From Methanomicrobiales archaeon (GTDB lineage: Archaea > Halobacteriota > Methanomicrobia > Methanomicrobiales > JACTUA01), in contig JACTUA010000008.1 of the NCBI GenBank assembly GCA_015660865.1, positions 1-50,546 of the forward strand: a stretch of 50,546 nucleotides of DNA. The letters are read 5' to 3'. Positions within the stretch are counted from its first letter, which is position 1. The number at the start of each line of letters is the position of its first letter. Below, piece by piece: positions 1 to 50,546 of the stretch. Under the pieces are notes generated by a model that had not been told where the DNA came from, searched no databases, and saw only the letters and a list, made by a program, of their open reading frames with translations. The position numbers were made by a program, and so were the translations under genes.

Positions 1-1
1 C

Positions 2-214
2 GTCTGGAATGTCACCCCCGAGAATACCCCGCCCGCGAACACCCCAACCCCGACCCCGACTGCCCTCGTCACAGAGACTGCCACGGTGACCCTGACGCCC
101 GGGGGGCCGTCCATGGAACCAGGATCGCCTGCCTTCATCACGGTAGTGGTCGGGATCCTCCTTGGCCTCACAGCTCTCGTTCTCGCAGGGATGTACTTCT
201 TCAGGAAGAGGTGA
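2..214 (+). CDS. C-terminal end of a membrane-anchored surface protein (partial)
   Basis: Only the last 70 residues are in the window; the gene begins upstream. The visible part is a low-complexity Thr/Pro-rich linker, then a single hydrophobic helix of about 21 residues and a terminal FFRKR, followed by TGA at 212-214. This arrangement (extracellular Thr/Pro spacer, C-terminal transmembrane helix, positive cytoplasmic tail) is typical of archaeal cell-surface proteins anchored by their C-terminus. The ectodomain is not visible, so no function can be given. Confidence 0.7.
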   Translation, partial: VWNVTPENTPPANTPTPTPTALVTETATVTLTPGGPSMEPGSPAFITVVVGILLGLTALVLAGMYFFRKR

Positions 215-288
215 TCCCGGGCCGGCTCCCTGCCAGGGATGCATATTTCATAGAGATGGGGAGGGAAATGGGGGATGGGCGAGGATAC

Positions 289-741
289 CTATCGTACGAT
301 CTGTCTGATCCGGTCTTCGCATCTCTCAGCAAGCGTCTCCTCCCCCCTCAGTCTTGCCACGTCCATCAGGGCCTCCAGTTCGTGCACAGAGTCCTCGAGG
401 AATGAGAGGATATCGGCAGGGTACGTCGAGATACCGTACTCATCCAGGAGCTGGTTCGCGATCTGGCGGTGATCCAGCCCCGATTCGCGGAGCTCGATGA
501 TCCTCGCGGCGAAACGCCGCTCGGGGCAGCCGCAGTCGGGGGCATCCCGGCACCCGCAGGAGACGAAATCATGGAGGATATTCCTGATCTGCTCCCGCAG
601 CGCTCCTTCCAGGGATCTCAGGTTCACGCCCGACGAGATGGCCTCGAGGAAGGCCCCGTGGAATGCTGCATCGGGCAGGCGGAGGCCGGTGGCCCTCTCG
701 AGCTTCCTGATACCCGAGAACCTGGCCCGGCTCGCGATCAA
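289..741 (-). CDS. Cys-rich small protein resembling the DUF5814 C-terminal domain
   Basis: The protein has 150 residues. A cysteine cluster of the form CGC-x5-CGC near residue 65 is followed by a predicted helical segment with the motifs CPERRF and EYGI-x4-ADILSFLE. These resemble the C-terminal module of archaeal DUF5814 proteins, some of which are attached to superfamily II helicases; here no helicase is attached. The cysteines could bind a metal, which is an inference. The ATG overlaps the stop of the upstream DUF2150 gene by 4 bp (ATGA), so the two are almost certainly co-translated. The family assignment is from memory of the motif and is only moderately sure. Confidence 0.6.
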   Translation of the reverse strand: MIASRARFSGIRKLERATGLRLPDAAFHGAFLEAISSGVNLRSLEGALREQIRNILHDFVSCGCRDAPDCGCPERRFAARIIELRESGLDHRQIANQLLDEYGISTYPADILSFLEDSVHELEALMDVARLRGEETLAERCEDRIRQIVR

Positions 742-1367
742 TCCTCGTCACCCGTGGACTCGTCGAAGTCCTTCAGGGACTTCATCGCGTCCCGGATCGT
801 CTCGATCTCGACGAGCCAGTCGTCAAAGAGGGCGGTCTTCCCCGGATCATCCTGCATGAACTTCTCGCAGCAGGCGGTGCCGTCGATCACCGCGGCCCCG
901 ATCTCGCCCGCGATCTCCAGGGTCTTCTCCAACTCCTCGGGCGGGAAGGCCCGTGCACGTTTCACGAGCGCTTTTATGTCCTTCTCGTACTTCCCGTCCA
1001 TGAACTTCCTGCAGCCCGCAAAGAGGACGAGGAGGGAGAGCTGGAGGGACTCGACGACATCCCCGATCTCCCCGTCGCGGACCTCGGACATGACCGTCGC
1101 CTCCACCTCGCACATCCGCTGCATCGCCTCTTCCCTTGCGAACCGGCCGTTCTGGAAGAGCCGGACAATCTTGAGCACCTCGATGGTGATATCCTCTGCA
1201 AACCGGGACAGGGCAAGAAAGCCCTCGGGAGGTTCCTCTGAAGAGGGGTCACCCGAGAAACTCAGCTCCTGCAGGGTCCTGATCCAGTTCTCCATCCGTT
1301 CCTTGCTGTAGAAGATGTAGAAGAGCTTGAGGGGCGCTTCTTCCTGGGTGCCCTTCTTCTTTGCCAT
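738..1367 (-). CDS. DUF2150 family protein
   Basis: A 209-residue, probably cytoplasmic, helical protein with an N-terminal Lys-rich start and the FYIFYSKERMENWI segment typical of the archaeal DUF2150 family. No catalytic motif, signal peptide or membrane helix is visible, and the family has no known function. It is the first gene of a two-gene operon with the Cys-rich protein at 289-741. A TATA-like element on the minus strand near 1392-1402 lies about 30 bp from the ATG and there is no clear Shine-Dalgarno, so the transcript may be leaderless. Confidence 0.65.
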   Translation of the reverse strand: MAKKKGTQEEAPLKLFYIFYSKERMENWIRTLQELSFSGDPSSEEPPEGFLALSRFAEDITIEVLKIVRLFQNGRFAREEAMQRMCEVEATVMSEVRDGEIGDVVESLQLSLLVLFAGCRKFMDGKYEKDIKALVKRARAFPPEELEKTLEIAGEIGAAVIDGTACCEKFMQDDPGKTALFDDWLVEIETIRDAMKSLKDFDESTGDED

Positions 1368-1478
1368 TCACTACTGATCTTATCCCCGCACGATTAAAGT
1401 ATTTTCGAAAGAAGTTCTCGGAATCCTCACGATTCCCCGCCATTTCCCCCAATTTGCCGCGCGCTTATCATTGATACC

Positions 1479-1486
1479 TTTATATA
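1479..1486 (+). promoter_or_regulatory. TATA box of the membrane-protein gene at 1512
   Basis: TTTATATA is a near-perfect euryarchaeal TATA box. Its centre is about 29 bp upstream of the ATG at 1512, which puts the transcription start within a few bases of the start codon. No Shine-Dalgarno is present, so a leaderless mRNA is inferred. Confidence 0.65.
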
Positions 1487-1511
1487 GAGCTGCTTCTATA
1501 TCATCCACCTG

Positions 1512-1916
1512 ATGAAACCCAGAAGATCCCTCATCAAGCTCCTTCTCGGCTCTGTCATCGCAGGGATCATCATCAAGTACGCCGCACCATCGGGTGCTGA
1601 CCCTGTTCCCCTCATCGGGCAGTTCTTCAGGGATCTCATCTTTCAACATACCATCACCCACATCCCCTATGAGTTCTTCAAGGTGGATATCCTCCTCTGG
1701 TTCATCATCTTCCTCCTCATCGCACTCATCCCCTTCATGTTCGCTCTCTTCTCGGGTGTATGGGGGTTCCTGACGTACCTCTGCGGTTTCCTCAGCGGCT
1801 ACCTCATGGTAGGCGGTCTCTTCTTCACCCCTGATCTCCTCTACCTGATGGCGGGCATCCTCTGCCTCGGGCTGGGTATTCTCTCTGCCCTCTACGGGGA
1901 GTTCATCAAACAATAG
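1512..1916 (+). CDS. Small integral membrane protein, unknown function
   Basis: The protein has 134 residues and about four hydrophobic segments (roughly residues 8-26, 60-80, 82-100 and 105-128), with a basic N-terminus (MKPRRS) suggesting a cytoplasmic start. No conserved catalytic residues or family motif are recognised. It is preceded by a strong TATA box and no Shine-Dalgarno. The next gene on the same strand (2090) also encodes a small membrane protein, but the 170-bp gap suggests separate transcription. Confidence 0.6.
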   Translation: MKPRRSLIKLLLGSVIAGIIIKYAAPSGADPVPLIGQFFRDLIFQHTITHIPYEFFKVDILLWFIIFLLIALIPFMFALFSGVWGFLTYLCGFLSGYLMVGGLFFTPDLLYLMAGILCLGLGILSALYGEFIKQ

Positions 1917-2089
1917 GGTACGGTCCCGGCTTGAGCCTGTCTACCCCCATCCGGTGAGATGCCGGACCGATTCACGGCTTGCTCCGTTCCGGGCGGAACC
2001 AGGGGGAACGTCGGAAGGAGGGCATCTGGAAATCCTTATGACCCTCCCCGCCAAAATTCTAAAACCGACCACCCCGGGGAGAGAGAGCC

Positions 2090-2662
2090 TTGCGTCTCTG
2101 GAGACGGCGATCCATCATATGGACGGTTTTTTCCACCTTCCTCGGGATCATCGCTTTCTACGTCCTCCTGGCCGCGCTCAATGTCTTCGTTCCCCCGGGA
2201 AACGGCATCCTCCGCGGCCTTGTCACCCTCCTTGCCGACAACTTCCCCTACTTCATCGTCATCGCCCTGATCCTGATGACCGGCGAGATCTTCGACCGGT
2301 TTTCCTTCCCCCTCAACCTCCCGGCACCCCTCTTCCATGCACTCGCAAGTGTCTTCCTCGTCCTCTTCATCTTCAATATCTTCGAGTTCCTGGATGCCAT
2401 CACCCGGGCAGATATCTACCGGAACCTCGAGATCCTCCGCATCCTCCTCTCCATCCTGATCTTCCTGATCGTCTTCACCGGCGGGTACTTCAAGATCTTC
2501 GGGGACCTCCTCCGGGTCGGGAGGCAGCGGGAGCTCCAGGGCGAACCCGCGGGTGTCTCCCCGGACGTGAAGACCTGGAATGATATCGGGAACGAGTTCA
2601 GGCAGCTCGTCTTCGATGTCATCCAGCGGATGCGGGATGAGCTCCGGGAGGGCGAGGACTAG
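2090..2662 (+). CDS. Integral membrane protein with charged helical tail, unknown function
   Basis: A 190-residue protein with four to five hydrophobic helices in the first 145 residues and a charged C-terminal helix ending in DVIQRMRDELREGED. The start is a TTG preceded by a purine-rich GGGGAGAGAGAG element; the N-terminus MRLWRRR is strongly basic, consistent with a cytoplasmic start. Immediately after the TAG stop the same frame continues for 21 codons and encodes a second version of the tail (NVLQRMREEIRDQDED), see findings. No family is recognised. Confidence 0.55.
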   Translation: MRLWRRRSIIWTVFSTFLGIIAFYVLLAALNVFVPPGNGILRGLVTLLADNFPYFIVIALILMTGEIFDRFSFPLNLPAPLFHALASVFLVLFIFNIFEFLDAITRADIYRNLEILRILLSILIFLIVFTGGYFKIFGDLLRVGRQRELQGEPAGVSPDVKTWNDIGNEFRQLVFDVIQRMRDELREGED

Positions 2663-2725
2663 AATAAGCCCTCCCGGAATGTCCTCCAGAGGATGAGGGA
2701 GGAGATCCGGGATCAGGACGAGGAC
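2618..2725 (+). repeat. Duplicated C-terminal tail coding segment around an in-frame TAG
   Basis: The 15-residue tail DVIQRMRDELREGED before the TAG at 2660-2662 is echoed by NVLQRMREEIRDQDED at 2678-2725 in the same frame, ending at TGA 2726-2728. The copies are diverged at DNA level but clearly related at protein level. Either an old internal duplication now lies beyond the stop, or the longer protein was ancestral. Confidence 0.55.
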
Positions 2726-2745
2726 TGAAGGGTCCTCTTCATCCT

Positions 2746-3342
2746 TCAGCGGATCTTACCCCAGACGTAGAAGAACCGCTGGATAGCGGTGGCATGGCCG
2801 AAGACCCCGAAGACGACGAGGAGCCACCCCAGGAAAGAGAACCCGGCGAACCCGCCGGGGATCCCTATGGTGAGGATACCCGCGATGACTATCAGGACGA
2901 GGCGGTCGGCTCGCCCGAGGGTGCCCCCGTAGTATCGCCCGATCCCCACGGCCTGGGCCTGGGTTCCCAGGTACGAGGACATAAGGACTCCGGTGAGGCC
3001 GAAGACCCCGAGGATCCACGGGGCCACCCCGCCCGCGAAGATCCCGGTGATGATGAAGATGTCTGCATACCGGTCGAGGACATGGTCGAGGAAGTCCCCC
3101 CGGGTGCTCGCGAGCTGCATCTCCCGGGCGATGGCCCCGTCGAGGGAGTCGAATATGGCATTCACCGCGACAAGACCTGTGGCTGCGAGAACCTCTCCCC
3201 TGAAGAACGCAAACCCGGCGGCAACCGAGGCCAGGAAGGCCATGACCGAGAAGCTGTTGGGTGTGAGGCCTGCACGGATGCAGAGACTTGTGAGAGGCCG
3301 GAGGAGGTTCCCCGCATGGGGCCTGAACTGGTCGAGGGTCAT
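2746..3342 (-). CDS. CDP-alcohol phosphatidyltransferase, probable archaetidylinositol phosphate synthase
   Basis: A 198-residue polytopic membrane enzyme with the complete CDP-alcohol phosphotransferase signature D-x2-DG-x2-AR-x8-G-x3-D-x3-D (from DSLDGAIAR to HVLDRYAD, about residues 66-95). This family swaps CMP for an alcohol; archaeal members of this size next to an adenylate-kinase-like gene are usually archaetidylinositol phosphate synthases, which make archaetidyl-inositol phosphate from CDP-archaeol and inositol-1-phosphate. The substrate is inferred from context and family. The ATG overlaps the stop of the upstream adenylate kinase gene by 4 bp. Confidence 0.85.
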   Translation of the reverse strand: MTLDQFRPHAGNLLRPLTSLCIRAGLTPNSFSVMAFLASVAAGFAFFRGEVLAATGLVAVNAIFDSLDGAIAREMQLASTRGDFLDHVLDRYADIFIITGIFAGGVAPWILGVFGLTGVLMSSYLGTQAQAVGIGRYYGGTLGRADRLVLIVIAGILTIGIPGGFAGFSFLGWLLVVFGVFGHATAIQRFFYVWGKIR

Positions 3343-3851
3343 ACCGCCCCCATGAGGAATTCTGACCAGTCGATCCCGCCATGTGACGGGGGGATTCTTC
3401 CATTCAGGAAATCCTCGATGATATCGGCAACCCTCGCGGGGGGTATCTCCGTCGCATCCAGCTCCAGGACATGCCCCGGGTCATGCGTCTCCAGGGTCTC
3501 GATGAGGCAGACGTCCAGGGCCTCGGCCTCTGCGTTCTCCCGGCATTTCTCTTCACCGTACCCCCTGGATCGCAGCCGGACGAGGAGAATATCGGGCCTG
3601 CATCGCAGGACAATAACCTGGTCGCAGGGGAGGAGGTGGGCGAGATGACCCTCCACGATCCCATCGACGGGGGTGAACTCCCGTATCCAGCGATCCTCGT
3701 CGATGATCCGGGTATCCCGTTCCCTGTCTTCACCGATAACGTATCCCTTCACCGTCTCCGCGAGGCGGACCACCCGGTATCCTCTCAGGGCGAGCTCATC
3801 CGCTGCCGAAGATTTGCCGGTGCCGGGGGTTCCCGTGATCCCGCACATCAT
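3339..3851 (-). CDS. Adenylate kinase family protein (AK6/Fap7-like)
   Basis: A 170-residue P-loop kinase with Walker A GTPGTGKSS at about residues 7-15. The short length and the lack of a classical LID match the archaeal AK6/Fap7 group, which phosphorylates AMP-type nucleotides and in other organisms assists small-subunit ribosome maturation. The start lies at ATGATG overlapping the hisC stop (start 3851, or 3848 one codon in). Its position between hisC and the lipid synthase suggests a housekeeping operon rather than a pathway link. Confidence 0.8.
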   Translation of the reverse strand: MMCGITGTPGTGKSSAADELALRGYRVVRLAETVKGYVIGEDRERDTRIIDEDRWIREFTPVDGIVEGHLAHLLPCDQVIVLRCRPDILLVRLRSRGYGEEKCRENAEAEALDVCLIETLETHDPGHVLELDATEIPPARVADIIEDFLNGRIPPSHGGIDWSEFLMGAV

Positions 3852-4903
3852 AGCCTGTTGATCTCGGATATGAAGCGTTCGTTCTCCCATTCGTCGCCGA
3901 TGCTCACCCGGATGTAATGGTCCTCCAGGTCGGGGAAGCTCCTGCAGGACCGGACCACCACTCCGCGGGCCGCGAGGGCCTCGGTCACCTCGTCGCTCCT
4001 GAGCGGCGCGACGTCCACGAGGACGAAGTTGGCCTGGGATGGATATACCCTGTGCCCGACCTCGTGGGTATACCGCCCCCGCCAGGTACGCACATGGTCG
4101 AGGTACGCCTCGGACCATTCCCTCTCCCCGAGCGCGGCCTCGGCAGCAGCTGCGGCGACGGTACTCACCGCGAAGGGGGTTGCCCCCTTCCCGTACGGCC
4201 CCACGAGCCATTCGGGCAGGAAGGCATACCCGATCCGGAGGCCTGCAAGGGCATAGATCTTGGACATGGTCCGACCGATGATCAGGTTGTCGTGATCCCT
4301 CATGAGTGTCCGGTAGTCCAGGTCCGAGAAGTCGACATACGCGTTGTCAAGAAAGAGCACCCCGTCGATCTCCTCGAGAATCCGGGCGATATTCTCGGGA
4401 GGGGTCGCGTTCCCCGTGGGGTTGTTCGGGGAGCAGATGAACCCCAGCGGTGCCCCTTCCATGGCACGGGTAAAGGCGTCCGGGTCGACCGAGAAGTCCG
4501 CCGCCCTCTTCACCTGGACAACATCGGCTCCCTGTGCTCCCGCGGCAACGCCGTAGAAGGAGAAGGTCGGGGTCGCTACGACAACCCTCTCGCCGGGTTC
4601 CGCCAGGACGCGGATGACGGTCTCGATCACCCCGTCCATACCGGCACCGGCGGCGAAATGGTAATCCCCGTGGTGGCGTTTCAGGGCATCGAGGAGGGAG
4701 CACTGCTGCTCGGGAGGATACCGGTTCACCCCTCTCAGGGCGAGGATGGCAGCATCGAGCACCACTGGGGGAGGGGGGAAGGGGTTCTCGTTGCTCGCCA
4801 GGCGTGCCACAGGTTCTATCCCCGACCTTCCCGCGATCTCCGCGGCTCTCGTGGCATAGACATACCCCCCTTCCTCGAAGCACCGCCTAACTGAGCGCCT
4901 CAT
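3848..4903 (-). CDS. hisC: Histidinol-phosphate aminotransferase
   Basis: The 351-residue fold-type I PLP enzyme converts imidazole-acetol phosphate and glutamate to histidinol phosphate. Family landmarks are ARLASNENPFPPP near residues 33-45, SPNNPTGN near 158-165, and the PLP lysine K215 in RTMSKIYALAGLRIGY. The gene overlaps the end of argD by 17 bp and the following kinase by 4 bp. The histidine gene hisD lies elsewhere in the window (15.6 kb), so histidine genes are dispersed here. Confidence 0.93.
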   Translation of the reverse strand: MRRSVRRCFEEGGYVYATRAAEIAGRSGIEPVARLASNENPFPPPPVVLDAAILALRGVNRYPPEQQCSLLDALKRHHGDYHFAAGAGMDGVIETVIRVLAEPGERVVVATPTFSFYGVAAGAQGADVVQVKRAADFSVDPDAFTRAMEGAPLGFICSPNNPTGNATPPENIARILEEIDGVLFLDNAYVDFSDLDYRTLMRDHDNLIIGRTMSKIYALAGLRIGYAFLPEWLVGPYGKGATPFAVSTVAAAAAEAALGEREWSEAYLDHVRTWRGRYTHEVGHRVYPSQANFVLVDVAPLRSDEVTEALAARGVVVRSCRSFPDLEDHYIRVSIGDEWENERFISEINRL

Positions 4904-6035
4904 GGATGACCTCTATCGCCGCGTCGATCTCGTCCTCCCCGATGACGAGGGGCGGGACGAGCCGGATGTTCCCGTCCGCGGCGCAGTTGATAAGCACCCC
5001 GCGGGCCGCACACCGTTTCTGGATCTCGGGGCAGGCTTCCCCGATGGTGATCCCGACCATGAGACCCCTCACCCGGGGGTTGTAGTCCAAGAGACCACGC
5101 CTGAACCGCTCGCCTTTTGGCCCCACCGAAGGGAGGATCTTTTCGATGACCCCGATGGTTGCGAGGGATGCCGCACAGGCCAAGGGTCCACCGGCGAAGG
5201 TGGAGCCGTGCTCGCCTTTCTTGAAATCGAGCCCCTCCCGTGCGACGAGTGCTCCCACGGGGAACCCGCTCGCGATCCCCTTTGCCAGGGTGACGATATC
5301 GGGTTCCACTCCCTCGTGCTGGATGGCGAGCCACTTCCCGGTCCTCCCCATGCCGGCCTGGACTTCGTCATCGATCATAAGCGCCCCTGCTGCATCGCAG
5401 CACTCGCGGACACCGGCGAGGAATCCCACCGGTGGGATGATAACCCCGGCCTCGCCCTGGATGGGCTCGACGAAGACACCCGCCGTATCGCTGGTGACCG
5501 CCTTCCTAACCGAGTCCAGGTCGCCGTAGTCCACGAAGGTGCACTTCGGCTCGAGGGGCTCGAAGGGCTCGCGGATGGCCGGCTTGTGGGTGACGGCGAG
5601 GGCACCCGTGGAACGACCGTGGAACCCGTGAGTGAAGGCCACGAACCTCTTCCTCCCGGTCCTTACCCTGGCGAGCTTTATGGCAGCCTCGGTCGCCTCG
5701 GTCCCGGAGTTGGTGAGAAAGACCCTGCCGAGCCCTGTGATGAGAGAGAGTTTCCGGGCGAGCTCGGCCTGGTGGGGAACGTAATAGAGGTTCGAGCAGT
5801 GGATCAGCTCCCTGGCCTGCCTGCAGATCGCCTCGACGACGGCAGGGTGGCAGTGGCCGGTGCTTGCGACCGCGATCCCCGCAACGCAGTCGATATACTC
5901 GTTCCCCTGTGCGTCCCAGACCTTCGCCCCGGCACCCCGCACTATCTTCAGGTCCCGGGTAAAGACCGGCTGGTAGTAGCGGGCCTCGAGATCCTTCTCT
6001 TTCTCCATGTCTCCCATTGCTCTCTCCTCACTCAT
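4887..6035 (-). CDS. argD: Acetylornithine aminotransferase
   Basis: A 382-residue class-III aminotransferase making N-acetylornithine in arginine synthesis; archaeal versions may also act in lysine synthesis. Visible motifs are [24 protein letters not shown], the [13 protein letters not shown] aspartate site and PLP lysine K252 in [11 protein letters not shown]. The first ATG (6035) overlaps the GMP synthase stop by 8 bp; internal Met codons at residues 7 and 10 are alternative starts. It lies in the pyrG operon. Confidence 0.9.
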
Positions 6036-6942
6036 ACTCGATGGTTGCTGGCGGTTTCGGGGTGATGTCGTACACCACCCGGGCCACCGAGGGTATCTCG
6101 GACGTTATCCGGGATCCGATACGCACCAGGTCTGAGAACGGGATCTCCAGCGGATCGGCGGTCATGCCGTCCCGGGAGTTCACCGCCCTCACCGCGATGA
6201 TCCAGCCGTGGATCCGGACATCCCCTTTCACCCCTGTCCCCTTGCCCAGGAGGGCTGCGAAGCACTGCCACGGTCGGTAGCGCTCGACGAGCTCCTCCTC
6301 GGCGATGGCGTTCGCCTCGCGGACGACCGCGACCCTCTCCCTCGTCACCTCGCCGATGACCCGGACGGCGAGCCCGGGCCCGGGGAACGGCATCCGGTGC
6401 TGGATCTCGGGGGGGAGCCCGAGGGCACCTGCCACCTCTCTCACCTCGTCCTTGTACAGGTCCCTGATGGGCTCGATGATCCGGGAGAAGGCGATGGAGA
6501 GGGGCATGCCGCCCACGTTGTGGTGGCTCTTGATCCCCCCCTGGCTCTCGATCCGGTCCGGGTAGATGGTCCCCTGGAGGAGGTGGCGGGCATTGACCGC
6601 CCGGGCCTCCTGCTCGAAGACCCGGATGAACTGCTCCCCGATCCGTTTCCGCTTCTCCTCCGGGTCCTCCACCCCCTGGAGGGCGGTGAAGAACCGTTCC
6701 TCGGCCCGGACGATGTGGAGGGGGAGGTCCCCGAAGAGGCGCGTGATCCGCTCGGTCTCCCCCTTCCGCATGAGCCCGGTGTCCACGTAAATGGGGACAA
6801 GACGGTCGCCGATGGCCTGGCTCGCGAGGGCCGCGCAGACCGAGCTGTCCACACCGCCCGAGAGCGCCATCACGACCTTCTCGCCCCCGGCCTGGGTCCG
6901 GATCTCCTCGACGGCCTTCCCGATGAAATCCTCGAGGTTCAT
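6028..6942 (-). CDS. guaAb: GMP synthase subunit B (ATP-pyrophosphatase)
   Basis: The 304-residue PP-loop subunit adenylates XMP and aminates it with ammonia from a separate glutaminase. The PP-loop is SGGVDSS, and the C-terminus carries the GMP-synthase dimerisation signature [13 protein letters not shown] and the ending PATIEYE. As usual in archaea the glutamine amidotransferase half is a separate gene, not found in this window. The start at ATG 6942 is chosen because it overlaps the pyrG stop as ATGA and begins [14 protein letters not shown], the family N-terminus. Confidence 0.92.
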
Positions 6943-8537
6943 CCTCTCCGCTCCCGCTGGGGCCCGTTCCCGTGCCTCTCCCTGCACGCGGTGACAAAGC
7001 CGGTGAAGGGCGGCGAAGGATGGGCCGGCCGGGAGTTAAACTCCGGGTGGAACTGGGTTGCCAGGAAGAACGGGTGGTCCGTGATCTCGCAGACCTCCAT
7101 GCGGACCCCGTTGTGGCCCGAGAAGACGAGGCCGGCCTTCTCCAGGTCAGGTATGAACTGCGGGTTGACCTCGTACCTGTGCCGGTGCCGCTCCAGGATA
7201 TCCGTTCTCCCGTAGAGCCTTCCAGCCAGGGTGTCCGGTTCCAGCATGACGGGGTAGTTCCCGAGGTGCATGGTCCCGCCGAGCTGGTCTATCCCCTTCT
7301 GCTCCGGGAGGATGGCCACGACGAAGGTCCCTGACCCGAACTCCTCGCTCGCGGCATCGGCGATCCCGAGGACGCCCCTCGCGTACTCGATCACGGCGAG
7401 CTGGAAGCCGAAGCAGAGCCCCAGGAACGGGACTCGGTTCTCCCGGGCATGGGTGATGGCCCGGATCTTGCCCTCGATCCCCCTGCTCCCGAAGCCCCCG
7501 GGGACCACGATCCCGTCCACCTCCTCGAGATCGGCGGAGGTATAGTGCTCGGCGTCGATCCACCGGATCTGCACCTCGGTGGCGAGCGCCCTCCCCGCAT
7601 GCTTCAGGGCCTCCTTGATGCTGATATAGACATCCTCGATCCCGTACTTGCTGACAAGCCCGATGGTGACCCGGCCGGTGTACTCTTTCATGACCGTCCG
7701 GTACCACGCGGGATCCGCCTCCCTCCGTTCCAGGCCGAGGTGATCGGTGAGAACGTCGGCGAGGCCCTCCCGCTCGAGCTCCAGGGGCACCTGGTAGATA
7801 TCCGGCATCGTGGCCGCGGAGATCACCGCCTTCTGCCTGACATCGCAGAAGGCTGAGATCTTCTTCTTCGTCGCCTCGCCCATGGGGCGCACGCTCCTCG
7901 CGACGATGATATCCGGCGCAAGGCCGAGCTCCCGCAGGGCCTTCACCGAGTGCTGGGTCGGCTTGGTCTTCATGTCCCCCATGGTATCGACGGGGACCAG
8001 GGTCACGTGGATGAGGGCCATGTCCTGGAGAGGAAGTTCGCCCCGCATCTGCCGGACTGCCTCGAGGAAGGGCATGCTCTCGATGTCGCCGACCGTCCCC
8101 CCGACCTCCACCATGCAGATATCCGCCGTCCCGTTCTCAACGGGTTTTCCCGCCGCACGCCCGATCGAGGCCTTGATCTCGTCGGTGATGTGGGGGATGA
8201 TCTGGACCGTGGACCCCAGGAAGTCTCCCTTGCGCTCCCTGTCGATGACCGTCCGGTACACCTTCCCCGTGGTGATGTTATGGTCGGAAGAGAGCTCAAT
8301 ATCAAGGAACCTCTCGTAGTTCCCGAGGTCCAGGTCCACCTCGCCGCCATCCGAGAGGACGTACACCTCACCGTGCTGGGCGGGGTTCATGGTCCCTGCG
8401 TCGATGTTCAGGTATGGATCGATCTTCACCGCCGTGATCGAGTAGCCCCGGCTCTTCAGGATCCGCCCGATGGAAGCGGTCGTGATCCCCTTCCCGAGGC
8501 CGCTCATCACCCCCCCTGTCACCACGATGTACTTCAC
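6939..8537 (-). CDS. pyrG: CTP synthase
   Basis: A 532-residue enzyme aminating UTP to CTP with glutamine. The N-terminal synthetase domain begins [16 protein letters not shown] and contains [15 protein letters not shown]; the C-terminal glutaminase domain carries the nucleophile cysteine in GLCFGFQ and the HPEF histidine. I place the start at GTG 8537 because a GGAG lies 6 bp upstream and the family starts at MKYIVVTGG; a GTG at 8549 would add four residues. A TATA box at 8577-8586 predicts an 18-nt leader. It heads the operon pyrG-guaAb-argD-hisC-kinase-lipid synthase. Confidence 0.94.
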
Positions 8538-8576
8538 GGAGCACTCCACCCGTTGGAGATCAGGTTGATTTCGAAC

Positions 8577-8586
8577 GTGATATAGC
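8577..8586 (-). promoter_or_regulatory. TATA box of the pyrG operon
   Basis: On the minus strand the sequence reads GCTATATCAC, centred about 45 bp upstream of the preferred pyrG start, giving a short leader that contains the GGAG ribosome site. No other gene on this strand lies between it and the divergently oriented neighbours. Confidence 0.5.
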
Positions 8587-8730
8587 TACAGCATGGCCCC
8601 TTTTCACGGGGGAATTCCCCTGAAAGAAGTACCAGGGGATATCTCCGGTTACCGGTCGCAGAAAGCGGATGAGATGAAGGACCGATCGCGGCTATTCTGT
8701 TTCCGCATCCGGCACGGGATCACCCCACTC

Positions 8731-9138
8731 TCACAGGATCGCAAAGGCCGCGGCGCACCGTGCGAGGATCTCCCCGTCGCTTGTCTCCTTCCTTATTTCG
8801 CTCTCGGTGAAGGCGACCCTCCTCCCCTTCCTCACCACCCGGCCTGTCGCTATGAGGACCTCGTCCTTCGCGCCTTTGAGGAAGGAGGTGGTCTCGGATA
8901 TGGTCGCGATCCTCTCTCCGGGCGAGATCACCGTATAGAGGGCAAGGGCCATGGCCTCGTCCGCCATGGCGGTGAAGATGCCCCCCTGCATCCAGCCCAC
9001 CCCGTTGTGCATATCAGGCCGCACCTTCATGGAGAGCCGGGCAGTGCCTTCACCGATGGAGACAACATCGATCCCCATCATCACAAAGAAGGGGTTGACG
9101 TCCCGGCCGCGTTTCTGTATCTCCTCGAAATAACTCAT
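8731..9138 (-). CDS. Hotdog-fold thioesterase (PaaI-type)
   Basis: The 135-residue single hotdog domain carries the PaaI-type signature HNGVGWMQGGIFTAMADEA around residues 48-66, the region that binds and hydrolyses acyl-CoA thioesters. The true substrate is unknown. The start at ATG 9138 is favoured over an ATG 45 codons earlier because homologues begin close to this point and GAGAG precedes it. It stands alone between divergent pyrG and DJ-1 genes. Confidence 0.82.
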   Translation of the reverse strand: MSYFEEIQKRGRDVNPFFVMMGIDVVSIGEGTARLSMKVRPDMHNGVGWMQGGIFTAMADEAMALALYTVISPGERIATISETTSFLKGAKDEVLIATGRVVRKGRRVAFTESEIRKETSDGEILARCAAAFAIL

Positions 9139-9253
9139 TTTCTCTCTGGAAAGTTCTGAACGCCACCATAAAAGGGTTCCGAAACCGGAGACCCTTCTGC
9201 ATCCCGAGTTTTTGGGCCAGAAAGTTCTTGCCAGAGGGGAGAGAGAGACTGGT

Positions 9254-9778
9254 ATGAAGCTCCTGGTTGTCATCGCCCCGGAGCGGTTCAGGGATGAGGA
9301 ACTCTTCGAGCCGCTCTCCGTCTTCGAGAATGCCGGGATCGCCTATGATATCGCCTCGGTGAAGGCGGGCACCTGCACCGGCATGCTCGGCGGAAGGTGC
9401 GAAGCAACCCTGGACATTGCCCGCGTGAAGGCCGGGGGCTATGACGGGATCGTCGTCATCGGAGGGGCAGGGTCGCCGGAGTTCCTCTGGGGGAACAGCC
9501 GGCTCCATACACTCGTGGCCGAGTTCGCAAAGTCGGGGAAGCTCGTCAGCGCCATCTGCCTCTCCCCCGTGGTCCTCGCCCGGGCGGGTATGCTCAGGGG
9601 AAAGAAGGCTACCGTGTACAGGATGGCGGATTCGGTCGCCGAGATGCGTAAAGGCGGAGCAGATCTCCGGGATGATGCCGTCATCACCGACGGGATCTTC
9701 ATCACGGCGAACGGGCCGGCCGCGGCACGGAGGTTCGGAGAGGAGATCGTATCCGCCTTGGCCGGTGCCAAGAAATAA
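9254..9778 (+). CDS. DJ-1/PfpI family protein
   Basis: A 174-residue flavodoxin-like protein. The nucleophile-elbow cysteine is in SAICLSP, at the position of AIC-[HA]-x-P in DJ-1/PfpI proteins, and GGAGSPEFLW matches the upstream strand-loop. The family includes glyoxalase-like deglycases and intracellular proteases; the usual catalytic His after the cysteine is replaced by Leu, so protease activity is unlikely. The ATG at 9254 has a GAGAGAGA Shine-Dalgarno-like run just upstream. Confidence 0.8.
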   Translation: MKLLVVIAPERFRDEELFEPLSVFENAGIAYDIASVKAGTCTGMLGGRCEATLDIARVKAGGYDGIVVIGGAGSPEFLWGNSRLHTLVAEFAKSGKLVSAICLSPVVLARAGMLRGKKATVYRMADSVAEMRKGGADLRDDAVITDGIFITANGPAAARRFGEEIVSALAGAKK

Positions 9779-9851
9779 TTCCTCCCGTCACCGTGAATAA
9801 GAGAACAAAAGAGAGGAGAGCGGCCCCAGGCCATGGCCATCCGGCCGGGTC

Positions 9852-10004
9852 TCACATCGCGTACTTCGCGGGATCGGTGTCAAACTTCTTCTTGCAGCCG
9901 GGTGCGCAGAAGTAGTAGGTCTTCCCCTTGTACTCGCTCTTCCACTTCGCTGTCTTCTCGTCAACGGTCATCTTGCAGATGGGATCAATTGCCAGAATCG
10001 CCAC
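9852..10004 (-). CDS. YHS-domain protein, probable copper-binding partner of CopA
   Basis: This small gene encodes about 50 residues that are almost entirely one YHS domain: [14 protein letters not shown] near the start, then [12 protein letters not shown], with four cysteines available for metal. YHS proteins often accompany heavy-metal P-type ATPases and are thought to bind Cu or to deliver it. The start codon is uncertain: GTG at 10004 lies inside the GGAGGTG ribosome site, whereas CTG at 9995 lies 8 bases after GGAGG and would give the family-typical beginning MAIDPIC. The gene overlaps the copA stop. Confidence 0.8.
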
Positions 10005-12453
10005 CTCCGGAGGGTACTCTCCTCGCTGGCGGTATATATCCCTTGAGGAGGAGGGAGAGGGAGACCACAGTCACCGAGGACATGGCCATGGCAAAGCCCG
10101 CGTACTCGGGCCGGAAGGTGATCCCGAAGAAGGGGTACAGGAGTCCGGCGGCCACCGGTATGAGAGCGGTGTTGTAGGCAAAGGCCCAGAAGAGGTTCTC
10201 CTTGATCCGGGACATGACCTTTCGGGAGAGCTCGATCGCGGCGACCACATCGATCAGGTTGTCCCGGACAAGGACGATATCTCCGCTCTCGATTGCCACG
10301 TCCGTTCCGCTCCCGATGGCCACCCCGAGGTCTGCCTGGGCGAGGGCCGGGGCATCGTTGATCCCGTCGCCGACAAAGGCGAGCACCTCCCCCTCTGCCT
10401 GGAGCCTCTTCACCTCGCCCACCTTCCCGGCGGGAAGGACCTCCGCGACCACCCTCCCGATGCCAATCTGGCTGGCGATGGATCCGGCCGTCCGCGCATT
10501 GTCGCCCGTGATCATGAGGATCTTGAGGTTCATGGCCGCAAGGCGGCGGACCGTCTCCCCTGCTGAACCCTTCAGGGTATCGGCGACCGCGATGAGCCCG
10601 GCCAGCTGGCCCCCTGCTGAGACGATCATCACCGTCTTCCCTTCCCTTTCGAGGATGGCGACCTTCTCCTCCAGCTCCCCGGACAGAGGGACCCCCCTCT
10701 CCTTCATCAGGGCGCGGTTCCCGATAAGGACCTCTTCCCCGAGCACCCTCGCAACAACTCCTTTTCCCCCGATCGTGTCGAAGGAGACGCTCTCCTGGAG
10801 GGGGAGGGCGCGCTTCTCTGCCTCCTGTACGATGGCTCCTGCGAGTGGATGCTGGGAGTTCCTCTCAACGCTCGCCGCGAGGGTGAGGAGGGTCTCCTCA
10901 AGGACTCCGGCGGGGACGAGGTCGGTGACCGACGGCTTTCCAACGGTGAGCGTCCCTGTCTTGTCAAAGACCACGGCAGTTATCCGGTCAGGTATCTCCA
11001 GGGCCTCCCCGCGCTTGATGAGGATTCCGAGCTCCGCACCCCGCCCGATCCCCACCGTGACAGCCGTGGGGGTGGCGAGGCCCAGCGCGCAGGGGCAGGC
11101 GATGACGAGGACCGAGATGAGGGTCGTGAGGGCGAAGAGCAGGGTCTGGCCTGCAAGGAAGTACCAGAATGCGAAGGAGAGGATGGCGAAGGAGAGCACG
11201 GTGGGAATGAAGTAGGTGACCGCCCGGTCCGCGATCCTCTGGACGGGGGGCTTGGAGCCCTGGGCATCCTCGACGAGCCGGATGATCTGGGCGAGCACGG
11301 TCTCCTTTCCGACCCGGGTCGCCCTGAACCGGAGGATGCTGTTCGTGTTGAGCGTTCCCCCCACGACGGGGACTCCTGCCTTCTTCAGGACCGGGATCGG
11401 CTCACCCGTGATCATGGACTCGTCAACGTATGATTCCCCCTCCGCCACGTCGCCGTCCACAGGGATCCGCTCCCCGGGCTTCACCACGACAAGGTCCCCA
11501 GGCATGACGTCTGCCGCCCGGATCTCGACCTCAGCCCCCGACCGGATAACGATTGCCATCCTCGGGGCAAGGTTCACGAGCTTCCTGATGGCGTCGCCCG
11601 TTCTCCCCTTTGCCCGCGCTTCCAGGTAACGGCCGAGCATGAGGAAGCCGGCGAGCATGAGGGCCGTCTCGTAGAACATGAACTCGGAGGTAAGGACGAT
11701 CCCGAATGTCCCGAGCACGCTCGCGCCGTACGCCACGCCGATCCCCATGGAGTACATGACGTCCATGTTCAGGACGCGGTTCTTGAGGGCGCGGTAGGCG
11801 GCGAGGAAGATGGGATACGCGAGGTACGCGAAGGCGGGGGTCGCGACGATGAACATGAAGATCCCCATCGGGAGGGGCAGGGGAACCTGGAAGAACATGA
11901 TCGCCATCAGGGCCAGCCCGAGGGTGAGCCCGATGACCGACCGGTTCCACTTCGCCCTGAGATCCCTTGCTCTTGCCTCCCGTTCCAGGTCGCCGGTCTC
12001 CTCCCCTTCGACCCCGAGATACTGGTAGCCTACGTCCTCGATGGCACGGCGCATGTCGTCGATGGTCACGAGGGACGGGATGTAGGTGACATAGGCCTTC
12101 TCGGCCCCCAGGTTCACCGTGGCCCCGATGACCCCGGAGAGCGCCTGAAGTGCAGCCTCATTTGTCTCCACGCACGTGGCGCAGGTCATCCCCCCGATAC
12201 GGAAGATCACCCGCTCGGGAACAACCTCATAGCCCGCGTCAGCAACCGCCTTCCGGAGATCAGCGAGCTTCGCCTTCTTCGGGTCGTACTCCACCACCAC
12301 CCGCTCGAGGCCCAGATTCACGTCCGCCTTCTGGACCCCTTCCACCCCCTGGAGGGACTTTTCGATGGTCACCGCGCAGGTGGCGCATGTCATCCCCGAT
12401 ATCTTCAGCTCGGTCTTCTCCTTTGCTCTGGTCTCTCCCTTTTCCTCTGCCAT
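9985..12453 (-). CDS. copA: Copper-translocating P1B-type ATPase
   Basis: An 822-residue heavy-metal ATPase of the inner membrane, probably exporting Cu(I). Two N-terminal heavy-metal-associated domains carry GMTCATC (cysteines near 23/26 and 91/94). These are followed by eight predicted helices, the actuator TGEP, the ion-path [10 protein letters not shown], the phosphorylation site DKTGTLT and the hinge [10 protein letters not shown]. The start ATG 12453 has GGAGG 8 bases upstream; an ATG 25 codons earlier lacks this. It is followed with overlap by the YHS-domain gene, forming a metal-export unit. A TATA-like sequence lies near 12526-12537. Confidence 0.93.
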
Positions 12454-12652
12454 GGGCCAGTCCTCCACGTGTGAACAGCCCTTCCCGGGAGGGAGGGGCG
12501 GACTCTTCCCTGAACATCTCCACCTCACGGGATAAATCCATTGCCGCGGGAGGAAACGTGACTGTCTCTGGCGCCCGGAATCAGAGTGAAATCTTCTTTA
12601 CCCCATGGCCGTATGGTACTGATATCATCCCCTGAGGATCCCCTCCACCAGG

Positions 12653-14797
12653 ATGGCTGGGGGTCCGCCCGGCGCTGTCATGACCCCGAAGGATCGCGAA
12701 CCCCGCAGAAGAGGGGAAGATCTCCCCGGCCTGTCCGTCACTCCGGGGGATTTTTCTTCATACTTCGGGGAAAGGATCGGCGATGGCCCCGGACGCACCG
12801 CGGGAAAAGATCCCTCAGAGGCCGCTCTCACGGACCCTCCGGCCACGGTTCCCGGGGATACAACCGGCGTGGAGGCCACCTACGAGCGAGTATCAGCCCT
12901 CCTCGAGAGAGGGAGAATCCATGATGCCGAGAAGATCCTCTCGCGGGGCCTCGAGATCTACCCGGAGAGCGTTGACCTCCTGAAGGAGCTGGGGGTCCTC
13001 TACCACCTGCAGGGACGGTACGGGAAGGCGGCCAGGACCTTCACCCGGGTCATGAACATCACCGGCGAAGGGAAGCAGTCGCTCGCCTGGAAGATCGCCT
13101 CGCTCTCCAACAAGGCCCTGGAGGAGTTCAAGGGGCCCGATCCAGGACTCTCCCTTGCATCATTCGACCAGATCCTTGCCCTCGATCCATCGGACAGGGA
13201 GGCCCTGGCTGGGAGGATCGCCGCCCTCAGGGTCCTGGGGCGCCTGGACGAGGCGCAGAGCCTGGTCGAGTCGGGGCTCTCCCTGGAACCTCCCGGCCCC
13301 TCTATCCTCTACCAGGAGGGATGGCTCCGCATGGACCAGGATAGACCGGATCTCGCTTCGGGTGCTTTTGAGCGGGCAACACTCGCTGATCCGGCCTGGC
13401 CTGAACCTGTCCTCTCGAGGGCCCTTGCCCTGGAGAGGCTCGGGAGGGGGAGGGAGGGAGAGGTGCTCCTCCAGGAGCTCGTGGTATCCATGCGGGGGGT
13501 TCCCGGGCTCAGGGCAGAGCTGGGGTGGTTCTCCCTGATGCTGCACAACCTGGGCAAGGCAAAGGACATCTTCCTCCAGCTCGCCAGGGCAGAAGGCGAT
13601 CCCGGGGGTTTCCATGGGCTTGCTGCCCTTCTCATCGCCATGGGGCGTCCCCGGGACGCGGCGGTCATCATGGGGAGGCTCTCTCCCGCGATGCCACGGG
13701 ATCCCCTCGTCCAGGTTAATCACGGGATGGTCCTTGCACGAGCGGGCGGGCCTAGGGATCTTGCCGATGCCACGGTCGCTGCACAGAGAGCACTCTCCCT
13801 CTATCCAAGGTTCGCCCCGGCCCATACCTGCCTCGGGGTCATTGCCTTCAAACAGGGGAGGCTGGATGCGGCAGAGGCCCATCTCGTCGATGCGATCCGG
13901 CTCTCGGATCCGGCGGGCCACCGGAACATGGGCCTCCTTGCCTGCGCAAGGGGGCGCTGGAAGGAGGCGGAACCCCACCTCCTGCGCGCCGTCCGCCTCG
14001 ACCCCATGGATGCCCGGGCCTGGGCCGGCCTCGGGGCTGTCGCCCTGCAGAACGGGAAGGCCGGGGAGGCCGTCCTCCATCTCAGGCGGGCCAGCACGCT
14101 CGATCCCTGGGATACCGGCACAGCGAGGGGGCTGGCCCTCTCCCTGGCCAGATGCGGCGACCAGGGGAGGGGCGAGGATGTGCTGCGGAGGGCCCTCGAC
14201 CTCACCCCGGGGCCGGAGAGATGGATGCTCCTCCTCGACCTGGCCGCGCACCTCATCTCCATGGGGGGGCCTGCAGGCAGCCCGGTCCTCGATGAAGAGG
14301 CCCGACAGCTGCTCGGGAACGCCAGAGCCCTCCGCCCGGGGGAACCGGGGATCCTCTTTTACGAGGGGGTGATCGAGAGCCGGCTCGGGAACAGGAAGAA
14401 GGCCGTGGAGCTCTTTGCCTCATCGATGACGGGAGACGGGTTCCGCAGCCCTGCCCTTGAGAATATCCGGCGCCTCAAGAACCGCATGAGGACGGGGAGG
14501 GGTATCCTTGCGAACATCTGCTCGGCGAGATACGCCCTCGCTGCATTCTCCCTCCTCCAGCTCGGTGCCCTCTGGATGTTCTTTGTTGCAAGGCTGGTCT
14601 CCGAGACCACCTTCGTGCTCCTCATCGCGATCTTCTCGCTGCTCTTTGCCCTGGCCGTGTTTATCCCGGCCCGGAACGGGGAGCTGATGAAGGAGAGCCC
14701 TATCGAGTTCGTTATTCCGGAGCGGACCTTCGTCCCGTCGCCAGAGGTGGAGATGACCCCTCCTTCCATCCGGCTCAGGACTGCTCTCCGGCCCTGA
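12653..14797 (+). CDS. Large TPR-repeat membrane-anchored protein
   Basis: A 714-residue protein with a Pro/Gly/Arg-rich, probably disordered N-terminus (residues 1-85), about fifteen tetratricopeptide-like helical hairpins (roughly 85-620), and two transmembrane helices near 635-680 followed by a short polar tail. Repeats carry the typical A-x3-LG pattern, for example LELGVLYHLQGRYGKAARTF-like units. TPR scaffolds mediate protein contacts; no enzyme domain is visible. Start 12653 has no clear ribosome site, and the ATG at 12680 is an alternative. It stands alone, divergent from copA and convergent with nfi. Confidence 0.75.
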   Translation: MAGGPPGAVMTPKDREPRRRGEDLPGLSVTPGDFSSYFGERIGDGPGRTAGKDPSEAALTDPPATVPGDTTGVEATYERVSALLERGRIHDAEKILSRGLEIYPESVDLLKELGVLYHLQGRYGKAARTFTRVMNITGEGKQSLAWKIASLSNKALEEFKGPDPGLSLASFDQILALDPSDREALAGRIAALRVLGRLDEAQSLVESGLSLEPPGPSILYQEGWLRMDQDRPDLASGAFERATLADPAWPEPVLSRALALERLGRGREGEVLLQELVVSMRGVPGLRAELGWFSLMLHNLGKAKDIFLQLARAEGDPGGFHGLAALLIAMGRPRDAAVIMGRLSPAMPRDPLVQVNHGMVLARAGGPRDLADATVAAQRALSLYPRFAPAHTCLGVIAFKQGRLDAAEAHLVDAIRLSDPAGHRNMGLLACARGRWKEAEPHLLRAVRLDPMDARAWAGLGAVALQNGKAGEAVLHLRRASTLDPWDTGTARGLALSLARCGDQGRGEDVLRRALDLTPGPERWMLLLDLAAHLISMGGPAGSPVLDEEARQLLGNARALRPGEPGILFYEGVIESRLGNRKKAVELFASSMTGDGFRSPALENIRRLKNRMRTGRGILANICSARYALAAFSLLQLGALWMFFVARLVSETTFVLLIAIFSLLFALAVFIPARNGELMKESPIEFVIPERTFVPSPEVEMTPPSIRLRTALRP

Positions 14798-14835
14798 TCC
14801 GGTACCGCCTCTGTCGGCCCTGATCCGGTACCGCC
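14789..14835 (+). repeat. Two direct repeats of 21 bp, period 26
   Basis: Identical 21-bp copies lie at 14789-14809 and 14815-14835. The first copy includes the last codons and TGA of the TPR gene, and the second lies just downstream. No inverted arms or mobile-element features accompany them. Confidence 0.7.
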
Positions 14836-14861
14836 ACATCGGCCATGATCCTGAACAACCC

Positions 14862-15566
14862 TCAGGGGCTGACGGAAAATGTAATATGACTCCTCCGGAC
14901 CTCCCGGGAGATCCGGTGTGCTTCTCGGACAGGCGCGGGGATCCTGGATGTACCGGTCGTTGCAAGGACTGCCGCAACCGCGGTCGCCAGGTCCATGGCA
15001 TGGCCGGCCGAGACATAGACGGGCCGGGACCCTGCCTTCGTCCTCACCGCCATGCCGACTATCTCGCCCCTGTCCCAGATGGGCGACGAAGAGCCGCGGG
15101 CCGGCCCGAACTCTACGGCGTCACCGGCAAGGAGCTGTTTCGCGACCCCGACCGTCGGGATCGAAAGAAGAAAGCCCACATGGGTCGCGATCCCTGCCCG
15201 CCTCGGGTGGGCACGGCCGTGCCCATCCACGAGGAGGAGATCCGGCTGCCGGGTGAGTGCCCCGACGGCCGAGATGATGGCCGGTCCCTCCCGAAAGGCA
15301 AAGAACCCGGGCATATACGGAAAGGGAACCTCCCGGGAGACCCAGCACCGTTCCAGCACGTTGAGATCCGGGAGGCCGAGGACCGCAACGGCCGCGTGGA
15401 CGGTCCTCCCGTCAGGGGAATACGAGGCATCGGCTCCCGCGATGCACCTCACCTCGTCCAAGGATACCGGCGGTGCAGTCTCAGCCGCCCTGGCGATCGC
15501 CTCCTGGATGGCCTTCGCCTCGTCGAGGCTCGCGGGGATCTTCAAAGGGAGGGGACGTTCGTCCAT
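14862..15566 (-). CDS. nfi: Endonuclease V (deoxyinosine 3'-endonuclease)
   Basis: The 234-residue repair nuclease cleaves near deaminated adenine (inosine) in DNA. Diagnostic motifs are GADASY (metal Asp), the wedge PYMPGFFAFREGP, and DGHGRAHPRRAGIATHVG. The start at ATG 15566 follows the hisD stop by a single base and has GGTGAG immediately before it, so the gene is translated from the hisD message. Pairing with hisD has no obvious pathway meaning. Confidence 0.92.
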   Translation of the reverse strand: MDERPLPLKIPASLDEAKAIQEAIARAAETAPPVSLDEVRCIAGADASYSPDGRTVHAAVAVLGLPDLNVLERCWVSREVPFPYMPGFFAFREGPAIISAVGALTRQPDLLLVDGHGRAHPRRAGIATHVGFLLSIPTVGVAKQLLAGDAVEFGPARGSSSPIWDRGEIVGMAVRTKAGSRPVYVSAGHAMDLATAVAAVLATTGTSRIPAPVREAHRISREVRRSHITFSVSP

Positions 15567-15567
15567 C

Positions 15568-16815
15568 TCACCGGCTCTTCTCCCGCCGGACCCGGACCGA
15601 GCTCGCATGGGCCGGGAGGCCTTCGGCCCGGGCGATGGTCTCGACCACATCGCCGATGGCTTCCAGCCCCTGGCTGTCGAGGATCTCTACCGAGGAGGTC
15701 TTGCAGAAGTGCCGGACGTCCAGCCCCGAGAACAGCTTCGCATACCCTGCCGTCGGGAGGACGTGGTTCGTCCCTACCGCGTAATCGCCGCAGGCCACCG
15801 CCGAGTACCTCCCGACGAAGATGGCGCCCGCGTTCCGCACGCGGGAGAGGACGGGGAGGGGATCGGCCACCTGGATGGAGAGGTGCTCGGGGGCTATCTC
15901 GTCCGAGGCAGCGACAGCCTCGTCCATGTCCTTCACGAGGACATACCCGCAGTTCTCCAGCGCCTCTTTGAGGATCTCCCGGCGCGGTTCCTTCTCGGCA
16001 AGCCTGACGACCAGCATGCCCACCTTCTCTGCAAGGGCCGCATCAGGGGTGATCAGCACGCAGGCAGCACGGGGGTCGTGCTCTGCCTGGGCAAGGATGT
16101 CATACGCGAGAATCCGGGGATCGGCGGTCCCGTCCGCGATGATCGCGATCTCGCTCGGGCCGGCAGGGAAATCGATCTCCACCTCCTCGCGGAGGAGCAC
16201 CTTGGCCATGGTGACAAAGACGTTCCCGGGGCCGACGATCTTCTGAACCCGCGGAATCGTCTCGGTCCCGACGGCCATGGCCGCGATGGCCTGGGCGCCG
16301 CCCGAGCGGTAGATCTCCCTGACCCCTGCGATGTCCAGTGCCACGAGAGTCAGCGGGCTGATGGGGGGCGGGGAGCAGGCGCAGATCTCCCGAACTCCGG
16401 CGACGAGGGCGGGGACGGCGCACATCAGGGCCGAGGACGGGTACGCCGCCCTTCCGCCCGGCACGTAGATCCCCACCCGGTCGAGGGGCGTGGTCTTCAT
16501 CCCGAGGATGATCCCCTCCTCCACCTCCTGGAGCCAGAGATCCCGGGGGCGCTGGAGCTCGTGGAACCGGGTGATCCGCGCCTCTGCCTCGATGAGGCTC
16601 TCGGTCACCTCGGGGTCGACCTCCCCGTAGGCGGCCTCGCGCTCCTCATCGGAAACCGCGATCTCTTCCAGCTTGTAGTGCCGGGAGAGGGCACGGAGGG
16701 CCGCGTCCCCCTCTGCACGGACCCTGCCGATGATCTCCTGGACCTGCCCCCGCGCATCCTCCATGCTCTGCTGCCGGGATGCGACCCATTCCCCGATCTC
16801 CAGCGCCTTCCACAT
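15568..16815 (-). CDS. hisD: Histidinol dehydrogenase
   Basis: This 415-residue zinc enzyme performs the last two oxidations of histidine synthesis. Signature elements include VGIYVPGGRAAYPSS, GGAQAIAAMAVGTE, KIVGPGNVFV, the DFPAGPSE segment, AEHDPRA and the EIAPEHL zinc/catalytic region. Length matches the family. A TATA-like AT-rich stretch near 16838-16850 precedes it on the minus strand; the ribosome site is weak. The downstream neighbour is nfi. Confidence 0.94.
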   Translation of the reverse strand: MWKALEIGEWVASRQQSMEDARGQVQEIIGRVRAEGDAALRALSRHYKLEEIAVSDEEREAAYGEVDPEVTESLIEAEARITRFHELQRPRDLWLQEVEEGIILGMKTTPLDRVGIYVPGGRAAYPSSALMCAVPALVAGVREICACSPPPISPLTLVALDIAGVREIYRSGGAQAIAAMAVGTETIPRVQKIVGPGNVFVTMAKVLLREEVEIDFPAGPSEIAIIADGTADPRILAYDILAQAEHDPRAACVLITPDAALAEKVGMLVVRLAEKEPRREILKEALENCGYVLVKDMDEAVAASDEIAPEHLSIQVADPLPVLSRVRNAGAIFVGRYSAVACGDYAVGTNHVLPTAGYAKLFSGLDVRHFCKTSSVEILDSQGLEAIGDVVETIARAEGLPAHASSVRVRREKSR

Positions 16816-16951
16816 ATGCCCTAAAATCGGCTGCGAAACGGTTTAAGATTTCTTGCCCGGGAAAACCAGTACAGATGGGGAGATGAAATTGGGGAGGTTC
16901 GACGGGACGCGGGGGCGGGAACCCGTTACCCAGAAGAAGAATCGTTCTTCG

Positions 16952-17194
16952 TTACACACGGATGGGCACACCCACCTCGGCTGCCACCATCTCCCTCAGC
17001 ATGGGGTGGAGATCGGGTGACCTGAGCAGGGCCGTAAGGGCTCCCCGCGCATCACTGTTCCCTTCCTGCGCAAGCAATCCCAGCAGCTGAATCGCCACCT
17101 TCTGGTCATTGCTGATGAGGATCTCGCCCGGATCCCGGGCAAGATTGTACAGGGTACGGACCTGTTTGTCCTGGAAGATAACCAACCAATTCAC
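16952..17194 (-). CDS. Small hypothetical protein, possibly HEAT-like
   Basis: An 80-residue ORF starting at a GTG; its sequence is helical with repeated Leu/Ala spacing (VAIQLLGLLAQEG, ALTALLRSP), suggestive of one HEAT-like hairpin, but no family is recognised. It follows an oligo-T stretch that probably ends the upstream kinase transcript, and an AT-rich TATA-like stretch lies at 17203-17216. This is a separate short transcription unit if real. Codon composition fits the neighbours. Confidence 0.45.
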   Translation of the reverse strand: MNWLVIFQDKQVRTLYNLARDPGEILISNDQKVAIQLLGLLAQEGNSDARGALTALLRSPDLHPMLREMVAAEVGVPIRV

Positions 17195-17220
17195 CCTGAG
17201 AAGTTATGTATTATTATTTT

Positions 17221-17233
17221 AAAAAACAAAAAG
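17221..17233 (-). terminator. Oligo-T terminator of the Mo-storage-like gene
   Basis: On the minus strand, about 40 bp after the stop of the kinase-fold gene, the sequence reads TTTTTGTTTTTT. Such T-runs are the usual archaeal intrinsic termination signal. The surrounding 60 bp is unusually AT-rich for this genome. Confidence 0.6.
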
Positions 17234-17271
17234 TTTATTAAATCAATTGAACTGGAGCACACTCTTGAGAC

Positions 17272-18093
17272 TCATCTGGCGCGGATGATCGTCCCAAGTT
17301 TCTCGCCGCGGATGGCTCTCCCGATGTTGCCCGGGACATGGCAGTTCACGATACGGATCTCCCGGATATTCACGGCATTCCTGAGAAGTTCCACGGTCAT
17401 CCGCTCGATCACCATGTCCTCCATCTCCATTCCCATCAGTTCCTCTGCGGCGATCTCGGGGATGAACTCGGCGTCGGGATTCTTCCTCGGATCCTCTGTA
17501 TAAAGGCCATCCACGTTCTTCCCGATGATGCAGGACCTCGCCCCGAGTACCTCTGCCATCAGGAAGGCTCCTGTGTCTGTCCTGTGCGGGGGGATTGAAC
17601 CCACTCGCGGTGGGTGCTCGTACAGGCCATAGGGGGGCGTCCCGTGCACCACGGGCAGGATCCCCAGTTTCAGGATGGACGGGAGGTTCAACAGATCGCC
17701 GGTATGGATCCGGACACCGTTGTACTTCGAGAGGAGGATGGAGACCATGATCGCGTTCTGCTCGCTGATCTTTGATGACAGCTCGGCGAGGACCCCTGTT
17801 GGCATCCCCAGGTCGATGCCGATCTCCATCAGGTGCCGCACCCGCCCGCCGCCACCGGTCACCACCAGGATCTGGTGTTCCCTCGAGAGTTCCCCGATCT
17901 CCTCGAGGAGCGGGACCATCACGCTCTTCCCGTAGTCCACCGCCGCGTGACCCCCGATCTTCACCACGTTCAGGTCCGGAAGGAGACGCAGGGTCTCGTT
18001 CCTCGCCGTCTTCTTCATGAGCCCTTTCGCTACGAGCGTCTCGCCCTCGAGACCGCTCCTGATCCGGAAGCGCCCGCTCTCTTCCCTGGCCAT
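17272..18093 (-). CDS. Molybdenum storage protein (MosA/MosB)-like amino-acid-kinase-fold protein
   Basis: A 273-residue protein of the UMP-kinase/aspartokinase fold whose length and motifs track the MosA/MosB subunits of bacterial molybdenum storage protein more closely than UMP kinase. These include VVKIGGHAAVDYG, VVTGGGGRVRHL, SIPPHRTDTGAFLMAE, NVDGLYTEDP and the C-terminus VNCHVPGNIGRAIRG-x4-GTII. MoSto packs polyoxomolybdate or polyoxotungstate clusters in an ATP-dependent cage. A histidine-rich loop of the bacterial alpha subunit is not conserved (GLYEHPP here), so cluster binding could differ. It lies one small gene away from a tungstate transporter. Nucleotide-kinase activity is the alternative. 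Confidence 0.75.
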   Translation of the reverse strand: MAREESGRFRIRSGLEGETLVAKGLMKKTARNETLRLLPDLNVVKIGGHAAVDYGKSVMVPLLEEIGELSREHQILVVTGGGGRVRHLMEIGIDLGMPTGVLAELSSKISEQNAIMVSILLSKYNGVRIHTGDLLNLPSILKLGILPVVHGTPPYGLYEHPPRVGSIPPHRTDTGAFLMAEVLGARSCIIGKNVDGLYTEDPRKNPDAEFIPEIAAEELMGMEMEDMVIERMTVELLRNAVNIREIRIVNCHVPGNIGRAIRGEKLGTIIRAR

Positions 18094-18114
18094 GGTGGAT
18101 CATTGGGAGGAACA

Positions 18115-18125
18115 ACTATTAAAAG
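18115..18125. promoter_or_regulatory. Shared TATA region between the storage-like gene and the 69-aa gene
   Basis: ACTATTAAAAG reads as TTTTAATA on the minus strand. It lies about 27 bp before the ATG of the kinase-fold gene (predicting a leaderless mRNA) and about 48 bp before the ATG at 18168 on the plus strand (predicting a 20-25 nt leader with GGTGAG). One AT-rich core probably serves both directions. Confidence 0.5.
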
Positions 18126-18167
18126 GAGGCAATTCCAAGGGATGTACCGTTTCATTTGGTGAGAACT

Positions 18168-18377
18168 ATGAAGATCTACGTGCGCGAGAGGCAGAAGGTG
18201 GGCGAGGGAGTCCGGCAGCCGATGTTCCGGATCCTCGCGGTCACCGGTGGCCAGATCCAGATCGAGGGCACCCATTTCCGGAAGTTCGAGATCGAACGGA
18301 TCGCAAAAGACATCGATGCCGAGGTCGTCTACCTCGAGCCCGAGAAGGAAGGGGCGAAGACGAGGCAGAGACACTGA
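18168..18377 (+). CDS. Conserved-looking 69-residue protein, unknown function
   Basis: A small soluble protein beginning MKIYVRERQKVGEG, mixed alpha/beta by composition, with the central segment FRILAVTGGQIQIEG and a basic tail. The ATG at 18168 is preceded by GGTGAG at good spacing; an in-frame ATG four codons earlier lacks this. It is divergent from the Mo-storage-like gene over a shared TATA core and faces the tungstate-binding gene. A role in Mo/W handling is only a guess from position. Confidence 0.6.
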   Translation: MKIYVRERQKVGEGVRQPMFRILAVTGGQIQIEGTHFRKFEIERIAKDIDAEVVYLEPEKEGAKTRQRH

Positions 18378-18402
18378 TCCCTCTCGTTCATTCGGAATCC
18401 CC

Positions 18403-18408
18403 TTTTTT
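18403..18408 (+). terminator. Oligo-T terminator after the 69-aa gene
   Basis: A run of six T residues lies 25 bp after the stop codon of the 69-aa gene. A 7-bp inverted repeat (CACCGGA / TCCGGTG, 18421-18438) follows. The 180 bp up to the tupA stop holds no other recognisable gene. Confidence 0.5.
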
Positions 18409-18557
18409 CTGTGTCATCCTCACCGGATCCTTCCGGTGGAGGCGCCGTACCTGGAATAGTCCCCGCCAGCAGCTGCACCCTCTCTCCCGTGTTCGGCACG
18501 GTGATTGCAACGAAGCTACCCGGCCCGGGTTCCCCTGGTATCGGATAAAAAAGAGGA

Positions 18558-19634
18558 TTAGAAGGGGGAGACGACCCCGGAACAGGTACAGTTGAAGGGG
18601 GTGACCTTGCACACGCTGGGCGTGAGCGGCGTGAAGAGGGCCTTCCCGTACTTGTCCTTCCCGTAATCACTGAGGATCTGCATTCCCTCTGCACCGGTCA
18701 GCCAGTTGATGAACCGGTCGGCCTGGACGATGTTCACGTTCGGGTTCTTCGCGGGATTCACGGCGATGGCGCTGTACCGGTTCAGGAGGGTTGGCTTGTT
18801 GGTGATGAGGGGCATTAGGCTGAGCTGTTTCTTGAAGGCCAGGAATGTACCCTCATCGGTGAGGGTATAGGCCCCTTTCTGATCTGCCACTACCAGGGTA
18901 TCTCCCATCCCCTTCCCGACAGAGAGGTACCACGGACCCGAGGTTGCGACGTCCTTCGTGTAATTGAAGCCTGCCCTCGCCCAGATGGCCTGCTCGGCGG
19001 TGTGGGTTCCCGATCCATCGCCCCGCGAGGCGAAGAAGACGTTCGGGGTGTTGTTCAGCCCGAGCCCCCGGATCTTCTTGAAGGCAGCCTCAGGAGTGAG
19101 ATCCCTGACGCCTGCCGGATCGTTCGCAGGCCCGACAACCTCGAAGTAGTTATAGGCAAAGCAGCGCTGGTTGATCCCGAGGCCCTTGTCGATGAACGCC
19201 TTCTCCTGGGAGGGCGAGTGGACGAGGAGGAGGTCGCAGTCTCCCCGGGTCGCAATCTGGATCGCGATGCCGGTGCCCTGGGCGGTGATCTTCAGGTGAA
19301 CCCCTGTCTCTCTCTCGTAGATGTCCTGTATCGAGTCGAGGAGCTTGGTGTCGTAGAGGCTTGTCGTGGTGGCGATAAGGAGGGTATTCGTCTCGTGGAC
19401 GACCGGGGTCGGGGCCGGGGTGGCTGCCACCGTTGTGGTGGCTGCGGTCGGAGCCGGGGTCGGGGTGGCTGCGGCCGGAGTCGGGGCGGGGATGGGTGCT
19501 GCCGTCGTTGCGACCGGGGTCGGGGCCGGAGTCGCAGGAGTGGTCTGGGGCTGGGTGCACCCGGCAATGAGGATCCCTGTCAGGATTGCGATGACCAGCA
19601 GGCATCCGAGGAAATGATTTTCAGTGAATTTCAT
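18558..19634 (-). CDS. tupA: Tungstate-binding lipoprotein of an ABC transporter (TupA-type)
   Basis: A 358-residue extracellular solute-binding protein. The signal peptide ends in lipobox LIAGC (Cys26), followed by a Pro/Ala/Thr-rich tether to about residue 80. The TupA-type anion-binding motifs are ATTTSLYDTKLLD and SRGDGSGTHT. The family delivers tungstate (sometimes molybdate) for tungsto-enzymes such as formylmethanofuran dehydrogenase. The C-terminus has an unusual Cys-containing extension (CKVTPFNCTCSG). Instead of leading tupBC it is divergent from them. TATA at 19657-19666 and no ribosome site suggest a leaderless mRNA. Confidence 0.88.
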   Translation of the reverse strand: MKFTENHFLGCLLVIAILTGILIAGCTQPQTTPATPAPTPVATTAAPIPAPTPAAATPTPAPTAATTTVAATPAPTPVVHETNTLLIATTTSLYDTKLLDSIQDIYERETGVHLKITAQGTGIAIQIATRGDCDLLLVHSPSQEKAFIDKGLGINQRCFAYNYFEVVGPANDPAGVRDLTPEAAFKKIRGLGLNNTPNVFFASRGDGSGTHTAEQAIWARAGFNYTKDVATSGPWYLSVGKGMGDTLVVADQKGAYTLTDEGTFLAFKKQLSLMPLITNKPTLLNRYSAIAVNPAKNPNVNIVQADRFINWLTGAEGMQILSDYGKDKYGKALFTPLTPSVCKVTPFNCTCSGVVSPF

Positions 19635-19656
19635 GTGGCAGATTAATGTTTAGGAA

Positions 19657-19714
19657 GTTATTTAACATTTATCATTTGTCAGCAAGGACGTCATCATTCG
19701 AAACCGAGATATAG
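19657..19714. promoter_or_regulatory. Divergent promoter region of tupA and tupBC
   Basis: The minus-strand TATA (GTTAAATAAC, 19657-19666) lies about 27 bp from the tupA ATG. The plus-strand TATA (GATATAG, 19708-19714) lies about 37 bp from the tupB ATG. Only about 45 bp separates them, so one regulator could control both. No recognised ModE-type palindrome is seen. Confidence 0.5.
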
Positions 19715-19748
19715 AGTGGAAGGGCTTGATCGATGGGTGATGAGATAG

Positions 19749-20465
19749 ATGGCAAATGAGATTATAGACGGGTTCTTCCAGGCGATCCAGCTTATCGTGA
19801 CCATGGACCCGGAGGTGGTGAAGATCACCATCCTCTCCCTGGAGATCTCCCTCACCGCCACCCTGTTCTCCGCGTGTATCGCTATTCCCATCGGTGCGTT
19901 CCTGTATTACCATGACTTCTTTGGAAAAAGGGCATTGATCAACATCATCCAGACGCTCTATGCCCTGCCGACCGTGATCGCCGGTCTCGTGCTCTTCCTC
20001 ATCATCTCCCACCAGGGTCCGCTGGGTTTTTTAAGCCTCCTCTATACGGCCCCCGGCATGGTGATTGCCCAGATGATCCTGGTCCTCCCCCTCATCACCG
20101 GGCTCACGTTCTCGGCCCTGAGCGGGATAGATCCGGAGATGCGGCAGACCGTCACGTCCCTGGGAGCGACGGGCATGCAGTCGGTCCGGACACTGATCCT
20201 CGAGGCGAGGTTCGGCATCCTTGCCGCCGTGATCCTCGGCTTCGGGCGGGCGATCTCCGAGGTCGGGGCTGCGATGATCATCGGGGGGAATATCCGCGGG
20301 TACACCCGGGTCCTGACCACCGCGATCTCCCTCGAGACGTCCGTCGGGGATTTCGCATTTGCCATCGCCCTCGGGGTGATCCTCCTCGGGGTTGCAATCG
20401 TCGTCAACATCGGCCTGAACCTCATCCAGTCAGGTTCGGTATGGAAGAGCTCATTTACATCCTGA
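19749..20465 (+). CDS. tupB: Tungstate ABC transporter permease (TupB-type)
   Basis: A 238-residue inner-membrane permease with five to six hydrophobic helices. The cytoplasmic EAA-type coupling loop is around GATGMQSVRTLILEARFGILAAVILGFGRAISEVGAA, containing the usual E-x3-GAA ending as EVGAAM. The family imports tungstate with TupA and TupC. It has a GGTGATGAG ribosome site and is followed 19 bp later by tupC. Confidence 0.88.
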   Translation: MANEIIDGFFQAIQLIVTMDPEVVKITILSLEISLTATLFSACIAIPIGAFLYYHDFFGKRALINIIQTLYALPTVIAGLVLFLIISHQGPLGFLSLLYTAPGMVIAQMILVLPLITGLTFSALSGIDPEMRQTVTSLGATGMQSVRTLILEARFGILAAVILGFGRAISEVGAAMIIGGNIRGYTRVLTTAISLETSVGDFAFAIALGVILLGVAIVVNIGLNLIQSGSVWKSSFTS

Positions 20466-20484
20466 GTTCCGGTGAGGTACGAGC

Positions 20485-21558
20485 GTGATCGAGGCAGAGA
20501 GTCTCGCGAAACGGTACGGGGAGAAGGAGATCCTCAGGGAGATCACCTTCTCCATTCCCGACGGGGAGATCTTCGGCCTCATCGGCCCGAGCGGTTCCGG
20601 GAAGAGTACCCTCCTCCGGCTGCTCGATCTCATCGAGATGCCGACCGAAGGAACCCTCTCGGTCTTTGGCGAGGACGCCCTCTCCCCGGATGCCCGTTTC
20701 CATCTCCGCCGCAGGATGGCGATGCTCTCCCAGAAACCCATCATCTTCAACCGGACCGTGTACGAGAATATCGCCCTCGGCATGAAGTACCGCGGGGAGA
20801 CGGAGGCAGCCATCGGGAGACGGGTGAGGGAGGCCCTTCGCGAGATCGGTCTATCAGATTACTCCCGGCGGTCAGCGCGGACACTCTCAGGGGGAGAAGC
20901 CCAGCGGGTCGCGCTGGCCCGTGCCATCGTCACCGATCCAGAGGTCCTCTTTCTCGACGAACCCACGGCAAACCTGGATCCCCCTTCGGCCGAGAAGATC
21001 GAGGAGATCATCGCCCGCCTGAACCATGAGACAGGAATGACCATCTTCGTCAGCACCCACGACATGCTCCAGGGGCAGCGCCTGGCGGGGAGGATGGGTG
21101 TCATGATGGAGGGGAGGCTTCCCCAGATAGGAACCACCGTGGAGATCTTCCACAGGCCGGCCACGAAGAACATCGCACGGTTCGTTCAGATGGATAATAT
21201 CTTTCCCGGTGCGGTCACGGCGAGCCAGAGCGGAGAGGTATCCATCGAGGTCTCGGGAAAGATCTTCAGGGCGATCTCCCCGGTCCAGCCAGGGAAGGGG
21301 GCAAGTATCCTCTTCCGTGCAGAGGATGTAACCGTTGGTATTGACGAGAGCCCGAAGACCAGTGCGCGGAATGTCTATCCAGGCAGGATAAAGCGCCTGA
21401 TACCCTCGGGACCGTTTGTCCACGTGATCATCGACTGCGGGATCGACATTACGGCACTCGTCACCATCAGGTCTGCAGAGGATCTGAACCTTTCTATCGG
21501 GAAAGAGGTCTGGGTATCGGTGAAGGCGACCGCGATCCATGTGCTTCCTGAAAAGTAA
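20485..21558 (+). CDS. tupC: Tungstate ABC transporter ATP-binding protein (TupC-type) with TOBE domain
   Basis: A 357-residue ATPase. Walker A GPSGSGKST, signature LSGGEAQR, Walker B VLFLDEPTANLD and the STHD switch histidine are all intact. The C-terminal third (from about residue 235) has the length and pattern of a TOBE/Mop-like oxyanion-binding domain, which in Mo/W importers can inhibit transport when substrate is abundant. It starts with GTG and forms an operon with tupB. Confidence 0.87.
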   Translation: MIEAESLAKRYGEKEILREITFSIPDGEIFGLIGPSGSGKSTLLRLLDLIEMPTEGTLSVFGEDALSPDARFHLRRRMAMLSQKPIIFNRTVYENIALGMKYRGETEAAIGRRVREALREIGLSDYSRRSARTLSGGEAQRVALARAIVTDPEVLFLDEPTANLDPPSAEKIEEIIARLNHETGMTIFVSTHDMLQGQRLAGRMGVMMEGRLPQIGTTVEIFHRPATKNIARFVQMDNIFPGAVTASQSGEVSIEVSGKIFRAISPVQPGKGASILFRAEDVTVGIDESPKTSARNVYPGRIKRLIPSGPFVHVIIDCGIDITALVTIRSAEDLNLSIGKEVWVSVKATAIHVLPEK

Positions 21559-21836
21559 ATTGAGGGCTGGATCGGGAGCGCTCCAGGATCCGGACATCCT
21601 CCCGCTGGGAAGAAGGAACCGCATGATCCCAGGTGTGATTCCCGGGAAGGAAGTCGCTGCCCTTTGAGGGAATACACGTCTTTATCTTCACGAGGATCCA
21701 ACCTTTTTCATCGGACTGACCGCCGGTTTCGCGGTGATTCGGAGACCGCATGCCTCCGATGAGGGAGTCCGCGCCGACATGAATCCGGAGTGAAATGGCC
21801 AGTATCCTTGATCACCCCTCCACGAGGGGAGCCTGA

Positions 21837-22610
21837 ATGGAGATCACGGTCCTCGCGAGCGGGTCGAAGGGCAACTGTACTCTCGTCAGGGGAGAGGGAG
21901 GTGCCCTTCTCGTCGACTGCGGCCTCTCGGCACGGGAGGTCCTCTCGCGGCTCTCAGCCGCCAGGTGCGGGGACGTGGCTATCCAGGGGATCCTCGTCAC
22001 CCATGAGCATGTGGACCATATCCGAGGGGTATGGGCCCTTGCCCGGAAGCTGAAGGTCCCTGTCTTCGGGACCGCGGGCACCCTCCAGGACCTCCCCCGG
22101 GAGGTTCGCAAGGGGGATACGCCCCCCCTCCGCCCCGTTCATCCATCCACGCGGTTCGGACTCGGGGAGTTCCTCATCGATCCATTCCCCACTTCCCACG
22201 ACGCCCGGGAGCCCTGCGGCTACTTCATCGAGGACGGTGGTTCCCGGTTCGCGTTCTGCACGGATACCGGGTTCCTCCCGCAGCCCCTTGTTCGGGATCT
22301 CTCGCGCTGCGACGGGATCCTCCTCGAGAGCAACCACTGCCCGGAGATGCTCGCCACCGGCCCGTACCCCGAGTCCCTCAAACGGAGGATCCGGTCCCGC
22401 AGGGGGCACCTCTCAAACACGGCGGCGGCGACCTGCCTGAGAGAGATCGGCGGTCATATCGGTGCGGTGATCCTCGCCCACCTCTCCGAGGTGAACAACA
22501 CCCCGGAGAAGGCGCTTGCCTCGGCAAAGGAGGGGCTCGGGTTCTACATCGGGGACGTTGAGGTCTTCGTGGCTCACCAGCACAAGGTCTCATCTTCCCT
22601 CTCGCTCTGA
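21837..22610 (+). CDS. MBL-fold metallohydrolase (YycJ/VicX-like)
   Basis: A 257-residue metallo-beta-lactamase-fold protein. It begins ITVLASGSKGNCTLV, the hallmark of the YycJ/VicX group, and carries the metal motif THEHVDH at residues 55-61 plus FCTDTG later. The substrate is unknown; relatives have exonuclease or phosphodiesterase activity. The ATG has GGGGAG seven bases upstream. The 278 bp before it holds a 10-bp palindrome (near 21575-21584) and AT-rich stretches but no gene. Confidence 0.85.
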   Translation: MEITVLASGSKGNCTLVRGEGGALLVDCGLSAREVLSRLSAARCGDVAIQGILVTHEHVDHIRGVWALARKLKVPVFGTAGTLQDLPREVRKGDTPPLRPVHPSTRFGLGEFLIDPFPTSHDAREPCGYFIEDGGSRFAFCTDTGFLPQPLVRDLSRCDGILLESNHCPEMLATGPYPESLKRRIRSRRGHLSNTAAATCLREIGGHIGAVILAHLSEVNNTPEKALASAKEGLGFYIGDVEVFVAHQHKVSSSLSL

Positions 22611-22736
22611 CCGGCCAGCGACCCCCCCCTTCCTCCCGGAGAAGGGCGAAAGGAAAGGGTCTTTTCATCCGGAATGAAGATAGAGGTGATACCGAAGTCC
22701 CAGGGGCATATGCCCAGAGGCATGTCGGGGTGGTCC

Positions 22737-24371
22737 ATGCTCTTCCGTGAGTTCTCGGAGATCTGTGAACGGCTGGAGGCGATCCCGGGGAGGCTCGAGA
22801 TGATCGACGTCCTCGCCAGGGAGCTGCCGGTGCTCGATGACCGGGAGCTCCCCATCTTCGTCAGGTTCATCATGGGAAGGATCTTCCCCGACTGGTCTCC
22901 CCTCAAGCTCGGGATCGGGCCGAACCTCCTCTACGAGGCGATCGCCTATGTCGCAGGCATGAAGAAGGAGGCCATCGTCTCCGCCGTCTCGGCAGAGGGG
23001 GATGCGGGGAAGGCGGTAGAGAGGATCCTCATCGGGAAGGAGCAGACCTCGTTCTTCGCCGAGGAGCTGACCATCGGGGACGTGTACCGGGAGTGCGAGG
23101 CCATCGCCACCTCCGGGGGGAAGAAGTCCCAGCGCGAGAAGCTGCTCGCGGTGCGCAAGCTCTTCGCGAACGCAAGACCGCTGGAGGGCAGGTACCTCGC
23201 ACGGCTCATCCTGGGGGAGCTCAGGATCGGTATCGGCGAAGGGAACGTCCGGGATGCAGTCGCAAAGGCATTCTCCCTGGAACCTGCAAAGGTCGACCAT
23301 GCCTATCAGGCGATGAATGACCTCGGGGAGGTGGCACGCCTCGCGCGGGAGGGGGAGAAGGCCCTCTCCGCGGTCCATATCGAGGTCTTCCGGCCGATCA
23401 AGATGATGCTCGCCCAGCAGGGGTCGATCGCGGACATGGTCAAGGAGCACGGGAAGGTGGCGGCGGAGTACAAGTACGACGGGACCAGGATCCAGTTCCA
23501 CAAGAGAGGGGGCGAGGTCCGGATCTACTCCCGGAAGCTGGAGGAGGTGACGAATGCCCTTCCCGATGTGATTACGAAGCTCACTGCAGCCACCTCCCAC
23601 GATGTGATCCTGGACGGGGAGGCTGTCGCCACGAAGGACGGGAGGCCCATGCCCTTCCAGTTCGTGCTGAGACGGTTCCGGCGGAAGTACGACATCGAGG
23701 CCCAGGCAGAGAAGATCGAACTCGTGCCCTACATCTTTGACATCCTCTCGCTGGACGGTGAGACCCTGATCGACCTCCCCTTTCATGAACGGAGGAGACG
23801 GCTCGAGGAGGCCCTCACCGGCCACGTGGCGCCCCAGAGGGTGAGCGACGACCCCCTGAGCCTCGAGGAGTTCTACAGCGCCGCCCTCGATGCGGGCCAC
23901 GAGGGCATCATGGTGAAGGACCCCGGCTCCCTCTACCAGCCCGGGGTGAGGGGCAAGCACTGGATCAAGGTGAAGCCCGAGGTCGACACCCTGGACCTCG
24001 CCGTCATCGGGGGGGAGTGGGGCGAGGGGAGGCGGGCGCATTTCTTCGGTTCCTTCCTCCTCGCCTGCCAGGACCGCGGCCGGCTCCTCGCCGTCGGGAA
24101 GGTGGCGACCGGCATCTCCGACGAGATGCTCGCCACGATCCATGAGACCATGAAGGACCTGGTCGTCTCCCGATCGGGGAAGGAGGTGACCTTCGAGCCC
24201 CAGGTGGTCTTCGAGGTGGGCTACTCCGAGATCCAGACCTCCCCGAACTATGCGAGCGGGTTCGCCCTCAGGTTCCCGCGGTTCAAACGGATCCGGGACG
24301 ACAAGGGCGTCGACGAGATCGAGACCCTCGACTCCGTCAGGTCACGCTTTCAGCGCCAATCGCAGTCCTGA
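22737..24371 (+). CDS. lig: ATP-dependent DNA ligase
   Basis: A replicative ligase of 544 residues from this start. The adenylation lysine K246 lies in EYKYDGTR (motif I). An N-terminal DNA-binding domain precedes it, and an OB-fold follows, with [15 protein letters not shown] and a C-terminal [12 protein letters not shown] chose ATG 22737 because homologues begin MLFREFSE-like and GGGGTGG lies just upstream; in-frame ATGs at 22674, 22707 and 22722 would add up to 21 residues. Its end overlaps the convergent membrane-protein gene by 35 bp. Confidence 0.9.
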
Positions 24372-25176
24372 TGACCCAGTACCTCTTCCTCTCCTCATCC
24401 CCCTCGACGTAGGCATAGTACTGGGAGTAGAGGCCATCGATCTTCTGGAAGATCACCTCGCCGTTGAAGTCGGTGTACCGGGTATACACCTTCGCCCCTT
24501 CCTTGTGCTTCAGGATGACCTTGACATCGGGTGAGGCCTGGTTCGTGAGCCGGTTGATCACCTTGAATGTGACGGTGGGCGCGAGAGGCTCACGGCCCCT
24601 CGTCATCACCTCCCTGAAGGTGGTGGTCCCGCTGGGCTTGATGATCTTGTAGAAGGAACTCTTGGGGAGCTTCACGAGGAGCAGGATGCCGATGATGACG
24701 AGGATCCCGCCCCCGACGAGGAGAACCCCGAGAAGGATGTTCTGCAGGTAGATGGCATAGTCAATCGACCCGAATATCGTGTCCAGGGCAGGCTGGATAT
24801 AATACTGGATCTCGTTTGCTATGGGAACAGCCCATCCGTCCGCCCCCATGTAACTCATATCCTTGATGGCACTTCCCCAGGCGAGGACGCTTGCTGCGGC
24901 AAGGAATACAAGTCCTATCACTACGAGGGCCAGGGCAAGGATGATTCCAAGGACCGTGGCAACGAACTCGATGACACCGAACCTCCGTTTCAGGATCCGG
25001 TTGAGGATGGAGAAGATGAGGAAGAGGAGGAGAAGGCCCCCGAGAAGGGTGAGGTAATAGTCGGAGATGAAACCCATGAACTGGGTGCTTTCTGTCTGCA
25101 GGCTGAAGGGGGGCTGGGCAGATGCAACCACCGCCACGATCGGCAGGAAGAGGGCCAGAAAGCGGTATCGCTCCAT
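24337..25176 (-). CDS. Membrane protein with C-terminal beta-rich domain, unknown function
   Basis: A 279-residue protein from ATG 25176. A signal-like first helix ending ASAQ is followed by three to four hydrophobic helices (about residues 38-60, 70-100 and 145-175) and a soluble C-terminal domain (about 200-279). That domain reads [26 protein letters not shown]-like beta-strands with [12 protein letters not shown], reminiscent of carboxypeptidase-regulatory/Cna-B-like Ig folds. The start is preferred over 25218 because a TTATCTA element about 25 bp upstream suggests a leaderless message. No family is recognised. Confidence 0.6.
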
Positions 25177-25309
25177 AATATGACATATCCTGCCAAGGTA
25201 GATAAGGTTCATCATCATCGCCAGTCAAAAGCCAGCCGGGCCTTCCAGAACAGGATTCCAGGTGGAAACGGCCCGTGAAGAGGTCTCCCCCAGGGCACTC
25301 TCTTCACAA

Positions 25310-26374
25310 TCACCGGGCCCCTGGTGGGGGATAGATGACTCTGCATCGGTTACCCAGGAAGGCAAGGGCACGGGCGATCCAGTCGCTCCAGGCCACCGGC
25401 CCTTCCGGAGTCATTGCCGCCAGCTCCCGGCCGACCTCATCATCCCTACCTTCCACAACCTCCACCACCACAGACCCAAAGGCATAACCGGCCTCGACGA
25501 GGCCATCCACGTCCCCGTCCACCACACCGAAGACCGGGATGCCCAAATGGGAGCAGATGTGCCCGCTTACCGCCGTGGTATCGTCTCCGATGGCAAGGAC
25601 CCCGCAGGTATCCGGGGTGATAAGCCGGTAGAGATCCTTGCCGCAATGGTCGGCAACGACGATCCTTCCTGAAGCGGGAGCAGGGCCACCCTTTCGCGGG
25701 GGCGCAATTCTCACGGAACCGCTCTTGCACCAGGCCCTGGAGAGGTCGATCCCCCCCATTCTCGCGAGCTTCTCCAGGCCATGGGCCTTGGGCCTGAGGC
25801 CGGATATGGCCTCGATACCGCCATCCCTTGACCGGATCACGACTTTCTCTGCGAGAGCCGTGCCGATGACAATCCCCTGGACCTGGACTGCTTCGCCGGG
25901 GAGGCAGCCCCGGATCTCCCGGTCCATACCCCCTTGTCCCAAGCCCGATGCTGCCTCTGTAAGGGAGTATCCAGTCTCCCTCGCAAGGAGGCGGGCAAAA
26001 TCCCGGTCCCCTCCGTTCCAGAGGTACACTGTCCGCGAGGAGCATTCCAGCTGGACGAGGGAGCTCTCAGCGGGGAGACGCGAAGCAACGATCTCCCCGA
26101 AGATCCTCCCCGACTCGGGGGTCTTCCCATGGTTCACCAGGAACACCTTCCCTCCTGCCCTCCTGAGAACAGAGCTCGGCGGGTCGCCATCGAAGGTTAC
26201 AGGCAGGCCCGACTCCTCTGCAGCGGTCCTTGCCATGACCCCGGCAACAATGGTCTTTCCGGGCGAGAGGAGGTCCTGGAGCCTGGCAACGTCCCCGCAA
26301 TCAAAAGCCTCGGGGCCATGGACAACCATGACGGCATTGCCAAACCGCCCCCGATGCAGGTCTTTTGGTTTCAT
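25310..26374 (-). CDS. DUF2117 family protein
   Basis: A cytoplasmic protein of 354 residues from ATG 26374 (an ATG at 26395 adds seven). The segment MVVHGPEAFDCGDVARL near the N-terminus matches the archaeal DUF2117 family, common in methanogens and of unknown function. A Cys-containing central part (LSRAWCKSG) and a C-terminal nucleotide- or ligand-binding-like stretch (GDDTTAVSGHICSHLGIPVFGVVDGD) are visible. It is the last gene of the L15e superoperon, after pcc1, where other archaea often carry prefoldin. Confidence 0.7.
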   Translation of the reverse strand: MKPKDLHRGRFGNAVMVVHGPEAFDCGDVARLQDLLSPGKTIVAGVMARTAAEESGLPVTFDGDPPSSVLRRAGGKVFLVNHGKTPESGRIFGEIVASRLPAESSLVQLECSSRTVYLWNGGDRDFARLLARETGYSLTEAASGLGQGGMDREIRGCLPGEAVQVQGIVIGTALAEKVVIRSRDGGIEAISGLRPKAHGLEKLARMGGIDLSRAWCKSGSVRIAPPRKGGPAPASGRIVVADHCGKDLYRLITPDTCGVLAIGDDTTAVSGHICSHLGIPVFGVVDGDVDGLVEAGYAFGSVVVEVVEGRDDEVGRELAAMTPEGPVAWSDWIARALAFLGNRCRVIYPPPGAR

Positions 26375-26407
26375 GGACCCCCGCCTTCCGGGCATTCCGG
26401 CCCCGCC

Positions 26408-26653
26408 TTATCCCTGATTACCGGTCATATCCAGCATCTCGGCAGCCACGGACACGAGCCGGAGCCACATGTTGAGGGCCGCCCTGAGGGCCGGTATGTC
26501 TTCTGCGGCAACCGATATCACGAGGAGATCATCCCCTTCAAGGGAAACCCCGACCTCGGTCCTCGGGTTGATCTCGCCGATCTCGGGGGTGAGAGCCCGG
26601 TATATCTCTGGGGCCATGCCGGATCGGCAGGAGAAGACCGCCGTGTGCTTCAC
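26408..26653 (-). CDS. pcc1: KEOPS complex subunit Pcc1
   Basis: An 81-residue protein with the Pcc1 pattern: an N-terminal strand HTAVFSC, then TEVGVSLEGDDLLVISVAAEDIPALRAALNMWLRL. Pcc1 dimers bridge the KEOPS complex, which makes t6A37 on ANN-decoding tRNAs. The GTG start overlaps the Brix gene stop by 4 bp (GTGA). Its place next to L37Ae-RpoP-Brix is conserved in archaea. Confidence 0.82.
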   Translation of the reverse strand: MKHTAVFSCRSGMAPEIYRALTPEIGEINPRTEVGVSLEGDDLLVISVAAEDIPALRAALNMWLRLVSVAAEMLDMTGNQG

Positions 26654-27048
26654 GATCCGACCTCGAGAGAGACGCGCCTGCCCTGGATCCCGTCCAGGAC
26701 GAGGGTGTGCGGAAGGGACTTTTCCCAGCTGACGGGAATGTGGGGGGAGAGGCTGGAGAGGAGCCCTGCATCGCCCGTGAAGAGGTCCCTCCTCAACGGG
26801 CCTGGCCGGTCCTCCTCCTTCACCGAGGGGAACCGCAGACATGCCACCTCCCTCATCCCATCGAGAAGCTGCATCTGCATCCCGTTCCCGTCCCTGCAGA
26901 GAATGAGCACCTTGCCGTCAGAGAACGGGGGCCGCGAAAGCCCCCCTTTCCCGCGGGTGAGATACCTGCCGCCTGTCGCAAAAGCGAGGTCCCTCCCGAT
27001 GCGGCGCACGAGGGGATCGGCTCTCCTGGAGGTCGTGACCAGGATCAT
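26650..27048 (-). CDS. Brix domain ribosome-biogenesis protein
   Basis: A 132-residue single Brix/IMP4-like domain beginning [22 protein letters not shown], the usual archaeal opening. Such proteins bind pre-rRNA during ribosome assembly. The ATG overlaps the RpoP stop (ATGA) and the gene is followed with overlap by pcc1. Confidence 0.82.
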
Positions 27049-27179
27049 CGGGCCTTGAGATCCTTGATCCCGGCCCCGCGCTCTTTGAAGAGGATGCGGT
27101 GCCCGCAGTAGGGGCACCTGACGTTCACGTCAATCTCGACCTTGTGCTTGCACCGGGCGCACTTGTAGACTCCGGGCAC
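27045..27179 (-). CDS. rpoP: DNA-directed RNA polymerase subunit P (Rpb12 homologue)
   Basis: A 44-residue zinc-ribbon protein: C7-x2-C10 and C22-x2-C25 bind zinc, followed by the basic segment [10 protein letters not shown]. This is the smallest archaeal RNA polymerase subunit. The start is a GTG 5 bp after the L37Ae stop, with GGGGTAGG upstream. Length and spacing match the family. Confidence 0.88.
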
Positions 27180-27184
27180 GGGGC

Positions 27185-27478
27185 CTACCCCTCCGGAGCC
27201 TGCGGCCGCTCGATCGACCGCTGGGCGATCTTGAATGTCGGGGTCTGGGGGACATATGCCCCGCCGGCAAACTTATAGCCGCACTTCCGGCACTCCCAGA
27301 TGCCCGTTCCCTTCCTCTTCACCGCAACCTGGTCGCAGCTCGGGCAGGTGTGGGTCGCCCTCGAGATGTCCTCGACCTCTGCGACACGCTTTCTGATGAA
27401 CCTGCCGTACCGGCAGCCGAACCTGCCGGCGCTCCTGGATATCCGTCCCTTTGATTTCTTCTGCTTGGTTGTGCTCAT
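27185..27478 (-). CDS. rpl37ae: 50S ribosomal protein L37Ae
   Basis: A 97-residue basic protein with the zinc ribbon C45-x2-C48 / C63-x2-C66 ([21 protein letters not shown]). The N-terminal [13 protein letters not shown] is typical. A strong ribosome site GGGGGAGG precedes the ATG. In other archaea the exosome genes rrp4, rrp41 and rrp42 stand directly upstream; here only 64 bp separates it from SBDS. Confidence 0.92.
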
Positions 27479-27521
27479 CTGATCCTCCCCCGATATGTCC
27501 CTCTTACTTCGACCTCTCCCT

Positions 27522-27535
27522 TCATATACTTAATC
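27522..27535 (-). promoter_or_regulatory. Internal promoter before rpl37ae
   Basis: Minus-strand ATTAAGTATATGAA provides a TATA box centred about 48 bp upstream of the L37Ae ATG. It predicts a leader of some 22 nt containing the GGGGGAGG ribosome site. It would allow the distal part of the superoperon to be transcribed separately. Confidence 0.5.
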
Positions 27536-27542
27536 GGATGGG

Positions 27543-28235
27543 TCAGAGTACCCGGACCTGCCCGCCCCCCTTGGAGACCTTCCGTACAAGGTTCTCGAGC
27601 TCCTGCTGCATCCCTCCGGGTATCTTGACCACGCAGATCCAGGATCCATCCTTCTGCCACTCCTCCTGCTCGATCCGGGCGAAGGCATCGATATCCCCGT
27701 AGGCCTTCGCCGCATGCTCGGGAGGGATCTTCACCGCTACCCGGAGCTCCTCGAACCGGATGGGGATGAGGGGGCGCAGGGCCTTCATGGTCTCGGCCAC
27801 CAGGTCGTCGAAGGGCTTGAAGGGGTCGATGGTAACCTTCGCCTCCTCCATGGCCATCTCGATCCGCGCCGGGGGATGGGGGAGCCCCGTCTGGGGGTTG
27901 ATCGCATGCCGGGCGATGAAGGTGATGACCTGCCCCCTCTTCTCTTCGATCAGGTGCCTGCGCTGCTCGGAGGTGAGGTGGATCTCGCCCTTTTCGATGA
28001 TGCGCCTCGCTATGGTCTCGAAATCGGTGGTCTGGAAGACCTTCTGGAGGGACTCGTCCGAGGACTTCTCGGCCCGGGAGGCGTTCTCGAAGATGAAGAT
28101 GGCCGCGACGGCGTCCTCGATATCGATCTCCTCGCCGTGCCGGATCTTCACGGAAAGGTCGGGGTCCACGAGGATCTCGAAACGCTCCCCGTGGGTCTCC
28201 AGCCGGGCAACGACCGCCCGGTCCAGGGGGATCAT
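27543..28235 (-). CDS. Ribosome assembly factor SBDS
   Basis: The 230-residue protein begins [25 protein letters not shown], the SBDS N-terminal domain, with the two further domains of archaeal SBDS behind it. It helps release the anti-association factor aIF6 from the large subunit. The ATG overlaps the psmA stop by 4 bp. Confidence 0.9.
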
Positions 28236-28966
28236 GCTACGCCGGTGTGCTCGAACTGCTCGACGAAGCTCGCGACCTCTGCCTTGGCCATCTTCCGGAA
28301 GGTGCGGGTCTTCTGCTCCACGATGCCGATCTCCACCGCATTCACGTCGAACTTCCCCTCGGTGGCGGCATGGAGGGCCTTCAAGCCCAGCAGGATCGCG
28401 TCCTTGCAGCCTGCGTCCGGGTTGTACTCCTCCTCGAAGACCTTCATCACCGCGGGCCGCCCCGTCCCGATGCCCGTGGCCTTGTACTCGAGGAGGGTGC
28501 CGCTCGGGTCGGTCTCGAAGAGGCGGGCGGTGCCGTCCGAGACGCCGGCGATGAGGAGGGCAGTCCCGTAGGGCCGGGCGCCGCCGAACATGGTATAGGT
28601 CTGCATGTGGTCGCAGAGCTTCTTTGCAAGCGTCTCCACGTCGATGGCCTCGTTGTAGGAGACCCGGTTGATCTGGCACTCGATCCTGGCCCGGTCCACG
28701 AGGGCCCGGGCGTCCCCAACGAGGCCACTCGAGGCAACCCCGATGTGCTCGTCGATCTTGAAGATCTTCTCGATGGAGGAGGGCTCCAGGAGCCGGGTCG
28801 CCACCCTCTTGTCCACGATGAGGACGACACCGTCGGTGCACTTGATCCCCACCGCGGTGGTCCCCCGCTTCACTGCCTCGCGGGCGTACTCGACCTGGTA
28901 GAGCCGCCCGTCAGGGGAGAAGACCGTGATGGCACGGTCGTATCCCATCTGGTACTGGGGTTGCAT
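28232..28966 (-). CDS. psmA: Proteasome subunit alpha
   Basis: A 244-residue alpha-type 20S proteasome subunit. The N-terminal gate region [20 protein letters not shown] is diagnostic. Alpha rings cap the catalytic beta rings and dock AAA ATPases. The ATG touches the Pop5 stop. The gene stays with RNase P and SBDS genes as in many euryarchaea. Confidence 0.95.
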
Positions 28967-29442
28967 TACCTCACCTCTCCGTCTTCAGTTGCGAAAAACA
29001 ACATTTCCTGACCTTTTATTCCCTTTTCGATCAAATCAACCTTTTGACCCGAATACGCCCTCGCGAGGAAGATCCTTCCCCCGATCCCGACCTTCCTCTC
29101 CCAGAGGAGCTCCGGCCTGGGGTACATGCGGCTCCTGATGGCATGCAGGGTGCCGCTCGTGGTGATGGTACGGAGGGCAACCCGCTCGTCCCCGACCCGC
29201 GTGATCGTTGAGATGGCGGTGATGAGCCGGTCCTCGGTTCCCCGGCGGCAGCGGACGATCGCCTGCCCTTCCCAGGCCATGACTGAAGGTGAGATCTCGG
29301 ATGATACGGTATCACCCCAGAGGGAGGTGCAGGCCTCGGCAACAGCCGCATATACCTCCCTCGGATCGAGCGATATCCCCTCGGGCACGAACCTGACGAG
29401 GACATACCGCCGCCTCTCGCGCTGGGAAGGGAGCTGGCTCAT
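28966..29442 (-). CDS. rnp2: Ribonuclease P protein component 2 (Pop5)
   Basis: The 158-residue protein has the Pop5 opening [12 protein letters not shown] and the central [17 protein letters not shown] segment. It pairs with Rpp30 to activate the RNase P RNA that matures tRNA 5' ends. It overlaps the Rpp30 gene by 4 bp. The C-terminal 50 residues extend beyond the minimal fold. Confidence 0.85.
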
Positions 29443-30074
29443 CCCCGCACCACCTGCACAGGGGATCTCCCGGAGAGGATGGAATCGAGGGAGGAGAGCG
29501 CCCCCATCACCTCGCCCTCCTCCATGTCAAAGAGTCGCGCGAGGAAGACCATATCCCGTACCGAGCGCTGTCCCAGGATCGAACGCGCATTGGAGGCCAG
29601 GGTAACGGGGAAGTGGTACCGGCGGTGGAGCTGGAGGAGATCCCTGTACCGGGAGATCACCCGCTGGCGCTGGATACCCCTTTCCCCGACGAGGGGGGAG
29701 AGATCGAGCTCGACGGCGACTCCCTTCGCCTCCGCCTCCCTTGCTGCGACGTGATTGAAAGCCCCTTTCGGGGACCGCTGGATTCCTTTGAGCACCCGGA
29801 CCCTTCTCAGCCCTATCACGGCCCGGTTGAATGCGAGATCCCCCGAGGTCACCATCACCACCCCGTCGCCCTGGGGGATCCCCTGGAGCGTGGAGACCAC
29901 CTCCTTCACCGAGGTTGCGGCGATGATGGTCCCTTTGAGCACGCCTGGAACCTCGTCGTTCCCGCCCGCTGCGACCACCTGGTCGAACCCGAGCTCGCGG
30001 GCCGTAAGAGCCATTCGCCTGATGGAGGAGTCCCCCTCGGGATAGGGGTGGATGCACCCGTCAATGAGAGGCAT
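29439..30074 (-). CDS. rnp3: Ribonuclease P protein component 3 (Rpp30)
   Basis: A 211-residue PHP-like TIM-barrel protein with the Rpp30 landmarks VAVELDLSPLVGERGIQRQR and TLASNARSILGQRS. It binds Pop5 in archaeal RNase P. It follows the L15e gene by 22 bp and is translationally coupled to the Pop5 gene. Confidence 0.85.
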   Translation of the reverse strand: MPLIDGCIHPYPEGDSSIRRMALTARELGFDQVVAAGGNDEVPGVLKGTIIAATSVKEVVSTLQGIPQGDGVVMVTSGDLAFNRAVIGLRRVRVLKGIQRSPKGAFNHVAAREAEAKGVAVELDLSPLVGERGIQRQRVISRYRDLLQLHRRYHFPVTLASNARSILGQRSVRDMVFLARLFDMEEGEVMGALSSLDSILSGRSPVQVVRG

Positions 30075-30096
30075 GCATGGTCGAAAAAGAGGGGGA

Positions 30097-30687
30097 TTAC
30101 TTCCCGCGGTTCGCGTGGGAGCGGATACTCGGCCGGTTCTTCTCGGTGCCGATACCCTTCCGCCTCATGCCGCGCCCCTTCCGCCCTGCGCTCGTCATAC
30201 CCCGCTCCGCCCGCCCGCGGTGCCCCCGCTCCGCGAGCCAGGAGAGATGCGGGTCCCTCCGGATGGCGGGGTGGTGCCCGTCAACAAGGATCACCTCGTA
30301 CCAGCGGTGGCGGCCGTCCTCCCCGACCCAGTAGGAGTTGAGAACCTCCATATTGGGGAACTTTCTGGATGCCCGCTCCTCGGCGATCCGCTGGAGGCTC
30401 TTTGCCGGGGTCTTCTTCCTCATCCCCATATGGGCCGTCCGCCTGCCCCGGACATAGCGGCTCGCCCGCCGCCCGCCGCGGTGGACCTTCACCCGGGCAA
30501 CGGCAATGCCCTGCTTGGCCTTGTAGCCGAGGGCATGCGCGCGGTCGATCCTCGTGGGGCGATCCACCCGGACCACCGTTCCCTCATCTCTCCATACCTG
30601 CATCCGCTCCCATTGGAGGTCAGCGACGCCGGATGCATCGGCGTGTTTCCAGGCCTCCCGTACGTATGCGTACATCGATCGTACCAT
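30097..30687 (-). CDS. rpl15e: 50S ribosomal protein L15e
   Basis: The 196-residue basic protein starts [14 protein letters not shown] and contains the L15e core [16 protein letters not shown] plus [26 protein letters not shown]. It is the first gene of the superoperon. GAGGTGA lies 7 bases before the ATG. A strong TATA box and a leader hairpin precede it. Confidence 0.95.
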
Positions 30688-30736
30688 GGAACATTCACCT
30701 CAAGGTTCAGCCCGTGATAGGCCACATTCCTTTCCA

Positions 30737-30752
30737 ACGGGACGCATCCCGT
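30737..30752 (-). promoter_or_regulatory. Hairpin in the predicted rpl15e leader
   Basis: The 16-bp inverted repeat with arms ACGGGA/TCCCGT and loop TGCG lies inside the 65-70 nt leader predicted from the TATA box. Such a stem could serve autoregulation by a ribosomal protein, but nothing proves it. Confidence 0.4.
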
Positions 30753-30778
30753 GGTTCTGTATAAGTCAGCCGGGGATG

Positions 30779-30786
30779 ATATAAAA
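30779..30786 (-). promoter_or_regulatory. TATA box of the L15e superoperon
   Basis: Minus-strand TTTTATATC (within CCTTTTATATCATC) is one of the best TATA matches in the window. Transcription should begin near 30756, giving a leader of about 68 nt before the L15e ATG. Confidence 0.65.
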
Positions 30787-30793
30787 GGCTCTG

Positions 30794-31261
30794 TCACTCC
30801 CCTTTCCGCTTCTCGAGGACCCGGATCCCGTCGATCACGGTCTCCGGGTACTGCCCCGCTGCATCCTTCTCTGCCGACTTCACCATGTCCCAGATGGTGA
30901 GGAGGGCGACCGAGACGCCGGTCAGGGCCTCCATCTCCACCCCGGTTGGTCCCCGGGAACGGACCGTGACCGTTGCCCGGATGGAGCCCTCGCCGTCGTA
31001 GAAGTCGACGTCGATCCCCGAGAGGGGGATGGGGTGGCAGAGGGGGATGATGCGCGGGGTCTCCTTCACCGCGAGGATCGCGGCCACCCGCGCGGTCGCG
31101 AGGACATTTCCCTTCACCAGGGTCCCCTCCCGTACCGCACGGAGCGTTGTTTCGCGGAGGCGGATCCTTCCTTCAGCAACAGCCTCCCGCACTACCTCTT
31201 CCTTCCCGGAGATGTCCACCATCTGCACCTTATCTCCCTTGATGTGGGTAAACTCAGCCAT
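30794..31261 (-). CDS. moaC: Cyclic pyranopterin monophosphate synthase
   Basis: A 155-residue enzyme making the cyclic pyranopterin of molybdopterin from the MoaA product. The family motifs LCHPIPLSG and RGPTGVEMEALTGVSVALLTIWDM are intact. In methanogens the cofactor carries Mo or W in formylmethanofuran and formate dehydrogenases. The ATG at 31261 overlaps the end of nnrDE by 8 bp; an earlier ATG at 31300 would sit deep in nnrDE. Confidence 0.92.
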   Translation of the reverse strand: MAEFTHIKGDKVQMVDISGKEEVVREAVAEGRIRLRETTLRAVREGTLVKGNVLATARVAAILAVKETPRIIPLCHPIPLSGIDVDFYDGEGSIRATVTVRSRGPTGVEMEALTGVSVALLTIWDMVKSAEKDAAGQYPETVIDGIRVLEKRKGE

Positions 31262-32780
31262 TCCCGGCACCCCCGGCAAAGAGGACGGAGGGTATCTCAT
31301 CCACCAGGTCGCTCGCCGTCATCCCGTCCCCCCTCTTCTGGGCCGCGATCATCCCCGCCGACCCGTTCACGTATGCGGCGATGCAGGCGGCCTCGAAAGC
31401 CGGGAGCCTGCAAAGGAGGGCTCCCGTGACCCCTGCAAGGACATCCCCGGTCCCTGCCACCGCCATCGCGGGGGAGCCCGTCGGGTTGAACCGCACCCTG
31501 CTCCCGTCGGATATGACATCCACCGGCCCCTTGAGGAGGACGACCGGGCGCTCGTTAAAGTGGCCGGTCGTGGAGAAAACCCCCGAAGCTGGTTTTCGAC
31601 CGACGACCGGGCGCTCGTTAGAGTGGCCGGTCGTGGAGAAAACCGGCAATGCCGGTTTTCGACCGACGACTCCGCCCCCTGCAGCCTCCAGCACCGCTCG
31701 CCCGCGGTCCACAAGCCCTTCGGGGGGGAGGTTTCCGGTCATCCGCTGGAACTCCCCGGCATGGGGCGTATAGATGGTCTCCTTCGAGACCGGCAGGGGG
31801 AGGCGGAGGGCGTCTGCATCGAAGACCGCCTTCCTGGCCGCATCTGCCACGGCGAGGACAACATCATGGCTCTCGGTGCCCAGGCCGTTTCCCACCACCA
31901 CTGCATCGGCCCGTTCCACGAGGCCGAGGATCCTCTCGAGATGGCCGGTGGAGATGCGATCTCCTTCCAGCCGCTCGTGGATGAGGTCCGGGACAGGTTC
32001 AAAGACCGGGGAGGCTATCCGCACGATGTCCGCCCCTGCCCGGAGGGCTCCCAACCCGGCAAGGTAGGGGGCTCCTTGGTAGGGCCCTCCACCGATGACC
32101 AGGACCTCCCCGTTCTCACCTTTCCGCGCATTCGCTGCCCGTCGCGGGACCAGGGTGAGATCGCCCGGACCCATGAAGACCTCGGCCGCGAGGGGGATCC
32201 CGATGTCTGCCACCTCAGCACCCTCGGTCTTTGGCCGGTGGAAGGCGCAGATCCGGGTGGCCCGCATCCCCAGCGTTGGGAGATCGGCAGCGATGATCGG
32301 GACCTTTGTCCCGCTAGCGAGCTCAACGCAGCGCGAGATAGGCTCCCGTGCCGTGCCCGAGGCACCGGTACCGATGAGCGCATCGATGATGACATCCGCG
32401 GCGGCAAAAAGGGGTGAGAGGACATCGACATCGGAAGCACACTTCACCGGGTAGAGGATGACCGCGGAGCCTGCCAGGATGCGGAGCTGGACCTCGGTTT
32501 CGGGGGCTAGGGGACCGTCAGAGGCATATATGACGTCGGTGGAGAGGTTCTGGAGGTAGCGTGCCGCAGCCATCCCGTCCCCCCCGTTCCTCCCTCTCCC
32601 GCAAAGGACGAGGACCCGGGAGGGTGAGAACTCAAGAGCCATTCCGGCGAGCGCCCTCCCCGCGCTCTCCATCATCTGGAGGGACCCCACACCGAGGGTG
32701 ATGGCGTTCCCCTCCACCGCCCGCATCCGTGCCGCGCTCACGAGCCCCTTCTCAAGGAACTCCCGCATCTCCGGTTCCAT
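31254..32780 (-). CDS. nnr: Bifunctional NAD(P)H-hydrate epimerase/dehydratase with in-frame repeat insertion
   Basis: A 508-residue fusion that repairs hydrated NAD(P)H. The N-terminal YjeF_N epimerase (about 1-210) has CGRGRNGGDG, and the C-terminal ADP-dependent dehydratase (about 220-508) has GGGPYQGAPYLAG, the TPHAGEF motif and the active site VAGTGDVLAGVTGA. Between EAAGGG and VVLLKGP, where the family has a short loop, lies a 42-residue insert (about 371-412). It consists of two near-identical 21-residue copies (GRKPA-x2-VFSTTGH-x-NERPVV). The frame is kept, so the enzyme is probably intact. The start ATG at 32780 follows a TATA box by about 29 bp. Confidence 0.9.
   Translation of the reverse strand: MEPEMREFLEKGLVSAARMRAVEGNAITLGVGSLQMMESAGRALAGMALEFSPSRVLVLCGRGRNGGDGMAAARYLQNLSTDVIYASDGPLAPETEVQLRILAGSAVILYPVKCASDVDVLSPLFAAADVIIDALIGTGASGTAREPISRCVELASGTKVPIIAADLPTLGMRATRICAFHRPKTEGAEVADIGIPLAAEVFMGPGDLTLVPRRAANARKGENGEVLVIGGGPYQGAPYLAGLGALRAGADIVRIASPVFEPVPDLIHERLEGDRISTGHLERILGLVERADAVVVGNGLGTESHDVVLAVADAARKAVFDADALRLPLPVSKETIYTPHAGEFQRMTGNLPPEGLVDRGRAVLEAAGGGVVGRKPALPVFSTTGHSNERPVVGRKPASGVFSTTGHFNERPVVLLKGPVDVISDGSRVRFNPTGSPAMAVAGTGDVLAGVTGALLCRLPAFEAACIAAYVNGSAGMIAAQKRGDGMTASDLVDEIPSVLFAGGAGNG
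31539..31664 (-). repeat. Tandem pair of 63-bp palindromic elements inserted in frame in nnr
   Basis: Two 63-bp copies lie at 31539-31601 and 31602-31664. They differ mainly in the centre of one hairpin. Each unit holds two inverted repeats. In copy 2, one is a perfect 11-bp stem (31638-31660) flanked by outer CGGTCG/CGACCG arms; the other is an imperfect 11-bp stem starting ACCGG. The unit is 21 codons with no stop, and a GACGAC hexamer borders both units and recurs downstream at 31665-31670. Confidence 0.85.
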
Positions 32781-32803
32781 TACAGCTACCCTTCATCTGG
32801 AGG

Positions 32804-32814
32804 GAGATATATTC
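32804..32814 (-). promoter_or_regulatory. TATA box of nnr-moaC
   Basis: Minus-strand GAATATATCTC is centred about 29 bp from the nnr ATG, predicting a nearly leaderless transcript. On the plus strand the same bases overlap the ribosome site of the divergent DHH gene. Confidence 0.5.
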
Positions 32815-32815
32815 T

Positions 32816-34216
32816 ATGATAATGGATCTCCTGTCGGACGCGGAGGCCGCCGCTGGCCTCGTGGCTGAAGCGGGCGAGGTGACCCTCGTCTCCCACATCG
32901 ATGCCGACGGCATCTGCTCTGAGGCGATCCTCTCCCTCGCCCTCGAACGGCGGGGGATCCCCGTCCACCCCATCTTCGTCAGGCAGCTGGAGCCGATGAC
33001 GATGGGCACCGTCCCGAAGGACCGTTCCTTCAAGATCTTCACCGACCTCGGTTCAGGGCAGCAGAACCTCCTCGCAGAGCACGGTCTCTCCGAGGATGAG
33101 GTCCTCATCCTGGACCACCATGTCAGCCAGCCCGCGGGAAAGTCCTACCGCGAGGTGAACGCCCTCAATTACGGGCACGGGAAGCTCGCCGCATCGGGCG
33201 TGGCATACCTCGTCGCCCGGGCCCTGGATCCGAAGAATACGGATCTCGCCAAGCTCGCGGTGATAGGGAACGTCGGGGACATGATGGCCCGGACGGATCT
33301 GGGGCTGATTGGCCCGTCACGGGAGATCGCGGAGGATGGGGTCCGCCACGGCTCGATCGAGGTGGTGAAGAAGGATCTCAACTGCTTCGGCATCTCCACC
33401 CGGCCGGTCCACCTCTGCCTCGCGTACAGCGACGACCCCTTCGTCCCCGGCGTCACGAGCAACCCGAACGGGGCCCTCCAGTTCCTCCAGCGCCTCGGGG
33501 TCAACCTGAAGCACCCTTCGGGCCGCTGGCTCGTCTGGGAGGAGATCCCCATCGAGGAGAAGAGGAGGGTGATCTCTGCCCTCGCCCAGCAGCTCCTCTC
33601 CCATGGGAGGAGCCCCGACCGGCTCCTCGCCGAGGCCTATCTCTTCCCCGGTGAGACCCAGAGACCCCTCCGCAACGCCTCCGAGTTCGCCACGGTGCTC
33701 AACGCGTGCGGGAGGTGGGCGAAGCCGACCGTCGGGGCGAGGATCTGCCGGGGGGACCGGGGGATCGCTTTCCGTGAGGCTGAGCGGATGCTCACCCACC
33801 ACAGGGGGATGATCCGGGACCTCCTCCAGTTCATCCTGGAGAAGGGGGTGACCGAGATCTCCCATCTCCAGCACATCCATGTCGGGGACCGGTTCCCGGA
33901 TACCATCATCGGGATCGGTGCAGGGATGGCCCTGTCGAGGCTCAACCGGAGAAAGCCGATCCTGATCATGGCAGAGATGAGCGATGACCCCCTGATCACC
34001 AAGGTCTCCATGAGGACAAACGAGGAGATGGTGAAGGGGGGCACCGATCTCCAGCAGGCCATCGTCGACGCGACATCCGAGGTGGGGGGGTCCGGCGGCG
34101 GCCACCGCATCGCCGCAGGGGCCTACATCCCCAGGGAACTCGAGGAGAGGTTCATCCACTGTGTCAACCGAAGGCTCGAATGCCAGAATGCTCGCCCGGG
34201 TCAGGACCATCGCTGA
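32816..34216 (+). CDS. RecJ-like DHH-family phosphoesterase
   Basis: A 466-residue DHH/DHHA1 protein. Motif I is VSHIDADG, the DHH motif is ILDHHVSQP, and the C-terminal nucleic-acid-binding glycine motif is GGSGGGHRIAAG. Archaeal members of this size act as RecJ-like nucleases; one type, GAN, binds the GINS replication complex, another acts on RNA. Which one this is cannot be told from sequence alone. The ATG at 32816 has GGAGGGAG 9 bases upstream. Confidence 0.82.
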   Translation: MIMDLLSDAEAAAGLVAEAGEVTLVSHIDADGICSEAILSLALERRGIPVHPIFVRQLEPMTMGTVPKDRSFKIFTDLGSGQQNLLAEHGLSEDEVLILDHHVSQPAGKSYREVNALNYGHGKLAASGVAYLVARALDPKNTDLAKLAVIGNVGDMMARTDLGLIGPSREIAEDGVRHGSIEVVKKDLNCFGISTRPVHLCLAYSDDPFVPGVTSNPNGALQFLQRLGVNLKHPSGRWLVWEEIPIEEKRRVISALAQQLLSHGRSPDRLLAEAYLFPGETQRPLRNASEFATVLNACGRWAKPTVGARICRGDRGIAFREAERMLTHHRGMIRDLLQFILEKGVTEISHLQHIHVGDRFPDTIIGIGAGMALSRLNRRKPILIMAEMSDDPLITKVSMRTNEEMVKGGTDLQQAIVDATSEVGGSGGGHRIAAGAYIPRELEERFIHCVNRRLECQNARPGQDHR

Positions 34217-34658
34217 CTACCAGTTCGGGACCGGAGCAGGGGCGGGGCTCTTCCCCGATGGGTGCGAGTTCCAGCTCTCCCAGACGGGACGGGTCCGCCA
34301 GATCCTCGTTTCCGGGGAACGTCTTGCAACCGTTCGTGCGAGCGACGGACGTCTTACCCTCTCTTATGCGGGCGCCACCCGGCTCATCAAAGCCATCCCC
34401 CCGCCGATGTACCGGGTCTCTATCGATCCGGCGGTCTCGGAGTTCATCGCGAAGGGGAAGACCGCCTTTGCAAAGCACGTGATCGCCGCTGACCCCGGGA
34501 TCCGGGCAGGGGACGAGGTGCTCGTGGTCATGGGGGATGACGAGCTCCTCGCCACGGGGATGGCGCTCCTGGGCGGGGCGGAGATGCTGGCATTTAATTA
34601 CGGTCCAGCGGTAAAGGTACGGCAGGGAAGGGAGAGCCCGTGTTTCCAGGACGAATGA
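34188..34658 (+). CDS. PUA-domain RNA-binding protein
   Basis: The 156-residue protein has a C-terminal PUA domain (about 75-148): YRVSIDPAVSEFIAKGKTAFAKHVIAADPGIRAGDEVLVV. The N-terminal part, beginning RTIADYQFGTGAG, resembles the C-terminal region of archaeosine transglycosylase-type proteins. The target RNA is unknown. The ATG at 34188 is preferred over GTG 34161 because homologues start near ADYQFG. It overlaps both neighbours. Confidence 0.78.
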   Translation: MLARVRTIADYQFGTGAGAGLFPDGCEFQLSQTGRVRQILVSGERLATVRASDGRLTLSYAGATRLIKAIPPPMYRVSIDPAVSEFIAKGKTAFAKHVIAADPGIRAGDEVLVVMGDDELLATGMALLGGAEMLAFNYGPAVKVRQGRESPCFQDE

Positions 34659-34984
34659 ACCCCCGGAAGATGAAGCAGATGATGAACAAGCTCGGCATGG
34701 AGATGGAGCCCCTGGAAGGAGTGGAGCGGATCGTCATCTCCACGGCGACGGGGAACTACATCTTCGACGGGGCAGAGGTGGTCGCGATGACCATGCAGGG
34801 GGTGAAGACCTTCCAGATCACCGGTGAGCCGCGGTTCGAGCCGAAGGCGCCCCCCATCTCCGACGAGGACGTAAAGCTCGTGATGGAGCAGACGAAGGCC
34901 CCCGAGGAGAAGGTCCGCCGGACCCTGGCCGAGACCAGTGGCGACATCGCCGAGGCAATCCTGCGGCTCCAGGGCCATGGTTGA
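34640..34984 (+). CDS. nac: Nascent polypeptide-associated complex protein (alpha-NAC)
   Basis: A 114-residue ribosome-associated chaperone: an N-terminal basic MNPRKMKQMMNKLGM, a NAC domain including VERIVISTATGNYIF, and a C-terminal UBA-like helix triplet (VKLVMEQTKAPEEKVRRTLAETSGDIAEAI). Archaeal NAC is a homodimer at the tunnel exit. The start is GTG 34640, overlapping the PUA gene by 19 bp. Confidence 0.92.
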   Translation: MFPGRMNPRKMKQMMNKLGMEMEPLEGVERIVISTATGNYIFDGAEVVAMTMQGVKTFQITGEPRFEPKAPPISDEDVKLVMEQTKAPEEKVRRTLAETSGDIAEAILRLQGHG

Positions 34985-35702
34985 GGACGGGGACCGGGTC
35001 CTCCTCGTCCGGGAGGACAGGGAGTTCTACGTCCAGGCTGGGAACAAGCAGTTCGCGACCGACCTCGGGACCATTGACCTCTCGGTCCTCGTCGGAGCAG
35101 AGCCCGGGGACGTGGTGAGGACCCACCTGGGATCCGAGTTCGTCGTGCGGCTCCCCCGGGCGCCGGACTTCTTCACCCACGCGGCACGGAGCGGCGCCCC
35201 CATGCTCCCCAAGGACATCGGCCTCGTCATCGCCCATACAGGCATGAACCGGCATGACGAGATCCTCGACGCCGGCACAGGATCAGGGATCGCGGTCATC
35301 TACTACGCCGGTATCGCGAAGTCGGTGAAGACCTACGAGATCCGGTCCAACTTCTCGAAGATGGCGGCAAAGAACCTGAAGGCCGCACACATCGATAACG
35401 TCGAGATCGTGGAGGGTGATATCCTCACCGCCGACGGAAAATACGATATCGTCCACCTGGACATGCATATCAGCCCGGAGCACATCTCCCATGCCCACGC
35501 GCTCCTCCGGCCAGGCGGGTTCCTGGCCTGCTACTCACCGTTCCTCGAGCAGCTCTTCATCATTGTCGAGGAGGCGAAGAAGCTCTTCCCCGAGGTGCAT
35601 ATTCGAGAGAGCATCGAGCGGGAGATCGTCCGGAGCCCCCGGGGCACGCGGCCCTCCACCCGGGTATCCCACTCGGGCTACCTGACGTTCGCGAGGAAGT
35701 AA
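34977..35702 (+). CDS. trmI: tRNA (adenine-57/58-N1)-methyltransferase TrmI
   Basis: A 241-residue SAM-dependent methyltransferase of the TrmI group. The N-terminal beta domain is followed by the SAM site ILDAGTGSGIAVIYYAG (motif I) and the acidic loop DGKYDIVHLDM. Archaeal TrmI methylates A57 and A58 in the T-loop. The ATG lies within the last codons of the NAC gene (8-bp overlap). Confidence 0.88.
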   Translation: MVEDGDRVLLVREDREFYVQAGNKQFATDLGTIDLSVLVGAEPGDVVRTHLGSEFVVRLPRAPDFFTHAARSGAPMLPKDIGLVIAHTGMNRHDEILDAGTGSGIAVIYYAGIAKSVKTYEIRSNFSKMAAKNLKAAHIDNVEIVEGDILTADGKYDIVHLDMHISPEHISHAHALLRPGGFLACYSPFLEQLFIIVEEAKKLFPEVHIRESIEREIVRSPRGTRPSTRVSHSGYLTFARK

Positions 35703-35709
35703 GAGAACC

Positions 35710-36084
35710 CTACAACTTTTCCAGCGCTTCCCGCCCCGTCATCCCGACCTTCACCCCTCGTGACTGCGCAGGTACGTTTGCATCTTTCACGATCCCTGCG
35801 AGGAGGTCGGGGATGGATACTATCGAGGGTCCGGTGGATGGCCTCACCCGCGCTGCGGGATACCCGAACTTCTCCAGGGCTGCGACATCGAATGCCCCGC
35901 ACCCCACCATTCCCACATCAGTAACAACCCCGACCAGGCTCACCGGCCCCAAGGGGTAGACAAAACCCCTCGCGGTTTTCCCTCCGAGCTCCACGTTTAT
36001 ATCGCACATCGGTATCACTGGAACCATCTGGCGGGGCCGGGTCAAGAACTCTTCCACCGAAAAACCCTCTTCGCAAGATCTCAT
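35710..36084 (-). CDS. DUF1805 family protein (YunC-like)
   Basis: A 124-residue protein with the DUF1805 core: a substrate-like pocket region VTDVGMVGCGAFDVAALEKFGYPAARV and the closing helix VKVGMTGREALEKL. The family is small and uncharacterised. Alternative starts at residue 20 (36027) or 26 (36009) would leave the core intact, and homologues often begin near the latter. It is convergent with trmI (7-bp gap) and divergent from pyrB. Confidence 0.72.
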   Translation of the reverse strand: MRSCEEGFSVEEFLTRPRQMVPVIPMCDINVELGGKTARGFVYPLGPVSLVGVVTDVGMVGCGAFDVAALEKFGYPAARVRPSTGPSIVSIPDLLAGIVKDANVPAQSRGVKVGMTGREALEKL

Positions 36085-36237
36085 CGAGCCCGCGTACCAG
36101 CCGGGTGGATACTTCTATCAGGAGTGATGCCGAATAATTTCTGGAAAACCCACACCGAACCGGAAGGGGGATTTCTCGCGGAGTCTCGAAAATGATACTG
36201 TTCCTGGAAGGATCCGGGCACCGGGCGGGGTGATCCG

Positions 36238-37134
36238 GTGCAGCATATCATCTCCATCAGGGATTTTTCGCGACGGGATCTCGACCATCTCCTCGACCGT
36301 GCCGAGGACTTCGCGGCCGGGGGGTATGACAGGAACCTCCTCGCAGGGAAGATCGTTGCCCTCCTCTTCTTCGAGCCATCGACCCGGACCCGCATGTCCT
36401 TTGCCTCAGCGATGGCACGCCTCGGGGGGGACAGCATCTCGGTCGATTCTGTCGAGGCCTCCTCCATCGCGAAGGGCGAGACCCTCGCCGACACGATCCG
36501 TGTCGTGAGCGGGTACACAGACGCTATCGTGCTCCGGCACCCCAAGGAGGGCGCGGCACGGCTCGCTTCCGAGTTCGCTACGGTGCCTGTGATCAACGCG
36601 GGCGACGGGGCGGGGCAGCACCCCTCCCAGACGCTCCTCGACCTCTATACCATCCGGAAGTCCATGGATATCGACGGCCTCGAGGTGGGGATCCTCGGGG
36701 ACCTGCGCTATGGCAGGACCGCCCACTCCCTCGCCTACGCCCTCTCCCTCTACCAGGTCACCCTTCATACTATCGCCCCCCGTGGGCTCGAGTTCCCCGA
36801 GGGGCTCAATCACGAGCTCCATGACCGGGGCATGGAGGTGAAGGCCCACCGCGATGTGAAAGAGATAATCCGCGACCTCGACGTCCTGTACATCACCCGG
36901 ATCCAGAAGGAGCGGTTCCCTGACCTCGGCTCCTACTACGATGTCGCCTCCAGCTACCGCATCACCCCCGAGACCCTCCAGGGGGTGAAGGACCGGCTCA
37001 TCCTCCTGCACCCCCTCCCCCGGGTGGACGAGATCGATCCCCGGGTGGACAGCACCCCCCATGCCCGCTACTTCGAGCAGTCCCGGAACGGCGTCCCCGT
37101 GCGGATGGCCCTTCTCTCGGAGGTGATGAGATGA
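36238..37134 (+). CDS. pyrB: Aspartate carbamoyltransferase catalytic subunit
   Basis: The 298-residue enzyme catalyses the first committed step of pyrimidine synthesis. The carbamoyl-phosphate loop FEPSTRTRMSFASAM, the HPKEGAA and the HPLPRVDEID motifs are present. The GTG start has GGGGTGAT just upstream. The gene overlaps pyrI by 4 bp. Confidence 0.95.
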   Translation: MQHIISIRDFSRRDLDHLLDRAEDFAAGGYDRNLLAGKIVALLFFEPSTRTRMSFASAMARLGGDSISVDSVEASSIAKGETLADTIRVVSGYTDAIVLRHPKEGAARLASEFATVPVINAGDGAGQHPSQTLLDLYTIRKSMDIDGLEVGILGDLRYGRTAHSLAYALSLYQVTLHTIAPRGLEFPEGLNHELHDRGMEVKAHRDVKEIIRDLDVLYITRIQKERFPDLGSYYDVASSYRITPETLQGVKDRLILLHPLPRVDEIDPRVDSTPHARYFEQSRNGVPVRMALLSEVMR

Positions 37135-37598
37135 CCCCGGGGGCTCAGAACCGGACGCTGCTCGTGAGCCAGATCAAGGACGGGACGGTCATCGACCATA
37201 TCACTGCAGGGGAGGCCCTGAACGTCCTCACGATACTCGGGATCGCAGGGACTACCACCGAGTCCCTCTCGATCGCGACAAACGTAGCAAGCGGCAGGGA
37301 GGGGAGGAAGGATATCGTGAAGATCGAGCGACGCGAGCTCAGGAAGGAGGAAGTGGACCGGATAGCGCTGATCGCCCCTCATGCCACCATCAATATCATC
37401 AGGGACTACGAGGTGGTCGAGAAGAAAGGGGTGACCATCCCCCGGGTCATCCGCGCCGTCGTGAAGTGCCCGAACCCGGGATGCATCTCCAATGCGAGCG
37501 AGCCCATCGAGTCTGCATTCGAGGTCCTCCCGAAGGGGCTCCACTGCCTCTACTGCGACTGGATGATCACGAAGGATATCGCGAGCCACATCATCTGA
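37131..37598 (+). CDS. pyrI: Aspartate carbamoyltransferase regulatory subunit
   Basis: A 155-residue protein with an N-terminal nucleotide-binding domain (VSQIKDGTVIDHI) and a C-terminal zinc domain with four cysteines in C-x4-C ... C-x2-C form (CPNPGC, HCLYC). It links CTP/ATP to PyrB activity. pyrG, which makes CTP, is also in the window. Its end overlaps the convergent coaD by 8 bp. Confidence 0.95.
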   Translation: MTPGAQNRTLLVSQIKDGTVIDHITAGEALNVLTILGIAGTTTESLSIATNVASGREGRKDIVKIERRELRKEEVDRIALIAPHATINIIRDYEVVEKKGVTIPRVIRAVVKCPNPGCISNASEPIESAFEVLPKGLHCLYCDWMITKDIASHII

Positions 37599-38049
37599 CG
37601 AGCCGCCCCTCCCGGTCGATCTCCCCGCGGTGGATCCGGGTGCTCGAGATCCACTTCCCATCATCGGCGAGCACGCAGGTGATCTGGTGGATGTCCACCT
37701 TCTTCTTCCCCCGGTCCTGCCGGAGCCGGTTGATCTCCATCCCCACCGGCAGGGTCTCCTCGGAGACCACGAGAGCATCAAAGTCCTCCTCAGGGGCAGG
37801 ACCATACCGGTCCCCCAGGGGCTCGATCCGGTACGCAGCCCGAAACTTCTTTCCCTTGATGAACCTCTCGAGCTCCCGCTTCCGTTCCCCGAACGGCCGG
37901 ACCGGGTGAGTCTTTCGACCGGCGAACTCGTCGGTCGTGAGCCCGATGACCACGCTCCCGCCCGTGCCAGCGAGCTCGAAGGAGCGTTCGAGGAGCTTGC
38001 GATGGCCCGCATGAAGCGGGTCGAAGGTCCCGCCCACCATAACCTTCAT
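37591..38049 (-). CDS. coaD: Pantetheine-phosphate adenylyltransferase (archaeal type)
   Basis: A 152-residue nucleotidyltransferase in CoA synthesis. The cytidylyltransferase-like motif GGTFDPLHAGH is at residues 6-16 and the KMSKS-equivalent SSTRI near residue 135. The start is ATG 38049, which yields the family N-terminus MKVMVGGTFD. A TATA-like AATAACC about 28 bp upstream suggests a leaderless mRNA. Confidence 0.9.
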   Translation of the reverse strand: MKVMVGGTFDPLHAGHRKLLERSFELAGTGGSVVIGLTTDEFAGRKTHPVRPFGERKRELERFIKGKKFRAAYRIEPLGDRYGPAPEEDFDALVVSEETLPVGMEINRLRQDRGKKKVDIHQITCVLADDGKWISSTRIHRGEIDREGRLVR

Positions 38050-38080
38050 TCGAGAGAAAATGTAACCTTTACTGGTTATT

Positions 38081-38569
38081 ATGGCTGGTGGTGGGACCGG
38101 GACCCCTGGATTCATCGCCCCGACGGCAACGGTCATCGGGGATGTCACGCTGGGGGAGGATACGGGCATCTGGTTCGGCGCGGTCATCAGGGGCGACAAG
38201 GACCGGATCGAGATCGGGACCGGTTCGAATATCCAGGACAATGCCGTCGTCCACACGAGCAGGGGCTATCCCGCCCTCATCGGGAAGGAGGTCTCGGTGG
38301 GCCACGGGGCCATCCTCCACGGGTGCACCATCAGCGACCGGGTCCTCGTCGGCATGGGCGCGATCGTCATGAACGGTGCGAAGATCGGGGAGGACAGCAT
38401 CATCGCCGCGGGAGCCGTGGTCACCGAGGGTTCCCTGATCCCCCCGGGATCGGTCGTGGTGGGGGTCCCTGCAAAGGTCGTGAAGCAGGCGAGCCCCGAA
38501 CAGAAGGAAGGGATCAGGAGGAACGCCGAGAGCTACATCGCCCTCGCGAGGGACTACCGGCATGGTTGA
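38081..38569 (+). CDS. Gamma carbonic anhydrase-like hexapeptide-repeat protein
   Basis: A 162-residue left-handed beta-helix protein with imperfect hexapeptide repeats. Metal-binding histidines are placed as in Cam/gamma-CA proteins (NAVVHTS, VGHGAILHGC). The proton-shuttle Glu loop of Methanosarcina Cam is short or absent, so activity is uncertain. It overlaps the HdrA-like gene by 8 bp. Confidence 0.85.
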   Translation: MAGGGTGTPGFIAPTATVIGDVTLGEDTGIWFGAVIRGDKDRIEIGTGSNIQDNAVVHTSRGYPALIGKEVSVGHGAILHGCTISDRVLVGMGAIVMNGAKIGEDSIIAAGAVVTEGSLIPPGSVVVGVPAKVVKQASPEQKEGIRRNAESYIALARDYRHG

Positions 38570-39833
38570 GGTCGCCGTCATCGGAGGAGGGATCGCGGGA
38601 ATCCAGGCGGCCCTCGAGATCGCGGACCACGGGATCCGGGTCCATCTCATCGAGCGGGAGCCCTCCATCGGGGGGCACATGGCCCAGCTCGACAAGACCT
38701 TCCCGACGAACGACTGCTCGATGTGCATCCTCTCGCCGAAGATGAACGACGTCGCCCGGCACCCCCTGATCGTTCTTCACACCTGCACCGAGGTCACCTC
38801 GGTCGAGGGAGAGCCAGGCAGCTACCGGCTCACCCTCGTGGCTAAGCCCCGGTTCATCGACAGCGAGCTCTGCAACGGGTGCGGCGAGTGCGTCATTATC
38901 TGCCCGGTGGAGGTCTACAACCGGTTCGACGCCGGGATCGGGGTCCGGAAGGCCATCTACAAGCCCCACTCGCAGGCGGTCCCCGACCTGGTGATCAAGG
39001 ACGCGGAGCACTGTATCGAGTGCGGGCTCTGTTACGACGTCTGCGACCTGGATGCCATCCGCAAAGAGGAGGAGGAGAGGACATTCGAGATCGAAGTGGC
39101 GAGCATCGTCATCGCCACGGGGTACTCGGTCTTCGATGCCCGGAAGAAGGGGGGGCTCGGTTACCTGACCGTCCCCGATGTCATCACGAGCCTCGAACTC
39201 GAGCGGATGATCAATGCGGGCGGGCCTACAGGGGGTAAGGTCGTCCGCCTCTCCACGGGGAGGGTTCCGAAGAGTGTGGTCTTTGTCCAGTGCGTCGGCT
39301 CACGCGACACCTCGATCGACCGGCCCTGGTGCTCCTGCGTCTGCTGCATGGCGGCCATCAAGAACGCCATTCTCCTCAAAGAGAAGGACCCGGGGATGGA
39401 GGTGACCATCTGCCACAACGATATCCGCGCATACGGGAAGGGCTACGAGGAGTACTTCAACCGTGCCGAGCGGATGGGGGTCCGGTTCCTGAAAGGGCTC
39501 CCGGGCGAGGTCTGGTCCGATGGCAGGGGCCCAGCCCTCCAGGTGGAGAACACCGAGACCCAGAAGATCGAGATCCTCCACCCTGACCTGGTCATCCTCT
39601 CGGTCGGAATCGGGCCCGGGGAGGGAACCTGCCAGGTGGCCGGAATCCTCGGGATCCCGCTGGAGAAGTCGGGGTTCGCGCGCCCTCTCGACGACAAGCT
39701 CGGGCCGTTCCTCACAAGAAGGCCCGGGATCTACCTCGCTGGCACCGCGACAGCCCCCAGGGACATCCCTGACTCGGTGGCGATGGGCGGCGCCGCGGCC
39801 ATGCGGGCCTTCACCGACACCCTCAGGGAGTGA
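38562..39833 (+). CDS. Short HdrA-family FAD/iron-sulfur protein
   Basis: A 423-residue flavoprotein. FAD site GGGIAGIQAALE; HdrA-type ligands C52/C55 in DCSMC; two ferredoxin-like clusters, C104-x2-C-x2-C-x3-C and C151-x2-C-x2-C-x3-C; then CVGSRD and CSCVCC, the HdrA-specific segment. Canonical HdrA of heterodisulfide reductase is about 650 residues; this one lacks the extra N-terminal domain and the C-terminal ferredoxin. No hdrB, hdrC or mvhD accompanies it. Electron bifurcation or redox docking is possible but unproved. Confidence 0.82.
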   Translation: MVEVAVIGGGIAGIQAALEIADHGIRVHLIEREPSIGGHMAQLDKTFPTNDCSMCILSPKMNDVARHPLIVLHTCTEVTSVEGEPGSYRLTLVAKPRFIDSELCNGCGECVIICPVEVYNRFDAGIGVRKAIYKPHSQAVPDLVIKDAEHCIECGLCYDVCDLDAIRKEEEERTFEIEVASIVIATGYSVFDARKKGGLGYLTVPDVITSLELERMINAGGPTGGKVVRLSTGRVPKSVVFVQCVGSRDTSIDRPWCSCVCCMAAIKNAILLKEKDPGMEVTICHNDIRAYGKGYEEYFNRAERMGVRFLKGLPGEVWSDGRGPALQVENTETQKIEILHPDLVILSVGIGPGEGTCQVAGILGIPLEKSGFARPLDDKLGPFLTRRPGIYLAGTATAPRDIPDSVAMGGAAAMRAFTDTLRE

Positions 39834-39837
39834 CACC

Positions 39838-40875
39838 ATGCCCGATACGCCGGAACCAACCATATCCTGGGACAGGGGATCGGGAACCATCCGGTTCATC
39901 GACCAGACCCTCCTTCCCGAACGCTGCGAAGTCGTCTCCTGCGGGACCGTGGAACGGCTCATCCTTGCCATCTCGCGCCTCGAGGTGCGGGGAGCACCTG
40001 CTCTCGGCGTTGCGGGAGGGATGGGCGTAGCCCTTGCCGCCGGAAAGTGCAGGGCAGCCACGAGGGATGCTTTTCTCCGGGAGGTGGAGGGGGCGGCAGC
40101 CCGCATCGCCGCCACGCGCCCCACCGCGGTGAACCTCTCATGGGGGGTCAACCGGGTCCTCGCCCGCGTGACCGAAGCGGCGGATCCCGCTGAGGCGAGG
40201 AGGATTGCGGTCATGGAGGCAGTGACGATGGCGGAAGAGGACCGTGCGACCTGCATGAGGATTGGCGATAACGGGGTTCCCCTTGTCCCTGACGGGGCAA
40301 CGATCCTCACCCACTGCAATGCCGGGGCCCTTGCATGCACCGAATGGGGCACAGCCCTCGGCGTTGTCCGTTCCGCCGCCCGGGCCGGCAAACGGGTGAA
40401 GGTCATCGCCTGTGAGACGAGGCCCCTCTTCCAGGGATCGAGGCTCACGGCCTGGGAGCTATCCCGCGACGGGATCGACGTGACCGTAATCCCCGACGGG
40501 AGCGCCGCATACCTCATGCGAAGGGGCGAGATACATCTCGTCCTGGTGGGCGCTGACCGGATCACCCGGGACGCAGTCTTCAACAAGATCGGCACCTACA
40601 TGCACGCCGTCTGTGCCCGGCACCATCGCATCCCCTTCTATGTCGCCGCACCCCGTTCGACCTTTGACCTCCGCTCGGGCGAGGACGGTGTAACCATCGA
40701 GGAACGGGAGAGGAGCGAGGTGAGCCGGTGCGGCGGGCGCACCCTGGTCCCGGATGAGGCACGGGTGAAGAACCTCGCTTTCGACGCAACCCCCCTCTCC
40801 CTGGTCTCGGCGATTATCACCGAGGAAGGGGTGCTCCGGCCCCCCTACCGCATCGGCAGCCCGGCATCCACCTGA
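39838..40875 (+). CDS. mtnA: S-methyl-5-thioribose-1-phosphate isomerase
   Basis: A 345-residue eIF2B-like isomerase. The catalytic Cys lies in HCNAGALA and the catalytic Asp in GADRI. RGAPALGVAGG is the family's phosphate-binding loop. It serves methionine salvage, and in methanogens also handles 5-deoxyribose 1-phosphate from 5'-deoxyadenosine. It follows the HdrA-like gene by 4 bp. Confidence 0.9.
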   Translation: MPDTPEPTISWDRGSGTIRFIDQTLLPERCEVVSCGTVERLILAISRLEVRGAPALGVAGGMGVALAAGKCRAATRDAFLREVEGAAARIAATRPTAVNLSWGVNRVLARVTEAADPAEARRIAVMEAVTMAEEDRATCMRIGDNGVPLVPDGATILTHCNAGALACTEWGTALGVVRSAARAGKRVKVIACETRPLFQGSRLTAWELSRDGIDVTVIPDGSAAYLMRRGEIHLVLVGADRITRDAVFNKIGTYMHAVCARHHRIPFYVAAPRSTFDLRSGEDGVTIEERERSEVSRCGGRTLVPDEARVKNLAFDATPLSLVSAIITEEGVLRPPYRIGSPAST

Positions 40876-40890
40876 TCGCGCCGGGATGAA

Positions 40891-40898
40891 GTATATCT
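40891..40898 (+). promoter_or_regulatory. TATA box of the DUF116 gene
   Basis: GTATATCT is centred about 32 bp upstream of the ATG at 40927. The predicted leader is only a few bases and lacks a ribosome site. Confidence 0.5.
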
Positions 40899-40926
40899 CC
40901 TGAACCAGCAGATATTCTCGTAAAAC

Positions 40927-41628
40927 ATGCTTTTTGACAGTCCCCTCTGGAACAACACCATGATCCTCCTCGGCGAGGCAACGGTCCTCGTCGTGGTATT
41001 CCTCGTCGCGATGGCCCTCATCCTCCTCGTCATCGCCCTCGTCTCGGTGAGGAACGGGCACCTCTACCTCCCGAGGATCATGAAACCCTGGTTCTTCCTC
41101 CTCGAGGGGCTCGTGAAGGCCATCTGCCGGTTCTTCGGCCTGGACGACCGGGACCTCATCTCCTTCTCCATCAAGCTCCAGAACTCGATGAACAAGAAGT
41201 CCTTCGAGGGCGTGCCGGTGGAGAAGCGGGCCATCTTCCTCCCCCAGTGCCTCCGTTCGGCCCGCTGCCCGGCGAACCTCACACCGGAGGGGATCTGGTG
41301 CCAGGGGTGCGGCCTCTGCACCACCGGCGAGGCGATCCGGGAACTCCTCAGGATGGGCTACCGGGTCTTCATCGTCCCCGGGTCGAGCTTCATAAAAAGG
41401 ATGGTGAAGAAGTACCGCCCCGAGGGGATCATCGGGGTGGGCTGCACCCTGGAGGTAAAGGAAGGGCTCGACCTGTGCGACCAGCTCGGCATCCCGGGGA
41501 TGGGCGTCGTTACCCTGAAGGACGGGTGCGTGGAGACCTGCGTGAACTGGAACGAGGTCCTCGAGGTTGCGTCCCTCGGGCTCGCCCCTTCCTCAGGCCC
41601 CGACGACCTTCACCTTCCTTCCGAGTAG
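40927..41628 (+). CDS. DUF116 domain membrane-anchored protein
   Basis: The 233-residue protein has one or two N-terminal transmembrane helices (about 13-45) and a soluble Cys-rich domain. FLPQCLRSARCP, CQGCGLC and GCTLEVKEGLDLCDQLG hold at least nine cysteines, suggesting a metal or Fe-S site on the cytoplasmic side. DUF116 is widespread in methanogens and of unknown function. Its end overlaps the convergent bactofilin-like gene by 36 bp. Confidence 0.82.
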   Translation: MLFDSPLWNNTMILLGEATVLVVVFLVAMALILLVIALVSVRNGHLYLPRIMKPWFFLLEGLVKAICRFFGLDDRDLISFSIKLQNSMNKKSFEGVPVEKRAIFLPQCLRSARCPANLTPEGIWCQGCGLCTTGEAIRELLRMGYRVFIVPGSSFIKRMVKKYRPEGIIGVGCTLEVKEGLDLCDQLGIPGMGVVTLKDGCVETCVNWNEVLEVASLGLAPSSGPDDLHLPSE

Positions 41629-42015
41629 CCTCCCGCTCTCCACCCTCCCCTGGACAAGGATGGTCCTCCCGCTCACCACGTCCCCCACCCTGACCCCGGG
41701 CCGCAGCTTCACATCCCGTGCAGCCCGGATCATGCCGATTGCCGCTCCATCGCAGACCATGACGTCGCCGACCGCGACAAGAGGTCCCCGGATCCGCGCA
41801 TGATCCCCGACGATGGCGTTCCCGCACCAGACCCCCGCCGCAACCGTTGAGTAAGGGCCCAGGGTGAGATCCCCCTCCACGACAAGCCGGCCCCAGAAAT
41901 GGGTGTTCCGGGGCACGAGGAGGTCGCCGTCGATATAGACGTTCCCCTCGAAGTAGGCCCTCTTCGGCACGATGAAGGTATCGTTCCACCGGTAGATCTT
42001 CACGGTCCCCACCAT
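41593..42015 (-). CDS. Bactofilin-like polymer-forming protein
   Basis: A 140-residue beta-helix protein with repeating strands of about 15-18 residues (FEGNVYIDGDLLV, FWGRLVVEGDLTLG and IRGPLVAVGDVMV), the pattern of the polymer-forming cytoskeletal/bactofilin family. Such proteins assemble filaments or scaffold cell-surface polymers. It is followed upstream by the lipid prenyltransferase (4-bp gap), so both are probably co-transcribed. Confidence 0.75.
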   Translation of the reverse strand: MVGTVKIYRWNDTFIVPKRAYFEGNVYIDGDLLVPRNTHFWGRLVVEGDLTLGPYSTVAAGVWCGNAIVGDHARIRGPLVAVGDVMVCDGAAIGMIRAARDVKLRPGVRVGDVVSGRTILVQGRVESGRLLGRKVKVVGA

Positions 42016-42019
42016 CTTT

Positions 42020-42886
42020 TCAGGATACCGGGATATGAAGGTTCCCGGAAAGGATGGCAGCTCCCGTGATAACCGCGAGAGCCAGGTACATCCCTGCCTT
42101 CAGGATACTCGTCGACAGGGAACTCCGGACGCATTCGGGTGTTCTGCACCGGAGGGCACGCGCCGCCCCGAAGAGGATCACAACGTCCGCTGCTCCTATC
42201 CCGACAAGGTAAGCCGGTCCCCACCACGGGACGACAGGGAGAAGGGAGACAGCGATTGCCCCAAGGGCGCAGGCATAGGCAAATACCCCTGTCTTCTTCA
42301 CCCCGGCCACGATGGGAACGGTCCGGGCGCCTGCCGCACTGTCGCCTTCAACATCCTCCGCATCCTTCAGGAGCTCGCGGGAGAGCATCGCAAGGAAGGT
42401 GATCCCTGCGAGGGGCAGGGTCCTCTCCATGGCCATGAGGCCGGCCAGGGCTCCGCCGAAGGGGTAGATGCTCGCCGAGAGGTAGGAGACCGCCACGTTC
42501 CCCCAGAGGGCCGTCCGCTTCAGGGTGCGTGGATAGGAGAGGAGGAGGGCGGAGTTCGCGACCGCGATGATGACGCAGGGGAGACCCGCGGGTATGGTGA
42601 GGACGAGGCCGGCTGCAAAGAGGGATGCGGCAAGGATACCCGCCGCCTCCGGGGTCACCTTCCCCGAAGGGAGGGGGCGCTGCGGGCGGTTGATCCGGTC
42701 GATCGCAAGGTCGCAGAGGTCATTGAAGACGTTCCCCCCCGCGGTGATGGAGAAGACGATGGGGACGAGGAGGAGTGAGATCGGCGCAAGGGATCCCGTG
42801 GCAACGATGTACCCGAGGAGAGCCGCGAGGCCGGCCACCAGGGAGTTCACCGGCCGCGTGATGCTGAGGAGGCCCGCGACGGTCAT
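42020..42886 (-). CDS. Digeranylgeranylglyceryl phosphate synthase (UbiA family)
   Basis: A 288-residue intramembrane prenyltransferase. The Mg-binding motif NDLCDLAIDRINRP (N-D-x2-D-x3-D) and a second acidic motif KDAEDVEGD are intact, with about eight helices. This enzyme adds the second geranylgeranyl chain in archaeal membrane-lipid synthesis, fitting the archaetidylinositol gene at 2.7 kb. The start ATG 42886 lacks a ribosome site and probably gives a leaderless mRNA. Confidence 0.88.
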   Translation of the reverse strand: MTVAGLLSITRPVNSLVAGLAALLGYIVATGSLAPISLLLVPIVFSITAGGNVFNDLCDLAIDRINRPQRPLPSGKVTPEAAGILAASLFAAGLVLTIPAGLPCVIIAVANSALLLSYPRTLKRTALWGNVAVSYLSASIYPFGGALAGLMAMERTLPLAGITFLAMLSRELLKDAEDVEGDSAAGARTVPIVAGVKKTGVFAYACALGAIAVSLLPVVPWWGPAYLVGIGAADVVILFGAARALRCRTPECVRSSLSTSILKAGMYLALAVITGAAILSGNLHIPVS

Positions 42887-43335
42887 GGAATAAAAGATCT
42901 TTGAACTGGCAGGGTATTCAAGGCATGGGTTTGGATGGAGAGGCTGTCGAGGAGGTCCCGAAGGGAGGCTGATTGACCGGGAATCACCCTCTTGGGGGGT
43001 CAATTCGGTCCCGGCCCTCCGCCGTGAGCCGTTCGAAAAATTCGACTCTCAAGGGAATCGGTCATTCGTGGACGCTCCTGGGGGCGTCGCCTCCGGCTCG
43101 CCCCCGCCGCTGCGGCGTCCCCCTCCGTGAGGATAGGACCTTTATATCGCAAAGAAACCGCCTTCCAGATATTCCGGGACACTACAGGGGGTGCCCGCGG
43201 CGGGGGCGGAAGTCCCCCAAGAGCCCAATAGTAACAAATTCTCTAAAACCGTGTGGGAGCGATTCCACAACAATTCCGAATCAGTGGGCGTCCTCTGGAA
43301 TTTCATGAGGATAGGCCCGAATACGAAAAGATCTA
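42887..43335. other. 449-bp intergenic region rich in hairpins; possible small RNA
   Basis: No convincing coding frame is visible. Stems include ATTGACC/GGTCAAT (42972-43004), TCGAA/TTCGA, and GC-rich GACGC/GCGTC near 43070-43090. A plus-strand TATA box (TTTATATC, about 43140-43147) is followed by a GGGGG...CCCCC stem near 43190-43220. Gene order on both sides is minus strand, so the plus-strand TATA does not serve a neighbouring coding sequence. Confidence 0.5.
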
Positions 43336-45321
43336 TTATTCTTCGGCCTGGACGGGGAGGATCACCGTCGTTATCCCGCTGAACTGGAGATTGCGCTGGA
43401 TGGCAAACGCGGTCTCGTTGTGGAGTACCTTGTGGAAGGGGCTCTCGTGCCGGAAGACTACCTGGCCGGTGTAGAAGGTCGAGTTGGGGAACTCCTTTGC
43501 GATCGACTGGCAGAGGGTGACAGCCGTCTCTACGACGTCCGTCCCGGTCGCGGTGCGGCAGTCTGCTGCAAATCCCAGGGTCCGGGCGAGGTCCACGTAC
43601 TTCTGGAGACCTGCCTGCACCGACTCCTCGAGGGCCTTCACCTCTCCCGCCCCCTTGAAGGAACCCGAGTCCACGACCGCGACCGAGACGAAGATGAAGT
43701 TCTCGTAGAGGTTGGGGAAGCTCTTGATGATGGAGTAGAAGGTATGGAGCCCGAAGCCGTTGAAGCCCGTGACGAGCTGGACGGCGGTCATCTTCCTTGG
43801 ATCAGGGGGATCCATGTTCACCGTGCCTGCCGAAGGGACGTTGTTTAAATGGTAATCGAGCTTGTGAATCCCGACGGTCACCTCCCGGTAGTGCCTCCTG
43901 ATGAGGAAACAGATCCCGATCACACAGGCCGTGATGAGCAGGGTGAGCCAGCCTCCCTCGGTGAACTTCTCGAAGATCGTGATGGAGAGGATGGTAGAAC
44001 AGAGGATGAGACCGGTCAGGTGGATACTGATGTGCCGCTTCCAGAGGGGATCCTCCCTCCTCCGGGTGAAGAAGAAGCGGGACATCCCGAACTCCGAGAG
44101 GGAGAAGGTGATGAAGACGTTGATGGCGTACATGACCACGAGGACGGTGACCGCCCCCCGGGCATAGACGAGGAGGACGAGGGCCGCGCTGCCCATGAGG
44201 AGGATCCCGTCCTGCATGGTGAGCCGTTCGGAGAGGGATGCGAACCTGCGGGGAAACCATGAGTCGATCGCCATGTTCGCCATCACCCGGGGACCGTCGA
44301 TGAATCCCGTCTGGGCCGCGACCATGAGGAGCGCCCCCTCGGAGAAGATGGTGATAAACGCGAGGAGCCCCCCGAAGGACCATCCCGAGAAGACGAGATC
44401 CGCGAGGACCGCGTTCAGGGTCTTCCCCGGGACGGGGACGACATGCCAGAGGAGGTAGCAGAAGAAGAGGCTACCGGCGACGATGGCGAGGGAGGAGGCC
44501 ATGTAGGCCATGGTCCGCTTCCCTGTCTGGACCCTCGGCTCGCGCATGATCTGGAGGCCGTTTGCGACCGCCTCGATACCGGTGTAGGTCCCTGCACCCA
44601 GGGAGTAGGACCGGAAGAAGATGGCAAGGATCCCGATGAGGCCGATGGCAGAGAGGTCGGTGGCAAGGTTCGCCTGGATTCCGGATGACACCGCCCCGAA
44701 CCCCGAGATATGGGCGATGATGCCGTACCCGAGGAGGAGGGCATGGGTGGCGATGAAGACGAGGAAAATAGGCGCGAGGACCATCACCGACTCCTTCACC
44801 CCTCTCAGGTTGAGGATGATCAGGAGGAGCACGAGGAAGACAGCGAAGACTAGCTTGAACCGCTGGAACTCGGGCGGGACGAAGCTGAAGAGGGCCTCTG
44901 CACACGCAGCGATGGAGACGGTGATGGTGAGCATGTAGTCCACGAGGAGAGCGGAACCGGATACGACGCCGGCCTCCTCCCCGATGGTGTGGGTAGCCAC
45001 GATGTAGCCGCCTCCACCGCTCGGGAAGTGCTCGATGATCCGCGAGTACGCGTACGAGATGATGAAGACGGTGAGGGCGGTGGCAAAAGCGAGAAAGAGG
45101 GCGAGATAGAGATGGCTCCCGAGGGCCATGAAGGCCTCGGCAGGGCCGTAGGATGACGAGGAGAGCCCGTCCGCCCCGAGCCCGATCCAGGCGAGGATCG
45201 GGATGAGGGCGATCTTGTGGAAGAGGGAGGGATCCGCGATATTCCGCTTCGCTCCGATGACCGCGTGGCGGATCCTGGAAGGGATGCGCTCCTTTTCCTG
45301 CTCGTCGTTCTCTGGGGTCAA
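43336..45321 (-). CDS. APC-superfamily permease, KimA-like (possible potassium importer)
   Basis: A 661-residue protein with about twelve transmembrane helices (residues 35-480) and a soluble C-terminal domain (about 490-661). The N-terminal run GADGLSSSSYGPAEAF, then FPSGGGGYIVATHTIGEEAGVVSGSALLVDYMLTI, resembles KimA/YdaO potassium importers more than amino-acid permeases. Ion versus amino-acid specificity cannot be settled from sequence. It is a single-gene unit; the hairpin-rich intergenic region lies beyond its 3' end. Confidence 0.8.
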   Translation of the reverse strand: MTPENDEQEKERIPSRIRHAVIGAKRNIADPSLFHKIALIPILAWIGLGADGLSSSSYGPAEAFMALGSHLYLALFLAFATALTVFIISYAYSRIIEHFPSGGGGYIVATHTIGEEAGVVSGSALLVDYMLTITVSIAACAEALFSFVPPEFQRFKLVFAVFLVLLLIILNLRGVKESVMVLAPIFLVFIATHALLLGYGIIAHISGFGAVSSGIQANLATDLSAIGLIGILAIFFRSYSLGAGTYTGIEAVANGLQIMREPRVQTGKRTMAYMASSLAIVAGSLFFCYLLWHVVPVPGKTLNAVLADLVFSGWSFGGLLAFITIFSEGALLMVAAQTGFIDGPRVMANMAIDSWFPRRFASLSERLTMQDGILLMGSAALVLLVYARGAVTVLVVMYAINVFITFSLSEFGMSRFFFTRRREDPLWKRHISIHLTGLILCSTILSITIFEKFTEGGWLTLLITACVIGICFLIRRHYREVTVGIHKLDYHLNNVPSAGTVNMDPPDPRKMTAVQLVTGFNGFGLHTFYSIIKSFPNLYENFIFVSVAVVDSGSFKGAGEVKALEESVQAGLQKYVDLARTLGFAADCRTATGTDVVETAVTLCQSIAKEFPNSTFYTGQVVFRHESPFHKVLHNETAFAIQRNLQFSGITTVILPVQAEE

Positions 45322-45445
45322 GCGTGGACCACTGGTGGAAGGTAGGGGGGATCAGGGGCAGGGCGGGGTTCCCCGCCCATCCGTACATGGGATCAAGGTG
45401 GATATCCGACCATAATATCCTTTTAGTTCCTGAACGTGGGAGGTA

Positions 45446-45520
45446 CGGGCTTGGGGGGATTCGAACCCCCGACATTCACCTTAGGAGAGTGACGCCCTAT
45501 CCTGGCTAGGCCACAAGCCC
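45446..45520 (-). tRNA. tRNA-Arg (anticodon CCT)
   Basis: Reverse complement folds as a canonical cloverleaf. It has a 7-bp acceptor GGGCTTG/CAAGCCC, a D-arm with GG in its loop, an anticodon stem TCACT/GGTGA (closing T-G wobble) with loop CTCCTAA, a 5-nt variable loop, and a 5-bp T-stem of G/C with loop TTCGAAT. The discriminator is G and CCA is not encoded. The anticodon CCT reads AGG. A TATA element about 26 bp upstream is shared with trm1. Confidence 0.92.
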
Positions 45521-45541
45521 TCTTTTTATTACGTTTCTCTG

Positions 45542-45550
45542 GGTATATCT
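45542..45550. promoter_or_regulatory. TATA element shared by tRNA-Arg and trm1
   Basis: GTATATCTA on the plus strand and TAGATATAC on the minus strand coincide. Its centre is about 26 bp from the mature 5' end of the tRNA on one side and about 36 bp from the trm1 ATG on the other, so both could be driven from one palindromic core. Confidence 0.5.
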
Positions 45551-45582
45551 ATAATGGTAGCGTCGAATCCCGGGGGCTTTTC

Positions 45583-46695
45583 ATGGATCTCGTACCTGTC
45601 ACCGAGGGGGGGACCGAGTTCCTCGTTCCTGTCCAGGACCCTGCCCGCGCCTTCCCCCCCGGATCCTCGCCGGTCTTCTTCAACCCGAGGATGGCCCTCT
45701 CCCGGGATGCCACCACCCTCCTCCTCCGGGGGATCCCCCTCGAGAGCTACCTGGACGCCATGGGGGCGACAGGTGCCCGGGGGATCCGCGTGGCAGGCGA
45801 GTGCAGGATTCCGGTGACCATCAACGACCGCGACACCCTCGCAGTCGATGTGATCCAGAAGAACGCGGCCTATGCCGGGGTTCCCGCCGAGATTACCCAG
45901 TGTGACGTGAACCTTCTCCTCTCGTCCCGGAGGTTCGATGCAGTGGATCTCGATCCCTTCGGCACCCCGGCCCCCTTTGTCGACGCAGCCGCCCGTTCCG
46001 CCCGGAAGTACCTCTTCGTCACCGCCACGGATACCGCCCCCCTCTGCGGAGCCCACGGGCGTGCGGGGGCCCGCCGGTACTTCGCGCATCCGGTGAATAA
46101 CGAATACCATCGCGAGACCGGCCTGCGCACCCTCCTCGGCTTCATCGTTCGGGAGGTGGTGAAGTATGACAGGGGGTTGGAACCCCTCCTCTCATTCACC
46201 CGTGAGCATGCCATACGTCTCCACCTGAAGATCCATCCCGGAGTCCGTCATGCCGACGAGACCCTTGATCGGATGGGCTTCATCCTGCAGTGCAACCGGT
46301 GCTTCTACCGCTTGGAGGAACCCGGCCTCGTCCCTTCGGGCGGGCAATGCACGTGCGGCGGGAAATTCATCCCTATCGGGCCCCTCTACCTCGGGGCCAT
46401 CAACCATCCCGGGGTCATCTCCTCCATGCTCGACCGGCTCCCCTCGGTGCCGCTTGCCGCGGGCAAGGAACTCTTCCGGCTCCTCTCACTCCTGCAGGAG
46501 GAACTTCCCACATCGAGCCACTACGACTACCACCGGATGGCAAGATCCCTCCACACCTCCCCTCCGCCGATAGAGACAGTCCTGCGGAGGGTTGAGGATT
46601 CGGGCTACCGGGTGAGCCGGGCGCACTACTCTGGGACCGCGATCAAGACCGATGCACCCGTCGGGGTGCTGGAGCGGGCGATCAACGGCGAGTGA
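45583..46695 (+). CDS. trm1: tRNA (guanine26-N2)-dimethyltransferase
   Basis: The 370-residue Trm1 methylates G26 of tRNA. It begins with VTEGGTEFLVP, has the SAM-domain acidic loop DLDPFGTPAPFVDAA, the NEYHRE segment and a zinc-finger-like C-x2-C plus CTCGG region near residue 240-265. The gene abuts a tRNA gene and converges on the GTPase with a 14-bp overlap. Confidence 0.92.
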   Translation: MDLVPVTEGGTEFLVPVQDPARAFPPGSSPVFFNPRMALSRDATTLLLRGIPLESYLDAMGATGARGIRVAGECRIPVTINDRDTLAVDVIQKNAAYAGVPAEITQCDVNLLLSSRRFDAVDLDPFGTPAPFVDAAARSARKYLFVTATDTAPLCGAHGRAGARRYFAHPVNNEYHRETGLRTLLGFIVREVVKYDRGLEPLLSFTREHAIRLHLKIHPGVRHADETLDRMGFILQCNRCFYRLEEPGLVPSGGQCTCGGKFIPIGPLYLGAINHPGVISSMLDRLPSVPLAAGKELFRLLSLLQEELPTSSHYDYHRMARSLHTSPPPIETVLRRVEDSGYRVSRAHYSGTAIKTDAPVGVLERAINGE

Positions 46696-47794
46696 CGATA
46701 GAGACGATATCCCCGTCGTGCACCTTGTAATGGATCCCTACCCGCTGCCCGGGGTGCTTCACCGCATCTCCCCAGATCCGGGCGTACCGGAACTTCTCCA
46801 CGAACTCCCGGTGCAGCTTCCGGCAGACATCCTCGATGGTGGCATTCCTCCGGAGGATCATGGGCTCTTCGAGGTCCGCCGCCTCTCCCTGGGGCTTCAT
46901 GTACGCCCTGATAAAGCCGAGGTGATCGTAGATAGCATCCTTCACCTCCTCCATGTGATATCCCGAAGCCGCCGAGATCAAGAGGGGGCGCTCGCCGAAC
47001 CGCGCGGTGAGGTCCTCCTCGATGGACTGCATGGTCGCCCCGTCCACCAGGTCCACCTTGTTCACCGCAAGGAGAGCGGGCACATAGACCCGGTTCCCGA
47101 GCATGGTATCGATAAGGTCGTCCTGCGTGGCCCCGCCCCGGATCAGGACATGGGCATTCACCAGACGGTACTCGGCCATGATGGCCCGGATCTCCTCGTC
47201 GTCCATGCCGATCTCCCCCACCGAACCGACATGCACCCCGCCGATTGATGTCTTCCGGATGGTGATGTCCGGTTTCTCGCGGTTGATCCGGATCCCGGCA
47301 TCCGCAAGCTCCCTGATCAGGATATCGAAGTGCTTCTCGTTCCAGACATCGACAAGAAGGACGATCATGTCCGCCGAACGGACGACGGAGATCACCTCCT
47401 TGCCCCGGCCCTTGCCCATCGCGGCCCCCGCGATCATGCCCGGTATGTCCAGGATCTGGATCTTCGCCCCCCGGAACTCCAGCGCCCCGGGGATTACGGT
47501 TACTGTTGTAAACGCATAGGACGCGACCTCGGACTCTGTCCCGGTGAGGGCATTGAGCAGCGTGGACTTCCCTGTCGAGGGGAACCCGACCAGCACGGCG
47601 GTGGCGTCCCCGCTCTTCTTCACCGAGAAGCCCTCGCCCCCGCCACCGGCTTTTAACGCCCGCTGGACGGCGTCATCCTTCAGCTTCGCGAGCTTGGCCT
47701 TCAGCCGGCCGATGTGCTTCGACGTGGCCTTGTTGTAGGGGGTGGAGCTGATCTCCTCCCCTATCGCAAGGATCTCGTCCTCAAGGCCGGTCAT
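46682..47794 (-). CDS. DRG/Obg-family GTPase with TGS domain
   Basis: A 370-residue GTPase of the DRG type. N-terminal TPYNKATSKHIGRLKAKLAKLK; P-loop GFPSTGKST; G3 DIPGM; G4 NKVD; a C-terminal TGS-like domain with KHPGQRVGIHYKVHDGDIV. DRG proteins associate with ribosomes. The ATG at 47794 follows an AT-rich TATA-like element by about 28 bp, again predicting a leaderless mRNA. Confidence 0.9.
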   Translation of the reverse strand: MTGLEDEILAIGEEISSTPYNKATSKHIGRLKAKLAKLKDDAVQRALKAGGGGEGFSVKKSGDATAVLVGFPSTGKSTLLNALTGTESEVASYAFTTVTVIPGALEFRGAKIQILDIPGMIAGAAMGKGRGKEVISVVRSADMIVLLVDVWNEKHFDILIRELADAGIRINREKPDITIRKTSIGGVHVGSVGEIGMDDEEIRAIMAEYRLVNAHVLIRGGATQDDLIDTMLGNRVYVPALLAVNKVDLVDGATMQSIEEDLTARFGERPLLISAASGYHMEEVKDAIYDHLGFIRAYMKPQGEAADLEEPMILRRNATIEDVCRKLHREFVEKFRYARIWGDAVKHPGQRVGIHYKVHDGDIVSIVTRR

Positions 47795-47900
47795 TGCACT
47801 ATCAATTCGCAGGGAGACGTAAAGAAAATATCCTGAAATCCAGCGGAGTGAACTTCCGGATGGGAGAACCCACTTCCCGTACCGTATCAGGGATGGCGGC

Positions 47901-48182
47901 TCACCGGGACTCTTCTCTTCTCCACCAGAGGTATGCGATGACGCAGGTACCCCCCAGGACGACGAGAATAACACCGTACAGGAGAGGATTCCCCTCGAGT
48001 GAGAACCCGAACCACCCACCCCCGGGCTCTTCCTCCGCGCTGGGGAGGCCGACTGCCTGGTTGTACCGCTCTTCAATTCCCATAGGTCCCGTCATCCGGT
48101 ATGCCGCGAGGGATATGATGGCAACCATAACGAGGATCAACCCGAATAGGATGAGCCCTTTCCTGCGGTCCAGCGCAGTCAC
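47901..48182 (-). CDS. Small CbiN/PDGLE-like component of a Co/Ni transporter
   Basis: A 93-residue protein with two transmembrane helices flanking an extracellular loop rich in Glu and Gly. This is the topology of CbiN and PDGLE accessory subunits, but the sequence keeps only a distant GIEERY in place of PDGLE. The GTG start overlaps the cbiM stop by 4 bp, which supports the assignment by context. Confidence 0.7.
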   Translation of the reverse strand: MTALDRRKGLILFGLILVMVAIISLAAYRMTGPMGIEERYNQAVGLPSAEEEPGGGWFGFSLEGNPLLYGVILVVLGGTCVIAYLWWRREESR

Positions 48183-48826
48183 GGGCGGCCACCACCCAGG
48201 AGGTCGGGTTTCACCTTTCCGATATACTCTACGATAAAACCGGTAACGAAGGCCTCGACAACCGCGACACCCATGTTCACGGCCGCGAGGAGGGAGAGGC
48301 CGGTGAGGATCTGGACAGGTGTCTGGGTCACGCCCTGTATCCCCGAAACGAGGATGATGGCAATCATCGCGATATTCCCGACGAACAGCCCCCCGAAGGT
48401 GGCAATCCCTGCCCGGGAGAAGAGGCTGGGGGTGACCCTTTTTAAGGCCCTGAAGGTCAGGTACCCGGTTGTCACCTCGGAGAAGTTCACGAGCACGTTC
48501 GCCCCTATGAGCCCCCATCCCCCGTGGCCGATGGCCGCCGAGAGGATGTTCACGATAAAGACGATGAAACTCCCGAGGACCGGGCCCGCGAGGATGCCGA
48601 TGAGGGGGGTAAGGTTCATGTGCACACCCCCGAACAAGGGAACCTGCACCTGGAATACCGCAAAAGAGGCCGCTGTGACAAAGGCAGCAACCGTAATCTC
48701 TCTCGCCCCCGCTCTCCTCATCCTCGCCCATACGAGGGCAGCGCCGATGAGGACGAGGGTAAAGATCCACCAGACAAGTACCCAGAAGAGGGTGAAGGAA
48801 CCGTCAGGGAGATGAATGTGTGCCAC
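48179..48826 (-). CDS. cbiM: Cobalt/nickel ECF transporter substrate-binding membrane protein CbiM
   Basis: A 215-residue polytopic S-component. The N-terminal MAHIHLPDGSF forms the metal-binding site (the initial His residues), and the central FGGVHMNLTPLIGILAGP is diagnostic. The start is a GTG. It imports Co or Ni, both needed in methanogens (corrinoids, F430, hydrogenases). A TATA box near 48861-48868 would permit transcription separate from cbiO. Confidence 0.88.
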   Translation of the reverse strand: MAHIHLPDGSFTLFWVLVWWIFTLVLIGAALVWARMRRAGAREITVAAFVTAASFAVFQVQVPLFGGVHMNLTPLIGILAGPVLGSFIVFIVNILSAAIGHGGWGLIGANVLVNFSEVTTGYLTFRALKRVTPSLFSRAGIATFGGLFVGNIAMIAIILVSGIQGVTQTPVQILTGLSLLAAVNMGVAVVEAFVTGFIVEYIGKVKPDLLGGGRP

Positions 48827-48926
48827 AGGAACCCGCTACCGACCGGCCGTATCCGGCTGTCGTATATCGCCCGATGCCCTTATCAAGATTTCTGAGAATT
48901 TGGACCGGTACAAAACCTTGGGACGG

Positions 48927-49823
48927 TCATCCCTTCCCGTGGACCTCCTTCAGCGCGGCGACGAGTTCCACCTGCCTGACCGGCCGTTTTCCCGGGACGA
49001 CGCCCATTGCCGTGCAGCAGTCCAGGTAGAGCTTGATACCCGACGGGATCGCAAGGCCGGCCTCCCGGATCAGGTCCGTGTCATAGAAGATCTCGGCGGG
49101 CGGGCCTTCGGCAAAGACGGACCCGTTCTTCACCATGCAGATCCGGTCGGCGATCCGTGCCGCGAAGTCGAGATCATGGGTGGCCACCACCACCCCGATC
49201 CCGAACTCCTCCTTGAGGCCGATGATGAGTCTCTCGACCATCCCGCTGTGCACCGGGTCGAGGTCCGAGGTGGGTTCATCGAGGGCGATGACCTGCGGCC
49301 TCATGGCAAGGATGCCGGCGATGGCTACCAGGCGCTTCTCTCCCCCGCTCAGGTAGTTCGGGATCTTCCTCGCAAGATGCGCCCCGCCTACCGCCGAAAG
49401 TGCCTGCATCGCCCTCTCCTTTGCCTCGTCCCGAGCGAGACCCATATTGAGAAGCCCGAACATCACGTCATCGAGGACCGTGGGTGCAAAGAGCTGGTCG
49501 TCGGACTGCTGGAAGACCACTCCAACCACCCTCCAGAGATCGGATCTCTCGGCCACCGAGAGCATCCTTCCCTGGACGAGGATCTTACCCTGCGAAGGCG
49601 TCAGGAGGCCGTTTAAGTGTTCGATGAGGGTCGACTTCCCTGAACCGTTCGGCCCGCAGATGACCACGATCTCGTTCTTCATGACATGGAAGCACATGTC
49701 ATGGATCCCGATGCTCCCATCGGGATAGGAGTGGCTTGCGCAGTCAACGTGGATGATCTCCCGCTCTGGATCTACGACCGGGCACGGGGTCGGCCCGTGT
49801 ACCTCCCTTCGTGTGATCGTCAT
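48927..49823 (-). CDS. cbiO: ECF transporter ATPase CbiO
   Basis: A 298-residue ABC ATPase: Walker A GPNGSGKST, Q-loop VFQQSDDQLF (the ECF-type sequence), signature LSGGEKR, Walker B VIALDEPTSDLDP, switch ATHD. The first 25 residues are an extra extension relative to the shortest homologues. The gene lies 6 bp after cbiQ. Confidence 0.9.
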   Translation of the reverse strand: MTITRREVHGPTPCPVVDPEREIIHVDCASHSYPDGSIGIHDMCFHVMKNEIVVICGPNGSGKSTLIEHLNGLLTPSQGKILVQGRMLSVAERSDLWRVVGVVFQQSDDQLFAPTVLDDVMFGLLNMGLARDEAKERAMQALSAVGGAHLARKIPNYLSGGEKRLVAIAGILAMRPQVIALDEPTSDLDPVHSGMVERLIIGLKEEFGIGVVVATHDLDFAARIADRICMVKNGSVFAEGPPAEIFYDTDLIREAGLAIPSGIKLYLDCCTAMGVVPGKRPVRQVELVAALKEVHGKG

Positions 49824-49829
49824 GGCCGG

Positions 49830-50546
49830 TCACCAACCCCCCGAAGAAAGCACCAGGGAACCCGCGGCCATGACAAGAATACAAAGGGCGAGAACCCCGT
49901 ACCCCCCGATGCCCGGAGCCGGTATCTCCGTCGTATTCGAGTATGAGCCCCGGTAACCCCTGGCCCTCATCGCCTTTTCCACCCTCTCGGCACGGTCGAA
50001 GGAGCGGATGAAGACGAGGCCGATGATCTCGGCAAAGAGGGTCCCTTCGGTCCTCATCCCGCGGACGAGACTCCCGCCACGGGATCGCACCGCCTTCAGG
50101 ATGGACCCCACCATGGCGAAGGTCAGGAAGAAGAACCGGTACGCCATGAGGAAGATCTGGTCAATGGGGGCGGGAAAGATGCGGGAGATCATCCCGGAGA
50201 GGTACTCGTACCGGGTGGTCATCAGGAAGAAGAGGGAATAGGTGACCGATATCAGGGTTTTCAGCGAAAGGGTCACGACGAGGAGGATCCCCATGTCAGT
50301 GAGGATGACGGGGATCCCTGCGACCGAGAAGCCGAGGACGGGATTCCCCGGCTGGGTCCACGCCAGGATCCCCACGAGGGAGATGACGAAGAGGAGGGGA
50401 AAGAGGTACCAGCGGAAGAGCTTCTTCACGGGGAGCTTCGCAAGAATAAACAGGGAGAGGACCGTCAGGTACAGCACCAGGAGGACGAGCGGATTTCGCA
50501 GGAGGGTAATCCCGATGATCAGCACGGCAAGGGAGAAGAGCTTGGT
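49830..50546 (-). CDS. cbiQ: ECF transporter transmembrane protein CbiQ (5' end outside window)
   Basis: At least 238 residues; the reading frame is open to the window edge, so the start lies upstream beyond 50546. Several hydrophobic helices are followed by the coupling segment VFIRSFDRAERVEKAMRARGYRG, the R-A-x-RGY motif that contacts CbiO. It forms the operon cbiQ-cbiO-cbiM-small subunit. Confidence 0.85.
   Translation of the reverse strand, partial: TKLFSLAVLIIGITLLRNPLVLLVLYLTVLSLFILAKLPVKKLFRWYLFPLLFVISLVGILAWTQPGNPVLGFSVAGIPVILTDMGILLVVTLSLKTLISVTYSLFFLMTTRYEYLSGMISRIFPAPIDQIFLMAYRFFFLTFAMVGSILKAVRSRGGSLVRGMRTEGTLFAEIIGLVFIRSFDRAERVEKAMRARGYRGSYSNTTEIPAPGIGGYGVLALCILVMAAGSLVLSSGGW

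Follow-up and report, generated by a model that had tools for sequence, protein, structure and literature searches.

The archaeal exosomal superoperon, reportedly predicted by Koonin, Wolf and Aravind in 2001, is recognizable in a contig of a Methanomicrobiales archaeon from which the genes rrp4, rrp41 and rrp42 are missing. The locus, which lies in a window of 50,546 nucleotides (the whole stretch of DNA that was analysed), raises the question of whether the exosome genes have been lost from this genome or moved within it, and of which enzyme may have taken over 3'-5' RNA decay.

All genes of the cluster are on the minus strand. Those for ribosomal protein L15e (30097-30687; PF00827, E 3.7e-79), the RNase P subunits Rpp30 (29439-30074; PF01876, E 1.5e-22) and Pop5/Rpp14 (28966-29442; PF01900, E 2.8e-15), the proteasome alpha subunit PsmA (28232-28966; PF00227, E 2.5e-58), the ribosome maturation factor SBDS (27543-28235; all three domains, PF01172, PF09377 and PF20268), ribosomal protein L37Ae (27185-27478; PF01780, E 4.4e-33), the KEOPS subunit Pcc1 (26408-26653, GTG start; PF09341, E 1.1e-11, also NF011470, E 7.6e-17) and a DUF2117 protein directly after Pcc1 (25310-26395; PF09890, E 7.8e-74) were all confirmed by Pfam search. 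Between L37Ae and Pcc1 are the RNA polymerase subunit RpoP/Rpb12 (27045-27179, GTG start), identified by reading the sequence, and a Brix-domain-like protein (26650-27048), assigned from its position and a weak match to NF002093 (E 0.0043) that is below the cut-off. Between the last base of SBDS (27543) and the first of L37Ae (27478) is a junction of exactly 64 bp (27479-27542, no strand assigned) at the site of rrp4-rrp41-rrp42 in exosome-bearing relatives. The gene order from L15e to Pcc1 in the original prediction, with its coordinates and 64-bp gap, is correct by Pfam, sequence reading and NCBIfam. The genes from L15e to Pcc1 have the same order and strand as in the predicted superoperon, and the order of its gene set (SBDS, L37Ae, RpoP and Pcc1, with Rpp30, Pop5 and PsmA) is kept, but here rrp4, rrp41 and rrp42 are deleted, prefoldin beta has moved away, and DUF2117 stands in its place. 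As a loss of prefoldin, the claimed replacement by DUF2117 after pcc1 does not hold: prefoldin beta is found on another contig of the genome (G000:C8:219031-219333). In two relatives from the order (L194, L195), prefoldin beta still follows Pcc1.

The claimed absence of rrp4, rrp41 and rrp42 between SBDS and L37Ae is borne out by the 64-bp gap and by tblastn, which gave no match there. A tblastn search with seven exosome proteins, taken from three relatives that have the exosome, found no exosome gene or remnant in the window. Two weak matches were rejected as remnants: the first runs antisense over hisD (E 3e-5 over 69 aa, with the low-complexity filter switched off), and the second (34 aa, E 0.035) is a chance match. 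That the gap is an assembly artefact is vanishingly improbable and is refuted: although the genome is in 9 contigs, the junction is far from the ends of its contig and is shared by 18 more genomes, several of which consist of one contig.

Relocation of the exosome genes within this genome is very improbable. Dispersal of the cluster does occur: in 26 of 80 exosome-bearing genomes, SBDS and L37Ae are split between contigs or separated by 12 kb or more. However, whole-genome searches for the missing proteins are empty. PF01138 (Rrp41/Rrp42, RNase PH fold) has no match in this genome (98.98% complete) or in any of 232 genomes of the order, including 135 with completeness of at least 90% and contamination of at most 5%, and PF14382 (Rrp4/Csl4 N-terminal domain) has none in 21 relatives including this genome, with Sulfolobus and Methanosarcina as positive controls. 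The same PF01138 search was positive in 220 of 392 genomes drawn from the phylum and in control archaea. At the sensitivity of these profile searches, with controls working, relocation is refuted. Rrp4, Rrp41, Rrp42 and Csl4 were all sought with the two profiles and none was found, and of the alternatives left by the original prediction, lost or moved, the evidence favours lost. Exosome loss itself is already known and ordinary for the order, being in print for Methanomicrobiales in passages of PMC8481954 and PMC4227792. The loss seen here is like the published one in Methanomicrobiales and Halobacteria in order and in missing subunits, while the SBDS/L37Ae junction and the order's RNB enzyme have no description in the passages concerned.

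The junction was mapped across relatives in a draw of 120 genomes of the phylum, as the distance between matches to SBDS domain II and to L37Ae (2 of the 120 had neither marker). It is collapsed in all 19 genomes of the order, where the domain matches are 288-321 bp apart and the genes directly adjacent. The matches are 2381-2987 bp apart in 51 of the 80 exosome-bearing genomes; in the remaining 29 they are on different contigs (22), 12-388 kb apart (4), or reduced to a single marker (3). The arrangement SBDS-Rrp4-Rrp41-Rrp42-L37Ae was read directly in L189, L190, L191, L192, L200 and L202. Adjacency in 19/19 order genomes, taken with the 2.4-3.0 kb spacing in exosome-bearing ones, therefore points to deletion in place: the exosome block was removed by an old, order-wide, in-place deletion. 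This would have been a single removal of rrp4-rrp41-rrp42, before the order diversified. In the 19 exosome-less genomes outside the order (presumably haloarchaea, 18 of them with RNB), SBDS and L37Ae are at least 79 kb apart or on different contigs. A clean in-place deletion in the order is thus set against a dispersed cluster in the other exosome-less group.

The gap had also been said to hold a fresh TATA box. Over the 19 spacers, the best match to TTTATATA averages 5.1 of 8, compared with 5.07 in shuffles, and the observed mean was reached by 973 of 2000 shuffles, which places the TATA-like string at chance level. The shuffle test gives no support to a new promoter; with spacers this short and an assumed consensus, one may still be present. 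Spacers ahead of L37Ae also occur outside the collapsed junction: 71 and 93 bases precede this gene in the exosome-bearing L192 and L200.

Judged from sequence, the likely 3'-5' replacement for the exosome is a hydrolase of the RNase II/R (RNB) type. The search for an RNase R- or RNase J-type alternative recovered an RNB protein, and RNase J/aCPSF-type proteins too. The genome has one RNB-family protein (G000:C7:88664-89659, 500 aa), with an RNB domain and a C-terminal S1 domain. It scores 262 bits with PF00773, above the curated cut-off of 29.3, and 270.7 bits with the RNase R equivalog TIGR02063, below the cut-off of 597.85. Its best solved relative is 8cdu (E 5.8e-43), which is B. subtilis RNase R according to a passage of PMC12320835. 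The catalytic aspartates of E. coli RNase II are given as Asp201, 207, 209 and 210 in a passage of PMC3293843. In alignment to RNase R, the order-type RNB keeps three of the catalytic aspartates; at the position of the fourth, all 99 family members compared have Gln, and RNB activity therefore cannot be assumed.

RNB was found in this genome and in 100 of 119 genomes of the order or class. In the draw of 392 genomes from the phylum, 207 have the exosome only, 149 RNB only, 13 both and 23 neither. As these counts follow a few clades, the genomes are not independent, and the link of RNB to exosome loss is a correlation across few clades. The best explanation, held with considerable confidence, is the order-wide deletion before diversification, with an RNase II/R-family (RNB) hydrolase, acting as a 3'-5' exoribonuclease, probably taking over the function alongside RNase J/aCPSF-type nucleases. 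Apart from a general suggestion on DnaG given below, open-licence papers, in the passages concerned, contain no statement that RNB replaced the exosome in Methanomicrobiales, and such a statement may still be published.

The 13 genomes with both systems show that RNB alone does not displace the exosome. The order-type RNB stands beside a complete exosome gene set in six genomes from the related families f14 and f22 (presumptive identifications), so the substitute may predate the loss, having existed while the exosome was still in place. RNB is absent from 19 of the 119 order or class genomes, all of which are also without PF01138, and therefore is not essential throughout the order. All 10 sampled genomes of genus g8 (G022, G023, G024, G026-G029, G039, G042, G043), among them two closed ones, have neither RNB nor the exosome. 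A fuller scenario, tentatively advanced and falling just short of probable, is that a non-haloarchaeal RNB family with Gln in the active site, older than the loss, replaced the exosome, and that RNB was then lost as well from some of the descendants (genus g8 and part or all of g16, g21, g22, g26 and g32), which live with neither of the known dedicated systems for 3'-5' exoribonuclease activity.

On its sequence, the order's RNB is not the haloarchaeal enzyme. It resembles Haloferax volcanii RNase R, an RNB-only enzyme in a passage of PMC12320835, in being an RNB-domain enzyme of an exosome-less archaeon. It differs from the haloarchaeal type in sequence (22-24% identity, about 23%), in its C-terminal S1 domain and in carrying the motif SIDNxDSxDLDQ for D.....DFDD, the latter seen in 19 of 30 haloarchaeal-type loci plus L085 (the other 11 of 30 were not used). 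By tree and alignment, the RNB sequences of f14 and f22 group with those of the order, and four haloarchaeal-type sequences are placed across a very long branch. The tree was made by a quick method with SH-aLRT support only, its named relatives are the best 80 of 564 confirmed, and the donor is not firmly placed in it.

Among these best 80 of 564 are Omnitrophota, Elusimicrobia, Micrarchaeota and Altiarchaeota bins with Methanomicrobiales-type RNB at 57-63% identity (L117, L130, L137, L144, L153, L154, L156-L160, L162-L166, L169 and L170; L158 is a complete chromosome). In this selected sample, RNB of the Omnitrophota and Micrarchaeota bins clusters beside order members in the tree. The pattern suggests transfer between domains, in either direction, with binning errors possible. 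Seven exosome-bearing genomes of family f8, genus g87 (G333, G425, G499, G505, G517, G525, G533), also carry an RNB protein, which scores lower (E about 1e-65) and may represent a third type.

A single ancient loss, common to Methanomicrobiales and haloarchaea, is an unlikely alternative to two losses. It would fit the DnaG tree in a passage of PMC4227792, in which exosome-less Methanomicrobia cluster with Halobacteria, and an RNB enzyme is found in most members of both groups. However, the RNB enzymes of the two groups share only the low identity given above and differ in active-site motif, and direct joining of SBDS and L37Ae in the order is opposed to their wide separation or split contigs outside it. 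Operon dispersal after a common loss could explain the differing junctions. Two separate losses are stated in a passage of PMC8481954, with which the junction contrast agrees.

A further alternative, less likely than not, is that a RecJ3/4-aRNase J complex carries the 3'-5' role and RNB is secondary. A passage of PMC10470531 proposes this complex for Haloferax volcanii, and as a functional substitute for the exosome in archaea that lack it. In its favour, all 18 genomes examined have DHH-family proteins and all 21 relatives have RMMBL (RNase J/aCPSF-type) proteins, and such a complex would account for the genomes without RNB. Against it, the RecJ encoded in the window lacks S1, which together with DHH defines RecJ3/4 in that passage, and it was rejected as an exosome substitute; this genome has two further DHH proteins. 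A general suggestion in a passage of PMC4227792 is that, in archaea lacking the exosome, DnaG may act together with homologs of RNases R and J.

DnaG is described as ubiquitous in archaea in the same source, in the passage concerned. Archaeal DnaG (NF003108), a subunit of the exosome, was found in 18 of 21 relatives, including 13 of 13 other near-complete ones. NF003108 gave no match in this genome, where an assembly gap is possible. As a contig-end effect the apparent absence gained no support: genes that neighbour DnaG in four relatives, sought in the window contig and in the 8 kb nearest to each end of 8 contigs, gave no match, and SBDS worked as positive control.

Two archaeal groups without an exosome, having apparently followed different genomic routes and carrying different RNB enzymes, constitute a natural experiment. 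With members that have neither system, it can be tested which nuclease is sufficient for archaeal 3'-5' RNA decay. Whether losing the exosome ends RNA 3' tailing is testable too. The Asp-to-Gln change across the whole RNB family poses a concrete biochemical question. The RNB family and the lineages with neither system are of modest interest for follow-up.

The RecJ-family nuclease just past the cluster (32822-34216, plus strand) has DHH, DHH-CID and DHHA1 domains and matches NF053576; in G055, G102 and G119, too, DHH matches lie no more than about 7 kb from the cluster. Elsewhere in the window, a 63-bp unit is present in two tandem copies that are 90% identical (31539-31664), in frame within a minus-strand ORF (31254-32780) that by eye is NAD(P)HX repair enzyme-like.
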